From Janthinobacterium silvisoli (GTDB lineage Bacteria > Pseudomonadota > Gammaproteobacteria > Burkholderiales > Burkholderiaceae_D), in contig NZ_JACHCL010000001.1 of assembly GCF_014200725.1 (NCBI RefSeq), forward strand, positions 1,612,001-1,676,000: a stretch of DNA of 64,000 nt, in the 5' to 3' direction. Under the pieces are notes generated by a model, which had not been told where the DNA came from, made no database searches, and saw nothing but the letters and a program-made list of their open reading frames with translations. Every line of letters begins with the position of its first letter. The stretch's first letter is position 1. Below are positions 1 to 64,000 of the stretch, in pieces. Both the position numbers and the translations under genes were made by a program.

Positions 1-1
1 A

Positions 2-781
<780 letters not shown>

Positions 782-882
782 TGTCCTGCGGCCTTGCGCG
801 CAGGCGACGGCGCACTCGGCCGCATACGCCGGCACAGCGCTAGCGGGCCAAAAACTGCTGGCGCGACACCGGCGGCCCCACA

Positions 883-914
883 GCCACCTCCTTCGGAAGG
901 TGGCTTTTTTTTCG
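883..914 (+). terminator. Intrinsic terminator after groEL
   Basis: GCCACCT and AGGTGGC form a 7-bp stem; an inner C-G pair closes a TTCG tetraloop, and a run of eight T follows at 905-912. It lies about 100 bases after the groEL stop and before the next gene. Confidence 0.9.
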
Positions 915-981
915 TCTTTTTTTGCCCACTTGCACTTTTTGCTTTAGCATGGCCGCCATCATCCACCTCATGTAAACCGCC

Positions 982-1452
982 ATGCCGCCACGCGCCTCTT
1001 CTTCCAAAACCGCCATCATTGCCGGCACCCTGGCCGGCCTGCTGGCTGCCGCGCTGGGCGCCACCTATGTGTACCAGCATGCGCCGCAGGAACACCCGGC
1101 AGCGGCAGCAGCAGAAAAAGTGGCAGCGCGCCAGGAAGAGCAGGCCGTCACGGCACTGATGGCGCTGCCGGAATTGAAGGCCTGGGCCGCGCATATTGAA
1201 AAGGTCTCGGAAGGACGCGCGCATGGCGCCGTGATGCTGACAGCCCCCGAGCAGCGCGTAGTCGAAGGCCAGTCTTATTATCAGCTGAGCTTTTTTGAAA
1301 ACACGCCGGAAGCTGCCCACCTGTGGGAAAGCTTCCTCGTCACGCCGGACGGCAAGCATATCCTGGTGGACGACACGGCCAGCGATGAAGTGCTGAGCCT
1401 GGAGCGCTGGCGCAAGGAAAGCGCTCCCATGGACCGCGTTGCTATCCAGTAA
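982..1452 (+). CDS. Hypothetical membrane-anchored protein
   Basis: A 156-residue protein that I do not recognise. Residues ~10-30 (AIIAGTLAGLLAAALGATY) form one hydrophobic segment without a lipobox, so an N-terminal inner-membrane anchor with a periplasmic domain is likely. An Ala/Glu-rich linker follows, then a small folded domain (~50-156) with a YYQLSFFENTPEAAHLWESF stretch reminiscent of small periplasmic beta-sheet proteins; this is inference only. No strong Shine-Dalgarno precedes the ATG. It stands alone between the groEL terminator and the convergent MFS gene, whose stop adjoins its own (1452/1453). Coding bias matches its neighbours. Confidence 0.7.
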   Translation: MPPRASSSKTAIIAGTLAGLLAAALGATYVYQHAPQEHPAAAAAEKVAARQEEQAVTALMALPELKAWAAHIEKVSEGRAHGAVMLTAPEQRVVEGQSYYQLSFFENTPEAAHLWESFLVTPDGKHILVDDTASDEVLSLERWRKESAPMDRVAIQ

Positions 1453-2685
1453 CTACCCAGCAACAGCCGCTACCGGGGCAACAGCTGCGCTGCGCACGCG
1501 CGACACCCACCATACCGTCAGCAGCGACAAGCCCGCCGCCAGCCAGCCATTGATGCCATAGCCGCTGATATGGCCTGCCGCATCGGTCGACAGGGTCAAG
1601 CCGCCCAGCAAGGCGCCCAGGCCGCTGCCCAGCTGCTGCAGGGCAGAATTGACGCTGAGGAAGGCGCCCCGCTTCTGCGGCTGCGGGATGGTGGTCAGCA
1701 AGGCCTGCAGGGGGATAGTGCGGCCCGAGACCAGGGTCATGAAGAACGGAAACACCACCAGCAGCGCCAGCAAGGGCAACTGCGGCAAGTGCGTGATCAA
1801 GAGCATGGGCAAGATCGACAGCAGCGCGATCCAGCGGTACACCTGCTGCTTGCCCGCCTTGTCTGCCCAGCGCCCGATCAGCCGCGCCGTGAATAAGGTA
1901 GCGCAGCCACCGGCCAGGTAGACCCAGGTGACATCGGCCGGGGCGATACCGAGATTACCCACCAGCACCGGCGAAATAAACGGAATCACCAGCATCGACG
2001 CCGTCATGTTGACGATGGACAAGGCAAATGCATCGAGGTGGCGGCGTTCGCGGAACAGCGCCAGCAAGTTCGGCAGCACTTGCGTCAAAGGTGTTTTCGG
2101 CCCCGCCAGATGCGCATTCAAAGGTGGCAGCACGCGCGAAGCGGCCAGCCAGATCAGCAGCGACAACAGCACCAGCAAATAGAACGGCGAAGCCCAGCCA
2201 AAGTGCGCGGCCAGCACCACGCCGATCGGCACGCCTGCCACCGCCGCCATCGCAAACGAGGTCATGACGACACCGGTGGCCGCACCGCGCCGCTCGGCCG
2301 GAATCACGTCGCCGATAATGGCCATGATGATGGCGCCCAGCACCCCGCCGGTGAGTCCCGCAAAGGCGCGTGACCAGATCAGCACGTGGAAATTGGGGGC
2401 AATCGCGCAGGCCAGGTTCGACACGGTGAACAGGCAAAACATGGCCAGCAACAGTTTTTTACGGTCAAAACGGTCGATATAGGTAGCCGCCAGCAAGCCG
2501 GACAAGCCCGCGCACCAGGCATAGGCCGACACTGCGCCAGACACGGTGGCCGGGCCGATGTTGAAAGCGTGCATCAGCTGGGGCGCCAGCGGCATCATCA
2601 CCATGAAATCCATGATGACGGTAAATTGCGTCAGGGCCAGCAGCCACAGCAGCCAGCGTTCGCGGGTGGGGGGCAATGTCATCAT
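1453..2685 (-). CDS. MFS transporter, DHA1-like
   Basis: A 410-residue inner-membrane protein with about 12 predicted helices. MFS motif A appears as DRFDRKK after helix 2, and a motif-C-like antiporter signature (AGVPIGVVLAAHFGW) lies in helix 5, which points to a proton-driven drug or metabolite exporter of the DHA1 group. It is the second gene of a two-gene operon: its ATG overlaps the TGA of the upstream PadR-type regulator (ATGA, 2682-2685), so that regulator probably controls it. The substrate cannot be read from the sequence; the His-rich regulator hints at metal or metal-chelate stress. The stop abuts the convergent gene at 1452. Confidence 0.88.
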   Translation of the reverse strand: MMTLPPTRERWLLWLLALTQFTVIMDFMVMMPLAPQLMHAFNIGPATVSGAVSAYAWCAGLSGLLAATYIDRFDRKKLLLAMFCLFTVSNLACAIAPNFHVLIWSRAFAGLTGGVLGAIIMAIIGDVIPAERRGAATGVVMTSFAMAAVAGVPIGVVLAAHFGWASPFYLLVLLSLLIWLAASRVLPPLNAHLAGPKTPLTQVLPNLLALFRERRHLDAFALSIVNMTASMLVIPFISPVLVGNLGIAPADVTWVYLAGGCATLFTARLIGRWADKAGKQQVYRWIALLSILPMLLITHLPQLPLLALLVVFPFFMTLVSGRTIPLQALLTTIPQPQKRGAFLSVNSALQQLGSGLGALLGGLTLSTDAAGHISGYGINGWLAAGLSLLTVWWVSRVRSAAVAPVAAVAG

Positions 2686-3203
2686 CCCAGCTCCTCGATA
2701 TCTTGCCTGGCCTGCCGCAAGATGGCGCAGATGGCGTCGAGACGGGCCGCACTGAGAGCGTCATAGCGCCCACGCGCGATCACGGCGGCCTTGAGTTCGT
2801 GCATCAGTTGGCGCAAATCATCTTCGGCCGGTGCAGCGACCTTGGCGGCAATCGCATCCACATAGGCACGGTTGGCTTCCAGAAAGTCCAGGCCTTCCTG
2901 CGTGATGCTGTGCAGCTTCTTGTTGCCATCGAGGCTGACAGCGACATAACCCTGCCCCACCAGCCCATGCATCAAGGGATAAATGGCGCCGGGACTGGGC
3001 GCATAGCCGCCACCGGCACGCTCTGCGATGGCCTTGATGATGTCGTAGCCGTGGCGTGGTTTGTCGGCAATCAATTGCAGCACCAGGTAGCGCAAGGTGC
3101 CTGCATCAAACATTTTGGGGCCGCGCCCCGGCGCGCCATGGCCGTGACCATGGCTGTGTTGCAAGGCCTGCAGCCGATGGCCGCCGCGCAGGAAATGAAG
3201 CAT
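2682..3203 (-). CDS. PadR-family regulator with His-rich N-terminus, YqjI-like
   Basis: A 173-residue DNA-binding repressor. After a His/Gly-rich extension (QHSHGHGHGAPGRGPKMFD, residues ~16-34) comes a PadR winged helix: LRYLVLQLIADKPRHGYDIIKAI, then PSPGAIYPLMHGLVGQGYV. A C-terminal helix pair suitable for dimerisation follows. This layout matches E. coli YqjI, a nickel-responsive PadR repressor whose His-rich N-terminus binds metal; metal binding here is inference by homology. The gene is first in an operon with the MFS transporter and divergent from a GNAT gene. A perfect 12-bp inverted repeat sits 9 bases upstream of its start (3212-3242), ideal for autorepression and for control of both directions. 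Confidence 0.88.
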   Translation of the reverse strand: MLHFLRGGHRLQALQHSHGHGHGAPGRGPKMFDAGTLRYLVLQLIADKPRHGYDIIKAIAERAGGGYAPSPGAIYPLMHGLVGQGYVAVSLDGNKKLHSITQEGLDFLEANRAYVDAIAAKVAAPAEDDLRQLMHELKAAVIARGRYDALSAARLDAICAILRQARQDIEELG

Positions 3204-3211
3204 AGGATTCC

Positions 3212-3242
3212 TTAAGATATATCGTTATAAGATATATCTTAA
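3212..3242. promoter_or_regulatory. Palindromic operator of the PadR/YqjI-like repressor
   Basis: TTAAGATATATC (3212-3223), a 7-base spacer GTTATAA, then GATATATCTTAA (3231-3242): a perfect 12-bp inverted repeat in an AT-rich divergent intergenic region of an otherwise GC-rich sequence. PadR operators commonly contain ATATC/GATAT half-sites. Assignment to the adjacent regulator is inference from position. Confidence 0.75.
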
Positions 3243-3301
3243 TTTGATGCAGGCAACAGTGCAAGGTTTACTTTTCCGTCTGCAGCTTCGATACTGGCAA
3301 C

Positions 3302-3865
3302 ATGCTTGCCTTCCATGTGCGCCCCCTCACTGCCGACGATACACCCGCCTACCGCGCGCTGCGCCTGGCCGGCATCAGCGAATTGCCCGCCACGTTCTGC
3401 ACCACCTATGCGCTGGAAGGCAGCTTGCCGCTGGCGCAGATCAGCCAGCGCCTGCTGGTGAACCGCTACCAAATAATCTTTGGTGTTTTCGAAAACGATA
3501 GGCTGGTCGCCATGGCCGGCTTGCGCCGCGAACCGATTGCCGTGGTGCATGACAAAGCCAGTATCTGGGGCGTGTATGTGGCGCCAGACGCGCGCGGCAA
3601 GGGAGCGGGCCGGTTACTGCTGCAAACCATCATCGGGCATGCCTGCGCCATTCCCGAGCTGGCATGGCTACGACTAGCCGTGGCGCAAGACAACCATGCT
3701 GCCCTGTCGCTGTATCTGCGCTGCGGCTTTACCCTGGCCGAGGGTGCGCCACCGCTGGGCATGCTGCAAATGCAATTGCTGCTGCCCCGGCCTGCCATCG
3801 CGGAAACCATGTCAAAAAGCGATGTCTTTATGAAAATCAATGGCTTACGAAAAGTGGAAAAATAG
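3302..3865 (+). CDS. GNAT N-acetyltransferase
   Basis: A 187-residue GCN5-related acetyltransferase that moves an acetyl group from acetyl-CoA to an unknown amine. The acetyl-CoA pyrophosphate loop is visible as YVAPDARGKGAGRLLL (residues ~92-107; R/Q-x-x-G-x-G/A motif), and motif B as NHAALSLYLRCGF. About 30 residues extend past the usual end of the fold (after LGMLQMQLLL), ending in a basic tail; an ATG inside this tail has no ribosome site, so I treat it as part of this gene. It is divergent from the PadR operon and shares its palindromic operator region, so it may be co-regulated. Confidence 0.85.
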   Translation: MLAFHVRPLTADDTPAYRALRLAGISELPATFCTTYALEGSLPLAQISQRLLVNRYQIIFGVFENDRLVAMAGLRREPIAVVHDKASIWGVYVAPDARGKGAGRLLLQTIIGHACAIPELAWLRLAVAQDNHAALSLYLRCGFTLAEGAPPLGMLQMQLLLPRPAIAETMSKSDVFMKINGLRKVEK

Positions 3866-3945
3866 CGGATAGACCATTTTTCCTGTTGCCATCAAGCTCT
3901 TCAGGCCTTAGCATCGCGGCTTATAAAAATACTTAGGAAGAGACC

Positions 3946-5505
3946 ATGTCAACGGCCGAGATAAAAAATGCCAGTGGGCAAATGCCCCGCCAGATACCGT
4001 ACATCATCGCCAACGAAGGCTGCGAGCGCTTCAGCTTTTATGGCATGCGCAACATCCTCACACCGTTCCTGATCAGCACCTTGCTGCTGATGATCCCCAT
4101 CGATCAGCGCACGGGCGAAGCCAAGCACGTCTTCCACACTTTCGTGATCGGCGTATATTTCTTCCCGCTGCTGGGCGGCTGGCTGGCCGACCGCTTCTTT
4201 GGCAAGTACAACACCATCTTCTGGCTTAGCCTCGTGTATTGCGCAGGCCATGCCTGCCTGGCCATCTTTGAAGACAATGTCAACGGCTTCTATTTCGGCC
4301 TGTTCCTGATCGCCTTTGGTTCGGGCGGCATCAAGCCGCTGGTGGCGTCCTTCGTGGGCGACCAGTTTGACCAGACCAACAAGCACAAGGCCAAGCTGGT
4401 ATTCGACCTGTTTTACTGGATCATCAACTTCGGCTCCTTCTTCGCCTCGCTGCTGATGCCGATGTTCCTGCGCGACTACGGTCCATCGATCGCCTTCGGC
4501 ATCCCCGGCATCATGATGCTGGCGGCCACCATCGTTTTCTGGATGGGCGCCAAAAAATACGTGCACGTGCCGCCTGCACCGCCGAACCCTGATTCGTTTA
4601 CCCGCGTGGCCCGCACCGCCCTGCTGGCGCAAGTCGATGGCGGTTCGCGCGCTGGCCTGTACGTGGCTTACCTCGGCGTGGCCGGCGCCCTGTTCTCGTT
4701 CTACATGATTCCCGACTGGGGCTTCGTGATCTCGGCCTGTACCGCGCTGGTACTGCTGCTGGCCTTCGGCAGCATCGGCACGGCCATGCAGCTGGAACGC
4801 GCACGCGGCATCCACCCCGACGAAGCGGTCGAAGGCGTGCGGGCAGTGTTGCGCATCCTGGTCATCTTCGCCCTGGTCACGCCGTTCTTCTCGCTGTTCG
4901 ACCAGAAGGCGTCGACCTGGATCGTGCAGGCCAACACCATGGAAAAACCGAGCTGGTTCCTGCCGGCGCAGATGCAAGCGCTGAACCCGATGCTGGTGAT
5001 GCTGCTGATCCCGTTCAACAACCTGGTGCTGTACCCGATGCTGAACCGCTTCGGCCTGGAAGCGACCGCCCTGCGCCGCATGACGGCCGGTATCGGCTTT
5101 TCCTCGCTGGCCTGGATCGTCATCGGCCTGCTGCAGCTGGCGCTCGATAGCGGCAACGCCGTCTCCATCATGTGGCAAATCCTGCCATACGCGCTGCTGA
5201 CGTTTGGCGAAGTGCTGGTCTCGGCCACGGGACTGGAGTTTGCATACAGCCAGGCGCCCGTCTCGATGAAAGGCGCCATCATGAGCTTCTGGAACCTGTC
5301 GACCACGGTGGGCAACCTGTGGGTACTGATCGTCAACAAGAGCGTGATGAACGAAGGCGTGATCGGCAAGATCTCGGAAAGCGGCATCAGCGTCACCGCC
5401 TTCCAGATGTTCTTCTTCGCCGCCTTCGCCGCTGTCGCCATGCTGGCCTTCGGCCTGTATGCGAAACGCTACAAGATGGTCGACAACTACCGCAAGACTG
5501 TTTAA
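3946..5505 (+). CDS. POT/PTR-family proton-coupled oligopeptide transporter
   Basis: A 519-residue inner-membrane transporter of di-/tripeptides driven by proton influx. The family signature ExxERFxxYG appears near the N-terminus (EGCERFSFYGMRNIL), followed by GGWLADRFFGKY in the helix 2-3 loop and GGIKPLVASFVGDQF in helix 4, with the conserved helix-4 lysine. Hydrophobicity fits 14 helices (the 12+2 of bacterial POTs). AGGAAGAG lies just before the ATG. It resembles E. coli DtpA/DtpB-type proteins, but I cannot assign a subtype. It stands alone; its stop overlaps the stop of the convergent oxidoreductase by three bases. Confidence 0.92.
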   Translation: MSTAEIKNASGQMPRQIPYIIANEGCERFSFYGMRNILTPFLISTLLLMIPIDQRTGEAKHVFHTFVIGVYFFPLLGGWLADRFFGKYNTIFWLSLVYCAGHACLAIFEDNVNGFYFGLFLIAFGSGGIKPLVASFVGDQFDQTNKHKAKLVFDLFYWIINFGSFFASLLMPMFLRDYGPSIAFGIPGIMMLAATIVFWMGAKKYVHVPPAPPNPDSFTRVARTALLAQVDGGSRAGLYVAYLGVAGALFSFYMIPDWGFVISACTALVLLLAFGSIGTAMQLERARGIHPDEAVEGVRAVLRILVIFALVTPFFSLFDQKASTWIVQANTMEKPSWFLPAQMQALNPMLVMLLIPFNNLVLYPMLNRFGLEATALRRMTAGIGFSSLAWIVIGLLQLALDSGNAVSIMWQILPYALLTFGEVLVSATGLEFAYSQAPVSMKGAIMSFWNLSTTVGNLWVLIVNKSVMNEGVIGKISESGISVTAFQMFFFAAFAAVAMLAFGLYAKRYKMVDNYRKTV

Positions 5506-6512
5506 TCGAAGCGTAGAACGATCTTGCCAAAGGGGCTGGCGCCCAGCCGTGCCAGCCCCACATCTACCTGCCCGACGCCGAATACACTGTCGATCACCGG
5601 CACGATGCGGTGCTGTTCAATAAACGCATTCATCCGCTCGAACATGCTGCGCGAACCGGTTTCCACGCCGCGCACATTGATATTCTTGTTCATCACCGTG
5701 AAGATATCGAAGGGATTGGTTTCTTCCTGCACCACGCCGATAATCGCCACCGTACCCTCGAACGCAACGGCGCGCGTGGCGCGGCGCAGCGAATCGGTCA
5801 AGCCCATGTCCAGCACCAGCCGCGCGCCCTTGCCGTCCGTTAGCGCCTGCACCTGCTGATCCCATTCCGGCGTCACGGAAGAATTGATGGCGTCGTCGGC
5901 GCCTGCCGCCAGCGCCCGTTGCAGCTTGTCTTCGCTGCGCGAAACTACGATCACGCGCGCGCCCAGCGCCTTGGCGAACTGGATCGCAAACACGGCCACG
6001 CCGCCCGTGGTTTGCACCACCACCGTATCGCCAGGCCCCAGTACCTTCAATTCAGCCACCGCATGCCAGGCGGTCAACGCCGCCACCGGCAAGGTTGCCG
6101 CTTGCGCATGCGATAAAAAATCGGGGCTGGCGACCAGCTCCTCTTCATGCAGCACGATTTTTTCAGCCAGCACGCCATCGCGCCCACGGCTACCCAGCGA
6201 GCCGCACAAGCCTTCTTCCGTCAAGGGGCCATCGATCCAGTTCGGCAGCACGGTGGTATTGACCCTGTCGCCCACCTTGAAACGGGTCACGCCTGCGCCC
6301 ACCGCTGCCACTACGCCAGCCGCATCGCTGAAGGGAATACGCCCTTCGACGGGCGGGCGGAAGCGGTTGCCTTTGACAAAATAGACATCCCTGAAATTGA
6401 GGGCGATCGCCCGCACGGTCACCAGCACATCGTGCTCACCGAGCGGCAGCGGCGCTTGCTGGTGGCGCACCAGCTGGCCCTGGCCATCGGTGCGATAAAT
6501 CGTGTAAGTCAT
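5502..6512 (-). CDS. MDR-superfamily NAD(P)-dependent alcohol dehydrogenase/quinone oxidoreductase
   Basis: A 336-residue medium-chain dehydrogenase/reductase of the zinc-independent type. The N-terminal GroES-like domain has NFRDVYFVKG and SDAAGVVAAVGAGVTRFKVGDRV. The GHE of zinc alcohol dehydrogenases is replaced by SDA and there is no structural-zinc Cys cluster, so a zinc-independent reaction is likely. The Rossmann domain starts at VVQTTGGVAVFAIQFAKALGARVIVVSRSEDKL. The basic/polar residue after the second strand (SRSEDK) suggests NADP(H). The gene is divergent from a LysR regulator (110-base gap), the usual arrangement for a regulator and its target. Substrate unknown. Confidence 0.87.
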   Translation of the reverse strand: MTYTIYRTDGQGQLVRHQQAPLPLGEHDVLVTVRAIALNFRDVYFVKGNRFRPPVEGRIPFSDAAGVVAAVGAGVTRFKVGDRVNTTVLPNWIDGPLTEEGLCGSLGSRGRDGVLAEKIVLHEEELVASPDFLSHAQAATLPVAALTAWHAVAELKVLGPGDTVVVQTTGGVAVFAIQFAKALGARVIVVSRSEDKLQRALAAGADDAINSSVTPEWDQQVQALTDGKGARLVLDMGLTDSLRRATRAVAFEGTVAIIGVVQEETNPFDIFTVMNKNINVRGVETGSRSMFERMNAFIEQHRIVPVIDSVFGVGQVDVGLARLGASPFGKIVLRFD

Positions 6513-6580
6513 AGCGGCTCCAAAAGAATTTTCAGGAAGCCAGTATCGACCTGCACCCGTGGATTAACAATCAGCTTAAA

Positions 6581-6599
6581 ATGCAAAGGTTTATTGCAT
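6581..6599. promoter_or_regulatory. Candidate LysR operator
   Basis: ATGCAA-AGGTTTA-TTGCAT, a perfect 6-bp inverted repeat with a 7-base centre, lies in the divergent gap between the oxidoreductase and the LysR gene, 23 bases before the latter's ATG. It fits the T-N11-A style of LysR boxes. No other dyad of this quality is in the gap. Confidence 0.45.
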
Positions 6600-6621
6600 C
6601 ATCAGCAAAGATGGAGGTCCA

Positions 6622-9143
<2,522 letters not shown>

Positions 9144-9251
9144 TTATTAACTTCATATGGTAGCGCATGGCAGGCGGCACGCAAAGCGTTGTACGCGTGC
9201 CACGGTGCGCCAGGCCGCTTAGCAAGAGTACAAAAATCACCACATATAGCC

Positions 9252-9270
9252 TATAATGAGAATCATTCTC
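9252..9270 (+). promoter_or_regulatory. Fur box overlapping the -10 of the first fecI promoter
   Basis: TATAATGAGAATCATTCTC matches the Fur consensus GATAATGATAATCATTATC at 16 of 19 positions; 9256-9272 is a perfect ATGAGAAT-C-ATTCTCAT palindrome. The first six bases are also an exact sigma-70 -10 hexamer, so Fur binding would occlude RNA polymerase. Transcription would begin around 9264. Confidence 0.88.
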
Positions 9271-9272
9271 AT

Positions 9273-9824
9273 GTGTGGCACGCCAGCTTGCCTCAACACC
9301 AACATCCGGACGCCGTGCTTGCCCACTATTACCAAGAATTGCTGAACTTCTGCTGGCGCAGCTTGCGCAACCGCGAGGCCGCCGCCGACCTGGTGCAGGA
9401 GAGCTATCTGCGCGTGCTGGGCGTGCAAGACAATTCAGAACTGGGCGAGCAAGCCGTGCGCGAACCGCGCGCCCTGTTGTACCACACGGCGCGCAACCTG
9501 ATGATCGACAAACACCGCCGGGCCGCGCTGCGCCAGCACGATGCGCTCGACGCCTTGCCAGAGGCCGCCCATCCGTCCGCGCCGCAGCATCTGCAGCCGG
9601 AACAAGCATTGGAAGGCAGCCAGGACTGGCGCGCCTGCGTGGACGCCATCGACGCGCTGCCACCGCGCTGCCGCGACGCTTTCGTACTGCACATCTTCGA
9701 GGAATTGCCGCATGCGCAGATCGCCGCGCGCATGGGCATTTCCGTGAGCATGGTGGAAAAACATATCGCGCGCGGCATGCTCAGCTGCCAGAAGCAATTG
9801 CATTCGCTGCGGGAGTCGGCATAA
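9273..9824 (+). CDS. ECF sigma factor, FecI-like (system 1)
   Basis: An RNA polymerase sigma factor of the iron-starvation ECF group. Region 2 reads LLNFCWRSLRNREAAADLVQESYLRVL, region 4 reads ALPPRCRDAFVLHIFEELPHAQIAARMGISVSMVEKHIARGM. It should be released by FecR when the receptor binds ferric siderophore and then transcribe the receptor gene. The frame is open far upstream, into the pgm 5' end, but the Fur-controlled promoter lies inside that stretch, so the start must be downstream: GTG at 9273 is chosen, with TTG 9288 and GTG 9315 as alternatives. None has a good ribosome site. It is followed by fecR with a one-base overlap (TAATG). Confidence 0.87.
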   Translation: MWHASLPQHQHPDAVLAHYYQELLNFCWRSLRNREAAADLVQESYLRVLGVQDNSELGEQAVREPRALLYHTARNLMIDKHRRAALRQHDALDALPEAAHPSAPQHLQPEQALEGSQDWRACVDAIDALPPRCRDAFVLHIFEELPHAQIAARMGISVSMVEKHIARGMLSCQKQLHSLRESA

Positions 9825-10933
9825 TGCGGCCCATGCAGCAACCACCATCAGAACACGATTTCGGCCCGTCAGCACAGGATGAGGCGGACTTGCGCACCCA
9901 CGGTGCCGATGCAACACAAGACCCCGTGACCATGGCGGCCGCCACCTGGTTCAGCCGCCGCCGTCAGCTCGACGCCGGCGGGCAGGCAGACTTCGAAACC
10001 TGGCTGGCGCAAGACGCCGCCCATGGCCGCGCCTACGCGGCCATGCAAGACACCTACAGCCAGGTACGCCAGATTCCGCCCGAGATCGCCGCCCGCTGGA
10101 CAGTCGCCCCCGCAGCCCCGGCAGTGCAGCCGCGCCGCCACTGGCTGCGCGCCTGGCCCTACGCGGCGGCGGCCATGCTGGCGCTCAGCGTGGGTGTGGG
10201 CAGCTATGAATGGTCGCAGCAGCAAGCGAGCTTTACGCAATCGTATGCCACCCAGCGTGGCCAGCGCCTGGCCGTCAGCCTGCCCGATGGCAGCAGCTTG
10301 ATGCTCGACACATCCACGCGCCTGAACGTCAGCTTGTACCCACGCCGGCGCGAAGTGCAGTTGCTGCAGGGCGAAGCCATGTTCCAGGTACAAGCGAAAC
10401 AGGGCCAGCCTTTCGATATATTCAGCGGCCCGCTGAAGGTCACGGTGGTGGGCACGCAATTTTCCGTCCGCAATACCCTGGCCTACGATGGCAAGCTGAG
10501 CGTGGCCGTGCAGCAGGGCCATGTCAGGGTGGCAGGCCAAGGTCAGGATCAGGTCGACCTGCTGGCTGGCCAGGGTCTGCAAGCCGATGCGGCGGGAAAA
10601 CTGTCGGCTATCTCGCACTTGCCGCCCGATAGCGTGGCGCCGTGGCGTAACGGCCGCGTCACGGTCGACAACCTGCCACTGGGCCAGCTGCTGGCCGAAT
10701 TCGAACGCTATGGCGACACGGGCCTGGTGGTACGCGACCCGGCCGTCGCTCGCCTGCGCATAGGCGGCAGTTTCAGCCTGACGCAACTCAATGGCTTTGC
10801 CGCCGCCCTGCCCCAGCTGCTGCCCGTACAAATAGTGCGTAGCAAGGGGCTCAGCGAAATCCGTCTGGCGCCCAAACTGCAAGACCAGCGCCCTTCGGCT
10901 CAGCTAGCTGCACCGCTGCCTGCGCAACGATAA
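9824..10933 (+). CDS. FecR-family anti-sigma/signal transducer (system 1)
   Basis: A 369-residue inner-membrane regulator. The N-terminal cytoplasmic DUF4880-type segment (AAATWFSRRRQLDAGGQADFETWLAQDAAH in two parts) binds the sigma factor. One membrane helix follows (WPYAAAAMLALSVGVGSY, ~105-122), then the periplasmic FecR domain (LAVSLPDGSSLMLDTSTRLNV; VTVVGTQFSVRN) and the C-terminal STN-like part that touches the receptor's signalling domain (VTVDNLPLGQLLAEFERY). The ATG at 9824 overlaps the fecI stop by one base; a second in-frame ATG at 9833 is possible. It stands between its sigma factor and its receptor, the canonical order. Confidence 0.9.
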   Translation: MRPMQQPPSEHDFGPSAQDEADLRTHGADATQDPVTMAAATWFSRRRQLDAGGQADFETWLAQDAAHGRAYAAMQDTYSQVRQIPPEIAARWTVAPAAPAVQPRRHWLRAWPYAAAAMLALSVGVGSYEWSQQQASFTQSYATQRGQRLAVSLPDGSSLMLDTSTRLNVSLYPRRREVQLLQGEAMFQVQAKQGQPFDIFSGPLKVTVVGTQFSVRNTLAYDGKLSVAVQQGHVRVAGQGQDQVDLLAGQGLQADAAGKLSAISHLPPDSVAPWRNGRVTVDNLPLGQLLAEFERYGDTGLVVRDPAVARLRIGGSFSLTQLNGFAAALPQLLPVQIVRSKGLSEIRLAPKLQDQRPSAQLAAPLPAQR

Positions 10934-10941
10934 ATTTTTTT

Positions 10942-10960
10942 GAAAATAAATCTCATTCTC
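10942..10960 (+). promoter_or_regulatory. Weaker Fur-box-like site before TonB receptor 1
   Basis: GAAAATAAATCTCATTCTC matches the 19-base Fur consensus at 13 positions, with a good right half. It lies 80 bases before the receptor ATG in the only gap of this three-gene set, where a FecI-dependent promoter would also be expected. Confidence 0.45.
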
Positions 10961-11039
10961 AGGTGAGGATAAGGCCGCCTTGTGCGTCTACCCGGTTAAT
11001 CAACGCTTTTTAAAAATGAATTAACCTGGAGAATGCATC

Positions 11040-13463
11040 ATGTGGCAAGCCCGTTTCAAACCTGCACCGATCGCCATGGCCGCCATGCTGGCGCTGGGCA
11101 CGATCAGCCTGGCGCAGGCGCAGTCCTTACCTTCCGTCAAACTGAGCATCGCCACCCAGCCGCTGGGATCGGCCCTGAATGAACTGGCGCGCCAGGCTGG
11201 CGTGCAACTGCTGTTTTCGCCCGAACTGGTGGCCGGTAAAACCGCCCCCGCCGTCAATGGCAGCCTGAGCCTGCATGATGGCCTCGAACGCCTGCTGGCT
11301 GGCAGCGGCCTGCAAGCCGTGGTCGAGGGCGGCACCGTCACCATCAAGGCGACGCCCAAGGTGTCACATGAGACAGCGACCCTGTCGGAAATCACCGTGA
11401 TGGCCAATGGCGAGCGCACGGCCACCAGCGATGGCACGGGCAATTACGCGACACGCGCCGTGACCCTGGCCGGCGCCGAGCGCTCGCTGCGCGAAACGCC
11501 GCAATCGGTGTCCGTCGTCACGCGCCAGCAAATGGATGACAAGAATTTGTTCACCCTGGACCAGGTGCTGGAACAAAGCACGGGTCTGACGCGCATGAAC
11601 CGCAGCTTCGGCTCGCATGAATTCCTCTCGCGCGGCAATGCGCTGTCCTACCTGATCGACGGCATGCCGGGCGTGGCCGACAACGCCACCGGCTGGCTGA
11701 TCCCCGACATGGCCGTCTACGACCGCGTGGAAATCCTGCGCGGCTCGGCCGGCCTGATCGTCGGCGCCGGCACGCCGGGCGGCGTGGCCAACCTGGTGCG
11801 CAAGCGCCCGCGCGCCGAAACCCATGCGGACGTCACCGTCACGGCCGGCAGCTGGAACCAGCGCCGCGTGGAAGTCGATGCGGGCACGCCCTTGAACGAT
11901 GCCGGCACGGTGCGCGGCCGCGCTTTGGTGGCGTATGAAGACCGCGGTTATTTTTTTGACGCCGCCCACAGCCGCATGCCGCTGTTTTACGGCATCATCG
12001 AAGCCGACCTCGATGCCGCGACCACCGTGCGTGCCGGCGCGCGCCACCAGCATACGGTGACGGACGGCTACTGGCTGTTCGGCCTGCCCCGCTACAGCGA
12101 CGGGACAACCTTGCCGGTACGCCGTTCCACCTCGCTGGCGCAGGACTGGAACCGCCACGACGCCAATATCGCCGAACTGTTCGCCGACCTGGAACACCGC
12201 TTCGCCGGCGACTGGAAAGCCAAGCTCGCCCTCAATCGCACGCTGGGCGACTTTGACCAGCAGGCAGCCATCGTGCGCGGCAGCATCGACCCCGCCACGC
12301 AGCAAGGCGCCCGGCTTTATACGGTCAATTACCGCAAGCAGGACATCGTCACCACCGGCCTGGACGCCAACGTGGGCGGCAGCTTCCAGGCCTGGGGCGG
12401 CAAGCATGAATTATTGTTTGGCCTGAACGCCTCGCGCGCCATCACCAACGACCACGCGGCATCGACTTCGCCCGGCTTGCCGTTTGACGTCTTCAACCCG
12501 AACAACGCAATGATTCCACGTCCGGCGCACCCGGACTGGACCTCGCTGCCGCATATCAATGAACAGCATTACGGCGCCTACGCCAGCACCCGCTGGGAAT
12601 TGAATCCGAACCTGCATCTGCTGCTGGGTGGACGTTTGAGCTGGTTCGACAAGAACACCACCGGCAAGCTCGATACCGACCCGGTCAGCCTCTACAAGGA
12701 AAGCGCCGAATTCACGCCGTATGCGGGCGCAGTCTATGACCTCGACCAGCGCTGGTCCGTGTACGGCAGCTACGCCAGCATCTTCCAGCCGCAAAGCCTG
12801 TACTTCACCCTGGGTGGACAACCATTGAAGCCGGTGGTGGGCGACACCTATGAAGCGGGTCTGAAGGGCGAGCTGTATGACGGCCGCCTGAACGTGGCGC
12901 TGGCCGCCTTCCGCATCAACAAGCGCGACATGGCCGTGTATGACCAGGCGTCCGATGACAGTTGCATGAAGTGGGATATCTCGGGCAGCTGCTATGTGAA
13001 TGGCCGTCCGATCCGCAGCACCGGCATCGATGCGGACGTCAGCGGCGAGCTTCTACCGGGCTGGCAGCTGTCGTCGGGCTACACCTACAACATCACGCGC
13101 GCGGAAGGCGATGAAACGCCGCCGTCCGTCACGCCCAAGCACATGCTGCGCGTGTCGACCAGCTACCGCCTGCCCGGCGCCTGGAACCACTGGACCATCG
13201 GTGGCGGCGTCTCGGCGCAAAGCGGCTATCTGTACCAGGCGGACGACAATACCGACATCGGCTTTCGCAATGGCGGGCGCACCGTGTGGGATGCGCGCGC
13301 CTCCTACGTGTTCAACAGGAACTGGTCGGCTAACCTCAGCATCGCCAACCTGACCGATAAAACCTATTGGGCCGCTACCGGCGAACTGCGCCGTGGTAAC
13401 TACTTCGGCGAACCGCGCAACATCATCCTGAGCCTGCGCTACACGCCTACGCTCAGTCAGTAA
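11040..13463 (+). CDS. TonB-dependent siderophore receptor with signalling domain (system 1)
   Basis: An 807-residue outer-membrane receptor of the FecA/FpvA type. A signal peptide ends near AQAQS (~28). An STN signalling domain follows (~30-110: LSIATQPLGSALNELARQAGVQLLF in two parts), then a TonB box region, the plug (RETPQSVSVVTRQQMDD; VEILRGSAGLIVGAGTPGGVANLVRKRP) and the 22-strand barrel closing with LSLRYTPTLSQ. The STN domain makes it a transducer that talks to the neighbouring FecR, as well as an importer of a ferric siderophore, probably one produced by others since no synthesis genes are nearby. GGAGA precedes the ATG. Ligand unknown. Confidence 0.93.
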   Translation: MWQARFKPAPIAMAAMLALGTISLAQAQSLPSVKLSIATQPLGSALNELARQAGVQLLFSPELVAGKTAPAVNGSLSLHDGLERLLAGSGLQAVVEGGTVTIKATPKVSHETATLSEITVMANGERTATSDGTGNYATRAVTLAGAERSLRETPQSVSVVTRQQMDDKNLFTLDQVLEQSTGLTRMNRSFGSHEFLSRGNALSYLIDGMPGVADNATGWLIPDMAVYDRVEILRGSAGLIVGAGTPGGVANLVRKRPRAETHADVTVTAGSWNQRRVEVDAGTPLNDAGTVRGRALVAYEDRGYFFDAAHSRMPLFYGIIEADLDAATTVRAGARHQHTVTDGYWLFGLPRYSDGTTLPVRRSTSLAQDWNRHDANIAELFADLEHRFAGDWKAKLALNRTLGDFDQQAAIVRGSIDPATQQGARLYTVNYRKQDIVTTGLDANVGGSFQAWGGKHELLFGLNASRAITNDHAASTSPGLPFDVFNPNNAMIPRPAHPDWTSLPHINEQHYGAYASTRWELNPNLHLLLGGRLSWFDKNTTGKLDTDPVSLYKESAEFTPYAGAVYDLDQRWSVYGSYASIFQPQSLYFTLGGQPLKPVVGDTYEAGLKGELYDGRLNVALAAFRINKRDMAVYDQASDDSCMKWDISGSCYVNGRPIRSTGIDADVSGELLPGWQLSSGYTYNITRAEGDETPPSVTPKHMLRVSTSYRLPGAWNHWTIGGGVSAQSGYLYQADDNTDIGFRNGGRTVWDARASYVFNRNWSANLSIANLTDKTYWAATGELRRGNYFGEPRNIILSLRYTPTLSQ

Positions 13464-13487
13464 GACCAGCCTGCCATCGCCTCATGA

Positions 13488-13513
13488 CCGCCCCATGCAC
13501 CGTCATGGGGCGG
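13488..13513 (+). terminator. Hairpin after TonB receptor 1
   Basis: CCGCCCCATG and CATGGGGCGG form a perfect 10-bp stem around a 6-base loop, 25 bases after the receptor stop. Only a short T tract (CCCTTTT, 13520-13526) follows at a distance, so termination may be partial. Confidence 0.55.
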
Positions 13514-13539
13514 CGCTTGCCCTTTTCACATCATTAAAA

Positions 13540-13558
13540 TATAATAAGAATCGTTCTC
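13540..13558 (+). promoter_or_regulatory. Fur box before the DUF4198-PepSY-FecIR operon
   Basis: TATAATAAGAATCGTTCTC matches GATAATGAGAATCATTCTC at 16 of 19 positions. It is the only convincing Fur site between 11 and 21 kb and would put the whole tightly packed gene run 13767-20837 under iron repression. Confidence 0.8.
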
Positions 13559-13766
13559 ATTCGCAATGAGTGCCTGACGAGCTTGCGCACAGCCTCTGCG
13601 CCTGCGGGCATCGCTGGTGCGCCAGCAGTGAAAACACAGTGCGCCAGCCAGGCCTACGCGCCCAGCAAGCTTCCCACGCTACAAACGCTATGCCGCAAGA
13701 CGCCAGGCTGTCATTCCCCCGGAGCGACGGCCCTTCTTTGATCATCATGACAAGACAGGACCCACC

Positions 13767-14513
13767 ATGCAACTGACTTCCATCGCCCGCCTCGGCGCCC
13801 TCGCCACAGCCCTGCTGACTGGCGCCATCGTTTCCGGAACGGCCAGCGCCCACCAGATATGGCTGGAACAGCATGGCAAGGTAGCCAATGTCTATTTCGG
13901 CGAATTCGGCGACAACCTGCGCGAAGCCTCGCCCGGCTTGCTCGACAAGTTCAAGCTGCAAAACGCCAGCCTGATTACATCGAAAGGCACGCAGCCCCTG
14001 CAAGCGAGCAAGCAGGCGAACGCCTTTACCCTGAGCGGCAAAGTGGCTGCTGGCGAGAGCATCATCGTCGAAGAAAACAACTATCCATCGTGGGAAGAGA
14101 AAAAGGATGACAAGGTCACGCGCGCCGTGTGGATCCCGGCGGCGCGCCTGGTCGCCGGTCACCAGGCACAAACGCCGGCGCTGACCCTGGACCTGGTACC
14201 GACCGGTACACCGGGCCAGTTCCAGGTCAGTTATCAAGGCAAGCCGCTGCCCAAGGCCAAGGTCAACGCCGTGGTGCAATCGGGCTGGGCCAAGGAAGCC
14301 TACAGCGATGAACAGGGCCTGGTCAGCTTCTCCATGCCATGGAAGGGCACGTATGTGCTGGAAGTGCACCACACGGACAACACGGCTGGCCAGCGCAACG
14401 GCGAGGACTATGCCAAGGCCATGTTCGTCACCACCCTGAGCCTGGTGCAGCCGCAGGGCGTCGCACCGTTGCCGGCGCCGCCAGCCGCCCCACCCAGCAA
14501 GGACCACGGCTGA
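13767..14513 (+). CDS. DUF4198-domain periplasmic protein
   Basis: A 248-residue secreted protein. The signal peptide ends at TASA before HQIWLEQ, giving a mature N-terminal histidine; such an amino-terminal His is a typical metal-contact position. The rest is a DUF4198-like beta-rich domain (VYFGEFGDNLRE; IIVEENNYPSWEEKKDD; KPLPKAKVNAVVQSGW; GTYVLEVHHTDNTAG). DUF4198 proteins are often linked to nickel or iron uptake loci, so a periplasmic metal or metal-complex binding role is likely but unproven. It is the first gene of a run with DUF3649, PepSY and DUF3325, all joined by 0-3 base junctions. A Pro/Ala-rich tail ends the protein. Confidence 0.83.
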   Translation: MQLTSIARLGALATALLTGAIVSGTASAHQIWLEQHGKVANVYFGEFGDNLREASPGLLDKFKLQNASLITSKGTQPLQASKQANAFTLSGKVAAGESIIVEENNYPSWEEKKDDKVTRAVWIPAARLVAGHQAQTPALTLDLVPTGTPGQFQVSYQGKPLPKAKVNAVVQSGWAKEAYSDEQGLVSFSMPWKGTYVLEVHHTDNTAGQRNGEDYAKAMFVTTLSLVQPQGVAPLPAPPAAPPSKDHG

Positions 14514-14515
14514 TC

Positions 14516-14854
14516 ATGCAAGCGCCCGCCATCACTGAAAGAATGCCGCGTCTGCGGCTATCCGCCGCCGCGATCTACCGCCTCGGCGTGGCCTCGCGCA
14601 GCATCGCGGCCATCGTCGGCGGCTATGCGCTGGCGGCGCTGGTCACCATGCTGCTGTCGGTTTGCCTGCCCATGGCGCGTGCCGAAGCCGTCATGACGGC
14701 TACCCTGCTGTCGTTTGCCATCTACACCTGCGCCGTACTCTGGGTCTTCGCCACCGGCAGCGCGCTGCGCGCCTGGCTGGGCCTGGTGATACCGGGCGCC
14801 GTCATCGCCGCCATCCTGCAGTTGATGGGCGCCTTAGCCTGGAGTCTCGCATGA
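14516..14854 (+). CDS. DUF3649 iron-uptake associated membrane protein
   Basis: A 112-residue protein with about three membrane helices (IAAIVGGYALAALVTMLLSV; VMTATLLSFAIYTCAVLWVF; WLGLVIPGAVIAAILQLMGA). Its size and position match the DUF3649 family, regularly found beside PepSY-TM and DUF3325 genes in ferric siderophore loci. The ATG lies two bases after the DUF4198 stop, and its TGA overlaps the next ATG (ATGA). The role is unknown; it probably forms an inner-membrane complex with the PepSY protein. A longer in-frame opening upstream overlaps DUF4198 and is rejected. Confidence 0.82.
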   Translation: MQAPAITERMPRLRLSAAAIYRLGVASRSIAAIVGGYALAALVTMLLSVCLPMARAEAVMTATLLSFAIYTCAVLWVFATGSALRAWLGLVIPGAVIAAILQLMGALAWSLA

Positions 14855-16476
14855 AAGAAGGTTTTCGCCAGTCGATGGCATGGCTGCATACCTGGTCCGG
14901 CCTGCTGGTGTGCTGGATCTTGCTGCTGGTGTTTTGCGCTGGCACGGCCAGCTACTACCGCAATGAAATCACCATCTGGATGCAGCCCGAACTGCACGGC
15001 GCGGCCGCCAGCAAGGTCACGACGGAAGCTGCGGCCACGGCGGCGCAGCAAGCCATGCAGGAACGGGCGCAAGGCGCACCGCGCTGGTTCATCAGCCTGC
15101 CCGGCGAGCGCACGCCCGCCACGCAGCTGGGCTGGAGCAAGCCGTCAAAACCCGGTGAAAAAAAGCGCGGACGGCGCGGCAACTTCCACAGTGAAATGGC
15201 CGACCCGGCCACTGGTGACGTATTGTCCAAGCCGCGCGAAACACGCGGTGGCGAATTTCTGTACCGCCTGCATTTCGACCTGCACTATATGTCGGCCATC
15301 TGGGGTCGCTGGATCGTGGGTTTCTGCGCCATGTTCATGCTCGTTTCCATCATCAGCGGCATCGTCACCCACAAGCGCATCTTCAAGGATTTGTTTACCT
15401 TCCGGCCCAAAAAAGGCCAGCGTTCATGGCTGGACGCGCACAATGTGACGGCCGTGCTGGCCCTGCCCTATCATTTGATGATCACCTACACGGGGCTGGT
15501 CACATTGATGTTCCTGTACATGCCATCGGGCGCCACGGCTGCCTACAAGGGCGATCAGGACACCTTCTTTGCCGAAGCCTTCCCGGGCGGCTCCAACGAC
15601 CGCAAGGTCAGCGGCGTGGCTGCGCCTTTGACACCGTTCGCGCCGCTGGTGCGCCAGGCCGAACAGCACTGGGGCGGCAAGGTCGAACGCATCTCCGTCA
15701 ATCATCCGGGCGACGCCAACGCCGTCATCACCTTGTCGCGCGCAGCTGGCCGCGACATGTCGTCGAAGCAGCCGTCGATGGACTTCGATGGCGTCAGCGG
15801 CAGGCTGCTGTCGACCAATGGCGATGAACTGCCCGGCGCCTCGGCCACGCATGGCGTGATGTATGGCTTGCACATCGCCCACTTCGGCGGACCGCTGCTG
15901 CGCGCGCTGTTCTTCCTGTCCGGCCTGGCCGGCTGCGCCATGGTCGCCACCGGCGCCTTGCTTTGGGCCGTCAAGACACGCCAGAAACAAGCCAAGGCGC
16001 TCGCCGCCGGCAAGCGTCCCAGCTTCGGCCTGCGCCTGGTGGAAGCGCTCAATATCGGCGCCATCGCCGGCATCCCGATCGCCTTTGGCGCCTATTTCTG
16101 GGCCAACCGCTTGCTGACGGTGGGCATGGAAAACCGTCCGCAGGAGGAAATCGCCTGCTTCTTCGGCGCCTGGGCCCTGGTCGCCATCGTGGCCCAGCTG
16201 CGCCCATCGCGGGCCATGTGGCGCATCCAGCTGGCAGCCGGTGCCTTTTTGTTCTGCGCCCTGCCCGTGCTGAACATCTTCACGACCGAATCACACCTGG
16301 GCGTGACCCTGTTCATGGGCCAAGGCCCTGTCTCCGTAGCCGCCTTCGACCTGGTGGTGCTGGTACTGGGCCTGGGCCTGGTCTATGCGGCCTGGAAACT
16401 GAAACCCTTGCCGACCAAGGCTGTCAAAACAGCGGCGGCAACCAAGCCGGCAGCGCCAGCGATGGAGGCAGCATGA
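14851..16476 (+). CDS. PepSY-associated TM protein, PiuB/FoxB-like
   Basis: A 541-residue inner-membrane protein. An N-terminal helix (WLHTWSGLLVCWILLLVFCA) with conserved His is followed by a large periplasmic PepSY-containing loop. More helices come next (WIVGFCAMFMLVSIISGIVT; YHLMITYTGLVTLMFLYMP), a second PepSY loop (VERISVNHPGDANAVITLS) and four C-terminal helices. Several helix histidines (HTW, HNVT, YHLM, HIAHFGG) could bind haem. Members such as PiuB and FoxB are thought to reduce or release iron from siderophores after uptake, so a reductase role is likely by family. It starts in an ATGA overlap with DUF3649 and ends in one with DUF3325. Confidence 0.9.
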   Translation: MKEGFRQSMAWLHTWSGLLVCWILLLVFCAGTASYYRNEITIWMQPELHGAAASKVTTEAAATAAQQAMQERAQGAPRWFISLPGERTPATQLGWSKPSKPGEKKRGRRGNFHSEMADPATGDVLSKPRETRGGEFLYRLHFDLHYMSAIWGRWIVGFCAMFMLVSIISGIVTHKRIFKDLFTFRPKKGQRSWLDAHNVTAVLALPYHLMITYTGLVTLMFLYMPSGATAAYKGDQDTFFAEAFPGGSNDRKVSGVAAPLTPFAPLVRQAEQHWGGKVERISVNHPGDANAVITLSRAAGRDMSSKQPSMDFDGVSGRLLSTNGDELPGASATHGVMYGLHIAHFGGPLLRALFFLSGLAGCAMVATGALLWAVKTRQKQAKALAAGKRPSFGLRLVEALNIGAIAGIPIAFGAYFWANRLLTVGMENRPQEEIACFFGAWALVAIVAQLRPSRAMWRIQLAAGAFLFCALPVLNIFTTESHLGVTLFMGQGPVSVAAFDLVVLVLGLGLVYAAWKLKPLPTKAVKTAAATKPAAPAMEAA

Positions 16477-16829
16477 TCGCTACGTTAGAGAACTTCCTGA
16501 TCTTCGCACTGTGCTACGCGGGCCTGTCCTGTCTATGCCTGGCGATGGACCGCCATTACGCCGACCTGCACGGACGCGGCGCGGAACCACCGCCACAATT
16601 GCGCCGCCGCCTGCAGTGGGGCGGCTCGCTGGCCTTGACCATCGGCCTGGCCTGGGCCATGCACCTGGCCGGTTTCGGCTATGGCCTGGTGTCGTGGGTG
16701 GGCAGCCTGACCGGCTGCGGCTTGCTCTTGATCTGGCTGCTGCCCTATGCGCCGCAGCAGGCGATGCGGCTGGCGCGTTTTATCGGTGCTGCAGCCTTGC
16801 TGGCCGCCGTGCTGCTGGCCGTGCTGTAA
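16473..16829 (+). CDS. DUF3325 membrane protein
   Basis: A 118-residue protein with an N-terminal helix (FLIFALCYAGLSCLCLAMDRHY), two more helices (SLALTIGLAWAMHLAGFGYG; SLTGCGLLLIWLLPYAP) and a C-terminal one. It matches DUF3325, the usual last member of the DUF3649-PepSY-DUF3325 set in siderophore loci. The Cys-rich first helix and the DRHY after it are family features. Its ATG overlaps the PepSY stop (ATGA), and the next FecI gene begins nine bases after its stop. Function unknown; it is probably a subunit of the PepSY reductase complex. Confidence 0.8.
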   Translation: MIATLENFLIFALCYAGLSCLCLAMDRHYADLHGRGAEPPPQLRRRLQWGGSLALTIGLAWAMHLAGFGYGLVSWVGSLTGCGLLLIWLLPYAPQQAMRLARFIGAAALLAAVLLAVL

Positions 16830-16838
16830 AAGTCCACC

Positions 16839-17366
16839 ATGCCAGCCAGCCCGTTCGCGCCCACCCCTTTGCCGCCGATGCAGCTCGACAGCCTTTACAG
16901 CGCGCATCGCGGCTGGCTGGCACACTGGCTGCTGCGGAGGCTGGGCAATGCCTTTGATGCCGCCGACCTGGCGCAAGACACCTTTGCCCGCCTGCTGGCG
17001 GGCAACCTCGCCCAGCCGCAAACACCTGCCCTGCGCTCGCCCAAGGCTTACCTGGCCACCGTCGCCAAGCACCTCTTGATCAACCATTTGCGGCGCCGCT
17101 CGCTGGAGCAAGCGTGGCTGGCGGCGCTGGCCGAGGTGCCAGAACAGCACGCGCCGTCGGCAGAGCAGCAGGCTGAAATTTTGCAGGCGCTGCAAGCGGT
17201 CGACGCCATGCTCGATGGCCTCAAACCCAAGGTGCGGACCGTCTTCATCATGGCGCAGATCGAGGGCTACCCTTATGCGGAAATCGCCGCCAGGCTAGGC
17301 ATAGGCGAACGTTCCGTCAAGCGCTATATGGCCGAGGCATTGACCGAATGCGTGCTGCTGGCATGA
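16839..17366 (+). CDS. ECF sigma factor, FecI-like (system 2)
   Basis: A 175-residue iron-starvation ECF sigma factor. Region 2 is LDSLYSAHRGWLAHWLLRRL and FDAADLAQDTFARLLAG, and region 4 is LDGLKPKVRTVFIMAQIEGY and AEIAARLGIGERSVKRYMAEAL. It is clearly a different paralogue from the sigma factor at 9273. The gap to DUF3325 is only nine bases and no separate Fur box is visible, so it is probably read from the Fur-controlled promoter near 13540. The ribosome site is poor; coupling to DUF3325 or a later ATG (MQLDSL, 16878) are alternatives. Its TGA overlaps the fecR ATG. Confidence 0.9.
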   Translation: MPASPFAPTPLPPMQLDSLYSAHRGWLAHWLLRRLGNAFDAADLAQDTFARLLAGNLAQPQTPALRSPKAYLATVAKHLLINHLRRRSLEQAWLAALAEVPEQHAPSAEQQAEILQALQAVDAMLDGLKPKVRTVFIMAQIEGYPYAEIAARLGIGERSVKRYMAEALTECVLLA

Positions 17367-18301
17367 GTAGCCAGGCCGCAGCGCCACTCTCGCGCAAAGT
17401 CGCGCGTGAAGCCGTCGAGTGGTATTTGCTGGAACAATCGGGCCAGGCCACGCCGGACGACCTGGCCGCGTCGGCGCACTGGCGCAGCCTGGATGGCGAA
17501 CATGCGCGCGCCTGGGAGAAGATCCTGCAAGTGGGCAAAACTACCGGCATGCTGCCTTCGGCACTGGCGGCACCGGTGCTGCGCCGGCCGCAGCGCCGCG
17601 TGGCCATGCAAACACTGCTAGCGTTGATGCTGGCGCCCGGCGCCTGGTTATTGGTCCGTAATGACGTGCTGGCCGACTACCGCAGCAGCGTGGGTGAACG
17701 GCGCGCCATCCGCCTGCCCGATGGCGGGCGCGTGATGCTCAACACGGACAGCGCCTTGGACATCGCCTACACGCAAAACGAAAGGCTGCTGACCTTGCGC
17801 CGCGGCGAATTGCTGGTCGAGACGCATGCCGACCCGCGTCCCTTTTTTGTCGCCACGCACCATGGCCGCATCCGCGCGCTGGGCACGCGCTTTATCGTGC
17901 GCCAGGGTGAAAAAGCCAGCCTCGTGACGGTGCTGGAACACGCGGTGGAAATCACCGCGCTCGCTCCATCGGCCACCCTACGCCGGGTGCAAGCGGGCCA
18001 GCAAAGCTGTTTTAACGATGAGCATGCCGGCTTGCCCACGCCTGCGCCGGCGCAGGCAGATGCCTGGTCGCGCGGCATGCTGGCGGCGAACAATATGCGC
18101 CTGGACGACTTCGCGGCAGAACTGGCGCGCTACCGCCCCGGCTTGCTGCGCGTGGAAGCGCAGGCAGCCAGCCTGCGCCTGTCGGGCGCCTTTCAGCTCG
18201 ACGACACCGGCGCCGTGCTGGATAGCCTCACGCGCATGCTGCCCGTCGAGGTGCTGTACCGCACACCGTATTGGGTTACCATCACGGCCAGAAAAAAATA
18301 A
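17363..18301 (+). CDS. FecR-family anti-sigma/signal transducer (system 2)
   Basis: A 312-residue FecR. The cytoplasmic head (VEWYLLEQSGQATPDDLAA; WRSLDGEHARAWEKI) precedes one membrane helix (MQTLLALMLAPGAWLLV), the periplasmic FecR domain (RAIRLPDGGRVMLNTDSALDI; IRALGTRFIVRQ) and a C-terminal STN-like end (LRLSGAFQLDDTGAVLDSLTRMLP). The ATG at 17363 forms ATGA with the sigma factor stop; an ATG 15 bases upstream is also open but overlaps more. It passes the signal of the neighbouring receptor to the system 2 sigma factor. Confidence 0.9.
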   Translation: MSSQAAAPLSRKVAREAVEWYLLEQSGQATPDDLAASAHWRSLDGEHARAWEKILQVGKTTGMLPSALAAPVLRRPQRRVAMQTLLALMLAPGAWLLVRNDVLADYRSSVGERRAIRLPDGGRVMLNTDSALDIAYTQNERLLTLRRGELLVETHADPRPFFVATHHGRIRALGTRFIVRQGEKASLVTVLEHAVEITALAPSATLRRVQAGQQSCFNDEHAGLPTPAPAQADAWSRGMLAANNMRLDDFAAELARYRPGLLRVEAQAASLRLSGAFQLDDTGAVLDSLTRMLPVEVLYRTPYWVTITARKK

Positions 18302-18380
18302 TTCTAAAAAGCTGGCCCTTTTTTTAATTGCTGCCTGTCCTGTCCATATCCGCAACGACATCGACTGGAAAGGCAAGACC

Positions 18381-20837
18381 ATGCACCATCCGCAACCTCG
18401 ATTGACACCCCTCGCGCGCGCCATCGGCGGCACCCTCCTGATACTCTCGCTGGCACATATTCCTGCAACAGCTGCCGAAGCGGCCACCACGTCCGCCACC
18501 GTACAAGCGACTTATAAGGTTGCCGCCGGCGAACTGTCGGCCGCCATCGCCAGCTTCGCTATCGACGCCAGGGTCAGCGTGGGCGCCGCCGCCGAACTGC
18601 TGCAAGGCTTGCGCACGCCTGGCTTGAACGGCAGCTACACGGTGCCGCAGGCGCTGGCCCAGCTATTGGCCGGCACAGGACTGGAAGCCGTGCCCAGCGG
18701 TGAACGCAGTTATGTGCTGCGCAAGGCTGGCGCCAACTCGAACGCTGCGCCGATCGCCGCCACGCTCGGCGAAGTGGCCGTCAGTTCCAGCGCCCTGCGC
18801 GACGGCACCACGGAAGGCAAACGCAGCTACGCCGGCCTGACCAGCGCCACGCGCCTGAACCTGTCACTGCGCGAAACGCCGCAAGCAGTCAGCATCATCA
18901 CGCGCCAGCAAATCGAAGACCAGGGCCTGGCCACCCTGCAAGACGTGCTGCTGCAAGCGCCCGGCGTGACAGTCGACCATTCCTCCAGCACGCGCGAATA
19001 CGACCAGGTGTTTTCGCGCGGCTTCGAAGTGACGTCGTATATGTTCGACGGCATTCCGACCAGCAAGAATCTGGAAGCGCGCACCTATGACATGGCGATT
19101 TACGATAGGGTAGAGATTATCCGCGGCGCCACTGGCCTGATCAGCGGCACGGGCAGCCCGTCGGCGGCGATCAACCTGGTGCGCAAGCGCCCTGGCCGCA
19201 CGTTCGCCGCCACGGCTGGCGCGCAGCTGGGATCATGGGACCGCTACCGCATCGATGGCGACCTCTCGACACCGCTCAATAGCGACGGTTCGGTACGCGC
19301 ACGCGTGGTCGCTGCGCACGAAGACCAGCGCTCCTTCGTCGAACGCTACAAACAAAAGAAGGATGTGCTGTACGCGATCGTCGAAGCGGACCTGACGCCA
19401 TCGACCGTGGTCAGCGCGGGTGTCCACTACCAGCAGGAAAAGCTGAAAGGCGCAGGCCGCGAATTCCCCGTCTTCTATAGCGACGGCTCGCAAACCCATT
19501 TCCCACGGTCGATGAACGGCACGGCCGCGTGGAGCACCTACGACCGCGAACAAAGCATGCTGTTCGCCACCCTCGACCATTATTTCGATAATGACTGGAT
19601 CGCCAAGCTGGCCATCAGCCGCAGCAGCAACCAGTACGATGCGCTGCAGGGTTTTGCCGGCAACGGCTATGCGGAACGGATCAGCGGGGGCGGCCTGAAA
19701 CTGTGGCTGGCCAACTGGCACAGCAAGCCGCAGCAGACTTCGCTGGACGCCTACGTGAGCGGCCCGTTCGAGGCCTTCGGCCGCAAGCATGAACTGGTAG
19801 TTGGCGTGAGCACCTCGGAACTCGAGACGAATGGCCCGATTTACCCTGGCTGGCGCCTGGATGGATACGACTACACGATACCGGATATCCATCACTGGAA
19901 TGGCGCCATGCCGGTGCCCGACTACAGCGGCACGCGCCTGGGCACGTCGTACGACAAGGAAGTCGAAAGCGGCCTGTATTCCACCCTGCGCCTGCGCCCG
20001 ACAGAGGCGCTATCAGTCATTTTGGGGGCGCGCCTGTCGTACTGGAAGCGCGATATCCGCAGCGACTATTTCAACGATGTGCCGCTGTACGACGACATGC
20101 GCGAAAACGGCAAGATCACGCCGTACGCGGGCATCGTCTATGACCTCGGCAAACACTGGTCGGCCTATGCCAGCTACACCAGCATCTTCACGCCGCAAAG
20201 CCAGCGCGATGTGAACAGCCGCTTCCTGCCGCCGCTGGAAGGCAAGAATTATGAAGTAGGCGCCAAGGGCGAATTCTTCAACGGCAAACTCAATACCAGC
20301 GCTGCCATCTTCCAGCTGCAGCAGGACAATCTGGCCGAAGCCGATCCTGGCAATATCTGGATCATCGGCACGGGCGGCGGCTCCTACGCCTACCACACGG
20401 TGAAGGGCGCCACTACGCGCGGCTTCGAAGCGGAAGTATCGGGACAGCTGCGCCCCGGCTGGCAGCTGACGGCCAGCTATGCGTATAGCCGCATCCGCAA
20501 TGCGGAAGGCCAGCGTATCCAGACCAGCCAGCCGCAAAACATGGCCAAACTGTGGACCACCTGGCGCCTGTCGCAAAGTGTGCCAGGACTGACCCTGGGC
20601 GCCGGCTTGAACTGGCAGAGCGATATCTACATGGATGACCGGGGCCCGAACGGCGAACGCTTCACGCAACAGGCTTACGCGGTGGCGGGCTTGATGGCGC
20701 AATACCAGCTTAGCCCACAACTGGTAGCCACCTTGAACCTCAATAACGTCTTCGACAAACGCTATTATTCAACCGGCATGGGTGGCTATTACGGCGATCC
20801 GCGCAACGCCATGCTGTCGCTGCGCTACAAATTTTAA
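18381..20837 (+). CDS. TonB-dependent siderophore receptor with signalling domain (system 2)
   Basis: An 818-residue outer-membrane receptor. A signal peptide (LARAIGGTLLILSLAHIPAT) ends at about residue 32. The STN domain is at ~45-120 (AAGELSAAIASFAIDARVSV), the plug at ~150-290 (RETPQAVSIITRQQIEDQ; VEIIRGATGLISGTGSPSAA), and the barrel ends in MLSLRYKF with the C-terminal Phe typical of outer-membrane proteins. It resembles FpvA/FoxA-type ferric siderophore receptors and the receptor at 11040. The frame is open upstream into fecR, but the ATG at 18381 precedes a proper signal peptide. Six bases separate its stop from that of the convergent GGDEF-EAL gene. Ligand unknown. Confidence 0.93.
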   Translation: MHHPQPRLTPLARAIGGTLLILSLAHIPATAAEAATTSATVQATYKVAAGELSAAIASFAIDARVSVGAAAELLQGLRTPGLNGSYTVPQALAQLLAGTGLEAVPSGERSYVLRKAGANSNAAPIAATLGEVAVSSSALRDGTTEGKRSYAGLTSATRLNLSLRETPQAVSIITRQQIEDQGLATLQDVLLQAPGVTVDHSSSTREYDQVFSRGFEVTSYMFDGIPTSKNLEARTYDMAIYDRVEIIRGATGLISGTGSPSAAINLVRKRPGRTFAATAGAQLGSWDRYRIDGDLSTPLNSDGSVRARVVAAHEDQRSFVERYKQKKDVLYAIVEADLTPSTVVSAGVHYQQEKLKGAGREFPVFYSDGSQTHFPRSMNGTAAWSTYDREQSMLFATLDHYFDNDWIAKLAISRSSNQYDALQGFAGNGYAERISGGGLKLWLANWHSKPQQTSLDAYVSGPFEAFGRKHELVVGVSTSELETNGPIYPGWRLDGYDYTIPDIHHWNGAMPVPDYSGTRLGTSYDKEVESGLYSTLRLRPTEALSVILGARLSYWKRDIRSDYFNDVPLYDDMRENGKITPYAGIVYDLGKHWSAYASYTSIFTPQSQRDVNSRFLPPLEGKNYEVGAKGEFFNGKLNTSAAIFQLQQDNLAEADPGNIWIIGTGGGSYAYHTVKGATTRGFEAEVSGQLRPGWQLTASYAYSRIRNAEGQRIQTSQPQNMAKLWTTWRLSQSVPGLTLGAGLNWQSDIYMDDRGPNGERFTQQAYAVAGLMAQYQLSPQLVATLNLNNVFDKRYYSTGMGGYYGDPRNAMLSLRYKF

Positions 20838-20843
20838 GCAGTG

Positions 20844-22673
20844 TCACGCCGGGGCGCCGCTCTTGAGCAGCGCCTCGACGCCGTCCGGCGCCATGGCGCG
20901 GCCAAGGAAATAACCGAAGGCTTCGTCACAGCCCATGGCGGCCAGCAGTTCGAACTGTTCGCTATTTTCCACGCCGCTGGCGATGGTGCGCAGTTTCAAA
21001 GTTTGCGCCATCGCCACGATGGCGCGCACCATCGCCCCCGCCTCTTCATGGCCCGGCCCTGGCGGCCGGCCCAGGTCGTCGATAAAGCATTTTTCGATCC
21101 TGACGGCGTCGGCGGGAAAGCGCTTCAGGTAATTGAGCGAGGTGTCGCCGGTACCGAAATCACTGATCGAAATGCGCATGCCCAGCTGGCGGAACTGGTG
21201 CAGTATCAGCTCGCAATTCTGGTTGCGGTCGATCAGGATGGCGGCCGCGATCTCCAGCTCGATGCAATGACCGGGCACGCCGGCCGCGTCCAGCGCAGCA
21301 GCGAAGTGGCGCGCGATATCACGCTGGTAAAACTGGCGTGCCGACAGGCTCACGGATACGGTCAGCGGCTGGCCCTGAACGATCCAGCTGCGCGCCTGCT
21401 CCACGGCAGTCGCCAGCACCCAGGAGCCAACGGGCAGGATCAGCGCGCTCTCCTCCAGCACGGGCAGGAAATCGAGCGGCATCATCAAGCCCAGTTCCGG
21501 ATGCTTCCAGCGCAGTAGCGCCTTGACGCCCGTGATCGTACGCGTGTTGAGGTTCATCCTGGGCTGGTAGTACAGCACAAACTCGTTGCGTTCGAGCGCA
21601 TGGCGCAGCGCCGTCTCGATAATGGTGCGCGAATACGACTGCGTCTGCATGCACGAAGAATAACGCAGGCAGGTGCCGGGAGCGCGCCGCTTGGCCGCGT
21701 ACATGGCCAGGTCCGCCTTTTCAATGAGCGCGTTGACGTCGTCGTCGTCGTCCGGATACAGGGCCACGCCCACGCTGGCGGCCACCGTCAGGCTGTATTC
21801 ACCGATGACGAACGGCGCGGCGATGGCATTGACGATTTTTTCGGCTACCCGTTCGGCGTCCTGCGCCGCATGCAGCTCGGTCAGCAGGATGATGAATTCA
21901 TCGCCGCCCTGGCGCGCCACCGTATCGACCTTGCGCACGCATTGCTGCACGCGCAGCGCAAACTCCATCAGCACATGGTCGCCCACGTCGTGGCCCAGGC
22001 TGTCATTGATGGCCTTGAAGCGGTCGATATCGACAAACAGCACAGCAAGCAAGCCCTGGTGGCGGCGCGCATAGGCGATGCCGTGCTCAAAGCGGATCTG
22101 GAAATGCAGACGGTTCGGCAACCCCGTCAAGCCGTCATGGTGGGCGATGAATTCCAGCTGCGCCTCGGCGCGGCGGCGCGCCGACACGTCGTGCAGCAAC
22201 AGTACCGCGCCGCCCTGGACCAACGGCGCGCAGCTGTATTGCACATCGATGCGCTTGCCGTCGAGATGGCGCAGCAGCACGGCGCCACGCGCCACTTCCA
22301 GCACTTCCTGCTGGATCACGCAATCGCGTACCTGGCGCGCCGCATCGACGGCGATGCCGTCGTGAAACAGCGGCAGCAGCTGCGCCACGGGCGCACCCAG
22401 ACCATCGCCCTGCGCCAGGCCGCTGAGCGCGGCGGCGCGCGCATTGAGATAATGCACCACGCCGTCCTGGTCGGTACCAATCACGGCGGCCGGCAGCGCA
22501 TGCAGCAAGGACAGCGCGTTCGCATATTCCTGCGTCTGGGCAGCGCGCAGCACTTCGCCAGCCGCATGGCGCGCGCGCCACCGACGCAGCGCATGCCATT
22601 GCCAGGCCAGCAGCATACTGAAGGTCAGGGCCAGAACCAGGCACAGGCACAGCGCCAGCAGCAGCGCCGTCAT
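20844..22673 (-). CDS. PAS-GGDEF-EAL protein with degenerate EAL domain
   Basis: A 609-residue cyclic-di-GMP protein: N-terminal membrane helix (1-24), PAS domain (~50-165), GGDEF (~172-335), EAL (~350-600). The cyclase half looks intact: DIDRFKAIND, GGDEF at 256-260 and an RxxD inhibitory site (RKVD, 247-250) at the correct spacing. The EAL half has lost key residues: the EAL Glu is Lys384 (VKALLRW), the VNLS Asn is Ser442, the ITES segment is IAAA (475-478), the first Asp of DDFG is Ser504, the LKID Lys is Arg525 and the AEGVE Glu is Ser566. I therefore predict a diguanylate cyclase with a non-catalytic EAL sensor. It stands alone between the TonB receptor and xylB. Confidence 0.92.
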   Translation of the reverse strand: MTALLLALCLCLVLALTFSMLLAWQWHALRRWRARHAAGEVLRAAQTQEYANALSLLHALPAAVIGTDQDGVVHYLNARAAALSGLAQGDGLGAPVAQLLPLFHDGIAVDAARQVRDCVIQQEVLEVARGAVLLRHLDGKRIDVQYSCAPLVQGGAVLLLHDVSARRRAEAQLEFIAHHDGLTGLPNRLHFQIRFEHGIAYARRHQGLLAVLFVDIDRFKAINDSLGHDVGDHVLMEFALRVQQCVRKVDTVARQGGDEFIILLTELHAAQDAERVAEKIVNAIAAPFVIGEYSLTVAASVGVALYPDDDDDVNALIEKADLAMYAAKRRAPGTCLRYSSCMQTQSYSRTIIETALRHALERNEFVLYYQPRMNLNTRTITGVKALLRWKHPELGLMMPLDFLPVLEESALILPVGSWVLATAVEQARSWIVQGQPLTVSVSLSARQFYQRDIARHFAAALDAAGVPGHCIELEIAAAILIDRNQNCELILHQFRQLGMRISISDFGTGDTSLNYLKRFPADAVRIEKCFIDDLGRPPGPGHEEAGAMVRAIVAMAQTLKLRTIASGVENSEQFELLAAMGCDEAFGYFLGRAMAPDGVEALLKSGAPA

Positions 22674-22822
22674 GCGTCACCTTGCAGGCAGAAAGAGGGG
22701 AACATGGTTTTCCTTTGCTACACGCACCTTCGCCAGGCGCAGAGACATGCGGAAAGGAAATGATAAAAGAATTGTGCGGGCCTACCGGACAGAATAGGCC
22801 TCGCTTGACTGGTGTCAATCCA

Positions 22823-24295
22823 TTAAGAGCCGTGTGCGGCCATTGCCATCTCTGCACGCAACAAAGGGTACAGCCGGCGGTAGCGGGCCAGCCGTTCTTG
22901 CAACACGCCCGGTGCTTGCGGCACCACCGTTTCCTGTATTGCCGGACGCGTGCATACCTGCGCCGGCGGCAAGCCCGTCACGGCCATCTGCGCCAGGCGG
23001 GCCGCCCCCATGGTGCCGCCCGCCACGCCATGATCGTGGCGCAGTACTTCCAGCCCGGCGGCATTCGCGCACAGCTGCGCCCAGTAGCGGCTGCGCGAAC
23101 CGCCACCTACGAACGATGCCTGCGTCAGCTGCGTGCCGGCGCTGCGCAAGGCTTCATTGCCATCGGCCATGGCAAACGCCACGCCTTCCATCACGCTATA
23201 GGCCAGGTCGGCGCGGCCATGCTCGGTCGACAGGCCGAAGAACACACCGCGCGCATTCGCATCGTTGTGCGGCGTGCGCTCGCCACTCAAATACGGCAAG
23301 AAGATCGGCGCCGTGCGCGCTTCGACGTTTTCGGCCAGGGTGGCCAGTTCGCCGATATCGGTCGACTGGGTCAGTTTCGCCACCCAACTGAGGCTAGACG
23401 CGGCGCTGAGGATCACGCTCATCTGATGCCAGCGCTCGGGCAGGCAATGGCAAAACGCATGCACGCCCTGGCCCGGGTTCGGCGCAAAGCCATCGCTGCC
23501 GGCAAACAGCACGCCCGAGGTGCCCAGCGACAGCAGGCCGGCGCCCGGCTCCACCACGCCCAGACCCACGGCCGCCGCCGCGTTGTCGCCCGCGCCGCCG
23601 GCCAGCAGCACCATGTGCGCGATGCCCCATTCCTGGCATAGCGATGGGCGTATCTGCGCAGCGGCATGGCTGCCTTCGACCAGGCGCGGCATGTGCTCGC
23701 AGCCCAGGCTTGTCGCTGCCAGCATGCGTTCGGACCAGTCGCGTTTGGCCACGTCCAGCCACAGGGTGCCGGAAGCGTCGGACATGTCGGACACATAATC
23801 GCCCGTCAGACGCAGTGCCACGTAATCCTTGGGCAGCAAGACTTTACGGATGGCGCGGAACAGTTCCGGTTCATGTTTTTTCAGCCACAGCAGCTTGGGC
23901 GCCGTGAAGCCGGGCATGGCCTGGTTGCCCGTGATGGTACGCGACTCGGGCACCAGCGCTTCGAGCTCCACGCATTCGGCGTGTGCGCGCGTGTCATTCC
24001 ACAGGATGGCCGGACGCAGCACCCGGTCCTGGTCATCGAGCACGGTGGCGCCATGCATCTGGCCCGACAGCGCGATGCCGCGCAAGCCGGCAAACGCCAC
24101 CGGCTGGGCGCTGCGGATGGCGGCGATCACGTCCAGCGTGGCTTGCCACCAGTGTTCGGGGTCTTGCTCCGACCAGCCCGGATGGGGGCTGGACACGCGC
24201 AGGCTCACGCCGCTGCTGGCCAGGATGGTTTGTCCGTCATCCGTCAGGATGGCCTTGACTTCGGAAGTGCCGATATCGATACCGAGATAAGTCAC
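22823..24295 (-). CDS. xylB: Xylulokinase
   Basis: A 490-residue FGGY-family sugar kinase phosphorylating D-xylulose to xylulose 5-phosphate with ATP. YLGIDIGTSEVKAIL at the N-terminus is the phosphate-1 loop; SGQMHGATVLD and ILWNDTRAH are xylulokinase sugar-site motifs; GGAGDNAAAAVGLG contains the catalytic Asp; FVGGGSRSRYWAQ is the adenosine motif. The start is a GTG at 24295; the frame stays open further upstream but that part has no family similarity. No xylose isomerase or transporter is nearby, so it may serve arabitol or xylitol use or salvage. A 6-bp hairpin at 22779-22800 might be its terminator. Confidence 0.93.
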   Translation of the reverse strand: MTYLGIDIGTSEVKAILTDDGQTILASSGVSLRVSSPHPGWSEQDPEHWWQATLDVIAAIRSAQPVAFAGLRGIALSGQMHGATVLDDQDRVLRPAILWNDTRAHAECVELEALVPESRTITGNQAMPGFTAPKLLWLKKHEPELFRAIRKVLLPKDYVALRLTGDYVSDMSDASGTLWLDVAKRDWSERMLAATSLGCEHMPRLVEGSHAAAQIRPSLCQEWGIAHMVLLAGGAGDNAAAAVGLGVVEPGAGLLSLGTSGVLFAGSDGFAPNPGQGVHAFCHCLPERWHQMSVILSAASSLSWVAKLTQSTDIGELATLAENVEARTAPIFLPYLSGERTPHNDANARGVFFGLSTEHGRADLAYSVMEGVAFAMADGNEALRSAGTQLTQASFVGGGSRSRYWAQLCANAAGLEVLRHDHGVAGGTMGAARLAQMAVTGLPPAQVCTRPAIQETVVPQAPGVLQERLARYRRLYPLLRAEMAMAAHGS

Positions 24296-24446
24296 GATGA
24301 TTCCACAAAAAGTATAGGGGCAAGCGCCCTGTGCATGAGACGAGTCTGTCTGCCAAATGGTAATCGCGGCGGCAGGAAAAAAAGCGGCATTTCCAGATAC
24401 TTTTTTCCATTTTGACGATACGCGTACGCCAGCCGATACGACACCG

Positions 24447-24977
24447 TCAGCCGTGCTGGCGAAAATCGCGGCGGTAGATATTGGTATCCTTAGCATCCGG
24501 CGGCAGGCGCGAAAACCGTTCATAGCGCAGCCCCAGCTTGTTGAGCAAGTTGATCGAAGCCTGGTTGTGCGGCGCAGTGATGCCGTACACGCTAGCGATA
24601 CCCAGCGCATGTTCGGCATGGTCCATCACGGCGGCGGCCGCCTCATAGGCATAACCCTGGCCCCAGTAAGGCGGCCGCAGTGCGTAGCCGATGTCGGGAC
24701 CAGGCAGGCTGGTCCGGCGCACCAGGCCAGCCATGCCGATGGTGGCGCCATCACTGCGGCGTTCTATCATGTAGAGGGAATAACCGTGCTCGCGGAACTG
24801 GGCCATCGCCCCCGATTCCAGCGCCGCGCGTGCCGCCTCCACGGTATGCAGATTGCGGTAACCGATGTTGGCCACCCACGACGGGTCGTTGACCAGCTCC
24901 AGGTAAAACGCCGCATCATCAACGGTGACGCTGCGCAGGCGCAAACGGGGCGTTTCCCGGACGATAACAAAGCTCAT
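24447..24977 (-). CDS. GNAT acetyltransferase, RimJ/RimL-like
   Basis: A 176-residue GNAT of the Acetyltransf_3 type. It begins RETPRLRLRSVTVDDAAFYLEL, typical of RimJ/RimL relatives, and carries GYALRPPYWGQGYAYEAAAA (acetyl-CoA loop, Q/R-G-x-G/A) and HNQASINLLNKLGL. The substrate could be a protein N-terminus, an antibiotic or a small amine. The ATG at 24977 overlaps the stop of the upstream GNAT gene (ATGA), so the two are translated together. A longer frame upstream overlaps the neighbour and lacks a ribosome site. A ~150-base gap separates it from xylB. Confidence 0.87.
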   Translation of the reverse strand: MSFVIVRETPRLRLRSVTVDDAAFYLELVNDPSWVANIGYRNLHTVEAARAALESGAMAQFREHGYSLYMIERRSDGATIGMAGLVRRTSLPGPDIGYALRPPYWGQGYAYEAAAAVMDHAEHALGIASVYGITAPHNQASINLLNKLGLRYERFSRLPPDAKDTNIYRRDFRQHG

Positions 24978-25543
24978 GCCGGCCACTGCATCGGGTCGCT
25001 CAACAAGCGGTACATCACATACGCGTCGACATAGCCGAGGTTGGCGTGGCGGTACGCCAGCGGCAAGGTGCCGATAACGGAAAAGCCCAGCTTTTTCCAC
25101 AAGGTGACGGCGCCCAGGTTGGTGCTGACGACGAAGTTGAACTGCATCGCCAGGTAGCCCGCGCGGCGCGCCTCTTCCATGCAGTGCAGGCCCAGCATGC
25201 GCCCCACGCCCACGCCCTGCGCCGCCGGGTCGACCATGAAGGAAGCGTTGGCCACATGGTCGCCATGCCCCACCTGGTTAGGTATCAGCTTGTACATGCC
25301 CAGCAGGCGCTCATCGCCCATGGTGGCCACAAAACTGTGCACGCCAGGGCCAAACCAGTAGGCGTGGCATTGCTCGCGCGTGGTGTCGGCAGTAAAGGTA
25401 TAAGTTTCACCGCTGGCGATCAAACCACGGAAAATCTGCCACATGTCCTCGAAGTCCGATTCCACGGCAGGACGAATATCAATTTCTTTCAAGGCAGCTC
25501 CAGCAAAGTTCAACAAGTGACGACGATTGTCGGGGATTTGCAC
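24974..25543 (-). CDS. GNAT acetyltransferase, COG1247-like
   Basis: A 189-residue GNAT. IRPAVESDFEDMWQIFRGLI opens the fold, MVDPAAQGVGVGRMLGLHCM is the acetyl-CoA loop (Q-x-x-G-x-G), and NLGAVTLWKKLGFSVIGTLP is motif B. It resembles phosphinothricin-type acetyltransferase relatives, which act on small amines; the true substrate is unknown. About 20 N-terminal residues precede the fold, and a later start is possible. It is upstream of and overlaps the second GNAT. A 40-base gap from the stop of the amidohydrolase gene, on the same strand, suggests one transcript. Confidence 0.87.
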   Translation of the reverse strand: MQIPDNRRHLLNFAGAALKEIDIRPAVESDFEDMWQIFRGLIASGETYTFTADTTREQCHAYWFGPGVHSFVATMGDERLLGMYKLIPNQVGHGDHVANASFMVDPAAQGVGVGRMLGLHCMEEARRAGYLAMQFNFVVSTNLGAVTLWKKLGFSVIGTLPLAYRHANLGYVDAYVMYRLLSDPMQWPA

Positions 25544-25582
25544 AGGGGCGTCCAGTGCCGCACGGACGCCCGCCGGGCAAGA

Positions 25583-26857
25583 TCAGCGCCCCAGACGGAA
25601 GTTCACGCTATCGGGCCGCCCCGGTAAGGACAAACGGGCATGGGCGCGCGGCGCCTCGCTGACCACCTTGCCGCGCCGCAACACCAGCCGCCGCGCCGCC
25701 CGCAGGCGCAGCGCTTCCACCGTGGAACCGCAATCGAGGATTACCAGGTCCGCGTGGCAGCCAGGCGCGATGCCGTAACCATCCAGGCCCAGAATACGGG
25801 CCGGCGTCTGCGTCACGGCCAGGAAGCAGTCGTGCATGGCTTGCTGGCCCGTCATTTGCGCCACGTGCAAGCCCATATGCGCCACTTCCAGCATGTCGCC
25901 CGACCCCAGGCTGTACCACGGGTCCATCACGCAGTCGTGTCCAAACGCGACAGGGATGCCAGCGGCCAGCATTTCAGGCACGCGCGTCATGCCGCGCCGT
26001 TTCGGATAACTGTCGTGGCGGCCCTGCAGAGTGATGTTGATGAGCGGGTTGGCAATCGCCGCCACGCCCGCCTCGCGGATCAGCGGCAGCAGCTTGCTGA
26101 CATAATAATTATCCATCGAATGCATCGACGTCAGGTGCGAACCCGTCACCCTGCCCTGCATGCCCAGCCGCTGGCTGTGGTAAGCCAGGGTTTCGATATG
26201 GCGCGACAGCGGATCGTCCGATTCATCGCAATGCATGTCGACCATCAAGCCCCGTTCGCAGGCGAATTCACACAGCAGGCGCACCGATTCGGCGCCGTCG
26301 GCCATGGTGCGCTCGAAATGGGGGATGCCACCGACTACATCGACACCCATGGCAATCGCCCGCTTCAGATTGTCGAAGGCGCCGGGACTGCGCAGGATGC
26401 CGTCCTGCGGGAAGGCCACCAGCTGCAGGTCGAGGTAGGGCGCTACCTGGCGTTTCACATCGAGCAGCGCTTCGACGGCCAGCAGGCGCGGATCGCAGAT
26501 GTCCACGTGCGAGCGGATCGCCAGCAGCCCCCGCGCCACGGCCCAGTCGCAATACTGCAAGGCCCGCGCCACCAGCGCATCCTGCGTCAACTGCGGCTTC
26601 AATTCGCCCCACAACGCGATGCCTTCCAACAAGGTGCCGGAGGCATTCACCCTTGGCAAGCCATAACTGAGCGTGGCGTCCATATGGAAATGGGCGTCGA
26701 CGAATGGCGGCGTGACGAGGTCGCCGGCCGCATCGATTTCCTGCGCCCCAGCGACAGGCAGGGCGGGACCGACGGCGGCGACGCGGCTACCCTCGATGGC
26801 GATGTCGATATGCTGGCGCCCATCGGGCAGGCTGGCGTTGCGGATGACCAAATCCAT
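25583..26857 (-). CDS. Cytosine deaminase-type amidohydrolase
   Basis: A 424-residue metal-dependent hydrolase of the CodA branch of the amidohydrolase superfamily. Metal and catalytic motifs are in order: VDAHFHMDATLSYG (the HxH pair), IRSHVDICD, VDMHCDESDD (metal His and proton-shuttle Glu of HCDE), GRVTGSHLTSMHSM, and FGHDCVMDPWYSLGSG (metal Asp). This set is that of cytosine deaminases, giving uracil plus ammonia. Relatives act on creatinine, isoguanine or other cyclic amidines, so I leave out the symbol. The two GNAT genes follow on the same strand. Confidence 0.88.
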   Translation of the reverse strand: MDLVIRNASLPDGRQHIDIAIEGSRVAAVGPALPVAGAQEIDAAGDLVTPPFVDAHFHMDATLSYGLPRVNASGTLLEGIALWGELKPQLTQDALVARALQYCDWAVARGLLAIRSHVDICDPRLLAVEALLDVKRQVAPYLDLQLVAFPQDGILRSPGAFDNLKRAIAMGVDVVGGIPHFERTMADGAESVRLLCEFACERGLMVDMHCDESDDPLSRHIETLAYHSQRLGMQGRVTGSHLTSMHSMDNYYVSKLLPLIREAGVAAIANPLINITLQGRHDSYPKRRGMTRVPEMLAAGIPVAFGHDCVMDPWYSLGSGDMLEVAHMGLHVAQMTGQQAMHDCFLAVTQTPARILGLDGYGIAPGCHADLVILDCGSTVEALRLRAARRLVLRRGKVVSEAPRAHARLSLPGRPDSVNFRLGR

Positions 26858-26890
26858 AGTGACTCCTGATAGCTGGCGATGCGCTGGGGC

Positions 26891-27142
26891 TTACTTTTTC
26901 TTCCAGTAGGCGAATTCGGTTTCGTAGCAGACCGTCTCGATTTCAGCGATCTTGTCCTGCATGGCCGACTGGGCGTCGAGGATGGCCTGGTTGTAGACGG
27001 ACGGGCCGATTTCGCGTACGCAGAAATCGAGCAGCAATCTGGCCTTTAATTCGCCCACGTCTTCATCGAAATTTTCGGCGCAATAGCGCTGGATCGAGAT
27101 CAGCAAACGTTGTTCCACTTCCTGCTGCAATTTAATCGCCAT
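26891..27142 (-). CDS. DUF2164 family protein
   Basis: An 83-residue acidic helical protein (KLQQEVEQRLLISIQRYCAE; LLLDFCVREIGPSVYNQAI; ETEFAYWKKK) matching the DUF2164 family in length and sequence. No function is known. It has no signal peptide or membrane segment, so it is cytoplasmic. A plausible ribosome site (rc of TTAATCGCC region) is weak. It lies 34 bases upstream of the amidohydrolase start on the same strand and may be co-transcribed with it; upstream is the AT-rich region before the phasin gene. Confidence 0.8.
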   Translation of the reverse strand: MAIKLQQEVEQRLLISIQRYCAENFDEDVGELKARLLLDFCVREIGPSVYNQAILDAQSAMQDKIAEIETVCYETEFAYWKKK

Positions 27143-27481
27143 TTTTTATATTCTTCACAAGATAATCGTCGATGCTGCATCGCATCAAACTACAGGCTAT
27201 CATAACCATAGCCACAGATTTCGTACTGTCGTATTGCGCAAACGCAAATTTCCTCCACCTTGTAACAAGCTCATGAATTGTTCAGCGCAGGGGACAACAG
27301 CACGATTAGAAATAACTTTCAACCAACTCGAATCACCGCTAGAATATTCATATTGCGTTGCATCATAAACAGCGTCTAATAAATCGAAGTACGCCAGACA
27401 CTTTACAAAACGCGGCCGGCTCTGGTTTTCGGGATGTGCAGAGCGTTTTGCCAGCATTTTAATCCGTACAAAGGAGTAAAT
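27143..27481. other. 339-base AT-rich divergent region between DUF2164 and phasin
   Basis: Clearly lower in G+C than its surroundings. It should carry both divergent promoters, and AAAGGAG (27470-27476) is the phasin ribosome site. An 85-codon minus-strand frame (27200-27457) is open across most of it, but it has no ribosome site, no recognisable similarity and would bury the phasin promoter. I could not find a convincing -35/-10 pair or a regulator dyad. Confidence 0.5.
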
Positions 27482-28255
27482 ATGTTTTCGCTTCCAGAAC
27501 AGTTTTCACTCGCCGCAAAATCGCAACTGGAAAATCAGCTGCAGATCTTTAGCACGCTGACCAGCAAAGTCTTCGAAAGCGCTGAAAAAATCATCGCCCT
27601 GAACATCAATACCGGCAAGGCGGCCATTTCGCAAACCACCGAAACAGCCCACCACCTGCTGGAAACGCAGGACCCGCGCGATTTCTTCAGCTATAGCACC
27701 AGCCAGGCGCAGCCGCAGATCGAAAGCGTGCTGGCCTATAGCCGCCAGCTGTTCGGCATCGCTTCGAGCACCCAGGCCGACTTGCTGGCCGCAGCCAAGG
27801 CCAAGCTTGATCAGGAAGCTCCAGCCCCTGCAGCAAAGCCGGCAGCGGCACCTGCACCGGCCCCAGTCGCTACCAAGCCTGCTCCTGCGCCAGTACCAGT
27901 GCCAACGGCGGCGCCGGAAGTCAAGCCAGCACCAGCGGTAGCCAAGCCGGCGCCGGTGGAAGCGGCCAAGCCTCTCGTCAAAGCAGCCCCTGTTCCTACC
28001 CCGGCAGCCAAAGCCGCCGTTGCCAAACCGATACCCAAGCCGGTAGCCAAAGCCACCGCACCAGTCGCCAAACCCGCTGCAGCCCCAGTCCCGGCACCAG
28101 CCAAGGCCGCGCCAGTGGTGGCCAAACCGGCCGCCAAACCCGTCGCCAAGGCCAGCGCAAAACCCGCCGCTAAAGAGGCCACCAAGCCGGTCGTCAAGGC
28201 CGCGCCACCGAAGCAACTCGATATGCTGAGTGGCAAAGGCAGCCCACGCAAGTAA
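27482..28255 (+). CDS. Phasin with long Ala/Pro/Lys-rich tail (PhaF-like layout)
   Basis: A 257-residue PHA-granule protein. Residues 1-~110 are a phasin domain (FSLPEQFSLAAKSQLENQLQ; KVFESAEKIIALNINTGKAA; YSRQLFGIASSTQADLLAAA) that coats polyhydroxyalkanoate granules. Residues ~117-245 are a low-complexity tail of AKPAAAP, VAKPAAKPVAK and AKPAAKEA units, rich in Lys and Pro and free of other charge, like the H1/AlgP-type tails of PhaF that bind DNA. Length is well above a plain ~190-residue phasin. The ATG follows AAAGGAG; an in-frame opening 48 bases upstream is not supported. A clean terminator follows at 28292, so it is monocistronic. The DNA-binding role of the tail is inference. Confidence 0.9.
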   Translation: MFSLPEQFSLAAKSQLENQLQIFSTLTSKVFESAEKIIALNINTGKAAISQTTETAHHLLETQDPRDFFSYSTSQAQPQIESVLAYSRQLFGIASSTQADLLAAAKAKLDQEAPAPAAKPAAAPAPAPVATKPAPAPVPVPTAAPEVKPAPAVAKPAPVEAAKPLVKAAPVPTPAAKAAVAKPIPKPVAKATAPVAKPAAAPVPAPAKAAPVVAKPAAKPVAKASAKPAAKEATKPVVKAAPPKQLDMLSGKGSPRK

Positions 28256-28291
28256 AAGTAACTCCTACGCCTTACCCTGCGTGCACAAAAT

Positions 28292-28313
28292 AACGGGCTA
28301 CAGCCCGTTTTTT
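28292..28313 (+). terminator. Intrinsic terminator after the phasin gene
   Basis: AACGGGC-TACA-GCCCGTT forms a 7-bp stem and 4-base loop, followed by a run of T to 28313. It is 36 bases after the phasin stop. Confidence 0.88.
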
Positions 28314-28437
28314 GCGTTGCCCTTATCGTCCTGCTGCCAGCGGGTTTGTCTGCCTTGTTGTATCCTACGCGTACTTTCTGTGCGCGTGCCCCTCCTTCCG
28401 CCCCGCGACACCCCATCATCAAATTAAAAGGTAATAC

Positions 28438-30189
28438 ATGAGTTTATCGAGGCTTATCGCCGGCTTCGTGCGCCAGCATTGGCCGTCGTATGCCGCCGCC
28501 GCCGTCATGCTGACGTGCGTGGCCGCACTGACCGTCTGGGTACCGCGCCGCGTCGGCACCATCATCGATGCGCTGGCCGGCCACCGCCTGGCCCCGGGCG
28601 ACCTGTGGCTGGAGCTGCTGTCCCTGCTCGCCGCCGGTGTCTGCATTTATTTCCTGCGCGTGGGCTGGCGCATCACCCTGTTCAAGGCTGCCTACCAGCT
28701 GGGCGTGATGCTGCGCACGCGTTTTTACACGCGCATGTCGCAGCAGGGCGCCGCCTTTTACCAGGGCCAGCGCACGGGCGACCTGATGGCGCTGGCCACC
28801 AATGATATCGACGCCATCGAGATGGCGGCTGGCGAAGCGATGCTGGCCGGCTTCGATGGCACCTTGACCCTGCTGATGGTGCTGGGCATCATGCTCTTGG
28901 GCGTGGACTGGCGCCTGGCCTGCATCGCCCTGCTGCCGTTTCCGCTGATGGGACTGGCCTTCTGGCGCATTTCCAGCCATATCCACACGGCCTCCACCGA
29001 TTCGCTGAAACGCTTTGCCGCCCTGAACGACCATGTGCAGGAATCGCTGTCGGGCGTGCGCACCCTGCGCGCGCTGGGCCTGGAACAGCGCAGCAGCAAG
29101 CAGTTTTCCACATTGGCTGGCCACGCCGCCAACGCCAGCCTGACGGCGCAGCGCTGGGAAGCAGCGTACGAACCAGCTGTCGGTCTGACCCTGACGGCCG
29201 CCACCGCCTTGACCCTGGGCCTGGGTGGCTATCTGGTATGGCAAAACCAGCTGACCATCGGTTCGCTGACCAGCTTTTCCATGTATCTGGGCCAGCTGAT
29301 CTGGCCCATGTTCGCCGCTGGCTGGGTGCTGTCGCTGATCGAGCGCGGCCGCGCCGCCTGGCAGCGCTTGCACCCGATGCTGGATGCGCCGCTGGCGATC
29401 GACGACCACGGCACCATCGCCCCCTTGAAGCCCGGCCCCTTGCAACTGGCGGACATCGGCTTTTCCTACGCAGGCCAGACCACGCCCGCGCTGTCGCATA
29501 TCTCGCTGCAGCTGCAGCCGGGCCAGACCCTGGGCCTGGTCGGGCCGACCGGCAGCGGCAAGTCCACCCTGCTGCGCGTGCTGCTGCGCCAGGTCACGCC
29601 GCAAACGGGCGCAGCCACCTGGAATGGCCAGCCACTCGATGCCTACACCCTGCATGCGCTGCGCGCGGCGATCAGCTGGGTGCCGCAGGAATCGTTCCTG
29701 TTCTCGGCCACCATCGCCGATAACATCGCGCTGGCCCGCCCGGAAGCGACGCAGCAGGAAATCGAACGGGCGGCGCAACTGGCCGACATCCATGCCGATA
29801 TTTTGCAATTCCCCGATGGCTACCTGACGCATGTGGGCGAAAAAGGCATCACCTTGTCAGGCGGGCAGCGCCAGCGCGTCGCCATCGCGCGCGCTTTGCT
29901 GGCCGACAACGGCTTGCTGCTATTGGATGATGCCTTGTCGGCGGTCGATACGGGCACCGAAACGCGCATCCTGCAGCACCTGGAAGAACTGCGTTTGCGC
30001 CGCCCCGAGCGCAGCGCCATCATCGCCAGCCACCGCCTGAGCGCCGTCGTCAATGCAGACCTGATCCTGGTCCTGCGCGATGGCCACATCACTGAAACCG
30101 GCAGCCACGACAGCCTCCTGGAGCAGGATGGCTGGTATGCCAGCCAGTGGCGCTACCAACAACTGGAGGCCAGCCTCGATGCCATCTGA
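28438..30189 (+). CDS. mdlA: ABC exporter half-transporter, MdlA-like (degenerate-site subunit)
   Basis: A 583-residue half-transporter: six-helix exporter domain (1-~310) then ATPase (~335-575). Walker A is GPTGSGKSTLL, signature LSGGQ is canonical (ITLSGGQRQRVAIAR), but Walker B ends in LLLLDDALSAVD, with Asp where the catalytic Glu should be. The same DDALSAVD is found in E. coli MdlA. It pairs with the next gene, overlapping it by 11 bases, to form a heterodimeric multidrug- or lipid-type exporter in the inner membrane. The ATG follows AAAAGGTAAT. The substrate is unknown. Confidence 0.92.
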   Translation: MSLSRLIAGFVRQHWPSYAAAAVMLTCVAALTVWVPRRVGTIIDALAGHRLAPGDLWLELLSLLAAGVCIYFLRVGWRITLFKAAYQLGVMLRTRFYTRMSQQGAAFYQGQRTGDLMALATNDIDAIEMAAGEAMLAGFDGTLTLLMVLGIMLLGVDWRLACIALLPFPLMGLAFWRISSHIHTASTDSLKRFAALNDHVQESLSGVRTLRALGLEQRSSKQFSTLAGHAANASLTAQRWEAAYEPAVGLTLTAATALTLGLGGYLVWQNQLTIGSLTSFSMYLGQLIWPMFAAGWVLSLIERGRAAWQRLHPMLDAPLAIDDHGTIAPLKPGPLQLADIGFSYAGQTTPALSHISLQLQPGQTLGLVGPTGSGKSTLLRVLLRQVTPQTGAATWNGQPLDAYTLHALRAAISWVPQESFLFSATIADNIALARPEATQQEIERAAQLADIHADILQFPDGYLTHVGEKGITLSGGQRQRVAIARALLADNGLLLLDDALSAVDTGTETRILQHLEELRLRRPERSAIIASHRLSAVVNADLILVLRDGHITETGSHDSLLEQDGWYASQWRYQQLEASLDAI

Positions 30190-32002
30190 GAAGTCCATAC
30201 CAAAAACCGTGCACGCCGATACTGAAAAACAGCCGGTGCACCGCCAGGCCCTGCAGGCAATCGGCCTGCTGCGCCGCGCCGCCGCGCCCGACCTGGGCCA
30301 CCTGAAATGGGCTACCTTCTGGCTGATCATCGCCGCCGGCCTGGAAGTGACGGGACCTATCCTGGGCAAGGCCCTGATCGACCAGCACCTGCTGCCGCGC
30401 CACCTCGACTGGACACGCATGTCCCTGCTGCTGGCCGGCTGTTTGCTCACGGGCTGGGCTGCCAGCGGCCTGCGCTATCTGCAACTGGTGCGCCTGTCGG
30501 GACTGGCCATGCGTTCCGTGCAGCGGCTGCGCGAGACGGTGTACCAGCACGTGCTGCGTTTGCCGATGAGTTTCTTTGACCGCGCCATCACGGGCCAGCT
30601 GGTCAGCCGTGTCACCAACGATACCGAAGCGGTCAAGTCGCTCTACGTGCAGGTGCTGTTCGTCATCCTCGACAGTTCCATCGTCCTGATCGGCACCATG
30701 GCCGCCATGGCCTGGATGGACTGGCGGCTGATGCTGATCGTGCTGGCCCTGCTGCCGGCCGTGCTGGTGATCGTATTCCTGTACCAGCGCTGGAGCGCGC
30801 CGGCCGTGACGCGCACGCGCGCGCTGCGCAGCGAAATCAATGGCCAGATCGCCGAATCCATAGGCGGCATGAGCGTGCTGCAGGCGAACAATGCGGAACG
30901 CCGCTTCGGCGCGCGTTTTACCGGCATCAACCAGGACCATTACACGGCCCGCCTGCAGGAATTGCGCGCCAACGCCTGGCTGCTGCGCCCCGCGCTCGAC
31001 ATGCTCAATATCGTGCTGCTGGCGGTGGTCATTTTCAGCTTCGGCCGGCGCGACATCGGCGCGGTGGAAGTGGGCGTGCTGTATGCCTTCATCAGCTACA
31101 TCGCGCGCGTGATCGAGCCGCTGATCCAGATCACCATGCAATTTAGCCAGCTGCAGCAATCGGTGGTGGCCACCGCCCGCGTCTCGGCCCTGCTCGACGA
31201 AGCGCAGGCGCTGGAACACGCGCAGGGCAAGCCTGAGCCAGCCGCGCGCCATGGCGCCAACGACGGCAAGTCGCCAGCCGTGGCGATTTCGCACCTGACG
31301 TTTGCGTATGTCGAAAACCAGCCGGTGCTGCACGACCTGTCGCTGGACATTCCACAAGGCGCGTTCTTCGGCATCGTCGGCCACACGGGCAGCGGCAAGT
31401 CGACCCTGCTGTCCTTGCTGCTACGCTTTTACCCTGTCAAGCAGGGCACGATCGCCGTCAATGGCATCGCGCTCGACAGCATCGCCAACGAGCATTTCCG
31501 CGCCGACGTGGGACTGGTGCCGCAAGACCCCTTCCTGCTGGCCGCCTCGGCGCGCGAAAACATCGACATGGGCCGCGGCTACACGCAGGCGCAGATCGAG
31601 GCAGCCGCGCGCGCTGCGCATGCGCACGACTTCATCGCGGCGCTGGAGCACGGCTACGACACGCCTCTGGGCGAAGGCGGTTCGCGTTTATCGTCGGGGC
31701 AGAAGCAGCTGATCGCGATTGCCCGCGCGCTGGCCGGCCAGCCGCGCATCCTGCTGCTCGATGAAGCGACCTCGCGCATCGATAGCCAGACCGAGCAGAT
31801 CGTGCAGACGGCACTCGATGAATTGCGCGGCAAGGTCACCATCATCGCCATCGCCCACCGCTTGTCGACCATCCGCGACGCCGACCGCATCATCGTGCTC
31901 AACCATGGCCGCATCACGGAAGCGGGACCGCATGAAGAACTGATGCAAATCGACGGCGGCCTGTACCAGCGTTTGTACCTGTTACAACAGCTGGCCCAGT
32001 AA
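30179..32002 (+). CDS. mdlB: ABC exporter half-transporter, MdlB-like (catalytic-site subunit)
   Basis: A 607-residue half-transporter. Exporter helices span ~45-340 (FWLIIAAGLEVTGPILGKAL onwards) and the ATPase ~370-600. Walker A is GHTGSGKSTLL and Walker B is LLLDEATSRID with the catalytic Glu, but the signature is LSSGQ instead of LSGGQ. So this subunit's Walker motifs and MdlA's LSGGQ make the working ATP site, while the other site is degenerate, as in TM287/288-type heterodimers. The ATG at 30179 lies inside the mdlA end; the frame is open further up but that region belongs to mdlA. The two stand alone as an operon. Confidence 0.92.
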   Translation: MPSEKSIPKTVHADTEKQPVHRQALQAIGLLRRAAAPDLGHLKWATFWLIIAAGLEVTGPILGKALIDQHLLPRHLDWTRMSLLLAGCLLTGWAASGLRYLQLVRLSGLAMRSVQRLRETVYQHVLRLPMSFFDRAITGQLVSRVTNDTEAVKSLYVQVLFVILDSSIVLIGTMAAMAWMDWRLMLIVLALLPAVLVIVFLYQRWSAPAVTRTRALRSEINGQIAESIGGMSVLQANNAERRFGARFTGINQDHYTARLQELRANAWLLRPALDMLNIVLLAVVIFSFGRRDIGAVEVGVLYAFISYIARVIEPLIQITMQFSQLQQSVVATARVSALLDEAQALEHAQGKPEPAARHGANDGKSPAVAISHLTFAYVENQPVLHDLSLDIPQGAFFGIVGHTGSGKSTLLSLLLRFYPVKQGTIAVNGIALDSIANEHFRADVGLVPQDPFLLAASARENIDMGRGYTQAQIEAAARAAHAHDFIAALEHGYDTPLGEGGSRLSSGQKQLIAIARALAGQPRILLLDEATSRIDSQTEQIVQTALDELRGKVTIIAIAHRLSTIRDADRIIVLNHGRITEAGPHEELMQIDGGLYQRLYLLQQLAQ

Positions 32003-32081
32003 AACTGCCCCTGTCAACACCCCCAGTGTGTATTTTTGCAAAAAACTGCACACGGCATGATATTTCTTGATTGCAACGGAA

Positions 32082-32087
32082 TATAAT
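32082..32087 (+). promoter_or_regulatory. Candidate -10 of the TPR-GGDEF gene
   Basis: An exact TATAAT lies 83 bases before the TTG start, in a short AT-rich gap after mdlB. The -35 at proper spacing is poor (GATATT), so this is only a candidate; an activator may be needed. Confidence 0.35.
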
Positions 32088-32169
32088 CTTTGCAGACAAG
32101 AGTGCTTACAACGCCTGATAAAACTGACACGCAGCAGGTTTTGGCAGGCGTTCTTCATGGGACGGTACG

Positions 32170-34299
32170 TTGGCAGGCAAACAGAAGATAGCGTTGCAAG
32201 TGCAGTGGCTGCTGGCCTTGGCCTGTCTGTGGCCAGTGCATGCCGGCGCCCAGGAAGACCTGGAGCAGCGCCTGCTGGACGTGCGCGAAGATGGCCGCTT
32301 CGTGCCCGACCGCGCCCTGCAGCACTTGCAAGAGATGGAAACCCAGGCGCGCAGCGCGCCGTTGCCCGTGCGCGCCGAATTCCTTACCCAGCTGAGCAAT
32401 GCCCGCATGCGCCTGGGGCAAAACGACATCGCCATGCAGCTGGCCGAGGAATTGATCGCCTACGCCAAAACCAACCATGACGACGTGGCGCGGGCCAAGG
32501 GCTTGCTCAACAAGGCCTATATCAAGTTCGCCATGAACGAGCGCCACGTTTCGCACCAATTGGCCTTCGAAGCGGAAAAAATCGCCAACCAGACCAATAA
32601 CCTGTCCGTGCGCGTACAGGCGATGATCGGTGCAGGCCAGTCCTGGGCCGAGGAAGGCAATTTCCCGCTGGCCCTGGCCAAGCTGCAGGCAGCCGTCGAC
32701 CTGGCGCGCCAGAGCGACTCAGAATGGGACCTGGCCGCATCGCTCAATGCACTGGCGGTGCTGTACCGGCAAATGCGCGAATACGGCAAGGGTTTCCAGG
32801 CGCTCGATGAATTGCTGGTCCTCACCAGCAAACTGGGATCGCCGGGCCGCATGGCGCAAGCAAAAAATACGGAATACGGCCTGGCGCTGGACGCGAAACA
32901 AGCGATGCGAGGCCAGCGCGCGCTGCTCGATGCGCTGGCGCTGGAACGCAAGCTCGATGCCAAGGGCATGCTGGCGCCCACGCTGGTCAACCTGTCGGAC
33001 AGCTATCTGAAACAGGGTGATTACCAGCAGGCCCAGCGCTACGGCAATGAAGCCATCAAGGCGGCACAACTGGTCAACAATGGCTTGATCGAAGCAGCGG
33101 CGCACGTCAACATCGGCCAGGCGCAGATCGGCCTGGGGCGCCTGGCCGAGGGCAAACGCAGCGTGGAAGCGGGGCTGGCATATTACGAACGCACGGCCAA
33201 CCAGCCCGACATGCAGGAAATCTTGCTGGAATACGGCCAGACCCTGGAAAAAGCTGGCGACATGCGCGGCGCCGTGGCAGCCTATCACCGCGAACGGGAC
33301 ATCTCGAACCAGCTATTTGAAAAGCAGCGGCAAAAAGCCGTGTATGAACTGCAAGAAAAATACGAGGCGGAAAAGAAACAGCGCCAGATCGAGTTACTGA
33401 GCCGCGAAAACCAGGTCAAAAGCGCCGAGATCGACAACCGCCGCCTGCAGCAGCGCATCTGGTGGCTGCTGGCGCTGGTGCTGGCGATGGCGTCCGTCAT
33501 CGTCGGCATGCTGTACCGCAAGGTGCGCCATGCGAACGTGCAGCTGAACGTGAAGAACCAGGAACTCAAGCGCCAAAGCTCGCGCGACCCGCTGACGGCC
33601 TTGTACAACCGCCGCCACTTCCAGGAATTCATGCGCCAGCACGGCAGCCATGCGGGCAAACTGGCGCCGCGCCAGACCATGGCCGATACGGACGCCGAAA
33701 TCGTGGGCGCCCTGTTCCTGCTCGACGTCGACCATTTCAAGCAGATCAACGACCACTATGGCCATGCGGCGGGCGACCTGGTGCTGACCACCATTGCCGA
33801 AACCCTGCATGACGTGCTGCGTGAAACGGACATGATCGTGCGCTGGGGCGGCGAAGAATTCCTGGCCTTCTTGCCGGCCGTGACGCGCGGCGGCCTCGAT
33901 GACATCGCGCTGCGCATCCTCAACGGCGTGGCCGCGCAAACCGTGCACTACCAAGGGCAAGCGATCAGCGTGCACGTCTCGGTCGGCTTTGCACCGTATC
34001 CGCTGGCGCCGCTGGGGCAGCCCCTCTCGTGGGAGCGCAGCGTCAACCTGGTCGACATGGCGCTCTACCTGGCCAAGGCGCATGGACGCAACCGCGCCTA
34101 TGGCTTGCGCAGCTTCCAACGCATGGAAGGCACGACCATGGAAGTGGTCGAACAAGACCTGGAACGCGCCTGGCGCGACGGTTATGTCGACTTGAGCGTG
34201 GTGCTCGGCGGGCAGGATGAGATGCTGGCCAGAACATCGGCGGCATCGACAGGGATACTGGGCGGCAACACCGCATCGGATACGGCAGCAGCGGCGTGA
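32170..34299 (+). CDS. Periplasmic/TPR sensor diguanylate cyclase
   Basis: A 709-residue protein. The signal sequence (VQWLLALACLWPVHAGA, ~11-27) is followed by ~350 residues of helical TPR-like repeats (NALAVLYRQMREYGKGFQAL; LVNLSDSYLKQGDYQQAQRY), a coiled coil (~385-430), a membrane helix (IWWLLALVLAMASVIVGMLY), then a GGDEF domain. GGEEF is at residues 560-564 with an RETD inhibitory site at 551-554, and LDVDHFKQINDHYGH is intact, so it should make cyclic-di-GMP in response to a periplasmic signal. The start is a TTG; no in-frame ATG or GTG precedes the signal peptide. A strong terminator follows at 34301. Confidence 0.9.
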   Translation: MAGKQKIALQVQWLLALACLWPVHAGAQEDLEQRLLDVREDGRFVPDRALQHLQEMETQARSAPLPVRAEFLTQLSNARMRLGQNDIAMQLAEELIAYAKTNHDDVARAKGLLNKAYIKFAMNERHVSHQLAFEAEKIANQTNNLSVRVQAMIGAGQSWAEEGNFPLALAKLQAAVDLARQSDSEWDLAASLNALAVLYRQMREYGKGFQALDELLVLTSKLGSPGRMAQAKNTEYGLALDAKQAMRGQRALLDALALERKLDAKGMLAPTLVNLSDSYLKQGDYQQAQRYGNEAIKAAQLVNNGLIEAAAHVNIGQAQIGLGRLAEGKRSVEAGLAYYERTANQPDMQEILLEYGQTLEKAGDMRGAVAAYHRERDISNQLFEKQRQKAVYELQEKYEAEKKQRQIELLSRENQVKSAEIDNRRLQQRIWWLLALVLAMASVIVGMLYRKVRHANVQLNVKNQELKRQSSRDPLTALYNRRHFQEFMRQHGSHAGKLAPRQTMADTDAEIVGALFLLDVDHFKQINDHYGHAAGDLVLTTIAETLHDVLRETDMIVRWGGEEFLAFLPAVTRGGLDDIALRILNGVAAQTVHYQGQAISVHVSVGFAPYPLAPLGQPLSWERSVNLVDMALYLAKAHGRNRAYGLRSFQRMEGTTMEVVEQDLERAWRDGYVDLSVVLGGQDEMLARTSAASTGILGGNTASDTAAAA

Positions 34300-34300
34300 A

Positions 34301-34323
34301 AAAGGCCGGACTGGCCGGCCTTT
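34301..34323 (+). terminator. Terminator after the TPR-GGDEF gene
   Basis: AAAGGCCGG-ACTGG-CCGGCCTTT is a perfect 9-bp stem with a 5-base loop beginning just after the stop codon. Its A-rich start and T-rich end suit both strands, so it may also end the convergent lipoprotein transcript. Confidence 0.85.
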
Positions 34324-34347
34324 CTTCTCAGCCAAACGCCAGCTGAA

Positions 34348-34680
34348 TTATTTGTGGGCGGCGTCCTGGATTTTTTCGCCTGCTTTTTCCACTTTCTGAC
34401 CGACGGCATCGGCTGCCTCGTTCATTTTCTTGTTCGCGTCGGCAGTCACCTGATCGATTTTGGCGCCCGTATCCGAGGCGGCCTGGCTCACGGCGGCGTC
34501 AGCCTTGGCGGCGGCATCCTTGATATCGCTGTTGGCTTGGGCAGCGGCGGCATCGATTTTCTGGCCAGCCTGTTCAGCCGGGCCCGGAGCGGACACGTCT
34601 TCTTTTTTCTGACAGGCCGCCAGCGCCACCACCATCATGCCGGCAGCGCAGAGTGCCATCAGGTTTTTGCTTGCTTTCAT
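34348..34680 (-). CDS. Small helical lipoprotein with LEA-like repeats
   Basis: A 110-residue lipoprotein. The signal ends in the lipobox VALAAC, so Cys22 or so is lipidated, and Gln at +2 favours the outer membrane. The mature part is one long amphipathic helix of ~11-residue repeats rich in Ala, Lys, Asp and Gln (KIDAAAAQANSDIKDAAAK; ASDTGAKIDQVTADANKK; AGEKIQDAAHK), like LEA or YtxH-type stress proteins and related to membrane-stabilising apolipoprotein-like helices. AAAGGGAA before this ATG sets the start, and the frame's upstream extension is rejected. It probably acts in envelope stress; that is inference. Confidence 0.82.
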   Translation of the reverse strand: MKASKNLMALCAAGMMVVALAACQKKEDVSAPGPAEQAGQKIDAAAAQANSDIKDAAAKADAAVSQAASDTGAKIDQVTADANKKMNEAADAVGQKVEKAGEKIQDAAHK

Positions 34681-34790
34681 GATATTCCCTTTCATTGTTA
34701 TCAAAACGAACAGCTCAGACTGCAATATACACGGGGAAATTCTTTTCAAGCGTACGCTAACGCACATAAGCACACGGTTTATGGCGGCTT

Positions 34791-35744
34791 TTAATGGCTG
34801 GCTGCCGCCGGCGCCGCATCGAGCAGCGAATGCTCCAGCAATTGGGACAGCGACGTACGCAGCGCCTGCGTGCGCGCCGCCAGCTCCGGCCGCTTGTAGC
34901 GTTCGGCCGCGATCAGATTGCTTTCCAGGCAGACCCGGTCCGACTTCGCCAGGCAGGCGTCGGCCGCATCGAGCTTGCGGCTGGCCTGCGCCACCTTGAT
35001 TTTCGCATCGAGTTCCAGCGTATCGGCATCATCGCCATGGCGCTTGACATAGGCGGCCAGGCGCGTGGCCGCCACGTCCCAAGTACCCGCGTCAAACGCC
35101 TGATTGACCGCTGCCAGCGCCGTCGCCCCATCCTGCTCGCGCCGCTGTTTCTTGTCACAGGCGGCGCTGGAACTGTTGATGCTGGACTGCAACTGCTTGA
35201 TCTGCGCGGCCGGCGCCCTGGCGCTTTTCAGCGTGGCCAGCGCACTGCGTGCACCGTCCAGGTCGCACTGCGCAGCCAGCGCCGTGGCCGCCGCTACCTG
35301 CTGCGCCACACTGGCTGGCTGGTCGGACGGCTTGTTGTATAGCCAGATGCCCAGCAGCGCCAGCGCCGCAACGATCCAGGTGCGCAGCCGTATCGGCGGA
35401 CGCGGCGGCGGCACGGAACGGGCCGCCTTGGCCGGCTTCGCCGCTGCCGGTGGCGGCTTGGCTGCTTGTGGAGCAGGAATGGACGGCGGCACCGGCTTCG
35501 GCAGCGGCGCCGGTCCCGGTGCATGAACCGGCGCCGGGATAGGCGTTACCGTCACAGGCGGCGGCTTGATTATCTGTACCGGCGCAGGCTCGGCCTTCGT
35601 CTCGGCCACGGCAGCTTGCCGCGTACCGCAAAACGGACAATACACCACGCGCAGCGGCAATGCCTGGCCACAAGCGACCTTGATACAACGTTCATTTACT
35701 TGTTCAAACACATTCCAACCCTGGTGACTACCTTTACTGCCCAT
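34791..35744 (-). CDS. Unknown zinc-ribbon, Pro-rich, single-TM protein
   Basis: A 317-residue protein that I do not recognise. Its N-terminus carries a C-x4-C-x10-CPFCG-TRQ ribbon (cysteines at ~20, 25, 36 and 39). A Pro/Ala-rich linker (~50-125) follows, then one membrane helix (WIVAALALLGIWLY, ~125-138) and a ~170-residue helical domain with paired-helix repeats (AAQCDLDGARSALATLKSAR; CLAKSDRVCLESNLIAAERY) that looks TPR-like. The topology would put the ribbon in the cytoplasm and the repeats in the periplasm. A GTG at 35711, after AGGG, would start just before the ribbon and is an alternative. The same ribbon spacing occurs in the gene at 36760. Confidence 0.7.
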   Translation of the reverse strand: MGSKGSHQGWNVFEQVNERCIKVACGQALPLRVVYCPFCGTRQAAVAETKAEPAPVQIIKPPPVTVTPIPAPVHAPGPAPLPKPVPPSIPAPQAAKPPPAAAKPAKAARSVPPPRPPIRLRTWIVAALALLGIWLYNKPSDQPASVAQQVAAATALAAQCDLDGARSALATLKSARAPAAQIKQLQSSINSSSAACDKKQRREQDGATALAAVNQAFDAGTWDVAATRLAAYVKRHGDDADTLELDAKIKVAQASRKLDAADACLAKSDRVCLESNLIAAERYKRPELAARTQALRTSLSQLLEHSLLDAAPAAASH

Positions 35745-35796
35745 GCCACCATGGCATGCGCGCTGTCCGCCCCCGCTGGTGCAGACAGCGCGTATC

Positions 35797-36684
35797 TTAA
35801 CGCTCTGCCTTCACCAACCCGAGGGCCCGTTCTTTTTCCAATATTACCTCACGATCACGGTTCAGCAGTTTTGCACGCGCCAGCCACTTCGCTGCGGCAC
35901 CGAGATCGTTCGATGCGGCGCTTTTTTCCGCCAGCTTGATGTAGTGATCGACGATCTTGCTTGCCAGCCCTTTGACCTCTTCGCCACGGTATTGGCCATC
36001 CGGGTCGATCTGCCGGATCTGGTCAAGCGATGCCTTGGCGGAACTTTCCGGTGGGTCCGTGTATTGCGCTTTTTCCACATACAGCGCAGCACGGCGCAAC
36101 TGGTCATCGATCTCGGCGCGGTCGTTCTCATTGAGCCTGACCGCCTTCGTATCGGCTGGCCGCACTTCCTTGGCCTGTACCGGGATAGCCGCGCTTTCTT
36201 CCTTTGCCGCTGAAGGACGCGTCGCAAAGAAGATACCGGCGCCCGCCACGGCGACCGCGACCAGCACCAGCCCCATTTGCGAACTGAGCCATTTCTTGGT
36301 GTCGGTAGAGCGCGATGCGCCGTTGGCCTTGCAAAAACTGGCCACATACTCTTCCGCCACACGCGGATCGAGGCCGACCTTCTTGCCTGGCGCCGGCGTC
36401 ACCACTTTATTCAGTGCAAGGCGCTCTTCTTTCTGATCGAGCTTTTTGTCGTTGTCGGTAAACTGATGCAGCAAGCGATCCAGCTCTTCCACCAGCGCGC
36501 GTTCGGAAACAGCCGAATATTCATCGAGCTGTTCACGGATAATCAACTCGATCTCGCGGCTCACAATACTGCGGCTAGCGCCTTCTTCCTTGATGCGCCG
36601 CTCTTCATCGCGGTCCAGATAAAAATCATCGTCCACGGCAACCGCTACGCGATTTTTCAACCATTCTTGATCAGCTTGATTCAT
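35797..36684 (-). CDS. Unknown single-TM protein sharing a domain with the 36760 gene
   Basis: A 295-residue protein of unknown function. Residues ~1-125 are acidic and helical and contain LVEELDRLLHQFTDNDKKLDQKE followed by VGLDPRVAEEYVASFCKANG, a stretch closely parallel to the C-terminal half of the 36760 protein (ELDALLHVCTDAEKKIDKKE; GMDPAIAERFITDFCRRN). A membrane helix comes next (GLVLVAVAVAGAGIFFATRP, ~135-154), then ~130 residues of helical repeats (LRRAALYVEKAQYTDPP; AAAKWLARAKLLNRDREVIL). GGGGAAG seven bases before this ATG sets the start. It lies between two zinc-ribbon genes on the same strand, apparently one operon. Confidence 0.72.
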   Translation of the reverse strand: MNQADQEWLKNRVAVAVDDDFYLDRDEERRIKEEGASRSIVSREIELIIREQLDEYSAVSERALVEELDRLLHQFTDNDKKLDQKEERLALNKVVTPAPGKKVGLDPRVAEEYVASFCKANGASRSTDTKKWLSSQMGLVLVAVAVAGAGIFFATRPSAAKEESAAIPVQAKEVRPADTKAVRLNENDRAEIDDQLRRAALYVEKAQYTDPPESSAKASLDQIRQIDPDGQYRGEEVKGLASKIVDHYIKLAEKSAASNDLGAAAKWLARAKLLNRDREVILEKERALGLVKAER

Positions 36685-36759
36685 TTCTTCCCCAGTTAAA
36701 AAGATAAAGATTGACCGGCCCAGGCCAGATCGGAATTGCATACTTTTTTATCTACGCGG

Positions 36760-37398
36760 TTACAGGACTTTCCAGCCCCACAGCCCGGAGCGTTCCCTTA
36801 CCGAATTTCTTCTGCAAAAATCTGTGATAAACCTCTCCGCAATCGCGGGATCCATGCCTTTCTTCACACCTGGCCGCGCTTTGCAGACAGTCTGTAAAGC
36901 ATCGATACGCTCCTTTTTATCGATTTTCTTTTCCGCATCGGTACAAACATGGAGTAAAGCGTCTAATTCATCGAGCAAAGCCTGTTCATTAACGGCGTGT
37001 AAGCGCTCCAATGCCATCGATAAAATCGCATGCACCCGCCGCGCATCCAGTCCCAACATGCTCTGGCCCCGGCGCAGTAACTTGGCAAAGGTCGCGCCAT
37101 CGCAATATGCGTTGGAAATGTGATCGGCAATATCACGATGAAAACTACTCAAGCTATCTTCGGAGACAGGCTCCGCTAAGGCTGCGGAGAGCTTTTTCGG
37201 CGCGCGCTCCGGCCGCCTGGTATCAAGAATATAAGGCGTCAAGGTCGGCTCCTGCTTCATTGGCAATACGGGAGGAACCGTGATTTTCACCGTCATGGTT
37301 GTTTGTCTCGCACCACAAAAGGGGCAAAATTTGACGATGCATGGCAATACCAACAGGCATTCGGACTCCTGGCACTGATATTCAATTTCCTGATTCAC
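36760..37398 (-). CDS. Unknown zinc-ribbon protein with shared helical domain
   Basis: A 212-residue protein. It starts MNQEIEYQCQESEC and has a C-x4-C-x10-CPFCG-ARQ ribbon with the same spacing as the 34791 protein. After a linker comes a domain (~110-200) paralogous to the N-terminal part of the 35797 protein, with conserved ELDxLLH, KKxDxKE, PGxKxGxDPxxAE and FCxxN. It ends (SGLWGWKVL) just where the paralogue's membrane helix begins, so this one is soluble or was shortened. The GTG at 37398 is chosen because the only upstream in-frame start is a TTG. It is the first gene of the three, facing the AT-rich divergent region. Confidence 0.68.
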   Translation of the reverse strand: MNQEIEYQCQESECLLVLPCIVKFCPFCGARQTTMTVKITVPPVLPMKQEPTLTPYILDTRRPERAPKKLSAALAEPVSEDSLSSFHRDIADHISNAYCDGATFAKLLRRGQSMLGLDARRVHAILSMALERLHAVNEQALLDELDALLHVCTDAEKKIDKKERIDALQTVCKARPGVKKGMDPAIAERFITDFCRRNSVRERSGLWGWKVL

Positions 37399-37700
37399 AA
37401 AGACACCTTGATATACGCATGCATGCCAACTTCCAAAAAACAATAGGACACGATTTAAATATTGCGAACAAACACTTTAAATTATCATTCGAATAATAAC
37501 TCATCTCTGCTTGACTAGTATTTTTTATCTTGATCCTAGAAATTTCGCTGCCTTTCATCAGCGATTTAATCGATGAATTTATCTCTGCAGATTGCAAAGC
37601 AACGGGAACACTGCATTTGATCTCGATCAAACGCCCCAAGACAGCGCGTCCTAAGCTGAATCACCGCAGCACACGCGGCGGCGCAGACGAGGAGGATGCC
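37399..37700. other. 302-base AT-rich divergent promoter region
   Basis: Between the zinc-ribbon operon (minus) and the beta-rich pair (plus). The left two-thirds is distinctly AT-rich; the right third returns to normal composition. It holds an exact FNR/Anr box at 37617-37630, and GAGGAGG (37689-37695) as the ribosome site of the plus-strand gene. A plus-strand frame stays open through the right half but has no initiation signal. Confidence 0.6.
37617..37630 (+). promoter_or_regulatory. Exact FNR/Anr box
   Basis: TTGAT-CTCG-ATCAA matches the FNR/Anr consensus TTGAT-N4-ATCAA at every fixed position and extends to a 7-bp repeat (TTTGATC..GATCAAA, 37616-37631). Its centre is 41.5 bases before ~37665, where TAAGCT (37652-37657) sits at the -10 place, the class II activator geometry. 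Function is inferred. Confidence 0.65.
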
Positions 37701-38555
37701 ATGTCAGCCCACCTGATCATTGAAGACGGCCAGCCCTGGTGGTGGGATAGCGCCGATATCTGGGTCGTGCCCGGCAACGATCCGAATGGTCCGCCCGGCG
37801 CGCCCGTGGCCGGCAGCAGCAATTACCTATGGGGCCGCGTGCACAACACGGGCAGTAGCGCGTCCAATGGCGTGCGCGTGGATTTTTACTGGGCCGATCC
37901 CTCCGGGCTGATCGCCGTTGGCGCCGCCACCGCGATCGGTTCCGCGTTTGCCGACCTGGCGCCCGGCGCCACGCAGGAAGTGCTGTGCCTGGTGCCCTGG
38001 TTCCCCGTCATCGTCAATGGCGGCCACGAATGCCTGCTGGCCGTGGCCCATGGGGCGGGCGATATCAATCCCTTGCCCGAGCCGCTGCCGAACGGCTTTC
38101 TGTTCCAGCCCCAGCAGCATGAACAGATCGCCCAGCGCAATGTCCAGGTGGTGCAGGCGGCGCGGCGCGCGCAGATGCTGTCCATCACGGTTGCTGCCCT
38201 GGCCCGCCAGGCCAGAAAAGTGGAATTGCACCTGGAGCGCGGCGGCGAATTGGCGGCACGTTTGCTGGCCACGCTGGGGCTGGAAAAATGGCAGCCGGCA
38301 AAAGAGGCGTCCATCAGCGCAGGTTTGAGCCACGAACCCCACTGCAATGACGGCACGGCGGAAGAACAGACACTGGCGCTCGACGTGCCGCGCGGCCAGG
38401 CCGTGGCCGTCTACCTGAGCCTGCGTGCCAACAAGCTGCCGCCCTATCAATATGCGCTGCTGCGCGTACTGGAAACACAGGATGGCAAGGTCATGGGCGG
38501 TAATACTTACCTGATCGTCGGCAGCGAGGACGGTCGTGAGGAGCAAACATCATGA
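37701..38555 (+). CDS. Unknown protein with CARDB/Ig-like N-terminal domain
   Basis: A 284-residue protein without signal peptide or membrane helix. Residues ~10-110 look like a CARDB-type Ig fold: WWWDSADIWVVPGNDPNG, NYLWGRVHNTGSSASNGVRV, VDFYWADPSG, LAPGATQEVLCLVPW. The C-terminal half (~130-284) is mixed alpha/beta with no similarity I recognise (VELHLERGGELAARLLATLG; LDVPRGQAVAVYLSLRANKL). Strong GAGGAGG precedes the ATG. It overlaps the next gene by four bases (ATGA), so the products probably act together. The FNR box lies upstream. Function unknown. Confidence 0.72.
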   Translation: MSAHLIIEDGQPWWWDSADIWVVPGNDPNGPPGAPVAGSSNYLWGRVHNTGSSASNGVRVDFYWADPSGLIAVGAATAIGSAFADLAPGATQEVLCLVPWFPVIVNGGHECLLAVAHGAGDINPLPEPLPNGFLFQPQQHEQIAQRNVQVVQAARRAQMLSITVAALARQARKVELHLERGGELAARLLATLGLEKWQPAKEASISAGLSHEPHCNDGTAEEQTLALDVPRGQAVAVYLSLRANKLPPYQYALLRVLETQDGKVMGGNTYLIVGSEDGREEQTS

Positions 38556-40066
38556 GCGACACGCCCATGCAAGTCTTGACGCGGCCGTTCGCGATCGAGC
38601 CCGTCACCAATATCATGCTGCCCGATGGCGTGTTCGACAACGCCATCTACGGCTTGCGCATCGCCGCCCACGTAACGAATATGTCGGGCAGCGCACTGAA
38701 CAATGTGACCGTCTACCTGGAAAGCGTGGGCGACCCCGGCATCGTCCCCGTGGCGCGCACCTTCTTTTTTGCCAGCGTGCCGGCCGGCGCCGCCATGCTG
38801 GTCATGTGGGATGCCGACTTCCAGCACGCCGCACCGGGCAAGCGCCTGGTCAGCTTTGTCGCCAAGGCCGATGGCTACACGGCGCGCCGCTCGATCCAGC
38901 AAATCTTCGTCTCGCAGACGCGTTTTAGCAGCGCCACCAACACCTACACTTGCACGGTCGAGGAAGGCACCCTGGAACTGTCCAAGCCGCAAGGCCACCT
39001 GCCCGGCAAGCGCTGGGGCAGCACGGGCGCTGGCGGCGAGGGCAGCGACAAGGATTGCCGCTGTCCGCCGCAATGGGGACCAATTGTGCCCACCGGCATG
39101 ACCCTCGTCTGGACGCCGAATCCCGCCTATGCGGGAACTCACGGGGAACTGCCATTTTCCGATCCCTGGTGGAAGATACTGGCCATCATCATCGCCCTGA
39201 TCGCCGCGCTGGTGGCCATCATTGCAGCAGCCCTGGGCGCAGGCAAAGCCAGTTTCAGCGTGGGCGGCACGTTTGAGGAAACCGACCCCAGCGTGCATTG
39301 CTGCACACCCAAGGGCGCAGCGTCGGGAAAGCCCGAATTCACGGTGGCGGGCGTGGCCTCGGCCATCGCCTCGGGCGCCATCGTGGCGGCCTGCTCCGAC
39401 GTGGCCGACCCGTTCTGGCGCGGCCAGGAAGCCACGCCGCCCGCCCCCGGCGAACTGACCCTGGGCGAAAGAGTGGTGGCGCAATGGGTGTTGCCCGAAG
39501 CGCCGAATGCAGGCCAGCCCTATACGGCCGACATCCGCTGGCAATACGACCGTTTCACGACCGGCGCCAGTTACCACCATGCCGTGAGCGAAACGCAAGT
39601 CAATGTGCATGTGGCTGGCCCGGTGGAAACGGATACGCCCGACGTGGTGCAGGCGTTCGAACCGCTGTGGGTACGCACCAGCTTCCGGCGCGACAATGGC
39701 GACCTCTTCCGTGGCAACGAACTGTATGCCTTCGTGCTGTTCCAGGCGCCGCAGGGCCTGTATTTCGTGGAAACACTGACCGATGACGGCCTGGCCTACG
39801 ATCCCAGCGCCAATGATGGCGTGTATGCGGCCAGCCTGAATCTGAAACTGGCGTATCGGCAGTTGCTGCAATATGGGCAAGATGTGTATGGCACCTGGCG
39901 CGTGTTCGTGTTCGCGCAAGATGTCAACCTGACCAAGCCGGGCACGCCGCCGGAAATCGCCGCCCAGCATATCGGCGGCATGTTCATCGCCAGCGCCATC
40001 GAGATCACTTTCGACGACAGCCTGCCGTGCCCGCTCAAGGCGCAGGCCAGCATCCTGGTGGTGTAG
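38552..40066 (+). CDS. Unknown beta-rich protein with central hydrophobic segment
   Basis: A 504-residue protein that I do not recognise. The N-terminal ~130 residues look Ig-like (YGLRIAAHVTNMSGSALNNV). A Cys-containing Gly-rich stretch (DKDCRCPPQW) precedes a hydrophobic segment (WWKILAIIIALIAALVAIIA, ~209-228) long enough for one or two membrane passes; a CC pair (VHCCTPKG) and a second mildly hydrophobic stretch follow. The C-terminal ~130 residues form a beta module with LTDDGLAYDPSANDGVYAAS, as found in extracellular Ig-like domains. There is no N-terminal signal peptide, which is odd for such folds. It starts in an ATGA overlap with the upstream gene. Confidence 0.7.
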   Translation: MSDTPMQVLTRPFAIEPVTNIMLPDGVFDNAIYGLRIAAHVTNMSGSALNNVTVYLESVGDPGIVPVARTFFFASVPAGAAMLVMWDADFQHAAPGKRLVSFVAKADGYTARRSIQQIFVSQTRFSSATNTYTCTVEEGTLELSKPQGHLPGKRWGSTGAGGEGSDKDCRCPPQWGPIVPTGMTLVWTPNPAYAGTHGELPFSDPWWKILAIIIALIAALVAIIAAALGAGKASFSVGGTFEETDPSVHCCTPKGAASGKPEFTVAGVASAIASGAIVAACSDVADPFWRGQEATPPAPGELTLGERVVAQWVLPEAPNAGQPYTADIRWQYDRFTTGASYHHAVSETQVNVHVAGPVETDTPDVVQAFEPLWVRTSFRRDNGDLFRGNELYAFVLFQAPQGLYFVETLTDDGLAYDPSANDGVYAASLNLKLAYRQLLQYGQDVYGTWRVFVFAQDVNLTKPGTPPEIAAQHIGGMFIASAIEITFDDSLPCPLKAQASILVV

Positions 40067-40085
40067 GAAAGGTAAGGAAGAAAAA

Positions 40086-40532
40086 CTAGACTTTGACGCT
40101 GTCGACTTTCGGCATCACCGTGCGCGGCACGATCTCGTTTTCCGGGCAAGACCCGAGTGCGTCGGAGTAGCTGAGCCAGCGCTTCAGGCTATCCATGCGG
40201 CGGATGGTGATGCCCTTGCCGTTGATGTAGCCGATCTGTTCAAAATGGACAGGGCTGGTAGTCAGCTTGGACACGGTGGGCGCGTTGCCGATCAGCCTGT
40301 CATAGGCCTTGCGCGCCTTGTGTTCCCATTTGGCCAGCACCGGGTCATCGAAGCGGTTGCTTTCAAAGTAGACGGTAATGGTCCGGTCATGATTGGCGAA
40401 GCCGACGATGGCCGCGCCCTTGCGTATGGCCAGCAAGACATCTTCCTTGACGCCCGTGACAGGCACGAACACGGCTGCGCGTCCGTCCGCATCGGGACGC
40501 TCCATGGGGATATCTTGTCCAATTATGCTCAT
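40086..40532 (-). CDS. Hypothetical protein
   Basis: A 148-residue soluble protein with no recognised family. It has an alpha/beta pattern (AAVFVPVTGVKEDVLLAIRK; GAAIVGFANHDRTITVYFES; AKWEHKARKAYDRLIGN) and ends in a Val/Lys-rich tail. No signal peptide or membrane segment is visible. The ATG lacks a clear ribosome site; a second in-frame ATG ten codons in is possible. It is convergent with the beta-rich pair and divergent from the M29-like gene, and coding bias is like its neighbours. It may belong to the surrounding unknown cluster, on position only. Confidence 0.6.
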   Translation of the reverse strand: MSIIGQDIPMERPDADGRAAVFVPVTGVKEDVLLAIRKGAAIVGFANHDRTITVYFESNRFDDPVLAKWEHKARKAYDRLIGNAPTVSKLTTSPVHFEQIGYINGKGITIRRMDSLKRWLSYSDALGSCPENEIVPRTVMPKVDSVKV

Positions 40533-40688
40533 TGCATCACACTCAGCCTGGTTTTATTATTGATGTCTCAATAGATGCACCAATAATACATTGCTCAAAA
40601 GCACTATACAAGACCGTCCGGCATCTGCTGGCCAGTTGGCGTCTGCACTTATAATGCGTGTTGACTATTTGCAGACAACAGCTTCCCC

Positions 40689-41753
40689 ATGACGCCCCAA
40701 GATCAAGACAGCAGCACCGACACCAGCCGCCTCGACGCCATCAGCGCCGCCGCCACCGAAGTGGCTGCGCAAAATGTGGCAGACACCTTGGCGATGGCCA
40801 TTTGCCACCGGCCCGACGAGCCGGCGCTGGTCGTCTGCGACAAGCGCAGTTGGCTCAATGTGGTGCTGACCGAAGCGTATCGTCTGGCCTTGCCGGACGC
40901 CACCTTCATCGATTTCGACGACGTCACGCCGGAAGCCGTGCTGGCCGCGTTTGCCGCACTGCCGGCCGGCAGCCTGGTCGTGCTGATACAGTCGACCAGC
41001 TTCCGCCTGGAAGCCTTCCGCATCCGCATCGAGCTGTTCAAGCGGGGTTTGAAAGTAATCGAACACGTACACCTGTCGCGCATGCCCGGCGTGCAAGGCT
41101 TGCACTACATCGCCTCGCTGGCGTATGACCCCGCTTATTACCGCGGCGTGGGCCATGCCTTGAAACAGCGTATCGACCGCGCCCGCCATGGCATGGTCGA
41201 CAGTGGCGGCGAGCAACTGGTCTTCGCCTCGCCCTTTGAAAGCGCCAAGCTCAATATCGGCGACTACAGCGGCATGAACAATATCGGCGGCCAGTTCCCG
41301 CTGGGCGAAGTGTTTACGGAGGCGCAAGACCTGGAAGCGGTCAATGGCCGCGTGCGCATCTTTGTTTTCGGCGATACCAAATTCATGGTCAACCGTCCCG
41401 ACACGCCAATCACCCTGATCATCGAAAAAGGCAGGGTCACAGGCACCGAACACGCCACGCCGGAATTCCTGGAAATGCTGGAAATCATCCGCGCCCACGA
41501 AGGCGAAGTCTGGGTGCGCGAACTGGGCTTCGGCATGAACCGCGCATTTTCGCGCGAGCAGATGGTCAACGATATCGGCACCTATGAACGCATGTGCGGC
41601 ATCCATCTGTCGCTGGGCGCCAAGCACGGCGTATATGCCAAGCCCCAGTTCAAGCGCAAGGATGCGCGCTACCACGTCGACATCTTCGCCGTAACGCAAG
41701 CTGTGTATCTCGACGACGAACGGGTCTACCAGGATGGCAGCTGGCAAGTGTAA
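40689..41753 (+). CDS. M29-like metallopeptidase (aminopeptidase T family fold)
   Basis: A 354-residue protein resembling the C-terminal catalytic half of M29 aminopeptidases. All five expected metal ligands can be placed: Glu207 (LGEVFT), Glu278 (VRELGFG), His306 (GIHLSLG), His329 and Asp331 (YHVDIF). Spacings 71, 28, 23 and 2 compare with about 66, 29, 31 and 2 in M29 (E250, E316, H345, H376, D378, quoted from memory). The N-terminal half (LVVLIQSTSFRLEAFRIRIE; MPGVQGLHYIASLAYDPAYY) is less clear. It is cytoplasmic, with no signal peptide. Peptidase activity is inference; the N-terminal difference may mean another substrate. Neighbours are the unknown 148-residue gene and a chemoreceptor. 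Confidence 0.72.
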   Translation: MTPQDQDSSTDTSRLDAISAAATEVAAQNVADTLAMAICHRPDEPALVVCDKRSWLNVVLTEAYRLALPDATFIDFDDVTPEAVLAAFAALPAGSLVVLIQSTSFRLEAFRIRIELFKRGLKVIEHVHLSRMPGVQGLHYIASLAYDPAYYRGVGHALKQRIDRARHGMVDSGGEQLVFASPFESAKLNIGDYSGMNNIGGQFPLGEVFTEAQDLEAVNGRVRIFVFGDTKFMVNRPDTPITLIIEKGRVTGTEHATPEFLEMLEIIRAHEGEVWVRELGFGMNRAFSREQMVNDIGTYERMCGIHLSLGAKHGVYAKPQFKRKDARYHVDIFAVTQAVYLDDERVYQDGSWQV

Positions 41754-42026
41754 CTCCCGGTCACCACCTCGCACCATCTCTTACTCCCTCTCTTGCTGCC
41801 CGGCCAGCGATGTCGATTCTCCACTGACATACAAACAACAACCGGGCAGCCAAATTCCTTCCTCCACTGATTCCTCCGCTTATTAAAGTTTCCACAAGGA
41901 ATTATTTAATATATATTCAAGCGCACTGCAGCATTGCCGCCATCATTCACTGGGACAAAGCGCATACCAAGTATCAAAAACACTGCTTCAAACGCAGCAC
42001 CACACGATAACCGGAGAGAAATTGTC

Positions 42027-43640
42027 ATGCCCAGCTTGATCAACAATATGAATATCGGCAAACGCCTGTTACTGGGTTTTGCCGTAGTGCTGCTCTGTTC
42101 GCTATTGGCGATCGGCATCGGCATCGCCCGTTTGAGCGCGGTAGCCGACTCCACCAAACAATTGATGGCCGAGCCATTGGCCAGCGAACGCTATATCAGC
42201 GACTGGTATCTGTATGTGTATTCCGGCATCCGCCGCAGCCTGGCCATCGCCAAGAGCAGCGATAACTCGCTGGGCGATTTCTTTGCCGCCGAAGTGGCCG
42301 AGTCGACCACCGGTTCGGCCAAGCTGCAAAAGCTGATCGAGCCGTCCATCGATACGCCTGAAGAAAAAAAGATCTGGGCCGAGCTGATGGACTTGCGCAA
42401 GCAATACCTGTCGTCGCGCGACGAGGTGCTGGCGTTGAAAAAACAGGGTGATGCAGAACGCGCATCGTCACTGGTAGACAGCAAATATGCACCGGTAGCC
42501 AAGGCCTATGCCAGCAAGATCAAGGAATTGCTACAGTATGAGCGCGACGACATCAACCGCATGGCCGAAGAAATCCAGAAGATCTATGAAAAAAGCCGCG
42601 ACCTGATGCTGGCACTGACGGTGCTGATGGTGGTCTTCGTGTTTGTCTGCGCCTGGCTGCTGGCCAAGTCGATCACGGTGCCTTTGGCAACGGCCGTGCA
42701 ACTGGCGCGCCAGGTGGCCGACGGCGACCTGACGTCCAACGTCAGCAGCACCGCGCTCGATGAATCGGGCCAGTTGCTGCGCGCCCTGGGCGAAATGAAT
42801 GGCAAGCTGGCTGGCATGGTCAGCGAAGTGCGCCATTCGAGCGACACCATCAACGTGGCATCGCAGGAAATCGCGGCCGGCAATGCCGACCTGTCGAACC
42901 GCACGGAATCGCAGGCGAGTTCACTGGAAGAAACGGCCAGCTCCATGGAAGAGCTGACCAGCACCGTGCGCCAGAATGCCGACAATGCGCGCCAGGCCAA
43001 TCAGTTGGTGATCACGGCCAGCGGCGTGGCCGGGCGTGGCGGCAGCGTAGTGGAACAAGTGGTCGGCACGATGAATGGCATCAAGGATAGCTCGCGCAAG
43101 ATCGCCGACATCATCGGCGTGATCGACGGCATCGCCTTCCAGACCAATATCCTGGCGCTGAACGCGGCGGTGGAAGCGGCGCGCGCCGGCGAACAGGGGC
43201 GCGGTTTCGCGGTGGTCGCCACCGAGGTGCGCAACCTGGCCCAGCGCAGCGCCGGTGCGGCCAAGGAAATCAAGACCCTGATCGTCGACTCAGTCAACCA
43301 GATCGAACAGGGCGGCAAACTGGTCGATGAGGCGGGCAAGACCATGGGCGAAATCGTCAGCAGCGTGCAGCAAGTGGCCGACATCATGGCGGAAATCACC
43401 GCCGCCAGCGCCGAGCAAAGCGCCGGCATCGAGCAAGTCAATATGGCGATTACGCAGATGGACCAGATGACGCAGCAAAATGCAGCGCTGGTCGAAGAAT
43501 CGGCGGCAGCGGCCGAGAGCATGCAGCAGCAGGCCGGTGCGCTGGCGCAGGCAATGGGCGTGTTCAAGACGGGCGCGGCGCCTGGCGCGCCACGCCTGTC
43601 TGCCGCCCGCAAACAAGCCAAGCGCCTTAGCCTGGCTTAA
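42027..43640 (+). CDS. Methyl-accepting chemotaxis protein
   Basis: A 537-residue chemoreceptor. Membrane helix 1 ([20 protein letters not shown], ~14-33), a ~155-residue periplasmic four-helix-bundle sensor, membrane helix 2 ([20 protein letters not shown]), HAMP ([20 protein letters not shown]), then the signalling coiled coil with the hairpin [20 protein letters not shown] and adaptation-helix Glu/Gln runs ([16 protein letters not shown]). It ends KRLSLA without a CheR/CheB-binding pentapeptide. GGAGAG precedes the ATG. A sigma-28-like TAAAGTTT is at 41884 but no matching -10 follows at 11 bases, so I do not call that promoter. No other che genes are near. Ligand unknown. Confidence 0.93.
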
Positions 43641-43658
43641 GCAGTCAATCCTGATTAT

Positions 43659-43682
43659 GACCGTAGCGGCTACGCTACGGTC
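43659..43682. terminator. Hairpin between convergent mcp and poxB
   Basis: GACCGTAGC-GGCTAC-GCTACGGTC, a perfect 9-bp stem with a 6-base loop, lies in the 48-base gap between the two stops. Neither strand has a T run after it, so it may act with Rho or as an RNA end protector. Confidence 0.55.
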
Positions 43683-43688
43683 AATCAC

Positions 43689-45419
43689 TCAGTCGGCGAT
43701 ACGCAAATTGGTGCGCGCCAGTTCCAGTATCTCGTCGCCCCTGCCACTCATGATCGCGCGCAGCGCGAACAGGCTGAAACCCTTGGCTTGCGCCAGTTCG
43801 ATCGACGGCGGCAGCGCCAGTTCATGCTTCGACGTGACCACATCGATCAACGCTGGGCCAGGGTGGCTGAAGGCTTCCCTCAGCGCCGCCTCCACATCTT
43901 CCGATTCCTCCACCCGCACGCCGTAGATACCCGCCGCCCTGGCGATGGCAGCAAAGTCGGTCTTGGCAAGATCGACATTGGTGTCCAGATAACCGGCCGC
44001 CTTCAATTCCATCGACACGAAACCGAGCAGGCTGTTGTTGAATACGACGATCTTGATCGGCAAATCGAGCTGGCGCGCCGTCAGCAAATCCCCCAGCAGC
44101 ATCGACAGCCCGCCATCGCCTGACAGCGACACCACCTGCCGCCCCGGAAACGCGCCCTGGGCGCCCAGCGCCTGTGGCATGGCGTTGGCCATCGAGCCAT
44201 GGTTGAACGAGCCATGCAGCTGGCGCTTGCCATTCATCGTCAGATAGCGCGCAGCCCACACCGTCGGCGTGCCCACGTCGGCCGTGAAGATCGCATCCTC
44301 GCTGGCGATGTCGTCGATCAGTTTGGCCAGGTATTGCGGGTGGATCGGCCGCCCTTTACCTGCTGGCGTGGCCAGCTCATCGAGCCCCTTGCGCGCCGAG
44401 ACGTAGTGCTTGCGCGCGTTGTTGATGAAACTGCGGTCGGTCTTGCGCTGCAGCTTGGGCAAGGTGGCGGCCACGGTTTCCTTCACCGTGCCGACCAGTC
44501 CCAGTGCCAGCGGTGCGCGGTGGCCCAGCTGCGATCCCTTCCAGTCGATCTGGATGATTTTTGCGTCTGCTGGGTAAAACGGACGATAGGGAAAGTCACA
44601 GCCCAGCAGCAGCAAGGTATCGCAAGACATCATCGCGTGATAACCGGAACTGAAGCCGATCAGGCCCGTCATGCCCACGTCGTACGGGTTGTCGTATTCG
44701 ATGAACTGCTTGCCGCGCAAGGCATGCACGATAGGTGCGCCCAGCATATCGGCCAGCGCCACCACTTCATCGTGCGCGCCCTGCGTGCCGCTGCCGCACA
44801 TGATGGTCACCGCTTCCGAGTCGTTCAGCATGGCCGCCAGGCGGTCCAGGTCCACTTCGGCAGGCACGACGCGCGACGGCGCGCTGTGCACCCAGGCCGG
44901 CGCTTCCTCGGGGCCGGCGCTCAAAGCCACGTCGCCCGGCAGCACGATCACGGCCACGCCCCGCTCCTCGATGGCGGTGCGCATGGCGCGCGCCAGCACG
45001 CGCGGAAACTGCTCGGCCGACGACACCACTTCCACGTAATGGCTGCACTCCTTGAACAATTCCTGCGGATGCGTTTCCTGGAAATAGCCCAGGCCGACTT
45101 CTGTCGAAGGGATATGCGCGGCGATCGCCAGCACCGGCTGGTGGTTGCGGTGGCAATCGAACAGTCCATTGATCAGGTGCAGATTGCCCGGCCCGCAACT
45201 GCCTGCGCACACGGCCAGGCGGCCAGTCGACGCCGCATCGGCGCCGGCCGCAAAGGCAGCCGCTTCCTCGTGACGCGTATGCATCCAGCGTATCGCCTTG
45301 TCTTCAGCCAGGCTGTAAGCGAGTCCGTTCAGGCTATCGCCCGTCACGCCCCAGATCCGTTCCACGCCCGCCGCGGCGAGCGTCTGCGCGAGATATCCAG
45401 CGATGGTAGTTTTGGCCAT
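43689..45419 (-). CDS. poxB: Pyruvate dehydrogenase (quinone), PoxB
   Basis: A 576-residue thiamine-diphosphate flavoenzyme oxidising pyruvate to acetate plus CO2 and passing electrons to ubiquinone at the inner membrane. It tracks E. coli PoxB closely: [27 protein letters not shown] with the catalytic Glu, [34 protein letters not shown], the ThDP site [20 protein letters not shown] and [10 protein letters not shown]. The C-terminal lipid-activated segment is kept ([20 protein letters not shown]). It lies 81 bases downstream of a LysR gene on the same strand. In E. coli PoxB serves stationary-phase and microaerobic growth. Confidence 0.95.
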
Positions 45420-45500
45420 GCATGACTCCTGTCTTCGGAAGAGAAAGAACCATTGTGATCCTATCTTTGAAAACAGCGCGTTTCATTCAATAACGTCAAG

Positions 45501-46460
45501 CTATTCCAGCGGCAGCATGCCGGCCGCCGCCAGTTCGCGGTCCCATGGGGGCACGGGCTGGTATTCGGCCACCAGGAAATCGATCAGCGCGCGCACCTTG
45601 GGCGACAGCTGGCGGCTGGCCGGGTACAGGGCGCTTAAATGATTGAGCGGCAGCGACCAGCCGGGCAGCACGGGCAGCAAACTGCCATCGAGCAGATTGC
45701 GCCAGGCCAGGAAGGTGGTGCTGTAGACGATGCCCAGCCCACGCTGCGCCGCCTGGTGCAACACCAGGCCATTGTTGGCCGTAAAACCGGCTTGCACGCG
45801 CACGCTGGTCTCCTCGCTTTGCCCCTCATGCACGCGCCGGAAGTGCCAGTTGGTGCCATCGGTCAGGTGGCTGAAATGCAGGCACTGATGGCGCAGCAAG
45901 TCTTGCGGCACTTGCGGCACGCCCCATTGCGCCAGGTAGGCGGGGCTGGCGCACAGCACGCCCCGGCACGGCGCCAGAGGGCGCATCGCCAGCGCGCTGC
46001 TGTCCGGGATGCCGCCGACCCGTATCGTCAGATCGAAGCCATGGCGTATCGGGTCGAGCAGCGCATCGTCGACAAACAGCTCGGCCTGCACCTGCGGATG
46101 CAGCAAACTGAAACGGGCGACGGCGTCGGCCAGCCAGGCGCTGCCAAAACTCGATGGCGCCTGGATGCGCAGCGGCCCGGCCAGTTCGGCGCCTGCCTGC
46201 GCCACATGCGCCACCATACGCGCCGCTTCCTGCGCCTGGCTGACGGTGGCCATGCACGGCGCCAGGTAGGCGCGGCCCGCATCCGTCAAGCTCACTTCGC
46301 GCGTGGAGCGGTGCAGCAGGCGCGCATTCAGCCGCTCTTCGAGCTGCATGATGGTCTTGCTGACCATGGCGCGCGTCAGGCCCAGGCGCTGGCCGGCAGC
46401 CGTAAAGCTGCGCTGGCGGGCCACCTCCACAAATACTTCCATCGCGCGTAATTGATCCAT
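45501..46460 (-). CDS. LysR-family regulator
   Basis: A 319-residue LysR protein. The winged helix is MDQLRAMEVFVEVARQRSFT and TRAMVSKTIMQLEERLNARL, and the effector domain starts at ~90 (LAGPLRIQAPSSFGSAWLAD; IRHGFDLTIRVGGIPDSSAL). A perfect 8-bp inverted repeat lies five bases upstream of its start, in the 110-base divergent gap with the dioxygenase gene, so the dioxygenase-isomerase operon is its likely target. poxB downstream on the same strand may be read through from it. The effector is unknown. Confidence 0.9.
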   Translation of the reverse strand: MDQLRAMEVFVEVARQRSFTAAGQRLGLTRAMVSKTIMQLEERLNARLLHRSTREVSLTDAGRAYLAPCMATVSQAQEAARMVAHVAQAGAELAGPLRIQAPSSFGSAWLADAVARFSLLHPQVQAELFVDDALLDPIRHGFDLTIRVGGIPDSSALAMRPLAPCRGVLCASPAYLAQWGVPQVPQDLLRHQCLHFSHLTDGTNWHFRRVHEGQSEETSVRVQAGFTANNGLVLHQAAQRGLGIVYSTTFLAWRNLLDGSLLPVLPGWSLPLNHLSALYPASRQLSPKVRALIDFLVAEYQPVPPWDRELAAAGMLPLE

Positions 46461-46465
46461 GATAA

Positions 46466-46492
46466 AGATTGTCTTCGCTTCGGCGACAATCT
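46466..46492. promoter_or_regulatory. LysR operator before the dioxygenase operon
   Basis: AGATTGTC-N11-GACAATCT is a perfect 8-bp inverted repeat with the 11-base centre typical of LysR recognition boxes. It is five bases before the LysR start and 78 before the dioxygenase ATG. Confidence 0.6.
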
Positions 46493-46570
46493 GTCAACCG
46501 CCGCATGATTGTTTGGCGGGCCATCGCATCCTACAATGGCGTCTTCTATCTATCCTTCGGAGCCGCCGCC

Positions 46571-47410
46571 ATGCTGACAACTGCACAACAAGAACAATAT
46601 CAACGCGATGGCTACATCATCCTGCCCGGTTTCAAGGGCGCTGAAGAGATCGCCGCCCTGCGCGCGCGCGCCGAACAGATTGTCAACGAATTCGATCCTA
46701 GCCTGAGCCAGTCCATCTTCACCACGCGCGACCAGGCCAAGAACACCAACGATTATTTCCTCTCGTCCGACAACACCATCCGCTGCTTTTTCGAAGAAGA
46801 AGCGTTCGGCCCGGACGGCCAGCTGAAACAGGCCAAGTCCCTGTCGATCAACAAGATCGGCCACGCCATGCATGATCTGGACCCGGTCTTCCGCAGCTTT
46901 TCCAGCGACCCGAAACTGGCTGAAGTGGCGCGCGACCTGGGCCTGGCCGAGGCACAGGTATGGCAATCGATGTATATCTTCAAACAGCCAGGCATCGGCG
47001 GCGAAGTACGCTGGCACCAGGACGCCACTTATTTTGAAACCACGCCGATCAGCGTGACCACCTTCTGGTTCGCGCTGGAAGACGCGACCCTGGAAAACGG
47101 CTGCCTGTGGGCCGAACCGGGCGGCCACCGCGGCCCGCTGCGCGAACGCTTCCTGCGCGATGGCGACCAGGTACGCGTAGAAAAACTCGACGCCACGCCA
47201 TGGCCAGACGACAGCACGGCCGTGCCGCTGGAAGTGAAAGCCGGCGCGCTGGTCTGCTTCCACGGCTTGCTGCCGCACTACAGCGCGCCGAACCGCTCGC
47301 CGGTCTCGCGCCACGCCTACACCCTGCACGCCACCGATGGCCAGACCGAATACGCCAAACACAATTGGATACAGCGCGACGCGTCGTTCCCGGTGCGGGG
47401 CTTCGTCTGA
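46571..47410 (+). CDS. Phytanoyl-CoA dioxygenase (PhyH) family protein
   Basis: A 279-residue Fe(II)/2-oxoglutarate oxygenase. The facial triad is visible as VRWHQDATYF (His-x-Asp) and the later His of FHGLLPHYSAPNRS, with the 2-oxoglutarate Arg probably in the following SRHAYTLHATD. LSINKIGHAMHDLDPVF and NTIRCFFEEEAF are family features of PhyH proteins that hydroxylate small carboxylates or CoA esters. The ATG at 46571 begins MLTTAQQEQYQRDGY, the normal family start; the open frame above overlaps the LysR operator. It overlaps the isomerase gene by one base (TGATG). Substrate unknown. Confidence 0.88.
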   Translation: MLTTAQQEQYQRDGYIILPGFKGAEEIAALRARAEQIVNEFDPSLSQSIFTTRDQAKNTNDYFLSSDNTIRCFFEEEAFGPDGQLKQAKSLSINKIGHAMHDLDPVFRSFSSDPKLAEVARDLGLAEAQVWQSMYIFKQPGIGGEVRWHQDATYFETTPISVTTFWFALEDATLENGCLWAEPGGHRGPLRERFLRDGDQVRVEKLDATPWPDDSTAVPLEVKAGALVCFHGLLPHYSAPNRSPVSRHAYTLHATDGQTEYAKHNWIQRDASFPVRGFV

Positions 47411-48231
47411 TGCGCATCCAGGTATTTGCCGCCCACTGGGGTAATAACGAACTGGCGCCGCAAGTGTTCATCGACAAGGTGCTGGCGGCTGGTTTCGATG
47501 GCATCGAAATGTCGCTGCCGCTGGACGTGGCCCTGCGCGAAGAATGGACCAGCCGCATCGCCGACGCCGGCCTGGCACTGATCGCCGCGCAATGGGAAAC
47601 TGTGTTCCACAGCGGTTTTGATGCGCACCGCGCGGCCCTGGCCGAACTGCTGGACAACGCTTGCCAGGTCCGTCCCGTGCTGGTCAACACACACACGGGC
47701 AAGGATTTTTATACGCAGGCGCAAAACGCCGAACTGATAGCCCTGGCCGCTGCCATCTCGGCCAGACACGGCGTGCCCATCGTGCATGAAATCCACCGTA
47801 GCCGCTTCAGCGGCCACCCGATGCTGCTGCTGCCGTATCTGGCGCAGTTTCCCGAGCTGCCGCTGACGGCCGATCTGTCGCACTGGTGCTGCGCCTGCGA
47901 GTCCTTGCTGGAAGACCAGCCGCAGACGCTGGCGCAAGTGCTGCCGCTGGTGCGCCATATCCACGCACGCGTAGGCCACTCGCAAGGGCCGCAAGTGGCC
48001 GACTTCCGTGCACCGGAAGCCAAGCCCGCACTGGACGCCCACCTGGCCTGGTGGGATGCCGTGGTGGCGCTGCGCCGCGCGGCCGGCGCCAAACGCATGA
48101 CGTTCACGCCGGAATTCGGCCCCGCACCGTATCTGCAAACCTTGCCTTACACGCAGCAGCCGGTGGCCGATGCGTGGGAACAGAACGTGGCCATGCTGCA
48201 GCTGCTGCGCCAGCGTTATGCCGAAGGCTAG
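47410..48231 (+). CDS. Sugar phosphate isomerase/epimerase family protein (AP-endonuclease-2 type TIM barrel)
   Basis: A 273-residue TIM-barrel protein of the xylose-isomerase-like superfamily. It has VFAAHWGNNELAPQVFIDKV at the N-terminus, FDGIEMSLPL (strand 2 Glu), LVNTHTGKDF, IVHEIHRSRFSGHP (metal Glu and His), LTADLSHWCCACES (metal Asp and His), HIHARVGHSQGPQ and FTPEFGPAPYL (last Glu), i.e. a full metal site. The substrate is probably a polyol or keto sugar. It overlaps the PhyH gene by one base, so the two enzymes likely act in one catabolic path controlled by the LysR at 45501. Which compound they handle cannot be told. Confidence 0.87.
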   Translation: MRIQVFAAHWGNNELAPQVFIDKVLAAGFDGIEMSLPLDVALREEWTSRIADAGLALIAAQWETVFHSGFDAHRAALAELLDNACQVRPVLVNTHTGKDFYTQAQNAELIALAAAISARHGVPIVHEIHRSRFSGHPMLLLPYLAQFPELPLTADLSHWCCACESLLEDQPQTLAQVLPLVRHIHARVGHSQGPQVADFRAPEAKPALDAHLAWWDAVVALRRAAGAKRMTFTPEFGPAPYLQTLPYTQQPVADAWEQNVAMLQLLRQRYAEG

Positions 48232-49151
48232 ACAATATCGGGCTGTACAAAGTCGCTTCGAATGAAATCAATAAAGGCACGCAGAGGCGCCGGCAGGTGC
48301 CGCCGGCCCGAGTAATATAAAAACGGGCCGGGAAAGCGCAGCCACCAGTCTTCCAGCACCGGCTGCAACTGGCCCGCATCGATAGTCGGTTGCAGCCACT
48401 CTTCAAACAGATAGATCAGGCCATGGCCTGCCACGGCAATGCTGACCGCCAGGTCGGAAGCCGTCGGCGTAATAATCAGGGGGCCACTCGGCTCGATACT
48501 GACTTTCTGCCCATCACGTTCAAACTCCCACGGCGGGATGGCGCCACTGAGAAATTTGCCCAGCAAGCAGGCATGTTGCAGCAGATCGCGCGGATGGGTG
48601 GGCACGCCGTGCCGGGCCAGGTAAGACGGCGCCCCGGCCACCGCGAAGCGCTGCGTGCGCGGGCCGATCGGTACCGCTATCATGTCCTGCTCCAGCCTCT
48701 CGCCATAACGGATACCGGCATCGCAGCCACTGGCGACGACATCGACAAAATTATTATCGACCACCAGGTCAAGCACGATGTGCGGATACGCACGCAGGAA
48801 CTGGTCAACCATGGGCTGCAAAAAAAACATCGCTGCGCTGACCGGCACGTTCAGCCGCAAGGTGCCACGCGGACTGTCTCGCAAATCGTTCAATACATCG
48901 AGCGCGCTGGCCACCTCGCCCAGGGCTGGACGCAAACGGCTCAGCAAAAGCGCGCCGGCCTCGGTCGGTGTCACGCTGCGGGTAGTGCGTTCAAGCAGGC
49001 GTATGCCCAGTTGCTGCTCCAGGCGGCGCACGGCCTCGCTGATCGCCGAAGCGGACTGACCGCTGGCACGCCCAGCCTGGCGAAATCCCTTGTATTGCGC
49101 CACCAGCGCAAAGGTCGACAAGTCGGCCATGGAAGGGGGAATTTGGCTCAT
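48228..49151 (-). CDS. LysR-family regulator
   Basis: A 307-residue LysR protein. Winged helix: DLSTFALVAQYKGFRQAGRA and SASAISEAVRRLEQQLGIRL; effector domain from ~90 (PRGTLRLNVPVSAAMFFLQP; VVASGCDAGIRYGERLEQDM). Three in-frame starts exist; the ATG at 49151 has AAGGAA nine bases upstream, better than the one at 49160, where it is only two bases away. The gene is divergent from a YdbC-like reductase, a layout typical for control of that gene. Its stop overlaps the stop of the convergent isomerase gene. Confidence 0.88.
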   Translation of the reverse strand: MSQIPPSMADLSTFALVAQYKGFRQAGRASGQSASAISEAVRRLEQQLGIRLLERTTRSVTPTEAGALLLSRLRPALGEVASALDVLNDLRDSPRGTLRLNVPVSAAMFFLQPMVDQFLRAYPHIVLDLVVDNNFVDVVASGCDAGIRYGERLEQDMIAVPIGPRTQRFAVAGAPSYLARHGVPTHPRDLLQHACLLGKFLSGAIPPWEFERDGQKVSIEPSGPLIITPTASDLAVSIAVAGHGLIYLFEEWLQPTIDAGQLQPVLEDWWLRFPGPFLYYSGRRHLPAPLRAFIDFIRSDFVQPDIV

Positions 49152-49176
49152 CGCAGTCATTTCCTTGTCTACGCAT

Positions 49177-49202
49177 TGTGCGGAATTTAGCACAGCCTGT
49201 GC
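49177..49202. promoter_or_regulatory. Candidate LysR operator with three half-sites
   Basis: TGTGC-N8-GCACA (49177-49194) overlaps GCACAG-C-CTGTGC (49190-49202), giving three alternating half-sites 26 bases upstream of the LysR start in the divergent gap with the reductase. Confidence 0.45.
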
Positions 49203-49309
49203 ATGATTGACCCGATTATCACACGATGCGGACAGCGCTACCATGTGTTAATGCAGATGCGGCATCCTTCCGGATGGACGTGATCTCTGCCACACCACCA
49301 GGAGCTTAC

Positions 49310-50176
49310 ATGCGCGCTTACTCACCCGCTCAACACCAATTCACGCCCGTCGCTTGCGATATCGCTTTTAACCGTATCGGCTACGGCGCCATGCAACTGG
49401 CCGGCCCGCACGTATGGGGACCGCCCAAGGATCGTGCCGCCGCTGTTGCTGTACTGCGCGAAGCCATCGAACTGGGCGTCAACCATATCGACACCTCGGA
49501 CTTTTACGGCCCGCACGTCACCAATCAGATCATCCGCGAGGCGCTGCACCCGTACCGCGACGATTTGACCATCGTTACCAAGATCGGCTTTATGCGCGGC
49601 GCCGACCAGTCCTGGCTACCGGCAGCATCCAAACAGCAGTTGCGCAATGCCGTACACGACAACTTGCGTAACCTGGGCCTCGATACGCTCGACGTGGTCA
49701 ATCTACGCGCTCCCGGCATCGCTGGCGCCGATGGTTCGTCGATCGCAGAACCTTTATCCACGCTGATACAGCTGCAGCAAGAAGGGCTGGTACGCCATAT
49801 CGGCCTGTCCAACGTCGATGCGAGGCAGGTGGCCGAGGCGCAGGAGATGACCCGCATCGTATGCGTGCAAAATCATTACAATATGGCACACCGTGAAGAT
49901 GATGCGCTGATCGACACGCTGGCCACACAAGGCATCGCCTACGTGCCATTTTTTCCACTCGGTGGCTACACGCCGCTGCAGTCCGGCACCCTGACACAGG
50001 TGGCGGACGCACTGCAGGCCACGCCAATGCAGGTAGCGCTGGCATGGCTGCTGCAGCGTGCGCCAAACATGCTGGTGATTCCAGGCACATCGTCGGTGGC
50101 GCATCTGCGCGAGAACATCGCCTCTGGCGCCCTGCAGCTTGATGTGGAGACATTGAAGGCGCTCGACACCTTATAG
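49310..50176 (+). CDS. Aldo/keto reductase, YdbC-like
   Basis: A 288-residue NADPH-dependent TIM-barrel oxidoreductase very close to E. coli YdbC as I remember it: RIGYGAMQLAGPHVWGPPKD, GVNHIDTSDFYGPHVTNQII, HDNLRNLGLDTLDVVNLR, CVQNHYNMAHREDDALIDTL and PFFPLGGYTPLQSGTL. Tetrad residues Asp, Tyr (DTSDFYG) and Lys (VTKIGF) are kept, but the usual catalytic His position reads VVNLR, as in YdbC. GGAGC precedes the ATG, and an upstream in-frame start is not supported. It is divergent from the LysR at 48228. The natural substrate is unclear; pyridoxal-type aldehydes are possible. Confidence 0.9.
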   Translation: MRAYSPAQHQFTPVACDIAFNRIGYGAMQLAGPHVWGPPKDRAAAVAVLREAIELGVNHIDTSDFYGPHVTNQIIREALHPYRDDLTIVTKIGFMRGADQSWLPAASKQQLRNAVHDNLRNLGLDTLDVVNLRAPGIAGADGSSIAEPLSTLIQLQQEGLVRHIGLSNVDARQVAEAQEMTRIVCVQNHYNMAHREDDALIDTLATQGIAYVPFFPLGGYTPLQSGTLTQVADALQATPMQVALAWLLQRAPNMLVIPGTSSVAHLRENIASGALQLDVETLKALDTL

Positions 50177-50229
50177 ACGATATTGGGAGCTCGCTTGCAA
50201 TCAAATAGCGCACTATATATACTGGGAAC

Positions 50230-50691
50230 ATGGATACCACCACCGCCCCCAATCCCCTGCACCAGGTACCGCGCCTGGACAATCAGCTGTGCTTCGCCCT
50301 GTATTCGACCTCGCTGGCCATGAACAAGCTCTACCGCAAACTCTTGCGCAAGCTGGGCCTGACGTATTCGCAATATCTGGTGATGATGGTGCTGTGGGAG
50401 CGCGACGGTTTGAGCGTTTCCGAGGTGGGCGAACGTTTGTTTCTCGATTCCGCCACCCTGACGCCCCTGCTCAAGCGCATGGAACAGGCGGGGCTGTTGC
50501 GCCGCGTGCGCGCCGCCAGCGACGAACGCCAGGTCATCATTTCGCTGACGGAACAGGGCGATCAATTGCGCGAACAGGCGGCCACCTTGCCGGAAGCCAT
50601 ATTGAACGCCAGCCACTGCAAGGTGGAGCAAGTTGTAGAAATGAAACAGCAACTCGATCTGCTGCGTGGAAATCTGATGAAAAGTGAGTAA
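50230..50691 (+). CDS. ohrR: MarR-family organic-peroxide sensor, OhrR-like (two-cysteine)
   Basis: A 153-residue MarR-type repressor. [20 protein letters not shown] contains the peroxide-sensing Cys (~21) in the family's typical place, and the winged helix is [20 protein letters not shown] and [20 protein letters not shown] second Cys near the C-terminus (NASHCKVEQ, ~128) fits the two-Cys OhrR type that forms a disulfide with the partner subunit. OhrR represses ohr until oxidised by organic hydroperoxide, but no ohr gene is present here; the target may be elsewhere. It stands alone between the reductase and the M1 peptidase. A long-range repeat GGCGCTTT..AAAGCGCC (50695-50769) may end its transcript. 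Confidence 0.85.
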
Positions 50692-50857
50692 AACGGCGCT
50701 TTACCCAAGCAAAATCCGGTAGAGCAGCAACTCCACCATCGCTGGCGAAAGGTGCGAGGAAAAGCGCCTTTCTTTATTACAAATTGATAGTACAAGCACA
50801 TCACCCTGCGTTTAGAATAGTTGCCACTATTTCTTTATAACAACAATCAGGGTGAGT

Positions 50858-53230
50858 ATGCGTATCTCTTTCGGTCCAGTCGCCTGCCTGGCGCTTTGTT
50901 TCACCGTTTCCGCTTTTGCCGCCGAACCGTTCGACGACAAGTTCCGCCAGCTCGAAGAGCTGCTGCCCACCCCGAACACCTACCGCACCGCCTCTGGCGC
51001 ACCGGGCCACGCCTATTGGCAGCAGCGCGCCGACTATGTCATCCGCGCCAGCCTCGATGAAGCCAGGCGCGAAATCAATGGCAGCGGCACCGTCACCTAT
51101 CACAACCAGTCGCCCGACACGCTCAGCTATCTGTGGGTGCAGCTGGACCAGAATATCTACAAGCCCGATTCGGACGCGCGCCGCATGCTCACGGCACCAT
51201 CGCGCCAGGCCTGGGCCAAGACGGGTGAAGAGGGCATGAAATTCGAAGGCTTGCGCGGCATCCTGGCAGGACGCGAATTCCAGGGCGGCTTCAATATCCG
51301 TGCACTGAAAGGCGCCGATGGCCAGCCCCTGAAGTACGTGATCAACCGCACCATGATGCGCATCGATTTGCCGCAGCCATTGAAGCCGGGCCAGGACTTT
51401 GTATTCCAGATCGACTGGGATTACCGCATCAACGAACAGAAAGTGCTGGGCGGACGCTCCGGTTATGAATTCTTCGACGAAGACAAGAACGCTCTGTTCG
51501 AAGTGGCCCAATGGTTCCCGCGCATGGCAGCCTACTATGACGTGACCGGCTGGCAGCACAAGCAGTTTCTTGGCTCAGGTGAATTCACCCTGGAATTTGG
51601 CGACTACGACGTACAGCTGACGGTGCCGGCCGACCATATCGTCGCCGCCACGGGGGAGCTGCAAAATCCGCAGGACGTACTCTCCGCCGCGCAGCGCGAG
51701 CGCCTGGAAAAAGCCCGCACCAGCGACAAGCCCGTCATCATCGTCACGCAAAAGGAAGCGGAAGCAGCCGAAAAATCGGTCAGCCGGACACAAAAAACCT
51801 GGCACTTCAAGGCCAGCAATGTGCGCGACTTCGCCTGGGCCTCGAGCCGCAAGTTCATCTGGGATGCTCAAGGCTACAACAAGGGCGACAGCAAGCTGAT
51901 GGCCATGTCCTACTATCCGAAAGAGGGCAATCCGCTATGGGAAAAATACAGCACGCAAGCCATCGTGCATACCATCGAACAGTACAACAAGTACAGCATC
52001 GCCTACCCTTACCCGACGGCCATTTCCGTCAACGGCCCGGTGGGCGGCATGGAATACCCGATGATTTCGTTCAATGGCCCACGCCCCGTGAAAGACAAGA
52101 AGACGGGCGCCGTGAGCTATTCCAAGCGCACCAAATATGGCCTGATCGGCGTCATCATCCACGAGGTGGGGCATAACTACTACCCGATGATCATCAATTC
52201 GGATGAACGCCAGTGGACCTGGATGGATGAAGGCTTGAACACCTTCGTGCAATACCTGGCGCAGCAGGCATGGGAAGAAAACTACCCGGCTTCGCGCGGC
52301 GAGCCGCGCGAAATCGTCGACTACATGCGCAGCCGCGACCAGGTGCCCATCATGACCAATTCCGAATCCTTGCTCCAGTTCGGGAACAACGCCTACGCCA
52401 AGCCGGCGGCGGGCTTGAACATCCTGCGCGAAACCATCCTGGGACGCGAACTGTTCGACTACGCCTTCAAGGAATACGCTCAGCGCTGGAAGTTCAAGCG
52501 CCCCACGCCGGCCGACTTCTTCCGCACCATGGAAGACGCTTCCGGCACGGACCTGGACTGGTTCTGGCGCGGCTGGTTCTACACCACCGACCCGGTCGAC
52601 ATCAGCATCGACGGCATCACCGAGTACGGCGTGAGCAGCAAGAATCCGGAAGTGGAAAAAGCCTGGAAAAAGGCGCAGAAGGATGGCGCCCCCATCTCCG
52701 TCACGGACCGCAACAACAAGGGCATGCCGCGCCGCGTCGACGCGCATCCTGAGCTGAAGGATTTCTATAACGAACACGACGATTTCACCGTCACCAACAA
52801 GGACCGCAACGGCTACGCGGAAACAGCGGCAGCGCTGGAACCGTGGGAAAAGGACTTGCTGAAACAGGGCAAGCATCTGTACCTGGTCGACTTTTCCAAC
52901 CTGGGTGGCATGGTGATGCCGCTGATCCTGGAAATCGAACTGAAAAGCGGCAAAAAATACATCGAACGCGTGCCGGCCGAAGTATGGCGCTACACGCCGA
53001 AGAAAATCACCAAGATCATCGTCACCGATGAGCCGATGGTGGGACTGGTACAAGACCCGTACTGGGAAACGGCCGATATCGACACCAGCAACAACTCCTG
53101 GCCACGCAAGATCACGCCATCGCGACTGGAACTGTTCAAGAGCGAAAAATCGCCCAAGGATAACCTGATGCGCGACTACCAGACGCCACTCAAGGGCAAG
53201 AACAGCGCCGCCAAGGATGACGAGGCGTGA
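50858..53230 (+). CDS. Secreted M1-family metallopeptidase
   Basis: A 790-residue exported gluzincin. The signal peptide (ISFGPVACLALCFTVSAFAA) ends near residue 23. The N-terminal beta domain (VTYHNQSPDTLSYLWVQLDQ) is followed by GGMEYPM (GxMEN-like substrate motif) and the zinc site HEVGHNYYPMIINSDERQWT followed by WMDEGLNTF, i.e. HExxH-x18-E. The C-terminal part is the long M1 extension. It likely cleaves amino acids from peptides in the periplasm or at the outer membrane. ATG 50858 is preferred over GTG 50852 because of AGGGTG at proper spacing. It is first of a three-gene operon with DUF6702 and a TonB receptor. Confidence 0.9.
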   Translation: MRISFGPVACLALCFTVSAFAAEPFDDKFRQLEELLPTPNTYRTASGAPGHAYWQQRADYVIRASLDEARREINGSGTVTYHNQSPDTLSYLWVQLDQNIYKPDSDARRMLTAPSRQAWAKTGEEGMKFEGLRGILAGREFQGGFNIRALKGADGQPLKYVINRTMMRIDLPQPLKPGQDFVFQIDWDYRINEQKVLGGRSGYEFFDEDKNALFEVAQWFPRMAAYYDVTGWQHKQFLGSGEFTLEFGDYDVQLTVPADHIVAATGELQNPQDVLSAAQRERLEKARTSDKPVIIVTQKEAEAAEKSVSRTQKTWHFKASNVRDFAWASSRKFIWDAQGYNKGDSKLMAMSYYPKEGNPLWEKYSTQAIVHTIEQYNKYSIAYPYPTAISVNGPVGGMEYPMISFNGPRPVKDKKTGAVSYSKRTKYGLIGVIIHEVGHNYYPMIINSDERQWTWMDEGLNTFVQYLAQQAWEENYPASRGEPREIVDYMRSRDQVPIMTNSESLLQFGNNAYAKPAAGLNILRETILGRELFDYAFKEYAQRWKFKRPTPADFFRTMEDASGTDLDWFWRGWFYTTDPVDISIDGITEYGVSSKNPEVEKAWKKAQKDGAPISVTDRNNKGMPRRVDAHPELKDFYNEHDDFTVTNKDRNGYAETAAALEPWEKDLLKQGKHLYLVDFSNLGGMVMPLILEIELKSGKKYIERVPAEVWRYTPKKITKIIVTDEPMVGLVQDPYWETADIDTSNNSWPRKITPSRLELFKSEKSPKDNLMRDYQTPLKGKNSAAKDDEA

Positions 53231-53715
53231 GAAGCTGGCACAGTCTGGCGGCAGCCGTGCTGGCCGCCGTCAGCACGCTCGCCAGTGCCCATAACTACCA
53301 TATGGGTATCGCCGACGTCAGCTACAACGCCGTCACGGGCAGCACGGAAGTGGTCCACACCTACACGGGCCACGACGTGGAAGCGCTGCTGGCGAACCTG
53401 TATCAGCGCCAGTTCGACCTGGGCCAGGAAGACAGCGAAGCGGCCCTGCGCCGCTACGTGGACAAGCAGTTCTACATCACGGCGCCCGACGGCAAGCGCC
53501 TGCGCCTGAACTGGGTCGGCATCAAGGTCGATGCGGATAACGTGGTGATCTTCCAGGAGATCGAACACACGCGTCTGGCGCCCGCCACGCGCATCCACAA
53601 CCAGCTGCTGATCGACTTTTTACCGAGCCAGAAAAACACCCTCAACGTACAGGACAGCGGCGCCATCCAGACCCTGTTCTTCGACCATCAAAACACCGAA
53701 CTGCCGATCAAGTAA
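53227..53715 (+). CDS. DUF6702 family periplasmic protein
   Basis: A 162-residue secreted protein. The signal peptide (LAAAVLAAVSTLASA) leaves HNYHMGIADVSYN as the mature N-terminus, with two early histidines suited to metal binding. The remainder is a beta-rich domain (STEVVHTYTGHDVEALLANL; LRLNWVGIKVDADNVVIFQE; HNQLLIDFLPSQKNTLNV) matching DUF6702. The start is a GTG that overlaps the M1 peptidase stop (GTGA), and its stop overlaps the receptor ATG by one base. The function is unknown; the position between a peptidase and a receptor suggests a periplasmic partner of uptake. Confidence 0.8.
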   Translation: MRSWHSLAAAVLAAVSTLASAHNYHMGIADVSYNAVTGSTEVVHTYTGHDVEALLANLYQRQFDLGQEDSEAALRRYVDKQFYITAPDGKRLRLNWVGIKVDADNVVIFQEIEHTRLAPATRIHNQLLIDFLPSQKNTLNVQDSGAIQTLFFDHQNTELPIK

Positions 53716-55760
53716 TGACGCCACGCCACCTGCCTGTTCTACTCGCCACTCTATTTGCCCACACCATCTCCCACGCCGACGACATCTTCCAGCGCGTGCT
53801 GGTCGATGGCTCGCGCATGAACCAGCTGGGCGTGGCCGATTCGGCCAACGCGGGCAGCGTCACGCAGCAGCAGCTGGAAGCGCGCACCAACTACCGCCCC
53901 GGCGAATTGCTCGAAGCGGTGCCGGGCCTGATCGTCAGCCAGCATAGCGGCGAAGGCAAGGCCAACCAGTTTTACCTGCGCGGTTTCAACCTCGATCACG
54001 GCACCGACTTGCGCACCACCGTCGATGACATGCCCGTCAACCAGCGCAGCCATGCGCATGGCCAGGGCTGGACCGACCTGAACTTTTTGATCCCCGAACT
54101 GGCGATGCGTCTCGATTACAAGAAGGGGCCCTACTCCGCCACCGAAGGCGATTTCGCCTCGGCCGGCACCGCCTCCGTCATCTATGCCAACCGCCTGACG
54201 CAAGGACTCGCCAGTGTGGGGCTGGGACAGAACGGCTTTCGCCGCGCCCTGCTGGCCGACTCGCTCGACGCAGGCCGCGGCAGCTTTCTGTATGCGCTGG
54301 AGACGCAGCACAACGACGGGCCGTTTACGCACCCGGACCGCTACCATAAGCTTAATGGCGTGCTGCGCTACAGCGAAGGTTATGCCAACAACGGCTTTAA
54401 TGTGACGGCCATGGCCTATGACGCCAGCTGGAACGCCACCGACCAGATTCCGCTGCGGGCGGTGCAGGATGGCTCGCTGGGCCGCTTCGACACGATAGAC
54501 CCGACCGATGGCGGCAAGGCGCAGCGCTTTAGCCTTTCCGGCGCCTGGCGCCGCACGGGCGACGATATGTCGAGCAAGGTCAGCGCTTATGTGATCGCCA
54601 ACCGTTTGAGCCTGTTTTCCAACTTCACCTATGTGCTTGATGACCCTATTCATGGCGACCAGTTTGCCCAGCCCGACCGGCGCGTCACGTCCGGCCTGAA
54701 CGCCAGCCACACCTGGCACCGCCATACGGAGACGGGCAGCAGCGATACCACCATCGGCTTGCAGCTGCAAAACGATAATATCCACAATGGCTTGTATAGC
54801 ACGCAGGCGCGGCAAACGCTGTCGACCACGCGACAAGACCATATCGTCGAATCCAGTGTGGGGCTGTATGTGGAAAACAGCACGCGCTGGTCGCCCTGGC
54901 TGCGCACGGTGGCAGGCGTGCGCGCCGACGCCTACCGCTTCGACGTGCGCAGCGACCGGCTGGAAAACTCGGGCAAGGCCAACGACCATTTGTTCAGCCC
55001 CAGCCTGAGCATCATCGCCGGGCCGTGGCAAGATACCGAAATGTATGCCAACCTCGGCAATGGCTTTCATAGTAACGACGCGCGCGGCACCACAATCACA
55101 GTCGATCCGAAGACCGCTGAACCAGTCGACAAGGTCACGCCGCTGGTCCGTTCGCAAGGACTGGAACTGGGTCTGCGCAGCGCCGTTTTCCCGGGCTTGC
55201 AAACGAGCTTGTCGCTGTACCGCCTGGACTTCGATTCGGAACTGCTGTTCGTCGGCGACGCGGGCGCCACCGAAGCAGGCCGCCCCAGCCGCCGCTATGG
55301 CGTGGAATTCTCCAGCTACTACAAGGCGGCCAAGTGGCTGTCGCTGGACCTGGACCTGGCCTATGCGCGCGCCCGTTCGCGCGGCGAGCGCGGTGAGGAC
55401 GCCATCGGCGACTTTATCCCCGGCGCCATCGAAGGCGTGGCCCAGCTGGCCATGACGGTCACGCCGCAGGGACCGTGGTCAGGCTCGCTGCGCCTGCGCT
55501 ACTTCGGCCCGCGCCCCCTGACGGAAGATAATAGCGTGCGTTCATCGGCCAGCGTGGGCTTGAATGGCCGCCTCGCTTACCAGATCGACAAGAGCTTGCG
55601 CGTAGAGCTGGAAGGTTTCAATTTAACCAACCGGCGCGACTCGGCCATCGACTACTACTATGCTTCGCGCCTGCCCGGCGAAGCGCAGCCGGTCGACGAT
55701 ATCCACTTCCACCCGGTGGAATCGCGTTCCCTGCGCCTGACCCTGGTCAAGAATTTTTAA
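53715..55760 (+). CDS. TonB-dependent outer-membrane receptor (no signalling domain)
   Basis: A 681-residue receptor. The short signal peptide (LPVLLATLFAHTISHA) is followed directly by the plug (RPGELLEAVPGLIVSQHSGE; NQFYLRGFNLDHGTDLRTTV; PVNQRSHAHGQGWTDLNFLI) and the barrel, ending LRLTLVKNF with a C-terminal Phe. There is no STN domain, so it does not signal through a FecIR pair. The His-containing SHAHGQGW loop is notable. Translation is coupled to the DUF6702 gene (TAATG). Its substrate is unknown; the operon with an M1 peptidase points to peptide-derived or metal-peptide substrates. Confidence 0.9.
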   Translation: MTPRHLPVLLATLFAHTISHADDIFQRVLVDGSRMNQLGVADSANAGSVTQQQLEARTNYRPGELLEAVPGLIVSQHSGEGKANQFYLRGFNLDHGTDLRTTVDDMPVNQRSHAHGQGWTDLNFLIPELAMRLDYKKGPYSATEGDFASAGTASVIYANRLTQGLASVGLGQNGFRRALLADSLDAGRGSFLYALETQHNDGPFTHPDRYHKLNGVLRYSEGYANNGFNVTAMAYDASWNATDQIPLRAVQDGSLGRFDTIDPTDGGKAQRFSLSGAWRRTGDDMSSKVSAYVIANRLSLFSNFTYVLDDPIHGDQFAQPDRRVTSGLNASHTWHRHTETGSSDTTIGLQLQNDNIHNGLYSTQARQTLSTTRQDHIVESSVGLYVENSTRWSPWLRTVAGVRADAYRFDVRSDRLENSGKANDHLFSPSLSIIAGPWQDTEMYANLGNGFHSNDARGTTITVDPKTAEPVDKVTPLVRSQGLELGLRSAVFPGLQTSLSLYRLDFDSELLFVGDAGATEAGRPSRRYGVEFSSYYKAAKWLSLDLDLAYARARSRGERGEDAIGDFIPGAIEGVAQLAMTVTPQGPWSGSLRLRYFGPRPLTEDNSVRSSASVGLNGRLAYQIDKSLRVELEGFNLTNRRDSAIDYYYASRLPGEAQPVDDIHFHPVESRSLRLTLVKNF

Positions 55761-55779
55761 GACTACAAGAATAATTCTC
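55761..55779 (+). promoter_or_regulatory. Fur-box-like site before the 2OG dioxygenase gene
   Basis: GACTACAAGAATAATTCTC matches GATAATGAGAATCATTCTC at 14 of 19 positions and contains the AGAATAATTCT dyad. It begins right after the receptor stop, 87 bases before the dioxygenase ATG. Confidence 0.45.
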
Positions 55780-55865
55780 ATCGGCGCCGCACAGGAAACG
55801 TCCGCAAGTCGTAGAATGCCAGGCTGGACCAACTTGATAGCGGCCGCCTTACGGCCGGCACCGAC

Positions 55866-56603
55866 ATGAGCACTTCCGCCCCGATCTTTACCGACCCGTC
55901 CCGCCTGAAGGACGCCTTGCGCGATGACGGTTATGCCGTGCTGCGCCCGCAGGACGTGGCGGCGCTGGCCGGCTGCCCGCTAGCCGCGCTGCGCGCGCTC
56001 GAATCGAGCTGGAATACCCTGGCACTTGACAATTACCTCAAGGATGGCGGCCGTTACCGCCGCCGCCGCCACTCGTGCTTCGTGCAGGATGGTGGCAAGC
56101 TGACACAGACGGCGCACCGCCCGCACTGGCAGCCGGTGGAATACAACGCCCTGCACGGCGGCATGCACCGCTTGTTCGAACCGGTAGAGCCAGCCATCGC
56201 GGCGCAAGCAGCGTGGCAGCAGCTGATACGCGCACTGGGCAACACCTGTTCCGAAGTGCGCGGCAGCCAGCCGTGGTTCATCGAGGCGCACCAGTTCCGC
56301 ATCGACACCACGGACGGCATCGGCCGCCCGACACCGGAAGGCGCACACCGCGACGGTGTCGATTTTGTCGCCGTGCTGCTGATAGGCCGCGCCAATATCA
56401 AGGGCGGCGAAACGCGCATCTTCGAAGCCGATGGTCCGAATGGCAAGCGCTTTACCCTGACCGAACCATGGTCGCTGCTGCTGCTCGATGACGCCACCGT
56501 GATCCACGAATCGACGCCTATCCAGCCCATTGGCCCGGAGGGGCACCGCGATACGCTGGTGATTACGTACCGGGCGGGACAATTCCAGGGCGAAAATCAG
56601 TAA
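55866..56603 (+). CDS. 2OG-Fe(II) dioxygenase family protein (PF10014-like)
   Basis: A 245-residue non-haem iron dioxygenase. The iron triad can be read as GAHRDGVDF (His-x-Asp) and VIHESTPI (His), with 2-oxoglutarate Arg in DTLVITYRAG. HSCFVQDGGKL and WFIEAHQFRIDT are features of the family that includes bacterial L-isoleucine dioxygenase, so a free amino acid or small amine may be hydroxylated; this is inference. It is monocistronic, downstream of the receptor with a Fur-like site between, suggesting expression in iron limitation, which would be unusual for an iron enzyme. Confidence 0.83.
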   Translation: MSTSAPIFTDPSRLKDALRDDGYAVLRPQDVAALAGCPLAALRALESSWNTLALDNYLKDGGRYRRRRHSCFVQDGGKLTQTAHRPHWQPVEYNALHGGMHRLFEPVEPAIAAQAAWQQLIRALGNTCSEVRGSQPWFIEAHQFRIDTTDGIGRPTPEGAHRDGVDFVAVLLIGRANIKGGETRIFEADGPNGKRFTLTEPWSLLLLDDATVIHESTPIQPIGPEGHRDTLVITYRAGQFQGENQ

Positions 56604-56740
56604 ACGTCCCACATGCGGGGCATGCAAAAAAGTTACTTGGATGTTACTTTTACTGACTTAAATCCGATATAGTCTCAGGATGACGATCTTGCGCGCGCGC
56701 CGCGCGCCAGCATCATTACACTGAATTCTAGGAGAGGTCT

Positions 56741-58093
56741 GTGGACTCCAATAACCAAATCAAACCCGACGAAATCGAGATCCTGATCGTCGAGGATAGT
56801 CCGACCCAGGCGGAGCGTTTGCGCCGCCTGATCCAGTCCCTGCACTACAACGCCCGCGTGGCGGCCAATGGCCAGCTGGCCCTGGCCGCCATCCGCGAGC
56901 GCAAGCCGCACCTGGTGCTGTCCGATATTGTCATGCCGGAAATGAACGGCTATGAGCTGTGCCGCGCCATCAAGTCCGACCCTACCCTGCGCGATATTCC
57001 CGTCATCCTGGTCACTTCGCTCAACGACCCGAAAGACATCATCCGCGGTATCGAGTGCGGCGCAGACAATTTCATCCGCAAGCCGTACGCGGAAGACTAT
57101 CTGCTCAACCGCATCAGTCACATGCTGATGAACCAGAAGCTGCGCAAGAACCAGAATGTCGAAATCGGCATCGCGCTCTACCTGGGCGACCAGAAGCACT
57201 TCATCAATGCGGAGCGCCAGCAAATCCTCGACCTGCTGATCTCCACCTATGAGCAGGCGGTGCAGGTCAATGGCGAATTGCAGGCGCGCGAACGGCAAGT
57301 CATCGAGCTCAATATGCGTCTGGCGCACCACGCGGCCGAACTGGAAACCACCAACCGCGAAATCGCCCTGAAAAACCTGGAGCTGGCCGAAGCGAGCCGC
57401 ATGAAATCGGCCTTTATCGCCAATATGTCGCACGAGCTGCGCACGCCGCTGAACGCCATCATCGGCTTCACGGGCGCGCTGCTGATGAAACTGCCAGGCC
57501 CATTGACCTCGGACCAGGACAAGCAGCTCAACACCATCCGCGCCAGCGCGCGCCATCTGCTCTCGCTGATCAACGACATTCTGGACGTGGCCAAGATCGA
57601 GGCAGGCAAGCTGACACTGTCGATCGAAGCCGTCACCTGCCAGGAATTGATCACCGAGGTGGCGGAAACCTTGCGCCCGCTGGCCCAGCAAAAGGGCCTG
57701 GCGCTGGAAGTGGACGTGGGCGAACAGCCCATCGTGATCAACACGGACCGCCGCGCGCTGACGCAAATCCTGATCAACCTGCTCAATAACGCCATCAAGT
57801 TCACGGAACAGGGCAGCGTGCGCATCAGCCTGGCCCAGCGCGAGGAAGACGGCAGTCACGTCACGGAAATGAGCATCGCCGACAGCGGCGCCGGCATCAA
57901 GGAAGAAGACCAGGCCAAACTGTTCCAGGCCTTCTCGCAGCTGGACTCCACCTCCACCCGCCACGTGGAAGGCGCGGGGCTGGGCCTGTATTTGTGCCAG
58001 AACCTGGCCAGCGCCATCGGCGGTACCCTGCAGTTCCATAGCGACTATGGCTCCGGCAGCACGTTTACCCTGGCCCTGCCCGGCAAGCCCTGA
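56741..58093 (+). CDS. Receiver-histidine kinase hybrid
   Basis: A 450-residue cytoplasmic two-component protein in reversed order: REC first (~12-130; acidic pair Glu18-Asp19, phospho-acceptor Asp62 in LVLSDIVMPEMNG, Lys114 in FIRKPY), a coiled coil (~165-220), then HisKA (phospho-acceptor His231 in NMSHELRTPLNAIIGF) and HATPase (NLLNNAIKFTE; IADSGAGIKEED; GAGLGLYLCQNLA). Without membrane segments, it must be driven by phosphotransfer from another kinase or by a cytoplasmic cue. The start is a GTG with GGAGAGG before it. No cognate regulator is adjacent. Confidence 0.92.
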   Translation: MDSNNQIKPDEIEILIVEDSPTQAERLRRLIQSLHYNARVAANGQLALAAIRERKPHLVLSDIVMPEMNGYELCRAIKSDPTLRDIPVILVTSLNDPKDIIRGIECGADNFIRKPYAEDYLLNRISHMLMNQKLRKNQNVEIGIALYLGDQKHFINAERQQILDLLISTYEQAVQVNGELQARERQVIELNMRLAHHAAELETTNREIALKNLELAEASRMKSAFIANMSHELRTPLNAIIGFTGALLMKLPGPLTSDQDKQLNTIRASARHLLSLINDILDVAKIEAGKLTLSIEAVTCQELITEVAETLRPLAQQKGLALEVDVGEQPIVINTDRRALTQILINLLNNAIKFTEQGSVRISLAQREEDGSHVTEMSIADSGAGIKEEDQAKLFQAFSQLDSTSTRHVEGAGLGLYLCQNLASAIGGTLQFHSDYGSGSTFTLALPGKP

Positions 58094-58159
58094 GATTACT
58101 CAGAGAACAAGGTGATTTTTTTGCTATTTTAGCCAAATCGTCACCGTAGTTTTACCGTA

Positions 58160-58188
58160 TTGCACTGCACCATTTTTGGAGATATAGT
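58160..58188 (+). promoter_or_regulatory. Candidate promoter of an intergenic small RNA
   Basis: TTGCAC (58160-58165), 17 bases, then TATAGT (58183-58188): a sigma-70-like pair with good -10 and ideal spacing, in the gap between the kinase and tetR. Transcription would begin near 58195. Confidence 0.45.
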
Positions 58189-58194
58189 GTCACT

Positions 58195-58262
58195 GTCTCC
58201 TCCAATTCGTTCCTCGAACATTGGATTCAGCCCGCGCCCTTACCAGCCGCGGGCTTTTTTTT
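58195..58262 (+). ncRNA. Candidate ~68-nt small RNA
   Basis: Downstream of the promoter at 58160 there is a hairpin (TCCAAT..ATTGGA, 58201-58225, with an inner GTTC/GAAC stem) followed three bases later by a strong terminator hairpin (58229-58254) and T run. No open frame of note is present. The kinase gene ends 100 bases earlier, so the terminator may alternatively belong to it. No match to a known RNA family is recognised. Confidence 0.4.
58229..58262 (+). terminator. Intrinsic terminator between the kinase and tetR
   Basis: AGCCCGCG (58229-58236), an 11-base loop, CGCGGGCT (58247-58254), then nine T to 58262. It ends either the kinase transcript or the candidate small RNA. Confidence 0.9.
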
Positions 58263-58314
58263 GCCTGTTGCTGCGGCGCAGCCTAACTGCGTGAAAAAGA
58301 CCAGCCATTTTCAA

Positions 58315-58340
58315 ATAACTAAAACGTTCGATTTAGTTAT
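58315..58340. promoter_or_regulatory. TetR operator
   Basis: ATAACTAAA-ACGTTCGA-TTTAGTTAT is a perfect 9-bp inverted repeat with an 8-base centre, 36 bases upstream of the tetR ATG and over the likely promoter. Palindromes of this size are usual for TetR autoregulation. Confidence 0.7.
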
Positions 58341-58375
58341 ATCAATCGTTTGAGATATATGCTTAAATCTCAGCC

Positions 58376-59101
58376 ATGATTGAAAAAAACCTTTCCAACA
58401 CGCCACACGCAGACGATGGGCGCAAGCCCCGTTCCGACGGCGAGCAGTCGCGCGAGCGTTTGCTGCATAGCGCCATACGCCTGTTTGCCGAACAGGGTTA
58501 CGCCAATACCTCCACACGCGAACTGGCACAGGCAGCCGGCACCAATGTAGCTGCCATCAGCTACTATTTTGGCGACAAGGCTGGCCTGTACCGCGCTGTT
58601 TTCGCCCAGTACGCGGTTGATCCGCAAGTCAAGATCGCCCGCTACGACCAGCCCCATTTCACCTTGCGCCAAAGCCTGGAAGGCTTTTATGCGCAGCTGC
58701 TGGCACCCATGTTGCAAAGCGGTCTGGTGCGCGACTGCCTGCGCCTGTGGTTCCGCGAAGTGCTGGAGCCGACCGGCTTGTGGGCGCGTGAGTTCGAGCA
58801 GAATATCCGTCCCGAACACGAAGCACTGACCCGCGTACTGGCGCGCCATCTGTGCGCGCCGGGCGACAGCGACGATATGCACCGGCTAGCCTTTTCCATC
58901 GCCGCGATGGCGCTGCAGCAGATGATCGCCGGCGACGTGCTGCGCGCGCTGCAGCCGCACTTGCTGGAAACGCCACAGGCCGTCGAGCTCTGGCTGGCAC
59001 GCATGGTCGACTATGCGCTGGCGATGGCCGAAGTGGAACGGCAACGCCTGCATCCCGTCCCATCAAACGACTCCACCGATACTGCAAGAGGACAAGCATG
59101 A
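58376..59101 (+). CDS. TetR-family repressor, CecR/YbiH-like, of the RND operon
   Basis: A 241-residue TetR protein. Helix-turn-helix: LLHSAIRLFAEQGYANTSTR then ELAQAAGTNVAAISYYFGDK; the C-terminal domain (~95-225) resembles the DUF1956 ligand domain of CecR/YbiH (LRQSLEGFYAQLLAPMLQSG; LRLWFREVLEPTGLW). It is the first gene of its own target operon, whose next ATG overlaps its stop, and the palindrome at 58315 would allow it to shut off itself and the pump. The inducer is unknown. Confidence 0.9.
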   Translation: MIEKNLSNTPHADDGRKPRSDGEQSRERLLHSAIRLFAEQGYANTSTRELAQAAGTNVAAISYYFGDKAGLYRAVFAQYAVDPQVKIARYDQPHFTLRQSLEGFYAQLLAPMLQSGLVRDCLRLWFREVLEPTGLWAREFEQNIRPEHEALTRVLARHLCAPGDSDDMHRLAFSIAAMALQQMIAGDVLRALQPHLLETPQAVELWLARMVDYALAMAEVERQRLHPVPSNDSTDTARGQA

Positions 59102-60498
59102 ACAGGATCAAGGGCACGCTGGCTGCCAGCATGCTGCTGGCACTGGGCGGCTGCGCCCTGCAAGGGCCGCCAGCTGCGGTGATGGCTGCCGCGCCGCCGC
59201 AATGGCATACGCCGCTGCCGCACAATGGCAACCTGGCCGACCTGGCCAACTGGTGGCAGCGCCAGGGCGACAGCCTGCTGGTAGAACTGATCACCGACGC
59301 ACAGCAAGCCAGCCCGGATATCGCCACCGCGCGCACGCGCATCGTGCAATCGCGCGCCGACCGCATCGCCAGCGGCGCCGCACTGGCGCCCACGCTGGAC
59401 GCCAACGGCAGCGTAGTGCGCACCAGCCAGCAATCACTGCAACCCGCCGGTACCACCTCGCAACTGGCATTGCAGGCTACCTGGGAAATCGACGTTTTCG
59501 GCGCCAAACGGGCGGCACGCGACGCGGCCCAGGCACGCTATGAAGGCGCGCAAGCGATGTGGCACGACGCGCGCGTCTCGGTCGCCGCCGAAGTGGCCAA
59601 GCAGTATTACGCGCTGCGCGCCTGCCAGAAATTGCAAGCCGTCGCCGAACAGGATGCAGCCTCGCGCGCGGATTCCGCTCGCCTGACAGAGTTGAGCGCC
59701 AGGGCCGGTTTCGAAGCACCTGCCAATGCCGCCCTGGCCCGCGCCAGCGCTGCCGAAGGCGCCAGCCGCGCCATCGACCAGCGCACCAGTTGCGATGTCG
59801 CCATCCAGGCCCTGGTAGCCTTGTCGGCCATGCCCGAAGACACGCTGCGCCAAAAACTGGCAGCCTCGCCGCTGGTAGCGCCCGCCCCCGTCCGGATTGC
59901 CGCCCTGCCCGCGCAAACGCTGCGCCAGCGGCCCGATATTTTCAACGCCGAACGCAGTGTAGCGGCCGCCAGCTTTGAAGTGGGTGGCGCCCAAGCCCAG
60001 CGCTATCCGCAACTGAGCCTGACGGGTTCCATCGGCACCGGCAATTTCCGCACCAGCGGCGCCAGCATCACAGCCAGCACCTGGAGCATCGGCCCGCTGG
60101 CCGTCAGCTTGCCGATCTTTGACGGCGGTCGCCGCCGGGCTCAGGTCGACGCGGCAGCCGCGCGCTATGACGAAGCAGTACTGACCTATCGCGCCGATGT
60201 GCGCCAGGCCGTGCGCGAGGTCGAGGAAGCGCTGCTCAACCTGCGCAGCACGGAAGAACGCAGCAGCCATGCACAAACGGCACTGGAAGGGTATCGCTTG
60301 TCGTTCGTGGCGACAGAAGACCGCTACAAGAACGGCCTGGCCAGCCTGATCGAACTGGAAGATGCGCGCCGCACGCGCCTGGCCGCCGAAAACACGGTCG
60401 TCACCCTGGAGCGCGACCGCAGCACCGCCTGGGTAGCCCTGTACCGCGCCGCCGGCGGTGGCTGGAACAGCAGCTTGGCCACCGCCGCTACGCCCTGA
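59098..60498 (+). CDS. RND efflux outer-membrane lipoprotein, OprM/NodT type
   Basis: A 466-residue outer-membrane channel subunit. The lipobox is ALGGC (lipidated Cys ~19). Two TolC/OprM repeats follow, with LQATWEIDVFGAKRAARDAA in the first, and TLRQRPDIFNAERSVAAASF and SLPIFDGGRRRAQVDAAAAR in the second, the standard OEP motifs. It trimerises to give the outer exit duct of the tripartite pump encoded downstream. The ATG overlaps the tetR stop (ATGA). Length is typical. The outer-membrane gene preceding adaptor and pump is common in betaproteobacteria. Confidence 0.92.
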   Translation: MNRIKGTLAASMLLALGGCALQGPPAAVMAAAPPQWHTPLPHNGNLADLANWWQRQGDSLLVELITDAQQASPDIATARTRIVQSRADRIASGAALAPTLDANGSVVRTSQQSLQPAGTTSQLALQATWEIDVFGAKRAARDAAQARYEGAQAMWHDARVSVAAEVAKQYYALRACQKLQAVAEQDAASRADSARLTELSARAGFEAPANAALARASAAEGASRAIDQRTSCDVAIQALVALSAMPEDTLRQKLAASPLVAPAPVRIAALPAQTLRQRPDIFNAERSVAAASFEVGGAQAQRYPQLSLTGSIGTGNFRTSGASITASTWSIGPLAVSLPIFDGGRRRAQVDAAAARYDEAVLTYRADVRQAVREVEEALLNLRSTEERSSHAQTALEGYRLSFVATEDRYKNGLASLIELEDARRTRLAAENTVVTLERDRSTAWVALYRAAGGGWNSSLATAATP

Positions 60499-60526
60499 GC
60501 GACCGTAAAAAACCAAGGCAAACAAT

Positions 60527-61663
60527 ATGAAAAAACTGACATTGAAACCGATCGCCATCGTCCTCGCCGCCCTGGTCCTGGTGGCCGGTGCTGGCATTAC
60601 CCTCTACAAGCCAGCATCCAGGGCGGGCGATAGCAAGGATAGCGCGCAAAAACCGGCACTGACCGTCACCTCGGCCAAACCGCAGCCTGCCAGCCTGCCT
60701 ATCAAACTGAGCGCCAACGGCAACGTGGCCGCCTGGCAGGAAGCCGTCATCGGCAGCGAATCGAACGGCTTGCGCCTGACGGAAGTGCGCGTCAATGTGG
60801 GCGATGTGGTGCGCGCCGGCCAGGTGCTGGCCGTATTCTCGAATGACACCGTCAATGCCGACCTGGCGCAAGCGAAGGCAGCCGTGCAGGAAGCGCAGGC
60901 GAATGCCGCTGAAGCAGCCGCCAATGCACAGCGCGCCCGCTCGCTGCAAACCACGGGCGCCATCAGCGCACAGCAGATCACGCAATACTTGACGGCCGAG
61001 CAGACGGCCAATGCGCGCATTGCATCAAGCAAGGCGCAGCTGGCGACGCAAGAGCTGCGCCTGAAATACACGCAGGTGGTGGCGCCTGATAGCGGTATTA
61101 TCTCGTCGCGTTCGGCCACCGTCGGCTCGGTGGTCGGCGCCGGTACGGAATTGTTCCGCATGATACGCCAGGGCCGCCTGGAATGGCGTGCCGAAGTCAC
61201 GGCCACAGAACTGCTGAAGTTAACACCGGGGACCCTGGCCGAAGTGACGGCCGCCAATGGCAGCGTCCTGACGGGCAAGGTGCGCATGATCGCTCCTACC
61301 GTCGATCCGCAAACCCGCTCAGCCCTCGTCTACGTAGACCTGCCGCCATCGACCGGCGGCAACGCGCCATTCAAGGCCGGCATGTATGCCAGCGGCGCTT
61401 TTGAGCTGGGCGCGTCGAACGCGCTGACCGTGCCCCAGCAGGCGATCGCCATACGCGACGGCTTCAGCTATGTGTTCCGCCTGAACCCCGACCAGCGCGT
61501 CAGCCAGATCAAGGTAGAGCCGGGCCGCCGCCTGGCGGACAGCATCGAAATCCTGTCCGGCATCACGGCAGGCACCACCATCGTCGTCAACGGCGCCGGT
61601 TTCCTCAACGACGGCGACCTGGTACGCAATGTTCCACCTCCAGCCGCAAGCGCCAAAAGATAA
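60527..61663 (+). CDS. RND efflux periplasmic adaptor (membrane fusion protein)
   Basis: A 378-residue adaptor with an N-terminal membrane anchor (IAIVLAALVLVAGAGITLY), a lipoyl/barrel-sandwich half (VNVGDVVRAGQVLAVFSND), a coiled-coil hairpin rich in Ala/Gln (KAAVQEAQANAAEAAANAQR), the second lipoyl half (VVAPDSGIISSRSATVGSVV) and beta-barrel/membrane-proximal domains (LVYVDLPPSTGGNAPFKAGM). It links the RND pump to the OprM-type channel. It lies 28 bases after the channel gene and nine before the pump gene. Substrate unknown. Confidence 0.92.
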   Translation: MKKLTLKPIAIVLAALVLVAGAGITLYKPASRAGDSKDSAQKPALTVTSAKPQPASLPIKLSANGNVAAWQEAVIGSESNGLRLTEVRVNVGDVVRAGQVLAVFSNDTVNADLAQAKAAVQEAQANAAEAAANAQRARSLQTTGAISAQQITQYLTAEQTANARIASSKAQLATQELRLKYTQVVAPDSGIISSRSATVGSVVGAGTELFRMIRQGRLEWRAEVTATELLKLTPGTLAEVTAANGSVLTGKVRMIAPTVDPQTRSALVYVDLPPSTGGNAPFKAGMYASGAFELGASNALTVPQQAIAIRDGFSYVFRLNPDQRVSQIKVEPGRRLADSIEILSGITAGTTIVVNGAGFLNDGDLVRNVPPPAASAKR

Positions 61664-61672
61664 GGAGAGGCC

Positions 61673-64000
61673 ATGAATTTTTCCTCCCTGTCGATCAAGA
61701 ATCCGATACCGGCCATCATGCTGTTTGCACTGCTGAGCCTGGCCGGGATGCTGGCCTACAAGGCCAATCCGGTGCAGGATTTCCCCGATATCGAACTGCC
61801 CATCGTCACCGTCAATGCGGTGCTGCCCGGCGCCGCGCCGGCCCAGCTGGAAACGGAAGTGGCGCGCAAGATCGAGGACTCCGTCGCCACCTTGCAAGGC
61901 GTGAAGAACATCTATACCAAGGTGCTCGATGGCACGGTCACGGTGACCGTCGAATTCATCCTGGAAAAGCAGATTCCCGAAGCCGTCAATGACGTGCGCG
62001 ATGCGGTGGCCAGGGTCAAGGCCGACATGCCGGCCGAACTGCGCGACCCCACCGTCACCAAGGCCACCACGGCAGGCCGCGTGGTGCTGACCTTTATCGC
62101 CAGGCCCAGGGATGGCGCCAGCAATCCGCTCGACGCCACCGACCTGTCCTGGTTCGTCGACAATACAGTATCCAAGCGCCTGCTGGCAGTGCCCGGCGTG
62201 GGCGCCGTCAACCGCGTGGGCGGCGTCTACCGCGAGATCCAGGTGGAACTCAATGAAGAACGCATGGCGGCCTTGAAAGTGTCGGCGCTGGACGTGTCGC
62301 GCCAGTTGCGGCTGGTGCAGCGCGAAGCACCGGGCGGGCGCGGCGATGTCAGCGGCGCCGAGCAGTCGGTACGCACCATCGCCACCGTGCAGACGGCCGA
62401 TGAACTGTCGCGCATCGACTTGCCGCTGCCGGACGGCCGCCATGTGCGCCTCGACCAGGTGGCCACGGTGCGCGACACGATCGCCGAACCACGTGCGCTG
62501 GCCGAACAGAATGGCAAGACCGTGGTCGCCTTTGACGTGTTCCGCACCAAGGGCGCCAGCGATGTCGCGGTAGCCAAAGGCGCGCGCGCCGCCATCGCCC
62601 AGCTGCAAAAGGAAAACCAGAACATCGTGCTGGAACAGGCGATCGACAATGCCGTTCCCGTCGAAGAAAATTTCGATGGTTCGATGGAACTGCTGTATGA
62701 AGGCGCACTGCTGGCCGTGCTGGTGGTGTGGTGGTTCTTGCGCGACTGGCGCGCCACGCTGGTGGCAGCCGCCGCACTGCCGCTGTCCGTGATGCCAGCC
62801 TTTTTGGGCATTTACTGGTTCGGCTATACACTCAACACCGTGACCTTGCTGTCGCTGGCGCTGGTGGTGGGCGTGCTGGTCGATGACGCCATCGTGGAAA
62901 TCGAGAATATCTCGCGCCATCTGCGCATGGGCAAGACGCCGATGGAAGCGGCCATGGAAGCGGCCGACGAAATCGGCATGGCGGTGATCGCCACTACCTT
63001 TGCGCTGGTGGCCGTGTTCCTGCCGACCGCCTTCATGAGCGGCATCCCCGGCCTGTTCTTCAAGCAGTTCGGCTGGACCGCCGTGCTGGCCGTACTGGCG
63101 TCCTTGCTGGTGGCGCGGCTGCTGACACCGATGATGGCGGCCTACATCCTGAAGCCCTCCGTGCACAAGGAAGAGCAGGATAGCTGGCTGATGACGCGCT
63201 ACCTGACGGTGATGCAATGGTGTCTGCGCAACCGGGGCATCACGGCCATCGCCTCGGCCCTGTTCTTTGCCGGCTCCATCGCGCTCGTGCATCTGCTGCA
63301 AACGGGTTTCGTGCCGGCCGCCGACCGGGCACAAACGCAGATCAACCTGGAACTGCCGCCCGGCTCCACCCTGGCCGAAACCCAGGCCGTGGCGGTGCAG
63401 GCGCGCGATGCCGCCATGCAGGTCCACGGCATCACCGACGTATTCAGCTCTGTCGGTGGCGGTTCCAGCGGCAATGCCTTTGCGCCCGGTGCCTCCGCCG
63501 AGGCGCGCCGCGCCGTGCTGACCTTGACCACCGTGCACCGCACCAAGCGCAAGGAATCGATGGCCCAGCTGGAAGCGCAGCTGCGCCGCAAGCTCGATAA
63601 TATTCCCGGCGCCCGCTTCACGGTGGGGCCGCCCGACACGGGCGTCAAGATGCAGCTGGTGCTGCGTTCAGAAGACCCGGCCGCACTGCTGGCGGCGGCG
63701 CAAAAAGTCGAGCGCGAACTGCACAGCCTGAAAGGCATCGGCAACGTCAATTCCAGCGCCTCGCTGGTACGTCCGGAAATCATCGTGCGTCCCGACTTCG
63801 CCAAGGCTGCCGACCTTGGGGTGACGGCGGCGTCCATCGGCGAAACGGTGCGCGTGGCCACCGCTGGCGACTACGATACGGACATGACGAAGATGAACCT
63901 GCCGGAACGCCAGGTACCGATCCGCGTCAAGCTGCCCAACAGCGTGCGGGCCGACCTGGCCGCCATTGAACGGCTGACCGTGCCGGGCAAGAATGGCCCG
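61673..64000 (+). CDS. RND efflux inner-membrane pump, N-terminal part (runs off window)
   Basis: The frame is open from the ATG at 61673, preceded by AAGGAGAGG, to the last base of the window, 776 codons, so about three quarters of a ~1030-residue HAE/AcrB-type proton antiporter is here. It begins MNFSSLSIKNPIPAIMLFAL and continues FPDIELPIVTVNAVLPGAAP, the usual N-terminus of MdtB/MdtC-like pumps. The helix-4 proton-relay pair is present in GVLVDDAIVEIEN. Porter-domain sequence follows into the second half. I read the frame through the first ~1.3 kb and found no stop. Together with the two preceding genes it forms a tripartite efflux pump. Confidence 0.93.
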   Translation, partial: MNFSSLSIKNPIPAIMLFALLSLAGMLAYKANPVQDFPDIELPIVTVNAVLPGAAPAQLETEVARKIEDSVATLQGVKNIYTKVLDGTVTVTVEFILEKQIPEAVNDVRDAVARVKADMPAELRDPTVTKATTAGRVVLTFIARPRDGASNPLDATDLSWFVDNTVSKRLLAVPGVGAVNRVGGVYREIQVELNEERMAALKVSALDVSRQLRLVQREAPGGRGDVSGAEQSVRTIATVQTADELSRIDLPLPDGRHVRLDQVATVRDTIAEPRALAEQNGKTVVAFDVFRTKGASDVAVAKGARAAIAQLQKENQNIVLEQAIDNAVPVEENFDGSMELLYEGALLAVLVVWWFLRDWRATLVAAAALPLSVMPAFLGIYWFGYTLNTVTLLSLALVVGVLVDDAIVEIENISRHLRMGKTPMEAAMEAADEIGMAVIATTFALVAVFLPTAFMSGIPGLFFKQFGWTAVLAVLASLLVARLLTPMMAAYILKPSVHKEEQDSWLMTRYLTVMQWCLRNRGITAIASALFFAGSIALVHLLQTGFVPAADRAQTQINLELPPGSTLAETQAVAVQARDAAMQVHGITDVFSSVGGGSSGNAFAPGASAEARRAVLTLTTVHRTKRKESMAQLEAQLRRKLDNIPGARFTVGPPDTGVKMQLVLRSEDPAALLAAAQKVERELHSLKGIGNVNSSASLVRPEIIVRPDFAKAADLGVTAASIGETVRVATAGDYDTDMTKMNLPERQVPIRVKLPNSVRADLAAIERLTVPGKNGP

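Follow-up and report, generated by a model that had tools for sequence, protein, structure and literature searches.

Among the described systems closest to parts of this locus is the FtsZl1/Tubulin_2 operon of Makarova and Koonin (2010), for which a membrane remodelling complex was proposed (PMC2875224). In the operons that we compared, an ortholog of our gene A comes immediately downstream of a PF13809 gene (E 8e-49 in genome G016); the other members are a ribbon protein, two TM proteins, one of them small, and a protein with a weak glycine-zipper likeness. The larger TM protein may correspond to the vWA protein of PMC2875224; Pfam and PDB searches gave no support for a vWA domain in the protein at that position. 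Two further likenesses, to CARDB and related accessory regions of subtilases and to the choice-of-anchor X domain (NF041940), concern genes D and E.

Our re-reading of the window, by which we mean the whole 64-kb stretch of DNA that was analysed, found all seven open reading frames that had been claimed between 34791 and 41753. Their features are:

A, 34791..35744, minus strand: zinc ribbon (C20, C25, C36, C39), followed by a Pro-rich linker, a short TM of borderline strength and a helical part in which cysteines are conserved
B, 35797..36684, minus strand: helical domain in common with C, TM at residues 133-158, and a C-terminal helical part that is highly conserved; accessory
C, 36760..37398, minus strand: A-like zinc ribbon fused to a helical domain of the B type; no TM was found, and translation is assumed to start at the GTG at 37398; accessory
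FNR/ANR box TTGATctcgATCAA, 37617..37630, plus strand: upstream of D
-10-like element TAAGCT, 37652..37657, plus strand: about 28 bp from the centre of the FNR box
D, 37701..38555, plus strand: weakly CARDB-like N-terminal domain and a C-terminal part without family match
E, 38552..40066, plus strand: N-terminal part that looks Ig-like by eye, then the hydrophobic hairpin and a C-terminal part bearing the choice_anch_X motif; its start and the D stop overlap by 4 bp
Hydrophobic hairpin of E, 39155..39397, plus strand: residues 202-238 and 262-282, with an invariant CC in the loop
F, 40086..40532, minus strand: conserved local gene, no family assignment
G, 40689..41753, plus strand: core gene, no family assignment

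The earlier note held that these genes belong to no assignable system. For Pfam, NCBIfam and PADLOC (E up to 1) that is so, apart from weak matches and the short choice_anch_X match in E; it is not so for A, which can be placed through its orthologs. An antiphage-defence reading of the locus was discarded on the absence of any PADLOC match (0/7 proteins, E up to 1). We are fairly confident that four units (A; B-C; D-E; F-G), rather than one machine, make up the locus, so that a vague seven-gene cluster becomes four separately testable units; this composite structure, the D-E pairing, the hydrophobic hairpin and the conservation of the FNR box are all read from sequence.

The minus-strand genes A, B and C had been taken for a single family, which they are not: A groups with tubulin-operon proteins, and B and C with each other. 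The exact ribbon C-x4-C-x10-CPFCG is indeed common to A and C, and its four cysteines are invariant in 10/10 aligned A relatives. A is homologous to the ribbon/TM protein of FtsZl1/Tubulin_2 operons (E about 1e-31 to 1e-39); at loci L127, L125 and L131 it shares, besides the ribbon, 38-53% identity over 175-192 aa with proteins adjoining PF13809 genes, and these orthologs lie directly downstream of the Tubulin_2 gene. Unlike the described operon, the A locus of the window lacks the tubulin and the other subunits: no PF13809 gene lies beside A within the 64 kb, and the sole match in genome G000 is on another contig (G000:C5), where there is a second, paralogous tubulin operon. A is also shorter than the operon orthologs, the C-terminal ~100 residues being absent. 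By homology, then, A is an orphan, C-terminally shortened ortholog of the zinc-ribbon/membrane protein of an FtsZl1-type operon.

A was found in 37/40 Janthinobacterium genomes and is under selection (omega 0.21-0.36). Early-branching Janthinobacterium still has the Tubulin_2 operon at the A locus, and the A locus and the operon loci have LP/GGDEF or F/G genes in common at their flanks. When placed on a G+F tree, G001, G028, G016 and the outgroup have the operon and all 32 crown genomes lack it; support for this crown clade is weak (0.56), so there may have been two losses. One genome (G023) has neither operon nor A. Most probably the operon was lost from the A locus in crown Janthinobacterium, leaving A as a membrane-anchor subunit that would comprise a cytoplasmic zinc ribbon, a Pro-rich tether, one membrane helix (borderline, Kyte-Doolittle maximum 1.52) and an outer helical part. 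This case suggests that an FtsZl1-operon subunit can persist under selection once its tubulin is gone, and it offers a way of asking what the membrane anchor of this enigmatic complex does alone.

The proposed layout of ribbon, membrane helix and helical part is complete in A alone; B has the TM and no ribbon, C the ribbon and no TM. Membrane association as such was borne out for A, B and E. B and C do share a homologous helical domain, with 29-30% identity and tblastn matches in both directions. Together they occur in 5/40 genus genomes, at five separate positions in the tree. Their GC3 is 0.45-0.64, versus 0.74-0.89 for A, D, E, F and G, and the window copy of B differs from the other four with pN 0.07-0.10 and pS 0.72-0.77. 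The one relative of C seen outside the genus is on a plasmid of Azospirillum ramasamyi (WP_111068037.1, 38% over 129 aa), and in a 398-genome phylum sample the B-C domain was found in its own genome only. The domain is rare, and the pattern identifies B-C as a probable horizontally acquired insert, which would have entered between A and D at a later time. The pS of B-C is higher in 9/10 genome pairs (the exception is G026-G007), which may partly reflect the low GC3.

The partnership of D and E has a different distribution. D adjoins E in 28/28 loci (from Janthinobacterium, Massilia, Pseudoduganella, Chromobacterium, Paracoccus, a Burkholderiales MAG, a Chloroflexi MAG and Micromonosporaceae), plus one further genome, and the 4-bp overlap is kept in 12/13 loci outside Janthinobacterium. 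Across a sample of 145 genomes from the family, D at full length was confined to eight genus genomes, all of them with E. Carriage by plasmids or phages was considered and dropped: E had no match in either, and D none in plasmids. Nor did ten scanned neighbours of D-E outside Oxalobacteraceae (of many more) have a common theme: DUF2076, a transposase, a Zip transporter, an oxidoreductase with a VTT domain, TSP3 repeats, a GDSL lipase, pentapeptide repeats and three without match. A literature search of titles and abstract openings found no publication recognisably about the pair. As judged from these comparisons, the two genes form a self-contained module that has spread horizontally and that the family libraries searched do not cover; with partners and order kept across phyla, the pair can be tested in a two-gene expression experiment.

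This distribution bears on the proposal that both arms form one membrane-linked sensing or assembly system, in which A, B, C and D-E cooperate and are switched from their common intergenic region. A and D-E are adjacent in 26/26 crown Janthinobacterium genomes with D-E, B-C lies only ever between A and D (5/5), and a single divergent intergenic region carries the FNR box. However, 10/37 A-bearing genomes lack an intact D-E, no A was detected beside D-E in any of the 10 loci outside Janthinobacterium, Massilia and Pseudoduganella, B-C is confined to those five genomes, and the box is gone with A kept in 5/6 crown genomes without intact D-E. Separation of the two arms in most genomes, named beforehand as the outcome that would count against the proposal, is largely what these numbers describe. 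Because the distributions of A, B-C and D-E differ among genomes, we reject the one-system reading as very unlikely.

A narrower connection would place A and D-E together in the Tubulin_2/FtsZl1 membrane complex, with D-E a new optional subunit and A now serving the second, paralogous operon at G000:C5. The Tubulin_2 operon is divergent to D-E in 3/3 Massilia/Pseudoduganella loci (the operon's A end was not seen) and in G016, as such a complex might predict; but four genomes (G001, G028, G022, G034) have the operon and no E match, and 10/13 outside genomes with D-E, drafts and MAGs among them, gave no Tubulin_2 match; these ten are the genomes from beyond Janthinobacterium, Massilia and Pseudoduganella. 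On the last count we reject Tubulin_2 as a requirement for D-E, and we regard shared membership of that complex as improbable. Given the constant adjacency in the crown and the divergent operon elsewhere, a lineage-specific link is nevertheless conceivable.

The FNR box upstream of D proved real: TTGATctcgATCAA is the sole perfect match in 64 kb, and only 3 of about 64,000 window positions match the consensus with 0-1 mismatch. The box precedes D in all 26 crown genomes with D-E (0 mismatches in 18, 1 mismatch in 8) and, with 1 mismatch, in 3/3 Massilia/Pseudoduganella loci; among the six crown genomes without intact D-E it is kept in one. The box thus goes with D-E rather than with A. Conservation of its half-sites is overstated, the position of every box having been chosen for its fit to the consensus, and the fairer controls are the window-wide match count and the constant distance to the -10-like element. 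The latter reads TAAGCT in 27/28 upstream regions (TAATCT in G009), 20-21 nt after the box in regions counted by eye; the distance of about 28 bp is close to class II FNR spacing. Genome G000 has an FNR gene above cut-off, whose product carries a Cx2Cx5C motif that we take to be the Fe-S cysteine pattern. Since TTGATN4ATCAA is conserved at a distance that suits a promoter, and the genome has an FNR gene, D-E has the predicted attributes of an FNR-regulon member, and is probably controlled by low oxygen; the putative promoter also names a growth condition in which to study the pair. The box is absent from the basal D-E genome G016 and from the tested Chromobacterium, Paracoccus, Chloroflexi, Burkholderiales-MAG and two Micromonosporaceae loci. 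What looks like a second conserved box in the genus loci, ATGGATCAA, overlaps a start codon, reads MDQ and is probably a coding coincidence.

The Ig/CARDB-like description is borne out for D. CARDB is matched in 15/21 D members (best E 7.4e-4), the window D scoring 13.9 bits against PF07705, below the Pfam gathering cut-off of 22.7; for E the N-terminal part looks Ig-like by eye. In two of three compared large Oxalobacteraceae proteins (L051 and L052, not L050), a region resembling D follows the S8 protease domain on its C-terminal side; D differs from it in scoring below the CARDB cut-off, in standing alone and in being coupled to E. A solved-structure search with D gave a single match (E 0.096) and with E nothing. 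The hairpin attributed to one member of the pair is in E: both hydrophobic segments are present in 21/21 sequences (threshold 1.3), and C250 and C251 of the loop are invariant. Identity of E is 59-97% among its relatives and 57-77% for those outside Janthinobacterium; two comparisons gave omega 0.06 and 0.13, so that E is under purifying selection. The choice_anch_X match, at E residues 408-430, scores 27.7 bits, above the curated NCBIfam cut-off of 25, but is partial and covers 23/37 profile positions; nothing credible was matched by the remainder of E, the hairpin included.

We propose the following sequence of events: upon oxygen limitation, FNR would activate the class II-type promoter suggested by the box and the -10-like element; D and E would be produced together through translational coupling at the 4-bp overlap; E would be anchored in the inner membrane by its hairpin, displaying its Ig-like domains, with the CARDB-like D as its soluble partner; and the two would form a complex for binding or scaffolding at the envelope. 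In this scheme the activity of the promoter, the binding of D to E, the side of the membrane and the ligand are each predicted. We tentatively advance, at somewhat less than even confidence, that the pair is an envelope device of two proteins, not described before, which crosses phyla and is oxygen-responsive in Oxalobacteraceae, and in which a hairpin-anchored Ig-like protein and a CARDB-like partner act as a stand-alone complex without fixed accessory genes, spread horizontally among Pseudomonadota, Actinomycetota and Chloroflexota.

Alternatively, D-E might be export-related or contact-dependent: D would be exported carrying E, whose strongly hydrophobic hairpin would enter membranes outside the producing cytoplasm. 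D does carry a Tat-type signal (SRRDIIR/SRRDLIR) in 5/5 Micromonosporaceae loci, with none evident on E, an in-frame upstream start in the Chloroflexi locus would add a hydrophobic stretch, and the D-like regions of L051 and L052 follow a protease domain. On the other hand, 7/7 proteobacterial loci outside Janthinobacterium have no in-frame start codon upstream of D, no Tat-type signal was seen on D in a further genome of the actinobacterial sample, and the ten scanned neighbours include no toxin- or immunity-like gene. In the window, D and E lack a signal-peptide-like start, as had been noted (judged by eye), and no Tat-type signal was seen at the start of D. We consider export unlikely and retain the anchored envelope complex as our preferred reading of D-E.

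The remaining genes, F and G, are a conserved local pair resident at the locus: F has 64% identity in three Massilia/Pseudoduganella loci, and G is present in 39/40 genus genomes. G had been called an M29-like peptidase, an assignment that we abandon: Pfam and NCBIfam gave no M29 match at E up to 1, and the best PDB match (E 0.41) was an unrelated oxidase. Residues E278, H306, H329 and D331 of G do have a spacing that looks M29-like.

All seven genes that the earlier note claimed at 34791–41753 were found there, together with the ribbon shared exactly by A and C (C-x4-C-x10-CPFCG), a real domain common to B and C (29–30% identity) and a genuine FNR box.

Genes of the cluster (window positions, strand, description)
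34791–35744, minus: A, zinc-ribbon/membrane protein
35797–36684, minus: B, with the domain it shares with C
36760–37398, minus: C, with the ribbon of A and the domain of B
37701–38555, plus: D, weakly CARDB-like protein
38552–40066, plus: E, hydrophobic-hairpin protein
40086–40532, minus: F, adjoining G
40689–41753, plus: G, adjoining F

The further proposal, that A, B, C and D-E form one system, is unsupported: by distribution, A, B-C, D-E and F-G are separate. Pfam, NCBIfam and PADLOC gave A–G weak matches alone, at E-values up to 1, except for a short choice_anch_X match in gene E (27.7 bits versus a cut-off of 25).

We conclude that A is an orphaned subunit of an FtsZl1 operon. A Tubulin_2 gene (PF13809) directly precedes the A ortholog in G016 (E-value 8e-49), G028 and G022; the order is the same in G034, and in G001 as far as the contig end. 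In the basal genome G016 the genes run as follows: E, D, a divergently oriented ribbon protein (514 aa), two TM proteins (502 aa and 155 aa), Tubulin_2 (1217 aa), the A ortholog (442 aa), a weakly glycine-zipper-like protein, one more unprofiled gene, and finally LP and GGDEF, which are neighbours of A in the window too. A vWA protein was looked for in the Tubulin_2 operon and not confirmed. Operons of this kind make up the FtsZl1 system described by Makarova and Koonin, who proposed that it is a membrane remodelling complex (PMC2875224). A second, diverged operon of Tubulin_2 type lies elsewhere in the window's genome (G000:C5). On a 39-tip tree of G+F nucleotide sequences, the operon is present in the Massilia/Pseudoduganella outgroup, G001, G028 and G016, and missing from the 32 crown Janthinobacterium genomes and G023; the node uniting G016 with the crown has support 1.0, the crown node only 0.56, and the crown may therefore require one loss of the operon or two.

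A itself was found in 37 of 40 genus genomes, with no match in G023 or in the incomplete G014 and G027, and is under purifying selection (omega 0.21–0.36, six comparisons). An alignment of ten A relatives keeps the ribbon cysteines C20, C25, C36 and C39, and likewise C160, C196, C264 and C272; the last ~100 residues are missing from seven of the ten, namely those from genomes without the operon at the locus. Between the tubulin operon and D, a Massilia locus encodes a Cache-domain protein (L080 6221–6796; sCache_2, E-value 2e-9), and similar small genes occupy that place in G028 and G001. The interval between LP and A is a variable site: some genomes have ~4 kb there that the window lacks (L041 2066–5630; L042 1983–5601; L040 2374–5991), with two further genes, of 434–452 aa (lipoprotein-like by eye) and 708–745 aa.

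B-C is an insert acquired horizontally. B was matched in five of the 40 genus genomes, always adjoined by C and placed between A and D; by the topology of the G+F tree, these genomes fall at five separate places. GC3 is 0.45–0.64 for B-C versus 0.74–0.89 for A, D, E, F and G, and pS between genomes exceeds that of the same five genes in 9/10 pairs (exception, G026–G007); the B protein is nonetheless strongly conserved (pN at most 0.10). The domain was not found in 397 other genomes of the phylum sample, and its only relative found outside the genus is on an Azospirillum ramasamyi plasmid (L134 7926–8393), adjoining and following a run annotated as StiP-family protease, phosphoribosyltransferase and HpcH/HpaI, a context that we take to recall Ter-type stress operons.

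D-E is an unassigned, horizontally spread membrane pair, probably under FNR control, whose molecular role we only infer. One genome-collection scan found 28 loci (Janthinobacterium 15, Massilia 2, Pseudoduganella 1, Chromobacterium 2, Paracoccus 1, a Burkholderiales MAG, a Chloroflexi MAG and five Micromonosporaceae); it relied on a pair of short peptide patterns and so would not pick up remoter relatives. E lies directly downstream of D in 28/28, with a 4-bp D/E overlap in 12 of the 13 loci outside Janthinobacterium. A profile search of 296 genomes from the phylum of the Micromonospora locus hit the genome of that locus and a single other (57% identity, D again overlapping). The pair is rare: among 398 genomes sampled from the phylum of the window, only the window's own gave a match. 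Neither D nor E was matched in plasmids, nor E in phages.

Both hydrophobic segments of E are kept in 21/21 sequences, and E identity is 83–97% within the genus. D has a Tat-type signal in 5/5 Micromonosporaceae loci; in 7/7 proteobacterial loci outside Janthinobacterium, D lacks any in-frame start codon further upstream, and one adding a hydrophobic stretch is possible in the Chloroflexi locus. Intact D-E occurs in 27/40 genus genomes, a count in which 38 were examined at the locus, G199 was judged only there, and G014 and G027 were entered on absence of an E match. The distributions do not support uniting the two arms, though A and D-E are constantly adjacent in crown Janthinobacterium, which favours a single system. 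In G028 and G001, the operon adjoins F and G without D-E. E is reduced to a fragment in G003, where only a 56-residue match is left beside an intact-looking A (L054 7674–7826); this is decay of the pair. In G016, a 696-aa MORN_2-repeat protein (L045 4986–7076; E-value 3e-14) sits between E and F.

The TTGATN4ATCAA box lies upstream of D in all 26 crown genomes with D-E (no mismatch in 18, one in 8) and, with one mismatch, in 3/3 Massilia/Pseudoduganella loci. Across 25 aligned regions (G020 omitted), conservation is 97% in half-sites, 82% in the spacer and 67% in flanks, boxes being positioned by best match, which favours half-sites; TAAGCT follows downstream in 27/28 regions shown. No box was seen in G016, nor in the tested Chromobacterium, Paracoccus, Chloroflexi, Burkholderiales-MAG and two Micromonosporaceae loci. 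The window's genome encodes FNR above the curated cut-off, with a Cx2Cx5C motif. Among the six crown genomes that lack intact D-E, one retains the box: in G036 it is perfect and lies between A and F, D-E being absent (L140 6217–6230), apparently a scar left by deletion of the pair.

F and G are residents of the locus: G is in 39/40 genus genomes, and F adjoins it in loci holding G, D-E present or not. Neither is assignable to a family (Pfam and NCBIfam weak matches alone, E-values up to 1), and G as an M29-like peptidase, as once suggested, is without profile support.

By eye, another FNR-like palindrome is seen repeatedly where a LysR-like gene has its start codon (L040 12360; L047 14091; L146 11394; comparable positions elsewhere). 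This second palindrome is probably due to the codons for MDQ and not to regulation.
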